From the IMG/VR virus record IMGVR_UViG_3300043410_001428, positions 1-21,426 of that record: DNA of 21,426 nt. The stretch is one strand, 5' to 3'. A model generated the notes under the pieces. The model made no database searches. It saw nothing but the letters and a program-made list of their open reading frames with translations, and had not been told where the DNA came from. A program made the translations under genes and the position numbers. How positions within the stretch are numbered: the stretch's first letter is position 1; every line of letters starts with the position of its first letter. Below are positions 1 through 21,426 of this stretch, piece by piece. The stretch is from a virus.

Positions 1-308
1 TTGTAATAAGACTTCATTTTGAAGGTATTCATTGTTGGGAAAATTGTCCAATAGAAGAAGTTATATTTTTAAAAGACCCACATAGACATTTATTTCATAT
101 AGAATTAATTAAAGAGGTTAATCATAATGATAGAGATATTGAAATAATTATGTTAAAAAGACAAATTTTAAATTATTTAGGAATTCAACCTATACAATTA
201 GGAACTAAAAGTTGTGAAGATATTGCCGAAGATTTATTAAAAAAATTTAAAGCATATAGTGTTATGGTAACTGAGGATGGAGAAAATGGAGCAATAATAA
301 AACTATGA
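1..308 (+). CDS. QueD-like small protein, 5' end outside window
   Basis: The reading frame is open from base 3 to a TGA at 306-308, giving 101 visible residues; the start lies just upstream, and the family is probably only a few residues longer. I recognise the general phage family by its PHRHLFHIE and EDGENGA stretches, but I know no proven function. The motif order matches a QueD T-fold: His10 after an aromatic-x-x-x pattern, then His27-x-His29 (possible zinc ligands), a Ser70-Cys-Glu72-Asp-Ile-Ala stretch like the SAENMA of QueD, and a late Glu91. The catalytic Asp-His pair of QueD is absent. The stop overlaps the next ATG by four bases (ATGA), so it is probably translationally coupled to the glycosyltransferase and the queD-queE-folE genes. 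A role in 7-deazaguanine chemistry is inference; an unrelated HxH protein is the alternative. Confidence 0.75.
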   Translation, partial: VIRLHFEGIHCWENCPIEEVIFLKDPHRHLFHIELIKEVNHNDRDIEIIMLKRQILNYLGIQPIQLGTKSCEDIAEDLLKKFKAYSVMVTEDGENGAIIKL

Positions 309-1267
309 TAATATATTTACCATTAGAAAGTATTGATATGCGTTATACTACGCATTTAGATAGAGATATAAGAGAATACTTAGAAATATATCATAAAAAT
401 AATTATATAATACTTGAACCATTACAAGGAGATGGCAAAATTAATTCAGGTAGTTTTTTAGATGCAGGTCTTACTATTATGTCTAAAAGTAAACAAATAC
501 AAGATTTAGCAAGTTTATATAAAAAAAATATGATAAATGATGACGATATAGTTTTTACTACTGATTTATGGTTTACAGGAATTGAAGCTATTGCATATCT
601 AAATTATTTTTATAAAAAAAATATTAAGTTAAAAGGTATAATACATGCAGGTAGTTTTACCGATACTGATTTTGTTAGAGATATGGAAAGATGGGCTAAA
701 AATTTTGAAGATTGTGTTTTTGATATTGCTAATGAAATTTTTGTAGCAAGTAAATTTATTCAAGAAGATATTATTAAAAAAAGAATGGTAGATGCAAATA
801 AGATTATAGTTAGTGGATTGCCATTAGATTTTAAAAATATGAATAAATATAAAAATAATTTAAGTAAAGAAAATATAATAGTATTTAATGGTAGAAATGT
901 TGATGAAAAACAACCTTGGTTATTTGAACAATTAAAAAATGAACTCCCAAATTATACTTATGTTAATACTCATCAATTAAATTTAAGTAAAGAAGATTAT
1001 TATAAGTTATTATCAAAATCAAAAGTTGTAGTCAGTTTTGCATTACAAGAAAATTTTGGTTATGGCATACAAGAAGCAGTTTATTTAGGATGTATTCCAA
1101 TAGTTCCAAATAAATTAGTATATAAAGAACAATTTGATATAAAGTATAGATATAATAATTTTTTAGAATGTATTAAATTAGTTAATTTAGCTATGAATGA
1201 TAAATTATTAATACCAGAAATAAATATAAAAGAAAATTTTGAAATTTTTAAATATTGGTTTAAATGA
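305..1267 (+). CDS. GT-B fold glycosyltransferase (GT4-like)
   Basis: This 320-residue protein looks like a GT-B glycosyltransferase of the GT4 type. The C-terminal half has a strand-loop stretch SGLPLDF (about 170-176), a donor-domain start near IIVFNGRN (about 191-198), and the typical nucleotide-sugar signature ENFGYGIQEAVYLGCIPIV (about 248-266), where the E-x-FG-x-x-x-x-EA-x-x-x-G pattern holds the donor-binding glutamates. No signal peptide or membrane span is visible, so it is probably cytoplasmic. It overlaps the QueD-like gene upstream and queD downstream by four bases each (ATGA), embedding it in the deazaguanine operon. The acceptor is unknown: a modified DNA base is attractive from context, but phage GT4 enzymes can also modify cell-surface glycans. 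The gene is strikingly AT-rich, with 8 G+C in the 60 bases 841-900, unlike queE and folE. Confidence 0.8.
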   Translation: MIIYLPLESIDMRYTTHLDRDIREYLEIYHKNNYIILEPLQGDGKINSGSFLDAGLTIMSKSKQIQDLASLYKKNMINDDDIVFTTDLWFTGIEAIAYLNYFYKKNIKLKGIIHAGSFTDTDFVRDMERWAKNFEDCVFDIANEIFVASKFIQEDIIKKRMVDANKIIVSGLPLDFKNMNKYKNNLSKENIIVFNGRNVDEKQPWLFEQLKNELPNYTYVNTHQLNLSKEDYYKLLSKSKVVVSFALQENFGYGIQEAVYLGCIPIVPNKLVYKEQFDIKYRYNNFLECIKLVNLAMNDKLLIPEINIKENFEIFKYWFK

Positions 1268-1659
1268 TAATTGAGAAAAAATATCACTTCTATGCAGCAC
1301 ATAGAAATAAGAACGCAGGAGAAAAATGCGGAAGAATACATGGACATACCTACAATGTAGTATGTCATTTTAAGTTTAATGAAATAAAGGATGGAGTTAC
1401 TATGTTATTCTCAGATATAGATAAGATAGTAGAACCAATTATAAAACAGTACGACCACTACTTTCTATTGTATAGAGAAGATAGTTTATGTGATGTTTTA
1501 AATATGGCTAACGAACCTTTCATTGAACTGCCTTTTGAAACTAGTGCAGAGAATATGGCTTTATGGATATTCAATCAAATTAAAACTCATTTGCCAATAG
1601 TTAAGATAGAATTGGCAGAAACCAAATCAAGCAATGTAATATATGAAATTGGCAGTTAG
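1264..1659 (+). CDS. queD: 6-carboxy-5,6,7,8-tetrahydropterin synthase (QueD)
   Basis: QueD converts 7,8-dihydroneopterin triphosphate to 6-carboxy-5,6,7,8-tetrahydropterin, the second step from GTP to 7-deazaguanines, in the cytoplasm. The 131-residue length is normal. All key residues are visible: zinc ligands His13, His26 and His28 (FYAAH and IHGHTYNV), catalytic Cys22, the Asp64-His65 pair, the SAENMA helix (94-99) and the pterin-binding Glu119 followed by Thr. A 6-pyruvoyl-tetrahydropterin synthase is the close relative, but the Cys-Gly-Arg-Ile-His-Gly-His spacing and the queE and folE neighbours favour QueD. Its ATG overlaps the glycosyltransferase stop by four bases, and its 3' end overlaps queE by 17 bases, which indicates translational coupling. 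Confidence 0.95.
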   Translation: MIIEKKYHFYAAHRNKNAGEKCGRIHGHTYNVVCHFKFNEIKDGVTMLFSDIDKIVEPIIKQYDHYFLLYREDSLCDVLNMANEPFIELPFETSAENMALWIFNQIKTHLPIVKIELAETKSSNVIYEIGS

Positions 1660-2365
1660 CGAAGTATTCTATTCTATACAAGGAGAAGGAATGACAACAG
1701 GTTTCCCTGCAGTATTTGTACGACTAGCAGGATGTAACTTAATGTGCGGAGGTAAAGGAACGGAAAAGGATGGCAAATTACATGATGGAGCAACTTGGAG
1801 ATGTGATAGTATTGAGGTATGGATAAAAGGTAAAAGCAAACCTTACGCAGAAATACTACCTATTGAATGTCAAGAAGCAATTAGAAACGGAGCAAATATT
1901 ATCATAACAGGAGGAGAGCCAATGCTTCAACAAAAAAACATAGTAGGATTTATTGAATATTTAGAAACTTTGCATCCTTTCCCTTTTGTAGAGGTAGAAA
2001 CTAATGGAACAATTATGCCTAATGATGATATGTTAGAGTTAGTTTGTCAATGGAATATATCTCCTAAGTTAGCCAATAGCGGTATGCCTAAGGAAGATAG
2101 AATTAATATTGAAGTTTTAAAAAAATTAACTAACTACGATTGCCAATATAAGTTTGTAGTATCAAGCAGAAATGATTGGGAGGAAATAAAACAAGACTTT
2201 TTACCACACTTAGATAAAAGTTATATTACATTGATGCCAGCAGGTAGTAACCAAGAGGAACTAAAAGAAACAAAAGAATTGGTTGCAGAAATATGCAAGG
2301 AAAACTATTTAAGATTAACTAACCGATTACACATAGATATATGGAACAAGAAAACAGGAGTATAA
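1643..2365 (+). CDS. queE: 7-carboxy-7-deazaguanine synthase (QueE), radical SAM
   Basis: QueE is a radical S-adenosylmethionine enzyme that contracts 6-carboxytetrahydropterin to 7-carboxy-7-deazaguanine (CDG). The N-terminus carries the family stretch EVFYSIQGEG (7-16), which binds substrate and SAM, followed by FVRLAGCNLMC. Iron-sulfur cluster cysteines are likely Cys31, Cys35 and Cys54; the third lies 18 residues after the second, in WRCDS, so there is a loop insertion compared with the common C-x3-C-x2-C. ITGGEPMLQ (88-96) is the SAM-binding GGE motif, and VETNGT (about 118-123) and ISPK (139-142) are further QueE signatures. At 240 residues it is slightly longer than many bacterial forms. 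It overlaps queD by 17 and folE by 25 bases. With no queC in view, the product could be CDG itself or be processed by enzymes encoded elsewhere. Confidence 0.95.
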   Translation: MKLAVSEVFYSIQGEGMTTGFPAVFVRLAGCNLMCGGKGTEKDGKLHDGATWRCDSIEVWIKGKSKPYAEILPIECQEAIRNGANIIITGGEPMLQQKNIVGFIEYLETLHPFPFVEVETNGTIMPNDDMLELVCQWNISPKLANSGMPKEDRINIEVLKKLTNYDCQYKFVVSSRNDWEEIKQDFLPHLDKSYITLMPAGSNQEELKETKELVAEICKENYLRLTNRLHIDIWNKKTGV

Positions 2366-2907
2366 GACAATACCAAGAAGGTAGTGCTGAATGGCATTTC
2401 CAAAGTATTTTAGAACAATTAGGAGAAAATCCTCAAAGAGAAGGGTTACAAGAGACACCTAAAAGGTATATAAAGTTTATGAGGGAGTTCCTTGAACCAA
2501 AGGAATTTAACTTTACTAGCTTTGATGCCGAAGGAACGGATGAAATGATAGTACAAAGCAATATACCTTTCTATTCCTTATGCGAACATCATACCGCACC
2601 CTTCTTTGGAACAGGAGTTATTGCCTACATACCTGATAAAAAGATAGTAGGTCTAAGCAAATTGGCTAGAACTTTAGACCTTTTTGCAAATAGATTTCAA
2701 AATCAAGAAAGGATTACAACACAAGTAGCCACAAAAATATGGGAGGAATTAAGTCCAAGAGGAGTGGCAGTAAGCCTAAAAGCACAACACCTTTGTATGT
2801 GTATGCGAGGAGTTAAGAAGCACGATACATGGACTACAACTACCAAACTATTAGGAGTATTCAAAGAGGATGATAAAGCTAGGGCAGAATTCCTTAGATA
2901 TATCTAA
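2341..2907 (+). CDS. folE: GTP cyclohydrolase I (FolE)
   Basis: GTP cyclohydrolase I opens and rearranges GTP to 7,8-dihydroneopterin triphosphate, the substrate of QueD. The 188 residues form a complete enzyme. Zinc ligands are Cys81 and His84 in SLCEHH and Cys152 in HLCMCMRG; catalytic histidines are His83 and His150. The signature blocks IVGLSKLAR (102-110) and QNQERITTQ (120-128) are intact, as is the N-terminal REGLQETPKR (33-42). Although last in the cassette, it encodes the first enzyme of the pathway, so the phage can raise flux from GTP without the host enzyme. The start overlaps queE by 25 bases. The terminase small subunit begins 17 bases after the stop, with no terminator between, so packaging genes are probably on the same transcript. 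Confidence 0.96.
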   Translation: MEQENRSIRQYQEGSAEWHFQSILEQLGENPQREGLQETPKRYIKFMREFLEPKEFNFTSFDAEGTDEMIVQSNIPFYSLCEHHTAPFFGTGVIAYIPDKKIVGLSKLARTLDLFANRFQNQERITTQVATKIWEELSPRGVAVSLKAQHLCMCMRGVKKHDTWTTTTKLLGVFKEDDKARAEFLRYI

Positions 2908-2924
2908 AACAGAACAATAACAGA

Positions 2925-3329
2925 ATGAGCAAAGAACATTTGATACCATTTAAAAAAGGGCAAAGTGGCAATCCAAAAGGTCGCCCAAGAAAGTATGTCA
3001 GCCTTTTAAAGGAGCAGGGATACAAAGTAAGTGAGGTAAATGATGCCATCCAAGCAATGATGTCTATGACCTTTGATGAGTTAAAGGAAGTATTCAATGA
3101 TGAAAGTGCAACAATATTAGAAAAGACAATTGCCAATGCTATGAAGAAGTCATTGGAGAAGGGCAGTCTTTACTCATTAGACACCCTTTTAACGAGGGTT
3201 TATGGCAAACCTAGGGAAACTATCGACACAAACAATAAAACCGAACTAAAGGGCAGAATAGAGGTAGTAGTGAATAAAAGTGATGTTCCTTTATCAAACA
3301 GAGAAACGGATGTAGATGTTAGCAGATAA
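2925..3329 (+). CDS. Probable terminase small subunit (DUF5681-like N-terminus)
   Basis: This 134-residue protein lies directly before the large terminase and overlaps it by 14 bases, the usual position of the DNA-recognising small subunit. The N-terminus has the basic stretch FKKGQSGNPKGRPRK (9-23), characteristic of DUF5681, a family common beside phage terminases. The middle (about 35-95) is predicted to be helical, including EKTIANAMKKSLEKG and DTLLTRVYGKPRE, similar to the C-terminal part of many small terminases; the tail is polar. No classical helix-turn-helix is obvious by eye, so the function rests on position and the DUF5681 motif. There is no Shine-Dalgarno sequence before the ATG. 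Confidence 0.75.
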   Translation: MSKEHLIPFKKGQSGNPKGRPRKYVSLLKEQGYKVSEVNDAIQAMMSMTFDELKEVFNDESATILEKTIANAMKKSLEKGSLYSLDTLLTRVYGKPRETIDTNNKTELKGRIEVVVNKSDVPLSNRETDVDVSR

Positions 3330-4482
3330 CAAACTATTTGAAACAAGTGTTGTTTTTGAAAGCAACCGCAACTCCTTAGCTGATATTGTAGTCAATCAGG
3401 GAGGAACTTCAAGCGGTAAGACCTATAGTATCTTGCAGAACCTTTTCCTTCATGCCATTGAGGATGACAATCAAGTAATTACAATAGTAGGGCAGGATAT
3501 TCCTAACTTAAAGGTAGGTGCCTTGCGTGATGCCCAAACAATATTAGAGAAGTCCGAGATATTGCAGTCCTTTGTTGCTGATTTTAATAAAAGCGACAGG
3601 ATTTATACCTTTATCAATGGTTCTATAATGGAGTTTAAAAGCTACGAGGATGCTCAGGATGCTAAGTCAGGTAAAAGGGATTACCTATTTGTAAACGAAG
3701 CCAATGGTATCACTAAGGATATATTTGATGAATTGTATATAAGAACAAAGCATAAGACATATTTAGATTACAACCCTAACATAGAATTTTGGGTGCATCA
3801 TGAACTAATAGGTAAACCAAATGTGGAGTTAATAATTAGCGACCATAGGCACAACCCTTTCCTTGATGCAAAAATACACGAGAAGATAGAAGCGATTGAG
3901 GATGAGGAATTGTGGAAGGTATATGCAAGAGGATTAACAGGTAAATTAGAGGGAGTTATCTTTAGGGATTATAATGTAATTACAAATGTTAGCTTGGATG
4001 CTAAACTAATAGGATATGGTTTAGACTTTGGATTTACCAACGACCCTACTGCCCTTATTGCAGTTTATAGCCAAAGTGGAGAATTAGTCTTAGATGAATT
4101 AATTTATGAAAAAGGTCTTTTGAATGTTAGAATATCTGACAGGATGCGAGAATTGTCAGTTGCAGGGAGAATCATTGCAGATTCCGCAGAGCCTAAAAGT
4201 ATCTCGGAGTTGCAAGGATACGGATGGATGGTCGAACCTGCCCAAAAAGGTAGGGATAGTATTAAACAATCCATAAATATCCTTAAACGCTACAAATTGA
4301 ATGTTACTCAAAGAAGCCACAACCTCAAAAAGGAACTAAATAACTATAAATGGAAGCAAAATAGGGATGGAAGGCTAGAGAACGAGCCTGTGGATTTCCT
4401 AAACCATAGTATAGATGCAGTACGATATGTGTGCTTAAATGCCCTAAATAATGTATCTGAGGGCAAATATAGTTTCGTTTAA
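3316..4482 (+). CDS. terL: Terminase large subunit (ATPase-nuclease)
   Basis: This is the DNA-packaging motor and headful or cohesive-end nuclease, 388 residues. The N-terminal ATPase domain has a Walker A GGTSSGKT (29-36), with Lys35 as the phosphate-binding lysine, and a Walker B strand YLFVNEAN (123-130) with Glu128 as candidate catalytic acid. The C-terminal RNase H-like nuclease has Asp237 in LDFGFTNDPTA, Asp289 in IIADSAEP and Asp367 in LNHSIDAVRYV, the expected three acidic residues. It is a little short for the family but complete. It follows the small subunit with a 14-base overlap. The gene is followed by a 136-base region rich in dyads, not by the portal gene as usual. Confidence 0.95.
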   Translation: MLADNKLFETSVVFESNRNSLADIVVNQGGTSSGKTYSILQNLFLHAIEDDNQVITIVGQDIPNLKVGALRDAQTILEKSEILQSFVADFNKSDRIYTFINGSIMEFKSYEDAQDAKSGKRDYLFVNEANGITKDIFDELYIRTKHKTYLDYNPNIEFWVHHELIGKPNVELIISDHRHNPFLDAKIHEKIEAIEDEELWKVYARGLTGKLEGVIFRDYNVITNVSLDAKLIGYGLDFGFTNDPTALIAVYSQSGELVLDELIYEKGLLNVRISDRMRELSVAGRIIADSAEPKSISELQGYGWMVEPAQKGRDSIKQSINILKRYKLNVTQRSHNLKKELNNYKWKQNRDGRLENEPVDFLNHSIDAVRYVCLNALNNVSEGKYSFV

Positions 4483-4618
4483 GCTATATATTATTTACAT
4501 AACTCATTGATTTACAATAAGTAATAGATTATTTGATTTTTTTTAGAAAAATTATAGATAATTTAAGGAACCAATGGTTTATCTGCCTACATTTATGATA
4601 TAAATAAAAATAAACCAA
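4483..4618 (+). promoter_or_regulatory. AT-rich intergenic region with dyads, candidate control region
   Basis: This 136-base gap separates terL from the DUF932 gene. It contains a weak A/T stem (4516-4520 with 4529-4533) before a run of eight T (4537-4544), which could be a poor terminator. A 7-base inverted repeat follows, AAATTAT at 4549-4555 and ATAATTT at 4558-4564, then a second dyad, AACCA (4569-4573) and TGGTT (4575-4579). TACATTTA at 4588-4595 fits the Bacteroidota TAnnTTTG -7 box in six of its seven fixed bases (fifth to last), but no TTTG lies at the right distance. Dyads just upstream of a promoter-like box suggest an operator; this is inference from sequence shape only. Confidence 0.35.
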
Positions 4619-5479
4619 ATGAAAAATCAAATGAAAAGAGCAAACTTAAAAGCAACACAAACTGATAATGTATTTATCAATGTTGAAGTAAAAGACCTAT
4701 CAGAAATTACAGGATTGCCAACAATTAGTTCAAAATCTAAAGCAGTAATATCTGAAGGCAGAATAGTAAATATAGTATCTAATTCTTATGCTCATTTAAC
4801 TAATGAGGCATTTTTTTTAAATGTTGAGCAAAAATTAGTAGAAGCAGATATACATTATAAGACTAGAAGTATTAATATTGATAATAGACAATTTGCAGTA
4901 GATTATATTTTAGAAGATGATAATTATCATATTGATGTAAAAGGCAAAAATGATAATATAAAGCCTATGATTAGATTTACTAACTCATACGATAGCAGTT
5001 GTAAAACAACAGGTAGTTTTGGTTTTTTTAGAGAAATATGCAGTAATGGATTACATATTGCAGAAACTAAAGTAGGATTTTCTTTAAAGCATAAAGGACA
5101 AATATCAGAATTAGTTATGCCAAGAATAGATGAATTAGTTGCTCAATTTATGAGTAATGAATACTATGAGATTAAAAGAAAGTTTGAAGTTTTAGCTGAA
5201 AGACCAATATATGATTTAGAAGATTTTGTTAGAATTACTGCAGAAGAATTAGATTTATTTAAGTTTGAAACAAGCGAAAAGAACCCTGAACCTAGTAAAA
5301 AGGCAAAAATGATTATAGAAACTATTGAAAAAGAAGTTAATTTGTTAGGAGAAAAACCAAATATGTGGTTAGGTTACAATGCTTTCAATGAATATGTGCA
5401 TGGACAAAATCTTAGAAATTTTGAAGTAAAAAAGAAACTAGATACACAAATATTTGATTTCTTGGTAGAGAATAATTAA
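4619..5479 (+). CDS. DUF932 family protein
   Basis: This 286-residue protein resembles the DUF932 (phage/plasmid-like, TIGR03299) family. The visible family features are IVSNSYAHLTNEAFF (about 52-66), the central FTNSYDSSCKTTGSFGFFRE (about 121-140) and CSNGLHI (142-148). The family is frequent on plasmids, in phages and beside mobile elements, but its molecular function is not established. A lysine-rich C-terminal part (about 215-286) is helical. I chose the first ATG; a second Met five codons later is possible. Codon use is strongly A/T-biased (14 G+C in the 60 bases 4861-4920) compared with terL, and the gene has its own dyad-rich upstream region and downstream hairpins. It therefore looks like an independently acquired moron inserted between terL and the tail genes. 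Confidence 0.8.
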   Translation: MKNQMKRANLKATQTDNVFINVEVKDLSEITGLPTISSKSKAVISEGRIVNIVSNSYAHLTNEAFFLNVEQKLVEADIHYKTRSINIDNRQFAVDYILEDDNYHIDVKGKNDNIKPMIRFTNSYDSSCKTTGSFGFFREICSNGLHIAETKVGFSLKHKGQISELVMPRIDELVAQFMSNEYYEIKRKFEVLAERPIYDLEDFVRITAEELDLFKFETSEKNPEPSKKAKMIIETIEKEVNLLGEKPNMWLGYNAFNEYVHGQNLRNFEVKKKLDTQIFDFLVENN

Positions 5480-5489
5480 TTTTAAGAAT

Positions 5490-5526
5490 CCCCTGAGGGG
5501 TGCGACTCTCCAACGCACAATTTTTT
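5490..5526 (+). terminator. Tandem hairpins plus T-run after DUF932 gene
   Basis: CCCC (5490-5493), loop TGA, GGGG (5497-5500) is followed directly by a second stem, GTGCG (5500-5504) with CGCAC (5514-5518) around a nine-base loop ACTCTCCAA, then AA and six T (5521-5526). The second stem with the T-run fits a weak intrinsic terminator; the two stems share G5500. The structure ends 18 bases before the ATG of the next gene, so a leader regulatory role is also possible. Confidence 0.55.
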
Positions 5527-5544
5527 AAATTAAAAAAAAACATC

Positions 5545-5697
5545 ATGGCAAACAGATTAAAAACAAAAGAAGAAAAACAATTAGAGCATTACGCAAAAAT
5601 GAATGAGCAGTACAAAAAGGATAGCCTAGGAATGGGTTGGTTCTTTATTATCATTGTAGGTGCTTTATTACTAACTGCATTAATTGAAAACCTATAG
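5545..5697 (+). CDS. Small single-span membrane protein
   Basis: The likely product is 50 residues starting at ATG 5545. A GTG at 5500 in the same frame would lie inside the hairpin pair, so it is rejected as the start. Residues 1-30 are highly charged (MANRLKTKEEKQLEHYAKMN), and residues 32-48 form one hydrophobic span, GWFFIIIVGALLLTALI. With a basic N-terminal part and a very short outside tail, the protein would probably sit in the inner membrane with the N-terminus in the cytoplasm. The leader is A-rich (TTAAAAAAAAACATC) without a Shine-Dalgarno sequence, as in many Bacteroidota genes. The next small gene begins two bases after the stop. I do not recognise a family. Confidence 0.7.
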   Translation: MANRLKTKEEKQLEHYAKMNEQYKKDSLGMGWFFIIIVGALLLTALIENL

Positions 5698-5699
5698 TT

Positions 5700-5867
5700 A
5701 TGGCATATTCAACCTGTTGCGGTGCGTATAGCACAATGCCTGAAATAGATATCTGCCCTGAATGTCGTGACCATTGTGATTGGGAGGATGAAGATGAGGA
5801 TGAGGTAGAAGAAGATAAGGAAGCAGAAAACCTAATTGACCAATCCAAAATTGATAAACATGAGTAA
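5700..5867 (+). CDS. 55-residue Cys-rich, acidic small protein
   Basis: An ATG-initiated frame of 55 residues begins MAYSTCCGAYSTMPEID. It carries Cys6, Cys7, Cys19, Cys22 and Cys26 (ICPECRDHC), an arrangement that could bind one zinc ion like a small zinc ribbon. From residue 29 it becomes very acidic, with about a dozen Asp/Glu in a row broken only by a Val, then a polar end. I recognise the CC-x(n)-C-x2-C layout from small phage proteins of unknown function but cannot name it. It starts two bases after the previous stop and overlaps the following coiled-coil gene by eight bases, which supports its being translated. Confidence 0.65.
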   Translation: MAYSTCCGAYSTMPEIDICPECRDHCDWEDEDEDEVEEDKEAENLIDQSKIDKHE

Positions 5868-6057
5868 GCTAGGAACATATGTTGATACCTTAGAACTAGA
5901 GAACGAAATGTTAAGGGATAAGGTAAAAGCATTACAAGCACAATTGAAACCCTATTTAGATGCAGAAAAAAAGAGAGAGGAATATCTAAAGAAAAGGGAT
6001 GAAGCAGATTTGCAAATTGCTCAAATGTTACATAACTTTCACAACAAAATGAAATAA
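5860..6057 (+). CDS. 65-residue coiled-coil protein
   Basis: The chosen start is ATG 5860 (MSKLGTYVDTLELENEML), which overlaps the previous stop by eight bases; a TTG 24 bases earlier in the same frame is less likely. Nearly the whole protein reads as heptads (LELENEMLRDKVKALQAQL, then EKKREEYLKKRDEADLQIA), so it is probably a helical dimer or a helical partner of another protein. The composition is highly charged with no cysteines and no membrane segment. The gene is followed by a long terminator-like hairpin. No function can be assigned. Confidence 0.7.
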   Translation: MSKLGTYVDTLELENEMLRDKVKALQAQLKPYLDAEKKREEYLKKRDEADLQIAQMLHNFHNKMK

Positions 6058-6061
6058 ATAC

Positions 6062-6126
6062 TACCCCTGCCAAACAATTATTATTAACTAAGTGGTGTTG
6101 GTTATGTCAAAGGTGGGGGTATTTTT
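6062..6126 (+). terminator. Terminator-like long-loop hairpin
   Basis: TACCCCTGCC (6062-6071) pairs over ten positions, two of them G-U, with GGTGGGGGTA (6112-6121), followed by five T (6122-6126). The loop is 40 bases, unusually long for an intrinsic terminator, and includes a possible small inner stem TAAC/GTTA. It lies between the coiled-coil gene and the ATG at 6139, so it ends the small-gene cluster or acts as a leader structure for the next gene. Confidence 0.6.
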
Positions 6127-6138
6127 AAAACTATAACT

Positions 6139-6345
6139 ATGGAAAAATTAGGAATTAAAATATTTTTAACTAAAAGAAGTTTAGAATTATTACCAAGTTT
6201 AAGATTTTCCTTTTTTAAGGGTTATCCTCAAAGTGATGGTAAATATTATCCAAATGAATATGTTTTATGTTTTTCATTTTTAGTATTTAATATTGAAATT
6301 TGGAGCAATAAATTTTGGAAAGGGTTATTTAAAATAAATTTATAA
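6139..6345 (+). CDS. 68-residue hypothetical protein
   Basis: A 68-residue frame starts at ATG 6139 after the leader AAAACTATAACT, which resembles the A/T-rich leaders before other genes here. The sequence is basic and aromatic-rich (RFSFFKGYPQSDGKYYPNEY, then hydrophobic VLCFSFLVFNIEIW), giving one moderately hydrophobic strand or peripheral membrane segment near residues 42-55. It is very AT-rich, so chance openness of the frame is a concern, but it fills the gap between a hairpin and the next small gene with a three-base spacing. I do not recognise the family. Confidence that it is translated is moderate. Confidence 0.5.
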   Translation: MEKLGIKIFLTKRSLELLPSLRFSFFKGYPQSDGKYYPNEYVLCFSFLVFNIEIWSNKFWKGLFKINL

Positions 6346-6348
6346 CCT

Positions 6349-6462
6349 ATGAAAGCAATACAACTAATAAAGTTTTTTCTAATAAGTGTGCCATTGGCAT
6401 GTTTATTGTATATATTTGCACATACATACTTTGAAATCAAAAGACTATGTGGAAAGAAATAA
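6349..6462 (+). CDS. 37-residue single-span membrane protein
   Basis: This 37-residue frame begins at ATG 6349, three bases after the preceding stop, and overlaps the tail chaperone start by 16 bases. Almost the whole chain is one membrane span, LIKFFLISVPLACLLYIFA (about 6-24), flanked by a Lys near the N-terminus and a basic C-terminal tail ending in CGKK. Its overlap pattern matches real neighbours, but its shortness makes the call tentative. Small single-span proteins at this place might relate to lysis or membrane functions; nothing in the sequence proves it. Confidence 0.5.
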   Translation: MKAIQLIKFFLISVPLACLLYIFAHTYFEIKRLCGKK

Positions 6463-7118
6463 CCCTTTGGCAATATCAGCAGATAATTCCTATCATGACT
6501 AAACCTGATAAGGAATGGACTGAGATAGATGTGGACTATAAACTAATTTCTATCCTAACAGGTATGACACAATACCAAATAGATAGTTTGCCACTAGAAG
6601 AATTAAAAAAGGAAAGGGCAAAGCTAAAGTTTCTTAAGGAGGATATTACAGGTAAACCTGTTAAATACATTGAGGTTAATGGCAGAAGGTATCGAGTTAT
6701 TTATAACATAAAGGATATGCCATTCGCTAGGTATATTGAAAGCAAGGTATTTGGTAAGGATGTAGTATCCAACCTGCATAAAATATCAGCGTCAATGGTT
6801 ATGCCTCAAAAAAGGAATTGGTTAGGCAGATGGGTAGATGATATTTATGATGCAAGTAAACATGAACAATATAGTTTAGATATGCAGGAAGCAAAGTTTG
6901 TGGATGTGTATCATACCTTGGTTTTTTTTTATCAAGTATACAGAAATTGGATAGAAGTTTCAAAGGATTATATGACGGAGGAGATGGTGAGGATGGGGAT
7001 GACACAGGAGGAAGCGGATTCGGTAGTAACTCTTTTATACGCATCTATGGATGGCAATATACCGCAAGGCTTATTGCCGAACAGGAAAATATCAGCGTTA
7101 AAGCAGTATTTGAAATGA
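6447..7118 (+). CDS. Tail assembly chaperone, unshifted form
   Basis: The zero-frame product is 223 residues (MWKEITLWQYQQI...). The first 160 residues resemble the tail assembly chaperones (lambda G type) of Bacteroidota siphophages: an N-terminal W-x-E-I-T-L-x-Q-Y-Q-x-I, the ISILTGMTQYQIDSLPLEEL block (about 35-54), and a conserved middle ending at VYHTLVFF (154-161). The gene lies some 4 kb ahead of the tape measure gene, consistent with a role in folding the tape measure protein. A run of nine T at 6922-6930 sits at codons 159-162 and gives a T-TTT-TTT slippery site. After it, the zero frame continues for about 62 codons with G-rich codons (AGG, GGG) unlike the rest of the gene, while the -1 frame is also open. 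The downstream part in this frame may therefore be a tolerated overlap. Confidence 0.75.
   Translation: MWKEITLWQYQQIIPIMTKPDKEWTEIDVDYKLISILTGMTQYQIDSLPLEELKKERAKLKFLKEDITGKPVKYIEVNGRRYRVIYNIKDMPFARYIESKVFGKDVVSNLHKISASMVMPQKRNWLGRWVDDIYDASKHEQYSLDMQEAKFVDVYHTLVFFYQVYRNWIEVSKDYMTEEMVRMGMTQEEADSVVTLLYASMDGNIPQGLLPNRKISALKQYLK
6923..6929 (+). other. Candidate -1 frameshift slippery site (T-TTT-TTT)
   Basis: Within nine T (6922-6930), the zero-frame codons 6924-6926 and 6927-6929 are both TTT preceded by T, which fits the X-XXY-YYZ rule for -1 slippage. After slippage, reading resumes at TTA 6929-6931 and stays open to TAA 7202-7204. A sequencing length error in the homopolymer is the main alternative. 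Confidence 0.6.
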
Positions 7119-7204
7119 GTACAATAGAAGCACTAAATACAATGGCATATATGAAAGCCAAAAGCAGTTATGATAGAGAACAAATGAAGAAATTAAGGAA
7201 TTAA
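6929..7204 (+). CDS. Tail assembly chaperone, -1 frameshift extension
   Basis: The -1 frame is open from 6875 (after a TAG at 6872) to 7204 and has no ATG until late, so it is best read as an extension of the 6447 gene through the T-run. The predicted fusion has 161 zero-frame residues plus 91 -1-frame residues. The extension begins with a flexible Gly/Asp linker (YDGGDGEDGDDTGGSGFG) and then a compact helical part, YGWQYTARLIAEQENISVKA and following, like the T part of lambda G/GT chaperones, which contacts the tail tube and tape measure. Codon choice here (GGA, GAT, GGT, AAA) matches neighbouring genes better than the overlapping zero frame, supporting translation. The last stop codon falls inside a hairpin. 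Confidence 0.65.
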   Translation, partial: LSSIQKLDRSFKGLYDGGDGEDGDDTGGSGFGSNSFIRIYGWQYTARLIAEQENISVKAVFEMSTIEALNTMAYMKAKSSYDREQMKKLRN

Positions 7205-7219
7205 GGTCGCCCACCTTAA
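7201..7219 (+). repeat. Inverted repeat over the chaperone stop codon
   Basis: TTAAGGT (7201-7207) and ACCTTAA (7213-7219) form a 7-bp stem with loop CGCCC, covering the TAA at 7202-7204. It lies 17 bases before the stronger terminator hairpin. Confidence 0.5.
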
Positions 7220-7236
7220 GTTTGACATAGATGATT

Positions 7237-7266
7237 CCCCTGCTATTTCTATAGTGGGGGTTTTTT
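7237..7266 (+). terminator. Intrinsic terminator after tail chaperone
   Basis: CCCCTGCTAT (7237-7246) pairs over ten positions, two G-U, with ATAGTGGGGG (7251-7260) around a four-base loop TTCT, followed by six T (7261-7266). This is a textbook intrinsic terminator, placed inside the tail operon between the chaperone and the next structural gene. Partial read-through or antitermination would be needed for downstream expression unless a promoter is hidden nearby. Confidence 0.85.
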
Positions 7267-7304
7267 ATGTGCGGTATTTAGGACTTATTTGGCTATTTAA
7301 GTTT

Positions 7305-8021
7305 ATGAGTGAAGCAAAGGCACAGGCACAAGCATTAGCAGATGGATTTCTAGCCTCATTAGGGGATAAGTATGATGTCTATAAGATAGGCGAATACCCA
7401 ACCTTTGAGGAGGTGCTAATGTATTATGGTACATTGTTTAATCAGGTAGCACAACAGGAATTAGAAAGTGCAGGAGCAGTTGCAACAGGTGCAATTACCG
7501 AACTAATTACTCCTAAAGTAACTAAGTTTGGGAATGATTATGAAATGATATTGGGTTATGATAAGAAAAACCCTGCGGCAGTTTACTATCGATTTGTAGA
7601 TAAGGGTGTTAAAGGATTTGGTGGTGTCAATGCAAGACCTAAAAATGTATTAAATAGTCCTTACAAATTTAGAAGTCCATATCCTAACGAGAAAATGATT
7701 AAGTCATTAGAGGAATGGTACAAGTTAGGTAAGGCAAAAGTTAGAACTGAAAGCCAAAAGAAAAACTTATCTGCATCACAATCTAAAAATAAAAAAATAA
7801 GTTCAATACCTAAAAAGCTGACCTTACGAGATATAGCTACAATGACTGCCTTTGCAATTAAAAGAGATGGTTTGAGAACAACTAATTTCGTAGGCAAATC
7901 AGTAGAGAAAGTATTTGATGCTGACTTTTATGATACAATAGCTTTGGCTTTAACTAGAGATATAGATTTACAAGTAAAACAAATGGTTAATAAAACTAAC
8001 AATAATGGCAATAACAATTAG
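7305..8021 (+). CDS. Probable neck/tail-completion-like structural protein
   Basis: I chose ATG 7305 (MSEAKAQAQALADGFLASLG; 238 residues). An in-frame GTG at 7254 would place the start inside the terminator hairpin. The layout, with AGAVATGAITELITPKV (about 63-79), a beta-rich stretch EMILGYDKKNPAAVYYRFVD, then GVKGFGG and a lysine/serine-rich central segment (about 140-175), is reminiscent of HK97 gp10-like or tail-completion proteins of Bacteroidota phages. This is a weak resemblance, judged by eye. The asparagine-rich C-terminus (NKTNNNGNNN) overlaps the next gene by 17 bases. Its place between the tail chaperone and tail proteins supports a virion role. Confidence 0.55.
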   Translation: MSEAKAQAQALADGFLASLGDKYDVYKIGEYPTFEEVLMYYGTLFNQVAQQELESAGAVATGAITELITPKVTKFGNDYEMILGYDKKNPAAVYYRFVDKGVKGFGGVNARPKNVLNSPYKFRSPYPNEKMIKSLEEWYKLGKAKVRTESQKKNLSASQSKNKKISSIPKKLTLRDIATMTAFAIKRDGLRTTNFVGKSVEKVFDADFYDTIALALTRDIDLQVKQMVNKTNNNGNNN

Positions 8022-9219
8022 TAGTGTTCCTGCAACATACGCAAGTATGCACGATGACCTATGGTTTGTAGCTTCCTCAACTAATAGCGGAACTACTAAC
8101 TTTAAGTTTGTGTATGATGTATACATTAATGGTTCACAGGTAACTAGAAGTAAGGTATTCCCTGCTCCAAGTGGGGAGGGTTCTTATGGTGTTTTTAACG
8201 CTTCTCCTATGGTAAGGGCATATGTAAGCAATTACTTTGAACCTTCAGGCAGTAGCGTATTAGTAGCCTCTAATGATAAAATAAAGGTGGATTACCAAGT
8301 GAGAATAGGCGAGGAGGTAAGTGGTGCAGTAGTTGCTGACCTAGCAAGTGGTAGTTATTCTGCTTACAATTACTATGCTCCTTTATTCGGAGATATATTT
8401 ACTGAGAATAGTGAGATACCATTAGTACTTTCCGATTATTATGATAACTTACTAATTGAAAATTACACAGATGATTGGTTATGTGATAGAGATAACTCCG
8501 ATATTACTATTGAATATGGCGACCAATTTTTTATTAGCTTCCTAAAAATAACAAGTGGTAGTTATAAATTATGGATAGAAACTATAAACGAAAGTAACGC
8601 AGTTCAAACCTCAGTAAGTGGGGATTTAACTATGGCAGGGCAGTTTAACTTATTTAACTTCCAAGCAGGAGCAATCAATGAATGGGCAGGAACAACATTA
8701 ATAACAGAAAACACATACGCTTACAATGTTTATATTACGCGTGGGGCGGCAGTTACTAGGGTATTACGATTCAGGCAAATATGTAACCCCAAGTTTAGAC
8801 AATATAACTTACATTTCCTCAACCGACTTGGTGGATATGATACAATGGCATTTCGACTTGTCAATAGACGAAGAAGTGAGTTCCAAAGAGCAAGTTACCG
8901 CAGAAACCCTTATCAATTATCAAATGGAACAATGACGAACATTGATGCTTACAATAAGTACAATGAAACGACATATAACTTTGCAGTACAACATACTGAT
9001 TATTACCAATTAACAAGTGATTGGGTTAATGACCAAGACTTTGCTTGGTTAGCACAATTAGTAGCTTCTCCTATTGTATATATGGAAGTGCAAGGAGCAT
9101 TTTTTCCTGTAACAATTAGAAACACAAACTATCAGTATAAGTATAAAGTTTCTGATGGATTATTTAACTTTGATTTAGAAGTTGAAGTAGGTAAATATTT
9201 AAACAGCCAATTTAGATAA
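8005..9219 (+). CDS. Bacteroidota-phage-type tail structural protein
   Basis: This 404-residue protein (MAITISSVPATYASMHDDLW) is rich in beta-strand and aromatic residues with no signal peptide or membrane span. The N-terminal part has a short-strand pattern with FKFVYDVYINGSQV (about 33-46) and NASPMVRAYVSNYF (about 65-78). The middle has LRFRQICNPKFRQYNLHFLN (about 253-272), and the C-terminus ends with a strand pair near TIRNTNYQYKYKVSDGLFNF. I associate this arrangement with a structural protein found ahead of the tape measure in Flavobacterium phages; its exact role (distal tail, baseplate or adaptor) is unknown. It overlaps the previous gene by 17 bases and the next by one base (TAATG), so the three are translationally coupled. 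Confidence 0.6.
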   Translation: MAITISSVPATYASMHDDLWFVASSTNSGTTNFKFVYDVYINGSQVTRSKVFPAPSGEGSYGVFNASPMVRAYVSNYFEPSGSSVLVASNDKIKVDYQVRIGEEVSGAVVADLASGSYSAYNYYAPLFGDIFTENSEIPLVLSDYYDNLLIENYTDDWLCDRDNSDITIEYGDQFFISFLKITSGSYKLWIETINESNAVQTSVSGDLTMAGQFNLFNFQAGAINEWAGTTLITENTYAYNVYITRGAAVTRVLRFRQICNPKFRQYNLHFLNRLGGYDTMAFRLVNRRRSEFQRASYRRNPYQLSNGTMTNIDAYNKYNETTYNFAVQHTDYYQLTSDWVNDQDFAWLAQLVASPIVYMEVQGAFFPVTIRNTNYQYKYKVSDGLFNFDLEVEVGKYLNSQFR

Positions 9220-11297
9220 TGATAAGGACTGAGATATATGTAGAAAACTATAAGTTAGACTTATTTCAAGATATAAGTACTGACTTTACCTATACTGTTG
9301 ATGATGTAGCAAGTTTCGGAACTAAGAACACATCATTTAGTAGGACTATTACTATACCATCTACCGCAAATAACAATAAGATATTAGGTTTTGCATTTGA
9401 TTTGAATATGCAACACGACCATAACCCTGATTTGCCTAATGTCAATACTAACTTTAGTCCTGCTGAGAGTGCTAACTGCGTTGTATATATTGATAAAATA
9501 CAAATATTTAAGGGAGTTATACGCATATTGGAAATACAAAATGTTAGAGGAGAGATACAATATCAATGTGCAGTATTTGGAGAACTTAGTGGCTTCATAA
9601 CTGAGTTAGGTAACAAGCGTTTAGAGGATTTAGATTTTAGTGAGTATAATCATACTTGGAATGTAACTTCTATTCAAGATAGTTGGGATACAATTAATGG
9701 TTCAGGATACTATTATCCATTAATTGATTATGGTAATGTTTCAAGTAATAAAGATGATTTTAGTGTTTCAGCATTTAGACCTGCTTTATATGTAAAGGAA
9801 TATATCGAGAAAATATTTGCAGGAACTAGTTACACTTTGAATTGTGATTTCTTTAATACTGATTTCTTTAAAAAATTAATCATACCAAACAATAGTCAGG
9901 GCATACAGGGTACAAACGATAGATTTATCCTAGCCACAATAGACGCAACTAAAACAATATTAAATAGTAACACTCCAACCGCACGAAACATTGATTTACC
10001 TTTTGACACTACGACTTTACTTAATTTTACAGAAGATGTGGCAAAAAGTAATTTTACATATACTGATGGTACTAAATCAATTAGAGCCTTAGCTTCAATT
10101 ACAGGTATTTATCAAACGGATGCGGCTTCTAGTATTACTGCTACTTTATCTATTGGTGGTGTTATAGTACAAACATTAACACAAACTACTAGTTCTGCAA
10201 ATAATCCTTTTACTTTTAACTTTGATTATACAGGAGAGATATTAAATACCAATATAGTTAAAATTAATATCAGCGTACCTAATACTGCAAATACCTATAT
10301 TGTAAGCATATCAAGTGCAAACTTTACATTTACTCAGTTAGCGGCACAATTAGCATCAGTTGCCTATAATGGTACTATATCAATGAATGCTAACTTACCA
10401 AAAGGTATATTCCAAAAGGATTTCTTTTTATCGGTATGTAAAATGTTTAACTTATATGTTTATCAAGATAACATTAATGATAAGCAAATAAACATCAAAC
10501 CATATATTGATTTCTATGATACCACAGGTGCAAACGCATTAGATTGGTCACAAAAAATAGATATGGGTAATCCTTTATCTATTAAACCAATGTCGCAATT
10601 AAACGCTAGATATTATTCATATAGATATAGTACTGATAATGATTACTACAATGAAAACTATCAAAAGAAATACAAACAAGGTTATGGCGATTATATTTAT
10701 GATTCCGAGTTTGATTTCGTAAGAGATACTGCAATTTCAGAAATCATATTTGCATCTTCGGTATTATTTCAACCAACAGGGCATGGTCATTCTGATAAAT
10801 ATTATACAACAATTTTTAAGTTATCAAATAATAATACCCAAGAAGATTCAATGGATTCTGTTATTCGTATTTTAATGGCTAAAAAATTAACTATTGACCA
10901 TCAGTGGCATATTAAAAGTGGCACTAATGGTAGTGGAAGTAATTTGGCTAGTTTATATGTATATGGATATGCAGGACATTTGGATGACCCTACTAATCCT
11001 ACTATTGATATTAACTTTGGTGTACCTAAGGAATTACAATTCCCTGCTACTACTTACCCAACTAATAACTTATTCAATACCTATCATTTACCTTATCTAT
11101 TAGAAATAACTAACATAGAAAGTAAATTACTAACTTGTAGGGTATATTTAACTGCTTTAGATATTTATCAATTAGATTTCAGTAAATACATTTGGATAAA
11201 TGGAACACTATTTAGATTGAATAAGATAGAAAGCTACGACCCTATGGACTATAGAACCACACAAATTAATTTATTAAAAGTGATAAATACCGACTAA
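9219..11297 (+). CDS. Large tail/baseplate-associated protein
   Basis: A 692-residue beta-rich protein. The N-terminus, IYVENYKLDLFQDISTDFTY (6-25) followed by NTSFSRTITIPSTANNNKI (37-55), matches a motif I recognise from tail proteins of Bacteroidota phages and prophages, where it recurs as N-T-S-F-S-K-T-I-x-I-P-G-T. The central part (about 220-390) is threonine- and asparagine-rich, suggestive of adhesin-like or carbohydrate-binding domains. The C-terminus contains the conserved-looking end KYIWINGTLFRLNKIESYDP (about 660-679). The overlap with both neighbours is one base (TAATG). The likely role is in the distal tail or tail-associated complex; enzymatic motifs were not seen. Confidence 0.65.
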   Translation: MIRTEIYVENYKLDLFQDISTDFTYTVDDVASFGTKNTSFSRTITIPSTANNNKILGFAFDLNMQHDHNPDLPNVNTNFSPAESANCVVYIDKIQIFKGVIRILEIQNVRGEIQYQCAVFGELSGFITELGNKRLEDLDFSEYNHTWNVTSIQDSWDTINGSGYYYPLIDYGNVSSNKDDFSVSAFRPALYVKEYIEKIFAGTSYTLNCDFFNTDFFKKLIIPNNSQGIQGTNDRFILATIDATKTILNSNTPTARNIDLPFDTTTLLNFTEDVAKSNFTYTDGTKSIRALASITGIYQTDAASSITATLSIGGVIVQTLTQTTSSANNPFTFNFDYTGEILNTNIVKINISVPNTANTYIVSISSANFTFTQLAAQLASVAYNGTISMNANLPKGIFQKDFFLSVCKMFNLYVYQDNINDKQINIKPYIDFYDTTGANALDWSQKIDMGNPLSIKPMSQLNARYYSYRYSTDNDYYNENYQKKYKQGYGDYIYDSEFDFVRDTAISEIIFASSVLFQPTGHGHSDKYYTTIFKLSNNNTQEDSMDSVIRILMAKKLTIDHQWHIKSGTNGSGSNLASLYVYGYAGHLDDPTNPTIDINFGVPKELQFPATTYPTNNLFNTYHLPYLLEITNIESKLLTCRVYLTALDIYQLDFSKYIWINGTLFRLNKIESYDPMDYRTTQINLLKVINTD

Positions 11298-13660
11298 TGG
11301 CTAACGAGAACGAAGTAATAATTAAAATATCCACCCAAAATCAGGAGGCGAATAAGCAATTAGACGAAACCAATAAGAAACTTGCCACCACTAATGATGA
11401 GATGGGTGAGCAGGAAACGAAACAAAAAAGTTTAAGGGCGCAGTATAAGGAATCCTTAGTAGAACTTGCTAAAATCGTTGATAAGTACGGAGAAACTTCA
11501 AAAGAAGCGGCAGAGGCAGGTAAAAGAAGTGCAGAGTTAGCTGACAAGATTGACTTTGTAAATAAAGCGGCTAAGGCATTTAATCCTGATGAAAAATTTA
11601 AGGCAGTTGCAGGAGCATTGACAGGTGTAGCAGGAGGTTTTTCTGCAGTGCAAGGTGTAATGGCATTGTTCGGTACTGAGAATAAAAAGGTTGAGGAAGC
11701 GTTATTGAAAGTTAATGCGGCGATGGCATTGACCTCAGGTTTAAACGCTATTGGAGATAGTATTGATAGCTTTAAATTACTTAATTTACAAATACAAAAT
11801 AGTACTACTTTTCAAAATGCAAACAATGCGGCTACTAAAACTGCGGCTGCAGTCCAAAAAGCGTTTGGAATAGAGGTAGAAGCTACTAGCACAGGATTTA
11901 AGGTACTTAAAGGTGCGATTGCGGCAACAGGTATCGGTTTATTAGTAGTTTTATTAGGGGAAGTTATTGCCAATTTTGATGCTATCAAGAAATGGATTAT
12001 GGATAGTCCATTAGGTAGTTTAGCAAAAGGTGTAGGTAATTTAGTTGAAGGATTTACTGATTTAATTGGTGTAACTAGTGAAGCAGAAAGAAATTTAGAT
12101 AAAGTTGCAAAGGCTACTGCAAGAGGTACGGAAGATATTGCCAATAGAATTAAAATATTACAGGCACAAGGAGGACATGAAAAAGAAATACATGAACTTA
12201 AACTTGCACAAATTGAGGAAGAGTTAAAGCTACTTAGATTATCCTTAAAAACTAAAGGTACTTTAACTGATGAGGAACAAAAGAAATTTAGAGAATTAAA
12301 TACTGCTAAGGCAGTTGAGAATGCGGCTTATAACAAAAAGGTTGCTGATGATGACAAGAAGGCTAACGATACAAAGGTAGCAGAACAAAAGAAAACCAAT
12401 GATAAGATAGCGGCACAAAATAAAAAAACGCAGGAAGAAATAGCGGCTGATAATAAGAAAGCAGATGAGTTGCTTTTGGAAATGCAGAACGAAACTAAAC
12501 TTGCTTATCTAACATCCGAAGAAGATAAACAAAAGGAAAAGTTAAGAATAGATAAGGAAGCTAAAGATAAGGAAATTGAGGAGTTAAAAATTAGTGAGGA
12601 AAAGAAAAAAGCGTTAAAGTTAGCAAATGAAGCAGACTACGAGGCTAAGAAAAAAGAAATAGATGATGCAATTAAGGCAGAGAGAAAAGAAAAGGATGAG
12701 GCATTTGAAACTGAATTAGCAGATTTACTATCTGAAACTAGAATTGCTAGGTTAAAGGATGGTAAAGAAAAAGAGTTAGGTACTTTAGATGAGGAATTAG
12801 TAAAAGAAACTAAGGCAGTATTAGCCAATGCTGATTATACTGAAACTCAAAAAACTTTATTAGTAACTGCACTAAAAGAAAAACATGGTGCAGAGGTAGC
12901 GGCGATAACTGCAAAATATGATAAAGAAGCATCCGAAAAAGAAGCAAATAGACTAAAAGAATTAATTGGTAACGAAGATTTATCATTCAAAGCTAGAAAA
13001 GGTTATGTTGATGATGCCATAAAACTAAATGAGAAGCAGTATGATGAGGGCAAAATTACCTTAGAAGAATACACTAAGACTGATAAGGAACTAAGTGATA
13101 CAAGAAAGGAATTAGCTAAGAAAGAGGCAGAACTTAGAAGTGAACAAATGACTAAGGTGGCTAATACATTAAAGAATGTATCTAAAGCCTTAGGAGAACA
13201 TACTATTGCAGGTAAGGCTACTGCGATTGCGGCGGCTACTATCGAAACTTATCAATCTGCTACTAGTGCGTTTGCTTCATTAGCTAAAATACCTATTATC
13301 GGTGTGCCATTGGGTATTGCGGCGGCTGCAGCGGCTATTGTTGCAGGTATTAAGAATGTTAAAAGCATTATGGCAATACAACCACCACCTGTTGCAGGAG
13401 GAGCAAGTGGACCAGGTTTTGTTGATATTCCACCACCATCAGGAGGAGGTTCAGCACCATCAATCCCGCCAAGTACAGGTGGAGGAGGTGGAGGTGCGTT
13501 ACCTGATATGGGAGGAGGCAGTGCGCCTATTATGCAATATGAAAGTGATAAGTATGCTAGTGGAGGTCAGGGTTCAGTTCGTGCTTATGTAGTTGAAAGG
13601 GATATTACTGATTCACAAGCTAGAGAAAGAGAGATACAAAATAAGGCTAACTTTAGATAA
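11297..13660 (+). CDS. Tail tape measure protein
   Basis: This 787-residue protein sets tail length and probably helps DNA entry. The evidence is size and architecture. Long charged coiled coils lie at about 10-90 and 270-620 (many KKxxE and EELKxxE heptads). A hydrophobic segment is near GAIAATGIGLLVVLLGEVIA (about 206-225). A second Ala-rich hydrophobic hairpin is near PIIGVPLGIAAAAAAIVAGI (about 666-685). It ends with a Pro/Gly-rich linker (PPPVAGGASGPGF, then GGGGGGALPDMGGG). The last stretch, AYVVERDITDSQARERE, resembles C-termini of Bacteroidota tape measure proteins. By the rule of about 0.15 nm per residue the tail would be somewhat over 100 nm long; this is an estimate. It overlaps the previous gene by one base. 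Confidence 0.9.
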   Translation: MANENEVIIKISTQNQEANKQLDETNKKLATTNDEMGEQETKQKSLRAQYKESLVELAKIVDKYGETSKEAAEAGKRSAELADKIDFVNKAAKAFNPDEKFKAVAGALTGVAGGFSAVQGVMALFGTENKKVEEALLKVNAAMALTSGLNAIGDSIDSFKLLNLQIQNSTTFQNANNAATKTAAAVQKAFGIEVEATSTGFKVLKGAIAATGIGLLVVLLGEVIANFDAIKKWIMDSPLGSLAKGVGNLVEGFTDLIGVTSEAERNLDKVAKATARGTEDIANRIKILQAQGGHEKEIHELKLAQIEEELKLLRLSLKTKGTLTDEEQKKFRELNTAKAVENAAYNKKVADDDKKANDTKVAEQKKTNDKIAAQNKKTQEEIAADNKKADELLLEMQNETKLAYLTSEEDKQKEKLRIDKEAKDKEIEELKISEEKKKALKLANEADYEAKKKEIDDAIKAERKEKDEAFETELADLLSETRIARLKDGKEKELGTLDEELVKETKAVLANADYTETQKTLLVTALKEKHGAEVAAITAKYDKEASEKEANRLKELIGNEDLSFKARKGYVDDAIKLNEKQYDEGKITLEEYTKTDKELSDTRKELAKKEAELRSEQMTKVANTLKNVSKALGEHTIAGKATAIAAATIETYQSATSAFASLAKIPIIGVPLGIAAAAAAIVAGIKNVKSIMAIQPPPVAGGASGPGFVDIPPPSGGGSAPSIPPSTGGGGGGALPDMGGGSAPIMQYESDKYASGGQGSVRAYVVERDITDSQAREREIQNKANFR

Positions 13661-13694
13661 ACGATAAACATTAACATTTAAACTATTTAATATT

Positions 13695-14291
13695 ATGAAT
13701 TTAGATTTACCTGTATATATGCTTGACATCAACGAGGATTTACAAGATGATGCTCAAGTTGATTTTATATCATTAGTAGATAGACCTGCTATTCAAAAGA
13801 ATTGGAATGCGTTTAACAATAAACAAAAGTTTGAAATTGTTAGCGAAGATATGCGTATTATCAGTGGTCCTATTATGTTGGCTGATACTCCTATCTTCCG
13901 TAGTGATGCTCATTATGGCGATTACTATGTTGCATTTTCTGCAAATACTATACTCAAAATTATGCAGAAGTACTTCCGCAAAGGTTTCCAAAGCAATGTA
14001 AATGTAATGCACAATGGACAACTAACCTTAGATGATGTTACTTTATTTGAATCATTTCAAAGTGATGAGAAAAGAGGAATACCTCCAATGAAAGGTTTTG
14101 AGGATACTCCTTGGGGTAGTTGGTTTGGTTCTATGGTAGTAAATAACGAGCAAGTATGGAAGGAGCAGGTTAAGACAGGTTTGTTAAAAGGCTTTTCAGT
14201 AGAAGGTATGTTTAACTATAAACCTAAACAAGTAACTCAAATTACTGCATTGATAAACGAGGTAAAAAATATTTTATCTCAGGTTAAGTGA
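13695..14291 (+). CDS. XkdF-like prohead serine protease
   Basis: This 198-residue protein resembles the XkdF-type prohead protease (Peptidase_S78_2) that cleaves scaffold and capsid N-termini during maturation. Visible family traits are VDFISLVDRPAI (23-34), a region SANTILKIMQKYFRKG (about 82-97), VMHNGQ with His106 as candidate catalytic histidine, TLFESFQSD (about 115-123), a GSWFGSMVVNN segment, and the signature KGFSVEGMF with Ser168 as candidate nucleophile. The order protease-scaffold-capsid in the next genes is typical. It starts 34 bases after the tape measure gene with an A/T-rich leader and no Shine-Dalgarno. No fused toxin or other domain is present. Confidence 0.85.
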   Translation: MNLDLPVYMLDINEDLQDDAQVDFISLVDRPAIQKNWNAFNNKQKFEIVSEDMRIISGPIMLADTPIFRSDAHYGDYYVAFSANTILKIMQKYFRKGFQSNVNVMHNGQLTLDDVTLFESFQSDEKRGIPPMKGFEDTPWGSWFGSMVVNNEQVWKEQVKTGLLKGFSVEGMFNYKPKQVTQITALINEVKNILSQVK

Positions 14292-14328
14292 TAAACAATT
14301 AATTTTTTAACTATATAAAGCAAAAAGT

Positions 14329-14949
14329 ATGAACGCACAAGAAGCGATATTAAAAATCAAAGGCTTATTCGAAGAGAATTTAGCCGCTCCTCCTGCAGGT
14401 GAACCAACTCCTGAAGTTGAAACTAAGGTTGAAATGAAAGAGTACGACCTAGCAGACGGAACTAAAGTAGAAATTTCTGCTTTGGAAATTGGAGGCGAGT
14501 GCAAATACGCAGATGGTACTACAGTTCCTATGGGAGAGTATACATTAGCAGATGGCACGAATGTTCAATTAGACGAAAACGGAATTATTGTTGAAATTTC
14601 TACTCCTGAAGAAGATGCAATGCCTGAAGAAGCACCTGCTGAAGAGGTACCTGCTGATATGGGAAAGGAATTAGACAAAAAGATGCAAGGATATTCTGAA
14701 CAATTTGAAGCACAAGTTGCTGAATTGAAAGCACAAAAAGAAGCATCTGACAAAAAGGTAGCTGAATTAGAAGCTAAGGTTAAACAAGGATTTGCACAAG
14801 TAGCTGAATTAGTAGAAGCACTTACAAAGACACCTAACGCAGACCCAATTCAAAAACCAAACGGATTCAGTGATTTCGTATCAACAAATGATATTAAAGA
14901 ACAAAGAATCGCAAGATTTAGAAACGCAATTTTAAACACTAAAAATTAA
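14329..14949 (+). CDS. Capsid scaffolding protein with ADGT repeats
   Basis: This 206-residue acidic protein lies between protease and major capsid gene, where scaffolding proteins are found. Residues 38-90 hold a small beta domain with three ADGT repeats (42-45, 61-64, 74-77), two of which are part of a longer repeat EYxLADGTxV. Then comes a Pro/Glu-rich linker (EEDAMPEEAPAEEVPADMG), a coiled coil (about 112-165, KMQGYSEQFEAQVAELKAQK) and a C-terminal end with basic residues, DIKEQRIARFRNAI, which could contact the capsid shell. It starts 37 bases after the protease stop and ends five bases before the capsid ATG. The beta repeat is a feature I know from Bacteroidota scaffold-like proteins. 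Function is inferred from position and architecture. Confidence 0.75.
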   Translation: MNAQEAILKIKGLFEENLAAPPAGEPTPEVETKVEMKEYDLADGTKVEISALEIGGECKYADGTTVPMGEYTLADGTNVQLDENGIIVEISTPEEDAMPEEAPAEEVPADMGKELDKKMQGYSEQFEAQVAELKAQKEASDKKVAELEAKVKQGFAQVAELVEALTKTPNADPIQKPNGFSDFVSTNDIKEQRIARFRNAILNTKN

Positions 14950-14954
14950 TAACA

Positions 14955-15908
14955 ATGGCATTTAATGTATCAGCATTAGCAGACTATACAGAACAAAACG
15001 CAGACCTTTTGGTAACTTCGTCTGTATTAGGCGCAAAAACTGCATCTTTAATCAAGAGTGCAGGTAATGTAATGGTTGGAGTAAAATCCGCTGAAACTAT
15101 TAACATTATGGACACAGATGCAATCTTCCAATCAGGAGGTTCTTGTGGATTTACTGCATCAGGTTCAACAACATTTACTCAAAGAACAGTAACTGTTGGT
15201 AAAATTAAAGTAAACGAGGCTTTATGTCCTAAAGATTTAGAAGCTAAGTACTTACAAAAAGCATTACCTACAGGTTCAATGTATGATTCTATTCCTTTCG
15301 AGCAAGAATTTGCTACAAAGAAAGCTGATAGAATTGCTTCTCAATTAGAGAAAACAATTTGGCAAGGTGACACTACTTCAGTAGATGTAAACTTAAACAA
15401 ATTTGATGGTTTAGTTAAATTAATCGGTGCGGCTTCAGGTGTTGTAGCGGCTAACGCTTCTACTTACATTAGTGGTGCTCCTTTAAGTTCTATTACTGCA
15501 GCGAATGTAATTTCTATCTTTGATGGTATTTACCAAGCTATCCCTGCACAAGTAGTTTCTGCTGATGATATGACTATCTTCTGCGGTCAAGACTTATTCC
15601 GTACTTACACAATCGCATTGAAAAATGCTAATATGTTCCACTATACTGCAGATGTTAAATCTGATAGTGAGTTCGTATTGCCGGGTACTACTATCAAAGT
15701 TGTAGCAGTACAAGGTTTGAATGGTACTAACAAGGCTTACGCTTTAAGATTAAGCAATATGTTCTTAGGAACTGACTTATTGAACGAAGAAGAGAAGTTT
15801 GAAATCTTCTATGCTAAAGAAGCTGACCAAGTTCGTTTCGTAGCTGAGTTCAAAATGGGTGTGAATATCGCTTTCCCTGATGAGATTGTGAAATTCGTAT
15901 TGGCATAA
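14955..15908 (+). CDS. Major capsid protein (HK97-like)
   Basis: The 317-residue product has the size and make-up of a HK97-fold capsid protein and directly follows a protease and scaffold. Notable stretches are an N-terminal region with alternating helix and turn (MAFNVSALADYTEQNADLLV), a central helical spine around FEQEFATKKADRIASQLEKTIWQGDT (from about 114), a P-domain-like part DDMTIFCGQDLFRTYTIALK (about 203-222) and the beta-rich C-terminus EADQVRFVAEFKMGVNIAFP (about 289-308). The gene favours frequent codons and has a GC content above the accessory genes, consistent with strong expression. A perfect terminator hairpin follows six bases after the stop, which would end a high-level capsid transcript. 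Confidence 0.88.
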   Translation: MAFNVSALADYTEQNADLLVTSSVLGAKTASLIKSAGNVMVGVKSAETINIMDTDAIFQSGGSCGFTASGSTTFTQRTVTVGKIKVNEALCPKDLEAKYLQKALPTGSMYDSIPFEQEFATKKADRIASQLEKTIWQGDTTSVDVNLNKFDGLVKLIGAASGVVAANASTYISGAPLSSITAANVISIFDGIYQAIPAQVVSADDMTIFCGQDLFRTYTIALKNANMFHYTADVKSDSEFVLPGTTIKVVAVQGLNGTNKAYALRLSNMFLGTDLLNEEEKFEIFYAKEADQVRFVAEFKMGVNIAFPDEIVKFVLA

Positions 15909-15913
15909 TTTAC

Positions 15914-15941
15914 AGGGGAGTGAAATACCTCCCCTTTTTTT
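15914..15941 (+). terminator. Intrinsic terminator after major capsid gene
   Basis: AGGGGAG (15914-15920) pairs perfectly with CTCCCCT (15929-15935) around an eight-base loop, followed by T to 15941. It starts six bases after the capsid stop codon and is one of the clearest terminators in the window. Confidence 0.9.
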
Positions 15942-15963
15942 AAAAATATTAAATTAACTAACA

Positions 15964-16485
15964 ATGAGTTGTGCATTAACACAAGGATACTCTTTAGATT
16001 GCCGCGATAGTTTAGGTGGTATCGTTGAAGTGTATTTTACTGAAGCAGCGAATGTAACCGCAACAACCGAGGCAAGTGGTGTAATTACTGCTTTGACTAA
16101 GGCTACAGGTAAGCGTTTTTGGAAGTATGCTTTAGTAAAGGATACATCAATGTTTAACCAAACTATTACTGCTTCGGTAGCTAATGGTACTGTATTCTAT
16201 ACACAAGAATTACAAATAATTCTTAATAAATTGCAAACTAATACAAGAAACGAAATCTTGTTATTAGCACAAAATAGTTTAGTTGCAGTTGTAAAAGATA
16301 GCAATGGTAACTATTGGTATTTAGGTAAAACAAGAGGAATAGATTTAACTGCAGGTAGTGCCGCTACAGGAACTGCACAAGGAGATAGAAGTGGTTTCAC
16401 TTTGACTTTCTCAGGTGCTGAACCAGCAATGGCTCCAAGTGTTGCACAAGCGGTTTATTCTGCTTTAGAAACAGCAGGTTCTTAA
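15964..16485 (+). CDS. Probable major tail tube protein
   Basis: A 173-residue protein, MSCALTQGYSLDCRDSLGG, with a beta-rich, threonine-rich body. I recall this N-terminus and the block GKRFWKYALVKDTSMFNQTI (about 49-68), then FYTQELQIILNKLQTNTRNE (about 79-98), from Flavobacterium phages, where it is treated as a tail tube or structural protein. The size and strand pattern fit a tail tube monomer; a capsid decoration protein is the alternative. It lies between two strong terminators, so it probably has its own transcript or uses read-through from the capsid gene. No Shine-Dalgarno was seen; the leader is AAATTAACTAACA. An unusual point is that it sits within the head genes and away from the tape measure gene. 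Confidence 0.6.
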   Translation: MSCALTQGYSLDCRDSLGGIVEVYFTEAANVTATTEASGVITALTKATGKRFWKYALVKDTSMFNQTITASVANGTVFYTQELQIILNKLQTNTRNEILLLAQNSLVAVVKDSNGNYWYLGKTRGIDLTAGSAATGTAQGDRSGFTLTFSGAEPAMAPSVAQAVYSALETAGS

Positions 16486-16512
16486 GTTTGTTTTTCATAG
16501 GTTTATAGGTTT

Positions 16513-16545
16513 ACCCCCATTCCTTAATTGGTTTGGGGGTTTTTT
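16513..16545 (+). terminator. Intrinsic terminator after tail tube-like gene
   Basis: ACCCCCA (16513-16519) pairs with TGGGGGT (16534-16540) around a 14-base loop, followed by T through 16545. It lies 28 bases after the stop at 16485. Confidence 0.88.
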
Positions 16546-16728
16546 GTAAAGTTATAACTATACCTTTTCGCGTATAAGTAAAGCTAATTCTTTACTTTTA
16601 TATCTTATAGGGTATAAATTTATATACTAAAAAGTGCAATAAATTGCCTTTTATGAGCCGATTAATCAAGATATTCGCCTCATTTGTATAAAATATGCAA
16701 CATATTACCTTTTATGCTATTTAGAAAT
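16546..16728 (+). promoter_or_regulatory. Promoter region before the portal operon
   Basis: TTTG (16683-16686), 19-base spacer, TACCTTTT (16706-16713) fits the Bacteroidota -33/-7 pattern (TTTG and TAnnTTTG) in all but the last base. It would start transcription only about ten bases before the ATG at 16729. TACCTTTT occurs also at 16561-16568, where the nearest TTTG boxes are 14 or 25 bases away, and a related TGCCTTTT lies between. An inverted repeat, AAGTAAAG (16576-16583) with CTTTACTT (16590-16597), could be an operator or second weak terminator. There is no open frame with a plausible start across this 183-base part. Confidence 0.55.
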
Positions 16729-17103
16729 ATGATAAGGCTAACAAAAGGACAAACTCAAAATATCATACTAACTTTAACTGAAAAGCAGTTACTTACCAAT
16801 CCAAACTATTTGTTTATATTTACAAATAGAAGTGCGAATACTGAGGTAAAGTTTGTTAAATTAAACGCTACCGATATAAGTGCTTACAAGGATAGATACA
16901 ATGAGTTTAGTATAGTAGTTAATACCTATTTTGGTTCTTCTTTGAATGGTCAATATGACTATGAGATTTATGAGCAAACTAGCACTACAAATACTAATCC
17001 TGCAGGTTTAAATATGGTTGAATCAGGCATAATGGAATTAGTAGGAACTGCTTTGACCTATGCTGAATATAACACAAACGATACATATACAATTAGACAA
17101 TAA
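16729..17103 (+). CDS. Conserved small structural protein upstream of portal
   Basis: The likely start is ATG 16729 (MIRLTKGQTQNIILTLTEKQ; 124 residues). An in-frame ATG at 16714 and an ATA-rich extension to 16684 overlap the promoter-like sequence and are less likely. It is a beta-rich protein with no membrane span; the block NPNYLFIFTNRSANTEVKFV (about 24-43) resembles a conserved protein I have seen beside the portal gene in Flavobacterium phages. The fold could be an Ig-like or adaptor domain. It ends in TAATG, sharing one base with the portal start, so the two are translationally coupled. The role is unknown; virion association is inferred from position. Confidence 0.65.
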   Translation: MIRLTKGQTQNIILTLTEKQLLTNPNYLFIFTNRSANTEVKFVKLNATDISAYKDRYNEFSIVVNTYFGSSLNGQYDYEIYEQTSTTNTNPAGLNMVESGIMELVGTALTYAEYNTNDTYTIRQ

Positions 17104-18899
17104 TGGATAATATACTAGTATTAACATTCGCAGAGGCAAAACAACCTGAATACAAAGAGAAAAAAGGTGTAGGCTTCATACAATATGGAGATAGAAATGA
17201 CTATCCTAACTACTTAGTTGATTTGTTTAACAAGTCAGCAAAACATAACGCTATTGTAAAAAGCAAGGTACACTATATTACTGCAAATGGTTGGACTTCT
17301 AGTGAGGAAGCTAGAACATTTGTAGAGAAAGTAAATAGAACTGAAAGCCTAGAGGACTTAACTCGTAAGGTTAGTTTGGATACTGAAATATTTGGTGGGT
17401 ACTATCTAGAGATAATTTGGAATACACAAGGTCAATTAGCAGAAATTTGGCATATTGACTATACTAAAATACGCACGAATAAGGACAATACGCAGTTTTG
17501 GTATAAGGAAGATTGGAAGGATAATAAAGAGGAGGCAAAGGTATATACTGCTTTCAATCCTAATGCAGAAAGCAAGGTAAAACAAATACTATATGTTAAG
17601 GAATACCGCCCTAATATGGGTATCTATTCTTTACCTGCATATTTTGGTGCCTTAAACTATATTGAAAGTGATATTGAAATATCTAAGCATGTATTAGGCA
17701 ATGCTCAAACAGGTTTCTCTGCAAGTAAACTTATTACTTTACCAAACGGAGAGCCAAGTGATGATGAGAAGAAGAATATCGAGCAAAGATTTACTAAAAG
17801 ATTTAGTGGAAGTGATGGCAAGAAGTTTATCTTATCATTTGTTACTGACCCTCAACGCAAACCTATCATTGATGACTTAGGTGCTAGTGATATTACTAAG
17901 GAAGATTTCCAAAAGGTAGATGAACTTATCCAAACTAATATTTTTAGTGGACACCAAATTACTACCCCATCTATTTTTGGTATCGCAACACCTGGCAAAT
18001 TAGGTAGCCGTAGCGAAATGAGAGATGGTTACGAAATATTTAAAAATACCTATGTAAATAGTAAGCAAATGCACTTAGAAAGTGTATTCAATATGTTAGC
18101 TAAGTTACGAGGCATACAAGACCCTGAATTAAAAATTATTCCTACTGAGGCTATTGGATTAGAATTATCCGAGAATATCCTTAAGGAAATTGCTCCTAAA
18201 GAGTGGTTACTTGAAAAGGCAGGTATTGATATTTCTAAATATCAGTCTGAGCAAGAACCTGTGCAACAAGCACAATTTGCAGAACAAGATTTCAGTTTAT
18301 TTTTTGAGTTTGGAGAATCAAAGGAAGGATTTCAAGTTTGGAAACAAAAGAAGAAATTTAATGATGAAAGTGAATACGAGTTATTTGCAGATGTAAGCCA
18401 ATTACAAGCTAATGTATTGGACTTAATTACTAAGGATAAGCGTATTACTCCTGATGTTATTGCTGAGGTTTTAAACTCAACTCCTGAAACTATTAACTAT
18501 GTAATTAATAAACTTGTTGATAGTGGATATTTAAAGGTAGAGGAAATTAGTGTTGGAGAAGGTTATGATGAAAACATTATTACTGAAAGAACATTAACTG
18601 CACCTATTAGTACAATAACAGGTACAACAACTCCTCAAACAAAGGAACTTTTGGTTAGATATTCTTATGAATGGAATACAGGATTTGATGATAGTGATAA
18701 GAAAACAAGCCGACCATTTTGTAAGGCTTTATTAGATGCAGGTAAAATGTATAGTCGTTCCGAAATTGAACAAATGACTATGAGATTAGGTTACTCTGTA
18801 TTTGATAGAGGTGGAGGTTGGTATACTGAGCCGGGTACAAATAACCATAGTCCTAGTTGCAGACATCATTGGGTTTCAAACATAGTAACAAGAAAATAA
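17103..18899 (+). CDS. Portal protein with winged-helix and Cys-Arg-His tail
   Basis: A 598-residue protein. Residues 1 to about 400 look like a phage portal: GFIQYGDRNDYPNYLVDLFN (24-43), NAIVKSKVHYITANGW (49-64), TEIFGGYYLEIIWN (about 93-106) and the central helical part GSRSEMRDGYEIFKNTYVNS (about 301-320). The ring forms the DNA gateway at one capsid vertex. After a Glu/Gln linker (about 380-400), residues 437-480 read like a winged helix (RITPDVIAEVLNSTPETIN, then VDSGYLKVEE). The last 65 residues contain RPFC (537-540), GGGWYTEPG and CRHHW (586-590), a pattern seen at the ends of SPP1 gp7/MuF-type minor head proteins and possibly metal-binding. No separate minor head gene was found nearby, so this may be a fusion carrying both jobs. 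The last step is inference. Confidence 0.85.
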   Translation: MDNILVLTFAEAKQPEYKEKKGVGFIQYGDRNDYPNYLVDLFNKSAKHNAIVKSKVHYITANGWTSSEEARTFVEKVNRTESLEDLTRKVSLDTEIFGGYYLEIIWNTQGQLAEIWHIDYTKIRTNKDNTQFWYKEDWKDNKEEAKVYTAFNPNAESKVKQILYVKEYRPNMGIYSLPAYFGALNYIESDIEISKHVLGNAQTGFSASKLITLPNGEPSDDEKKNIEQRFTKRFSGSDGKKFILSFVTDPQRKPIIDDLGASDITKEDFQKVDELIQTNIFSGHQITTPSIFGIATPGKLGSRSEMRDGYEIFKNTYVNSKQMHLESVFNMLAKLRGIQDPELKIIPTEAIGLELSENILKEIAPKEWLLEKAGIDISKYQSEQEPVQQAQFAEQDFSLFFEFGESKEGFQVWKQKKKFNDESEYELFADVSQLQANVLDLITKDKRITPDVIAEVLNSTPETINYVINKLVDSGYLKVEEISVGEGYDENIITERTLTAPISTITGTTTPQTKELLVRYSYEWNTGFDDSDKKTSRPFCKALLDAGKMYSRSEIEQMTMRLGYSVFDRGGGWYTEPGTNNHSPSCRHHWVSNIVTRK

Positions 18900-18900
18900 A

Positions 18901-19491
18901 ATGAGCAAGAATACTTTATTTATATCAGTACAAAACATTAAGGATAGAACAGGTTTACACGCAAATGTAGATGAGAAATTAGTACTGCCTGAGATTAAAA
19001 CTGCTCAGGATATGTATATTTTACCTGCACTAGGTTCTGCATTATACAATCAATTACAAACTGCGGTAGAAGGTAATACATATACAAACGAGGAAACAAC
19101 ATTATTGGATGACTATATTGCAGATTGTCTTGTTTATTATGTTATGAGTGAATTGCCTATGGGTTTATCTTACCAATTCTATAACAAAGGATTGTTAAGA
19201 AAGTCAGGCGAAAATACTGAAAATCCATCTATGCAGGATATGATTGATGTTGCAAATAGATACAGGTCAAGAGCAGAATTCTATAAACAAAGAATGATTA
19301 AATATTTAAAACAAAATAATGTTTTATATCCTAACTACTTAAACTTTGGTAGTGGTATAGATAGCATTAAACCTGATAATGATGGGTACACTGTATCTAT
19401 GTGGTTAGGAGATAATGGATGTTGTGGAGATGATGCCAAATATAGAAAATCATTTGAGGAAAGATACCAAGGTAATATAGGATGTTGTTAA
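18901..19491 (+). CDS. Head-tail connector, DUF6712-like
   Basis: This 196-residue protein starts one base after the portal stop. Its helical body, FISVQNIKDRTGLHANVDEK (7-26), LVLPEIKTAQDMYILPALGS (27-46) and LDDYIADCLVYYVMSELPMG (about 69-88), matches the DUF6712 family of Bacteroidota phage neck or head-tail connector proteins that sit under the portal ring. The C-terminus is peculiar: two Cys-Cys pairs (NGCCGDDAK and the final IGCC), which could coordinate metal or form disulfides. Position after the portal and before a tail-terminator-like gene supports a connector role. The gene has no Shine-Dalgarno but is close enough to the portal stop for re-initiation. Confidence 0.75.
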   Translation: MSKNTLFISVQNIKDRTGLHANVDEKLVLPEIKTAQDMYILPALGSALYNQLQTAVEGNTYTNEETTLLDDYIADCLVYYVMSELPMGLSYQFYNKGLLRKSGENTENPSMQDMIDVANRYRSRAEFYKQRMIKYLKQNNVLYPNYLNFGSGIDSIKPDNDGYTVSMWLGDNGCCGDDAKYRKSFEERYQGNIGCC

Positions 19492-19492
19492 T

Positions 19493-19621
19493 ATGAGCAA
19501 ACAAGTAACTATAAAAAATCAAAATAAGCTAAAAGTTTATTTAGAAAAAGCAAAGAAAAATGACACTAAACCAAATAGTAGCACAACTGACAAAACTAGG
19601 CAACGACCACGAACAAATTAA
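19493..19621 (+). CDS. 42-residue basic small protein
   Basis: A short frame begins at ATG 19493, one base after the connector stop, and overlaps the next gene by 62 bases. The 42 residues, MSKQVTIKNQNKLKVYLEKA and on, are rich in Lys, Gln and Asn and end with Arg-rich RQRPRTN, giving a strong positive charge but no recognised fold. The one-base spacing at its start favours translation; the 62-base overlap and absence of a known family argue caution. It may instead be a leader through which ribosomes re-initiate at ATG 19560. Confidence 0.4.
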   Translation: MSKQVTIKNQNKLKVYLEKAKKNDTKPNSSTTDKTRQRPRTN

Positions 19622-20009
19622 TTTCGTGTACTTTGGTGATGTTTGGGAAAGATTAAGCAAACAGGAAGTTACATATCCTGCTATGTTCTTTACTTTAACA
19701 AGTGCCAATATCTATGCAAAAGAAATAGGCTATTCATTTAGTTTATATTTTATGGATAGAATGCTTAGTGAGGAAACAAACGAAACTGAGGTTATGTCCG
19801 ATATGACTTTAGTAGGACAGGATATAGTAGCACAATTACGCTATCCACAAGATTATTCAATTGTTACTTGGACTTTAGGTAACAATATTCCAATTACTTA
19901 TTATACAGAAAGTGACCCTGATTACTTAGCAGGAGTAAAGTTAGATATTACTTTGACTTTACCATTTGTGAATGATAGATGTCAGGTTCCATCAAATTAT
20001 ACATTTTAA
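19560..20009 (+). CDS. Probable tail terminator / neck protein
   Basis: A 149-residue protein, MTLNQIVAQLTKLGNDHEQI, with an alpha-beta layout: an N-terminal helix, then strands FVYFGDVWERL (22-32), EVTYPAMFFTLTSANIY (36-52), FSLYFMDRM (about 60-68), helix DMTLVGQDIVAQLR (about 81-94) and strands LAGVKLDITLTLPFVNDRC (about 123-141). The size and fold pattern fit tail terminator or head-tail joining proteins, which are found after connectors. I know similar small proteins in Flavobacterium phages but no proven function. It overlaps the preceding 42-residue frame and is followed two bases later by the fibre gene. Confidence 0.6.
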   Translation: MTLNQIVAQLTKLGNDHEQINFVYFGDVWERLSKQEVTYPAMFFTLTSANIYAKEIGYSFSLYFMDRMLSEETNETEVMSDMTLVGQDIVAQLRYPQDYSIVTWTLGNNIPITYYTESDPDYLAGVKLDITLTLPFVNDRCQVPSNYTF

Positions 20010-20011
20010 CT

Positions 20012-21426
20012 ATGAATAGTAAAAAAATAAATCAGTTAGCTACCGAACTTACTCCTAGTTTAAGTGACTTAACAATAATAGGAGACCCAAGTACAGGTGT
20101 AAGTAAGAAAATTACTTTAAGCCAAATGGCTAGTTTGTTTACAGGTACTGTGGAAGAATATCCTAGCTTTGCTTCATTGCCTTTGGTAGGTGTTGCTGAT
20201 ACAATTTATATTGCAACTGATACAAATATTCTATATCGTTGGGATACAACTTTAAGTGCGTATGCAGAACTTTCTCCTAATATTGTAACTTCATTGGTGT
20301 TTAGTGATGCGAATGGATTTGATGGTACTATCTCATTAGTTGGTTCAGTAGCTACATTAACTATAACTACTGCCTTAACACAAGGTTCAGTACCTTTTAT
20401 AGGTGCTTCAGGTGCATTAAGCCAAGACAATGATAACTTTTTTTGGGATGATACAAACAATAGATTAGGTATAGGAACTAAACTTCCTACTACTGCTTTA
20501 GATGTATTCGGTTCAGGTATTATTGGTCGTGTAAATGGAACTTCAACTAATAACGCATTTTTAGGTTTTGCAAGTGCAGGTACTAACAAATGGTCAATTG
20601 GTAATGTTCAATCTGACCATAGATTTCGTATTTATAGCGAAGCAAATACAAGTGAATTAGTTTCAGTTTTACAAACAGGGGAATTTGGTATTGGTATTGC
20701 AAACCCAACAACAAAATTTCATATTGACGGCGGTGCAAGTGCTTTGATTGCTAACTTAGACGCAAACATTTCTGTTGCAAAAAGCGTTTCATTTCGTTCA
20801 GATAATAGTGCAAGAATTAACTTAGAAGTTTCAGGCACTGAATCAGGTTCAAATGCAGGTGCAGATTTATTTATTAAAAGATACTCAGATGCAGGTGCTT
20901 TATTAGATACTGCATTTTTTGTAAAAAGAAGTACAGGCAATATTGGTATTGGTACAACAAGTCCAATATCAACACTTGATGTTTCATCTTCTTCTCCAAC
21001 AATTACAATTAGAAATAATTCTCAAAAGAATTGGAATAGTGGTGACCAAATTGGATATTTAGACCAATATATTGACGATACTTCTTCAGCAGGTGCAAGA
21101 ATTGTTTCTTATATTCGTTCTGTTGTTTCAGCAGGTGTAACAAGTGGTATTACTGTTGCATCCGATTTAATATTTGGAACATCTGGTTATGATGCTACTG
21201 CAACAGAAAAAATGAGAATTAATAATTCTGGTTATGTGGGTATTAATAATACAAGTCCATCTGCAAGATTAGATGTTTCTGGTACTATTAGAGCAACTGC
21301 TCAAACAGACCCTACAAGTGGAACTGGATTAGAATTATTTTATCGTGGTGCAGATTCAGCTTCTTATATTCAATCTTACGATAGAACAAATAGTGCTTGG
21401 AAAGATATAAGAATGTTTGGTAATAA
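20012..21426 (+). CDS. Tail fibre protein, 3' end outside window
   Basis: The frame opens at ATG 20012 and stays open through the last base, giving 471 visible residues. The N-terminus, MNSKKINQLATELTPSLSDL with GDPSTGVSKKITLSQMA (24-40), is a typical virion-attachment segment of Bacteroidota phage fibres. Downstream, a repeat of the type GIG-x-x-x-P-x-x-x-L-D-V recurs at about residues 152-163, 225-236, 311-322 and 409-422 (RLGIGTKLP, EFGIGIANP, NIGIGTTSP, YVGINNTSP), separated by roughly 70-100 residue beta-rich units. Such repeats form trimeric fibre shafts or collars in phage receptor-binding proteins. The C-terminal tip that would bind the host lies beyond the window. It begins two bases after the preceding stop. 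Confidence 0.85.
   Translation, partial: MNSKKINQLATELTPSLSDLTIIGDPSTGVSKKITLSQMASLFTGTVEEYPSFASLPLVGVADTIYIATDTNILYRWDTTLSAYAELSPNIVTSLVFSDANGFDGTISLVGSVATLTITTALTQGSVPFIGASGALSQDNDNFFWDDTNNRLGIGTKLPTTALDVFGSGIIGRVNGTSTNNAFLGFASAGTNKWSIGNVQSDHRFRIYSEANTSELVSVLQTGEFGIGIANPTTKFHIDGGASALIANLDANISVAKSVSFRSDNSARINLEVSGTESGSNAGADLFIKRYSDAGALLDTAFFVKRSTGNIGIGTTSPISTLDVSSSSPTITIRNNSQKNWNSGDQIGYLDQYIDDTSSAGARIVSYIRSVVSAGVTSGITVASDLIFGTSGYDATATEKMRINNSGYVGINNTSPSARLDVSGTIRATAQTDPTSGTGLELFYRGADSASYIQSYDRTNSAWKDIRMFGN

Follow-up and report, generated by a model that had tools for sequence, protein, structure and literature searches.

7-Carboxy-7-deazaguanine (CDG) is made from GTP by FolE, QueD and QueE along an established pathway, and to our knowledge the 7-deazaguanines of phage DNA are known with small substituents at position 7. 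A QueC-independent branch from CDG that involves DpdL and gives dDG and dCDG was reportedly described by Cui et al. in 2023. DpdA-dependent 7-deazaguanine modification of DNA has been described for phage 9g, with dG+, and for phage CAjan, with dPreQ0 (Hutinet et al. 2019, PMC6884629). In these systems FolE, QueD and QueE cluster with a TGT-like transglycosylase, as they do in the relatives of the locus studied here, but the present cassette differs in holding a gene termed ORF1 for QueC and an extra, dedicated glycosyltransferase (GT, ORF2). The window, by which we mean the whole analysed stretch of 21,426 bases, is IMG/VR record IMGVR_UViG_3300043410_001428, a linear fragment that as such says nothing about the remainder of that genome. 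The features considered are the following:

3 to 308, plus strand: ORF1, truncated at its 5' end by the contig end, a paralogue with QueD/PTPS fold (T-fold); phrog_17812, 1.3e-22
305 to 1267, plus strand: ORF2 (GT), retaining GT-B (GT4-like) glycosyltransferase; AF2 pLDDT 92.4
1255 to 1265, no strand: putative module junction, with a drop in identity to relative L019 and matches of relatives that start or end at 1261
1264 to 1659, plus strand: QueD, 6-carboxytetrahydropterin synthase; PF01242, 4.7e-24
1643 to 2365, plus strand: QueE, radical-SAM CDG synthase; phrog_2076, 3.1e-54
2341 to 2907, plus strand: FolE, GTP cyclohydrolase I; PF01227, 2.8e-61
2925 to 3329, plus strand: DUF5681 protein, putative small terminase, a neighbour outside the pathway; PF18932, 9.9e-11
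3316 to 4482, plus strand: large terminase, a neighbour outside the pathway; PF17288, 2.8e-15, and PF04466, 1.5e-9

The genes for GT and QueD overlap by 4 bases, those for QueD and QueE by 17 and those for QueE and FolE by 25, and a gap of 17 bases separates FolE from the start of the putative small terminase at 2925. FolE, QueD and QueE, on which a DpdA-type system depends, are all complete, and their catalytic residues are kept in the window and conserved across 96-110 relatives: C22, H26, D64, H65, E96 and E119 in QueD, C31, C35, C54 and the GGEP motif in QueE, and C81, H83, H84, H150, C152, Q122 and E123 in FolE. The match of FolE to TIGR00063 exceeds the family cut-off, and that of QueD to TIGR03367 (9.9e-20) stays under it. 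Coordinates and catalytic residues thus bear out the preliminary description of three intact, overlapping genes with terminase genes 17 bases further on. Identified by homology, the three enzymes would supply CDG from GTP. ORF1 and GT lie inside the interval 1-2907 that this description covered and were absent from it; including them changes the predicted product.

As had been noted before, neither QueC nor DpdA is visible in the window, the left end of which stops short of the place that the transglycosylase gene holds in relatives. There the order is ParB-like gene, DpdA, ORF1, GT, QueD, QueE, FolE, TerS and TerL, and the DpdA-like gene adjoining ORF1 (phrog_887, 5e-31) encodes a protein that shares motifs with the DNA-guanine transglycosylase of PDB 7ui4, the sequence match itself being weak (E 0.063). 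By analogy with these relatives, the transglycosylase gene of the window, predicted to be of the L002/L142 type, would be located just beyond the left end of the contig, as would the first ~12 codons of ORF1; an exact-match scan yielded no contig extending the window upstream, and a megablast search against isolate phages no match to it. Pfam and NCBIfam do not recognize the transglycosylases of the relatives, whose classes of 519, 425 and 277 amino acids were assigned by motif and profile only, and in Sinorhizobium phage Phosso, which holds ORF1 and GT, profiles recognized no transglycosylase nearby. In the relatives, the flanking sequence, which it had been proposed to read for DpdA and QueC, holds DpdA upstream of ORF1, and ORF1 in the stead of QueC. 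There is good support for assigning the locus to a phage cassette for 7-deazaguanine modification of DNA, given a transglycosylase directly upstream in relatives.

ORF1 is not recognized by Pfam or NCBIfam, a search of its sequence profile against the PDB returned chance hits only, and the profile-profile match to QueD is weak (E 1e-4) and confined to a C-terminal motif. As the sequence profiles are weak, its assignment was settled by a fold search, in which the model of a full-length homologue from relative L002 (AF2 pLDDT 95.0) matched E. coli QueD (Foldseek 1.8e-5; VIA Z 11.7). ORF1 resembles the QueD/PTPS family in its fold and in three metal-type histidines, but the catalytic cysteine and Asp-His pair that are invariant in QueD (C22, D64, H65) are missing from the conserved columns of ORF1, where instead R44, E47, S70-C71-E72 and E91 are invariant in 60 sequences along with H10, H27 and H29. 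We infer that ORF1 is a CDG-processing enzyme standing in the place of QueC; a first guess at its reaction would be decarboxylation of CDG to 7-deazaguanine, and it is possibly the decarboxylase DpdL. The DpdL branch with dDG and dCDG reportedly likewise runs from CDG without QueC, and the ORF1 of phage phiST, which lacks QueC, fits a CDG decarboxylase; unlike the window, that branch is not known to include a glycosyltransferase. For PHROG 17812, listed as unknown, a role can now be proposed.

On these grounds we consider it rather probable that the window holds the downstream part of a DpdA-ORF1-GT cassette in which CDG bypasses preQ0 and is processed by ORF1, not QueC, after which a DpdA-type transglycosylase such as that of the relatives would swap guanine in DNA for the processed base and the retaining GT-B enzyme would move a sugar from an NDP-sugar onto it. 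In favor of this model, many GT cassettes contain genes for an NDP-sugar epimerase, DegT and a cytidylyltransferase. The DNA of the phage is thus probably masked by a deazaguanine that bears a sugar, since related phages pair GT and the QueD-like ORF1 with a DNA base-swapping enzyme. Such a base, if real, would place a bulky group on guanine and combine base replacement with DNA glycosylation, both of them classic means of protection; the titles and abstracts searched contained no report of glycosylated 7-deazaguanine in phage DNA. An unsubstituted 7-deazaguanine produced by ORF1 would have no obvious side chain for glycosylation, which counts against the model. A specific variant, in which ORF1 decarboxylates CDG, DpdA inserts 7-deazaguanine and GT attaches the sugar at carbon 7 or another ring atom, is speculative and on the whole unlikely, but the resulting C-glycosylated base would make for a chemically new class of DNA hypermodification, present in several isolates and, by the hundreds, in uncultured phages.

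The action of ORF2 on a deazaguanine base in DNA is predicted from gene association only. The protein shows a GT-B fold, the invariant EX7E residues E249 and E257 and the invariant donor-phosphate residues R197 and K202; its Pfam score falls below the curated cut-off, and in a structure search the match to BshA (VIA Z 24.4) is tied with many GT4 enzymes. DNA could instead contain plain 7-deazaguanine or CDG, with GT a passenger that acts on a host surface glycan, another base or a protein. In favor of this reading, the closest structural neighbors are ordinary GT4 enzymes, cassettes with ORF1 only are known, as in phiST and L018-type loci, and NDP-sugar gene clusters elsewhere in phages have been read as surface-glycan modifiers (PMC7824862). 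Yet in unrelated phages GT occurs only alongside ORF1 and a transglycosylase, at 53/53 interior loci of a GT-seeded scan and with QueC at none, among the matches listed, and the family-wide invariant residues extend into the N-terminal, acceptor-side half of the enzyme. GT is moreover not found in QueC cassettes and follows the transglycosylase class (42/42 vs 0/12), and among the matches listed it lies within 4 kb of ORF1 at 42 of the 51 ORF1-seeded loci. We regard a passenger role as improbable.

Another source of a different base would be a host QueC that turns phage CDG into preQ0, so that DNA holds preQ0 or its derivatives and ORF1 has some other role. Many bacteria encode QueC, and hosts may aid phage modification (PMC6884629), but ORF1 and QueC are mutually exclusive (0/16 vs 10/12 loci among the matches listed, Fisher 5e-6, where P values are indicative only because the loci are related and the counts cover the matches listed; 0/11 vs 9/9 after thinning). 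QueC (PF06508), the mark of preQ0-branch DpdA phages, was found neither in the 21,426 bases of the window nor in ORF1-bearing relatives among the matches listed, and it is absent genome-wide from six complete isolate phages that carry ORF1, in searches where controls score 1e-60 or better. ORF1 occupies the place that QueC has in sister cassettes, and where those depend on QueC they carry its gene themselves, along with a DpdA of a different clade. A contribution of host QueC is therefore very unlikely, and preQ0, named in the preliminary description as a possible final base, is unlikely as a phage-made product because ORF1 replaces QueC in this type of cassette.

FolE, QueD and QueE also serve queuosine synthesis in tRNA, and animals possess tRNA glycosyltransferases that form mannosyl- and galactosyl-queuosine by placing the sugar on the cyclopentene diol of queuosine, for which the present cassettes have no genes. 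These enzymes also glycosylate a 7-deazaguanine-derived nucleoside, as proposed here, and phrog_887 bears the name queuine tRNA-ribosyltransferase, so that host or phage tRNA, carrying the base or its glycoside, might be the target in place of DNA. This is highly improbable, as ORF1 cassettes lack QueC, the solved structure nearest in sequence to the transglycosylase, at a weak match, is that of a DNA enzyme, and QueA, QueG and QueH were not found in viruses (Hutinet et al., PMC6884629). Least credible is a pterin glycoside made by FolE, the PTPS-like ORF1 and GT, akin to cyanobacterial tetrahydrobiopterin glucosides and unrelated to DNA, for in spite of the PTPS fold of ORF1 and the presence of UDP-glucose:tetrahydrobiopterin glucosyltransferases among the structural neighbors of GT (5zes, Z 21.4; 9v0l, Z 21.5), these rank under BshA and are tied with many GT4 enzymes, ORF1 does not conserve the Cys and Asp-His of QueD, and both QueE and a transglycosylase are encoded in the cassettes.

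Within the favored reading of a sugar-decorated DNA base, DpdA, ORF1 and GT appear to move between phages as a module, because the DpdA clade tracks the tailoring genes while QueE, QueD and TerL do not: the tailoring labels need 3 changes on the tree of DpdA, 11 on each of those of QueE and QueD and 9 on that of TerL, the last little better than chance (11.5 when shuffled). Co-inheritance with the phage backbone was rejected, as the latter three trees conflict with the tailoring labels. A module junction seems to lie near base 1261, with GT and ORF1 exchanged upstream and QueD to TerL near-identical to L019 downstream; identity to L019 is about 53% across GT and 95-100% over most of QueD-TerL, matches to L020, L048, L022 and L018 begin at 1261, and the match to L142 stops there. 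Such exchange is expected if host nucleases select on the final modification, and we propose the transglycosylase class as a rule predicting the product. Like the GT as proposed here, the T-even alpha-GT and beta-GT are GT-B enzymes for a modified DNA base with variants swapped between close relatives, but their acceptor is 5-hydroxymethylcytosine and that predicted here a 7-deazaguanine (PMC13216743).

The linkage to terminase had been taken to suggest that modified DNA is the packaging substrate. This argument was rejected because the cassette is found at a distance from annotated terminase genes in the isolates PA5oct, ACP17, BUCT-ZZ01, Phosso and phiST, and the near-chance fit of the tailoring labels to the TerL tree also speaks against it; the adjacency is lineage-specific synteny and no evidence about packaging. 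The cassette is common, with at least about 600 matching stretches for ORF1 and at least about 600 for GT, and it is found in the cultured phages PA5oct and relatives, ACP17, BUCT-ZZ01 and Phosso, where mass spectrometry offers a direct test.

The window, a complete linear IMG/VR record of 21,426 bases for which no close relative was found among isolates, begins with the following genes:

3-308, ORF1 (open 5' end)
305-1267, glycosyltransferase (GT)
1264-1659, QueD
1643-2365, QueE
2341-2907, FolE
2925-3329, DUF5681 putative small terminase
3316-4482, large terminase (TerL)

Successive overlaps measure 4 (ORF1/GT), 4 (GT/QueD), 17 (QueD/QueE) and 25 bases (QueE/FolE), and a 17-base gap separates FolE from the putative small terminase. 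The preliminary description had FolE, QueD and QueE right and left out the two genes in bases 3-1267. By comparison with relatives, the phage's own transglycosylase gene would lie beyond the contig.

The sole match of ORF1 is an unnamed PHROG. Its family conserves three histidines, an arginine, a glutamate, Ser-Cys-Glu and a late Glu-Asp. Among experimental structures, QueD and PTPS resemble most closely the AlphaFold2 model of the full-length homologue from locus L002 (mean pLDDT 95.0), with Foldseek giving 1.8e-5 for E. coli QueD (VIA Z 11.7, 2.5 Å over 103 residues). The Cys and Asp-His kept in the true QueD family are absent from the conserved residues of ORF1, and most cassettes related to the window's also carry a separate QueD; for these reasons ORF1 is best read, from sequence and predicted fold, as a QueD paralogue with altered chemistry rather than a spare QueD. 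In the Chryseobacterium phage MA9V-3 (L064:9449-10330), ORF1 forms the C-terminal part of a protein with an N-terminal part that matches endonuclease VII/HNH families.

As evidenced by a locus search seeded with QueE, which is blind to both ORF1 and QueC, QueC occurs in 0/16 loci with ORF1 versus 10/12 without (Fisher 5e-6; the loci are related and P values therefore indicative), and after thinning by QueE similarity in 0/11 versus 9/9. Note that all locus counts derive from the best 80 loci at most per scan and are therefore not frequencies. QueC is absent across the whole records of PA5oct, BUCT-ZZ01, Phosso, ACP17, MA9V-3 and phiST; phiSM and three QueC-cassette controls scored 1e-60 or better with the QueC model, and three ORF1 viral records and the MAG holding locus L142 gave weak partial matches and no more. 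Judged by gene content, ORF1 stands where QueC would. At L039:6841-7416 an open frame resembling, by eye, a SAM methyltransferase lies where the close relative L042 has QueC.

The commonest order in IMG/VR relatives is ParB-like, DpdA-like transglycosylase, ORF1, GT, QueD, QueE, FolE, TerS, TerL. This transglycosylase matches phrog_887 (5e-31), and its invariant D-S-G, H and D-S residues are common to the DNA-guanine transglycosylase of PDB 7ui4, to which the match by sequence is weak alone (E 0.063). Three further classes at other ORF1 loci, of about 519, 425 and 277 aa, were assigned as TGT-like by motif and profile-profile comparison alone (519 versus the first class, E 5e-5; 277 versus the first class, 5.6e-6; 425 versus 519, 7e-11). 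In Phosso and two Streptomyces loci no transglycosylase was recognised near ORF1.

The GT model (pLDDT 92.4) adopts a GT-B fold and matches BshA with VIA Z 24.4, tied with a group of GT4 enzymes. Retaining GT4 enzymes share an EX7E motif and an R/K pair; both are kept here, and E257, R197 and K202 are also conserved over 89 relatives. Among the matches listed, all 53 interior loci of a GT-seeded search carry ORF1 and a transglycosylase and none carries QueC; of the 51 loci from an ORF1-seeded search, 42 have GT no more than 4 kb away. GT presence tracks transglycosylase class: among the matches listed it is 42/42 for the 519- and 425-aa classes and 0/12 for the 277-aa class, and within the first, phrog_887-matching class it divides by subclade. 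Sugar genes absent from the window, again among the matches listed, accompany GT-bearing cassettes at 20 (NAD-dependent epimerase), 15 (DegT-type aminotransferase) and 8 loci (cytidylyltransferase), versus one locus without GT each. By these sequence associations, the GT probably belongs to the deazaguanine pathway.

SPASM radical-SAM genes between ORF1 and GT (L007:4037-4795, L047:12095-13144) suggest extra base tailoring in some phages, and 23 ORF1 loci among the matches listed have a phosphoribosyltransferase-domain gene in or near the cassette (e.g. L147:15694-16152). Locus L018, whose QueD and QueE are 92% and 84% identical to those of the window, has ORF1 but lacks GT, and its DpdA is followed by a putative transporter gene that is Vut_1-like (L018:9128-9622).

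DpdA, ORF1 and GT behave as a module that is mobile between phages, and the window holds one junction of this kind directly. With the labels ORF1+GT, ORF1 alone and QueC mapped on trees, we counted 3 changes for DpdA (shuffled mean 16.2), 11 for QueE (16.6), 11 for QueD (16.1) and 9 for TerL (11.5); a slower DpdA tree with two added loci lacking ORF1 and QueC gave 4. In the comparison with locus L019 the step falls near base 1261: the GT region is about 53% identical and most of the stretch from QueD to TerL 95-100%, dipping to 82% in mid-QueE. Locus L142, which comes from a Flavobacterium MAG, matches the window on the left side of this position only. The GT of L019 is just 24% identical, though a member of the same profile family.

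Sequence and predicted fold establish that CDG synthesis genes are present and QueC is absent, that ORF1 is a paralogue with the QueD fold, that the retaining GT looks intact and that relatives have a transglycosylase gene. We propose that ORF1 would act on CDG, that DpdA would place its product into DNA, and that the GT would then add a sugar. DpdL, from the 2023 work of Cui et al., is reportedly a decarboxylase; if ORF1 is DpdL, the GT would act on 7-deazaguanine and would have to attach the sugar at carbon 7 or some other unusual atom. The arrangement in phiST, which has ORF1, no QueC and no GT beside ORF1, fits ORF1 as a decarboxylase. If ORF1 does something other than the DpdL reaction, the sugar could be held in a conventional O- or N-glycosidic linkage. 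The preliminary observation is confirmed, and its interpretation holds in part: 7-deazaguanine DNA modification is supported, the argument from the adjoining terminase that modified DNA is packaged is not, and the predicted product needs revising to a QueC-independent, probably glycosylated base.

In the portions of the open-access literature searched, no description of glycosylated 7-deazaguanine in phage DNA was found. Earlier comparative work noted a deazaguanine synthesis and incorporation system in PA5oct and, in the passages covered, does not name this GT (PMC7824862).

Cassette-like gene groups also occur in bacterial genomes. A Magnetospirillum contig (L149-L152, e.g. L150:8793-12875) carries GT and ORF1 together with QueD and a transglycosylase-like gene of the 519 class; an ORF that by eye resembles a recombinase lies a few kb downstream. 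This may be a cellular version of the cassette on a genomic island. ORF1 homologues lie beside QueD/FolE/QueE with sugar-nucleotide genes in Paractinoplanes ferrugineus (L160:9093-15888), and beside QueD/FolE with a deaminase and an FAD oxidase in Streptomyces sp. NEAU-Y11 (L163:9896-13542); these actinomycete loci may be natural-product or island versions.

Follow-up and report, generated by a model that had tools for sequence, protein, structure and literature searches.

The window, by which we mean the whole stretch of DNA analysed (21,426 nucleotides, positions 1 to 21,426 of IMG/VR record IMGVR_UViG_3300043410_001428), belongs to a tailed phage with terminase, portal and tape measure genes, probably one of Bacteroidota because the closest architecture is found in a Flavobacterium MAG contig (L103). 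Its left edge cuts into a frame of 101 residues, open from the contig edge, that encodes a QueD-like protein; judging from the related loci L002 and L003, the start codon and about four residues lie off the contig, giving a whole gene of about 105 residues. Genes for a glycosyltransferase, QueD, QueE and FolE follow (Table 1). In operons of the window type, the gene just upstream of the QueD-like gene, off the contig here, encodes a DpdA assigned to the PHROG of the phage 9g DpdA, which has been experimentally tested (PMC6884629). The full operon of the window is thus presumably DpdA, QueD-like, glycosyltransferase, QueD, QueE and FolE.

Table 1. Features at the left end of the window, with the predicted roles of conserved residues
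Feature	Position	Strand	Basis
QueD-like T-fold protein (PHROG 17812), 5'-truncated, proposed CDG decarboxylase (DpdL-like)	3..308	+	homology, structure model, operon context
His10, first predicted zinc ligand (QueD H13)	30..32	+	sequence; 64/65 relatives
His27-Arg28-His29, second and third predicted zinc ligands (QueD H26-x-H28)	81..89	+	both His 65/65
Arg44-Asp45-Ile46-Glu47, invariant Arg and Glu specific to the QueD-like family	132..143	+	R44 and E47 65/65
Ser70-Cys71-Glu72 (QueD S/T-A-E)	210..218	+	each 65/65; aligned with QueD SAE
Glu91-Asp92, predicted base-anchoring Glu (QueD E119) and family-specific Asp	273..278	+	E91 65/65, D92 64/65
Low-GC (22%) cassette of QueD-like gene and glycosyltransferase, exchanged relative to L215	1..1263	.	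breakpoint at QueD start codon
GT4-type glycosyltransferase; its start codon overlaps the 3' end of the QueD-like gene	305..1267	+	model, homologues, conserved residues
QueD (PF01242), intact, with Cys22 and Asp64-His65	1264..1659	+	Pfam/PHROG match, alignment
QueE, CDG synthase, radical SAM	1643..2365	+	PHROG 2076, E 3e-54
FolE, GTP cyclohydrolase I	2341..2907	+	PF01227, E 3e-61

The QueD-like fragment matched PHROG 17812, a family with no assigned function (E 1e-22), while a Pfam search that included the PTPS model returned nothing at E 1, and a PDB search by sequence gave no match worth using. An earlier note on this DNA, made by eye, had claimed that F-x-x-x-H10, H27-x-H29, S70-C71-E72-D-I-A and E91 stand in the same order as H13, H26/H28, SAE and E119 of the QueD downstream, and that the Asp64-His65 pair of QueD has no counterpart. 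These residues are present and conserved in 65 aligned relatives, profile-profile alignment placed each of them on its QueD counterpart, and the Asp-His pair is indeed absent. H27, H29, F31, R44, E47, S70, C71, E72 and E91 are invariant in all 65, and H10, H41 and D92 are nearly so, because of which we do not attribute the pattern to chance; Cys14 of the window copy is not conserved. In QueD the three His bind zinc, the Glu anchors the base, and a Cys together with the Asp-His pair carries out catalysis. That Cys (C22 in the QueD of the window) is missing from the QueD-like family as well, a point not made earlier. In a set of 26 phage QueD proteins C22 is found in 26, D64 in 23 and H65 in 26, and none of the three has a counterpart in the QueD-like family. 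Within the QueD set itself, the third zinc His is replaced by Tyr in seven proteins and the first is missing from five, with the Cys and catalytic His kept.

Homology to QueD was settled by enlarging the QueD set. With only five QueD rows the profile-profile comparison was weak (42%), but with 26 QueD proteins against the 65 relatives it aligned 102 columns at a probability of 94% (E 1.1e-7), whereas FolE, QueE and glycosyltransferase controls reached at most 0.8%. The earlier prediction of a T-fold is likewise borne out by an AlphaFold2 model built on 53 rows (pLDDT 95.3, pTM 0.85), which has the secondary-structure order E-H-E-H-(E)-H-E-E and contains the beta-beta-alpha-alpha-beta-beta core of a T-fold. 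Its best PDB matches in Foldseek are to E. coli QueD (E 1e-4), and VIA-align superimposed 97 residues on the same protein (3qna, 4ntk) with a Z of 11.5 at 2.4 Å, followed by DHNA, QueF-like, urate oxidase and FolE structures. As judged from alignment and model, then, the fragment is a T-fold protein in which the binding residues of QueD are kept and its catalytic ones are gone. The family shares with QueD/PTPS (PF01242) the fold, the three-His metal site, the order of the S-x-E motif and base-anchoring Glu, and the operons in which it occurs; it differs from QueD/PTPS in the lost Cys and Asp-His, in its length (101–130 residues), in the invariant R44, E47 and C71, and in coexisting with QueD. 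We consider it probable, to the same degree as the decarboxylase explanation set out below, that this is a QueD-superfamily enzyme that no longer makes CPH4.

The family keeps close company with deazaguanine genes. In tblastn searches of phage records 27 of 28 matches were convincing, and relatives occur in at least 592 viral-contig stretches. The expectation that the family would be restricted to contigs with deazaguanine genes agrees with a profile scan of 97 loci: at least one of FolE, QueD and QueE was found at 86, and ten of the remaining 11 have a DpdA/TGT-like gene, the last being a 4 kb fragment. All 336 matches to neighbouring genes at these loci lie on the same strand as the QueD-like gene. 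When whole records that bear the family were searched, FolE and QueE were found in 21 of 22 and QueD in 21 of 24, usually in the same operon. QueC exceeded the Pfam cut-off (PF06508) in only two of 24, both times weakly and partially; weak partial matches in D479, X1 and G008, which are probably other ATP pyrophosphatases, mean that the absence of QueC is not clean. A pattern scan of 84,980 bacterial and archaeal species genomes found the family on only 23 contigs, nearly all of them MAG contigs with the same neighbours. Only one complete genome lacks FolE, QueD and QueE, that of Faecalibacterium phage Roos (PP479939, L009), where the QueD-like gene adjoins a queuine-transferase-like gene and a whole-record search for FolE, QueD, QueE and QueC found none; its precursor CDG may be drawn from the host.

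The position of the family in the pathway is indicated by its alternation with QueC. We fetched loci with the QueE of the window alone, so that neither QueC nor the QueD-like gene was selected for. Of the 35 loci obtained, scored over whole contigs with the Pfam QueC model, 12 have QueC, 15 have the QueD-like gene, none has both and eight have neither (Fisher p 1.8e-4, with related contigs treated as independent). Whichever of the two genes is present lies between DpdA and QueD in these related operons. QueC (PF06508) and the QueD-like protein thus share an operon slot and a branch point after QueE, but QueC has an unrelated ATP pyrophosphatase fold and yields preQ0. Since QueC consumes CDG, the QueD-like gene appears to take over this step from QueC, and this mutual exclusion supports the earlier suggestion that the protein acts on CDG. 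The combination FolE-QueD-QueE-QueC-DpdA gives dPreQ0, and it has been noted for phage Bipper that CDG is the base available in the absence of QueC (PMC6884629). For phages that have QueE but lack QueC, the QueD-like protein is a candidate enzyme for the missing conversion of CDG to 7-deazaguanine, and the rule that an operon has QueC or the QueD-like gene, never both, predicts the DNA base from sequence.

We now infer, as the probable explanation, that the QueD-like protein is a CDG decarboxylase that processes the product of QueE to 7-deazaguanine where QueC otherwise would. This reading follows from the absence of QueC and from the set of bases known in phages, and decarboxylation is favoured because it is the simplest cofactor-free reaction that consumes CDG. 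Glu91, with Ser70 and Glu72, would anchor the guanine edge, and a metal held by His10, His27 and His29 would chelate the C7-carboxylate and the neighbouring O6. Arg44 would orient the carboxylate, and Asp92, Glu47 or Cys71 could be the acid that protonates C7 as CO2 leaves. The resulting 7-deazaguanine would then be exchanged into phage DNA by a DpdA-type transglycosylase and, in most operons including that of the window, be decorated afterwards by the glycosyltransferase. In isoorotate decarboxylase the metal binds a carboxylate and a carbonyl, to which the C7 carboxylate and O6 of CDG form a similar chelating pair, and QueF is a precedent for a T-fold enzyme that carries out chemistry at C7 of a deazaguanine. 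Like the proposed enzyme, QueF and QueF-L act on the C7 substituent, but they act on a nitrile through a nucleophilic Cys and are weaker structural matches (Z about 8 or less); the invariant C71 of the QueD-like family sits at the S-A-E position of QueD, and the protein has no QueF Pfam match. TubF, a UbiD-family decarboxylase of the tubercidin cluster, presumably strips a CDG-derived compound of its C7 carboxyl, but it has another fold and a prFMN cofactor, and its decarboxylation is thought to follow phosphoribosyl transfer (PMC6112128).

A name may already exist for the family. Its loci present the context of a DpdL-type enzyme, in that FolE, QueD, QueE and DpdA are present without QueC. 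Cui et al. (2023) reportedly found dDG as well as dCDG in phages and proposed that a phage enzyme, which they named DpdL, decarboxylates CDG; the QueD-like family (PHROG 17812) is probably the same. The proposed reaction, the phage setting and the occurrence of QueE without QueC are common to DpdL and the QueD-like family, which differs in its association with a glycosyltransferase; we know of no such link for DpdL. Our literature search on DpdL, CDG decarboxylase and glycosylated deazaguanine retrieved nothing on the QueD-like family. A 2025 paper states that further derivatives are described by Cui et al. (PMC12783734).

The DpdA proteins, for their part, vary as if DpdA follows the base: those of QueD-like operons are 58–69% identical to the L103 copy, whereas identity is 23–26% for the DpdA proteins of phage 9g and of QueC operons. 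A subset, type a, is called DpdA-like from motif order and position only, without Pfam support, and a profile comparison of type a with other TGT-like proteins gave 1–6%, with no tie.

The gene that follows the QueD-like gene encodes the glycosyltransferase. Its model has a GT-B fold (pLDDT 92.8) nearest to MshA/BshA (E 1e-10), the invariant residues R197, K202, E257 and E275 supply the Arg...Lys and C-terminal Glu of a GT4 nucleotide-sugar site, and the X1 homologue matches PF00534 (E 8e-12). Homologues adjoin the QueD-like gene or DpdA in X1, PA5oct, ACP17, BUCT-ZZ01 and Phosso. When loci were fetched with the glycosyltransferase, the QueD-like gene was present in all 16 of the window type and in those of the ACP17 type, the sole exception being the incomplete contig L217. 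In the other direction, a glycosyltransferase is found in 74 of 77 QueD-like loci outside type a and in none of 20 type a operons, nor did a search of the whole type a records find one; it is also absent from seven type d operons fetched with QueE (L214, L221, L226, L227, L230, L232 and L234). Because the glycosyltransferase occurs only with the QueD-like gene and the reverse is untrue, we regard the QueD-like enzyme as the core and the glycosyltransferase as dependent on it.

The QueD-like protein could act on CDG by something other than plain decarboxylation, leaving C7 with a hydroxyl or some other handle for the glycosyltransferase or a kinase to use; examples would be a decarboxylative hydroxylation, or a step of the aldolase type known from DHNA. 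That the glycosyltransferase never occurs without the family, that a kinase is fused to it in L039, L045 and L161 and encoded separately beside it in phiST and MA9V-3, and that urate oxidase, a T-fold, cofactor-free oxygenase, and DHNA are among the structural matches all speak for such a step, and with the radical SAM enzyme found in some operons a handle-bearing product might be a better fit than bare 7-deazaguanine. The seven type d operons, which have the QueD-like gene and DpdA without a glycosyltransferase, count against it, as does the lack of any family-wide redox-cofactor feature, and we regard it as unlikely. Alternatively, the loss of the QueD catalytic residues and the tight linkage to DpdA would suit a protein without catalytic activity that delivers CDG to DpdA, as a carrier or specificity factor, so that dCDG ends up in DNA. 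The three His and the newly invariant R44, E47, C71 and D92 instead resemble a maintained active site, and carriers rarely keep a full metal site, which makes such a role quite unlikely.

Two further possibilities were weighed. It could be a divergent QueD that replaces or supplements the CPH4 synthase, as its QueD fold and zinc residues would allow; we give this very little credence, since the Cys and Asp-His are lost in all relatives and the gene alternates with QueC, not QueD. Substitution for QueD was rejected outright, because a true QueD coexists with it in the records counted above. Pterins are also made by FolE and QueD, and the protein might be linked to deazaguanines by ancestry only and act on a pterin for some other purpose. 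Its constant neighbours QueE and DpdA, however, have no pterin role after CPH4, and the alternation with QueC puts it after QueE, so that this last idea is barely credible. Decarboxylation of CDG remains our preferred reading.

Comparison with a near-identical phage contig, L215, suggests that the glycosyltransferase and its partner also travel together. Two stretches, one of 3.2 and one of 4.2 kb, are 95–96% identical between this contig and the window, and their QueD and FolE proteins are 99.2% and 98.9% identical, whereas the QueD-like proteins are only 61% and the glycosyltransferases 24% identical. Identity starts at the QueD start codon; the counterpart of the cassette in L215 lies at 2652–4126, and the GC content of the window is 22% at positions 1–1263 and 34% downstream. 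Against a misassembly of the window at 1264 speak the exact ATGA overlap and the loci L103, L256 and L002, in which the genes stand in the same order. On this comparison, the pair is a unit that has been swapped between near-identical phages, which suggests that a change of modification is selected for, presumably as a defence against restriction by the host. Together, glycosyltransferase linkage and cassette exchange suggest a glycosylated 7-deazaguanine in phage DNA, and they are the new part of this work where the family itself may already be DpdL. More tentatively, and with some doubt, we propose that the exchangeable cassette makes and then glycosylates a 7-deazaguanine base, the nucleophilic C7 being freed by decarboxylation or furnished with another handle, and that different cassettes would put different sugars on the DNA of one and the same phage. 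To our knowledge no sugar-bearing deazaguanine has been described as a DNA base.

Several loci carry additional genes. A radical SAM protein of about 450 residues lies between the QueD-like gene and the glycosyltransferase in L004, L026, L030, L031 and L034 (PF04055, E 5e-14 in L026) and may be a further tailoring enzyme. The QueD-like domain is fused to a P-loop kinase-like protein in L039 (7186–8154), L045 (9902–10870) and L161 (12463–13389), and in phiST (L005) the QueD-like gene is followed by a separate P-loop kinase-like gene (gp040-gp041), a kinase also lying beside it in MA9V-3; the loci of L039, L045, L161 and phiST have DpdA of type a and no glycosyltransferase. Methyltransferase-like genes, possibly also for tailoring enzymes, adjoin the QueD-like gene in L025 (6247–6900) and L027 (10719–11318), and in two window-related operons (L235, 6810–7391; L236, 774–1355) a putative class I methyltransferase of 190 residues occupies the slot otherwise held by QueC or the QueD-like gene. 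Finally, the QueD-like domain is fused in L036 (9805–10761) and L213 (11980–12741) to an unknown domain marked by 'EGP...TLFIP...YYGAGNDR', which is a separate ORF beside the QueD-like gene in L027 and L037.
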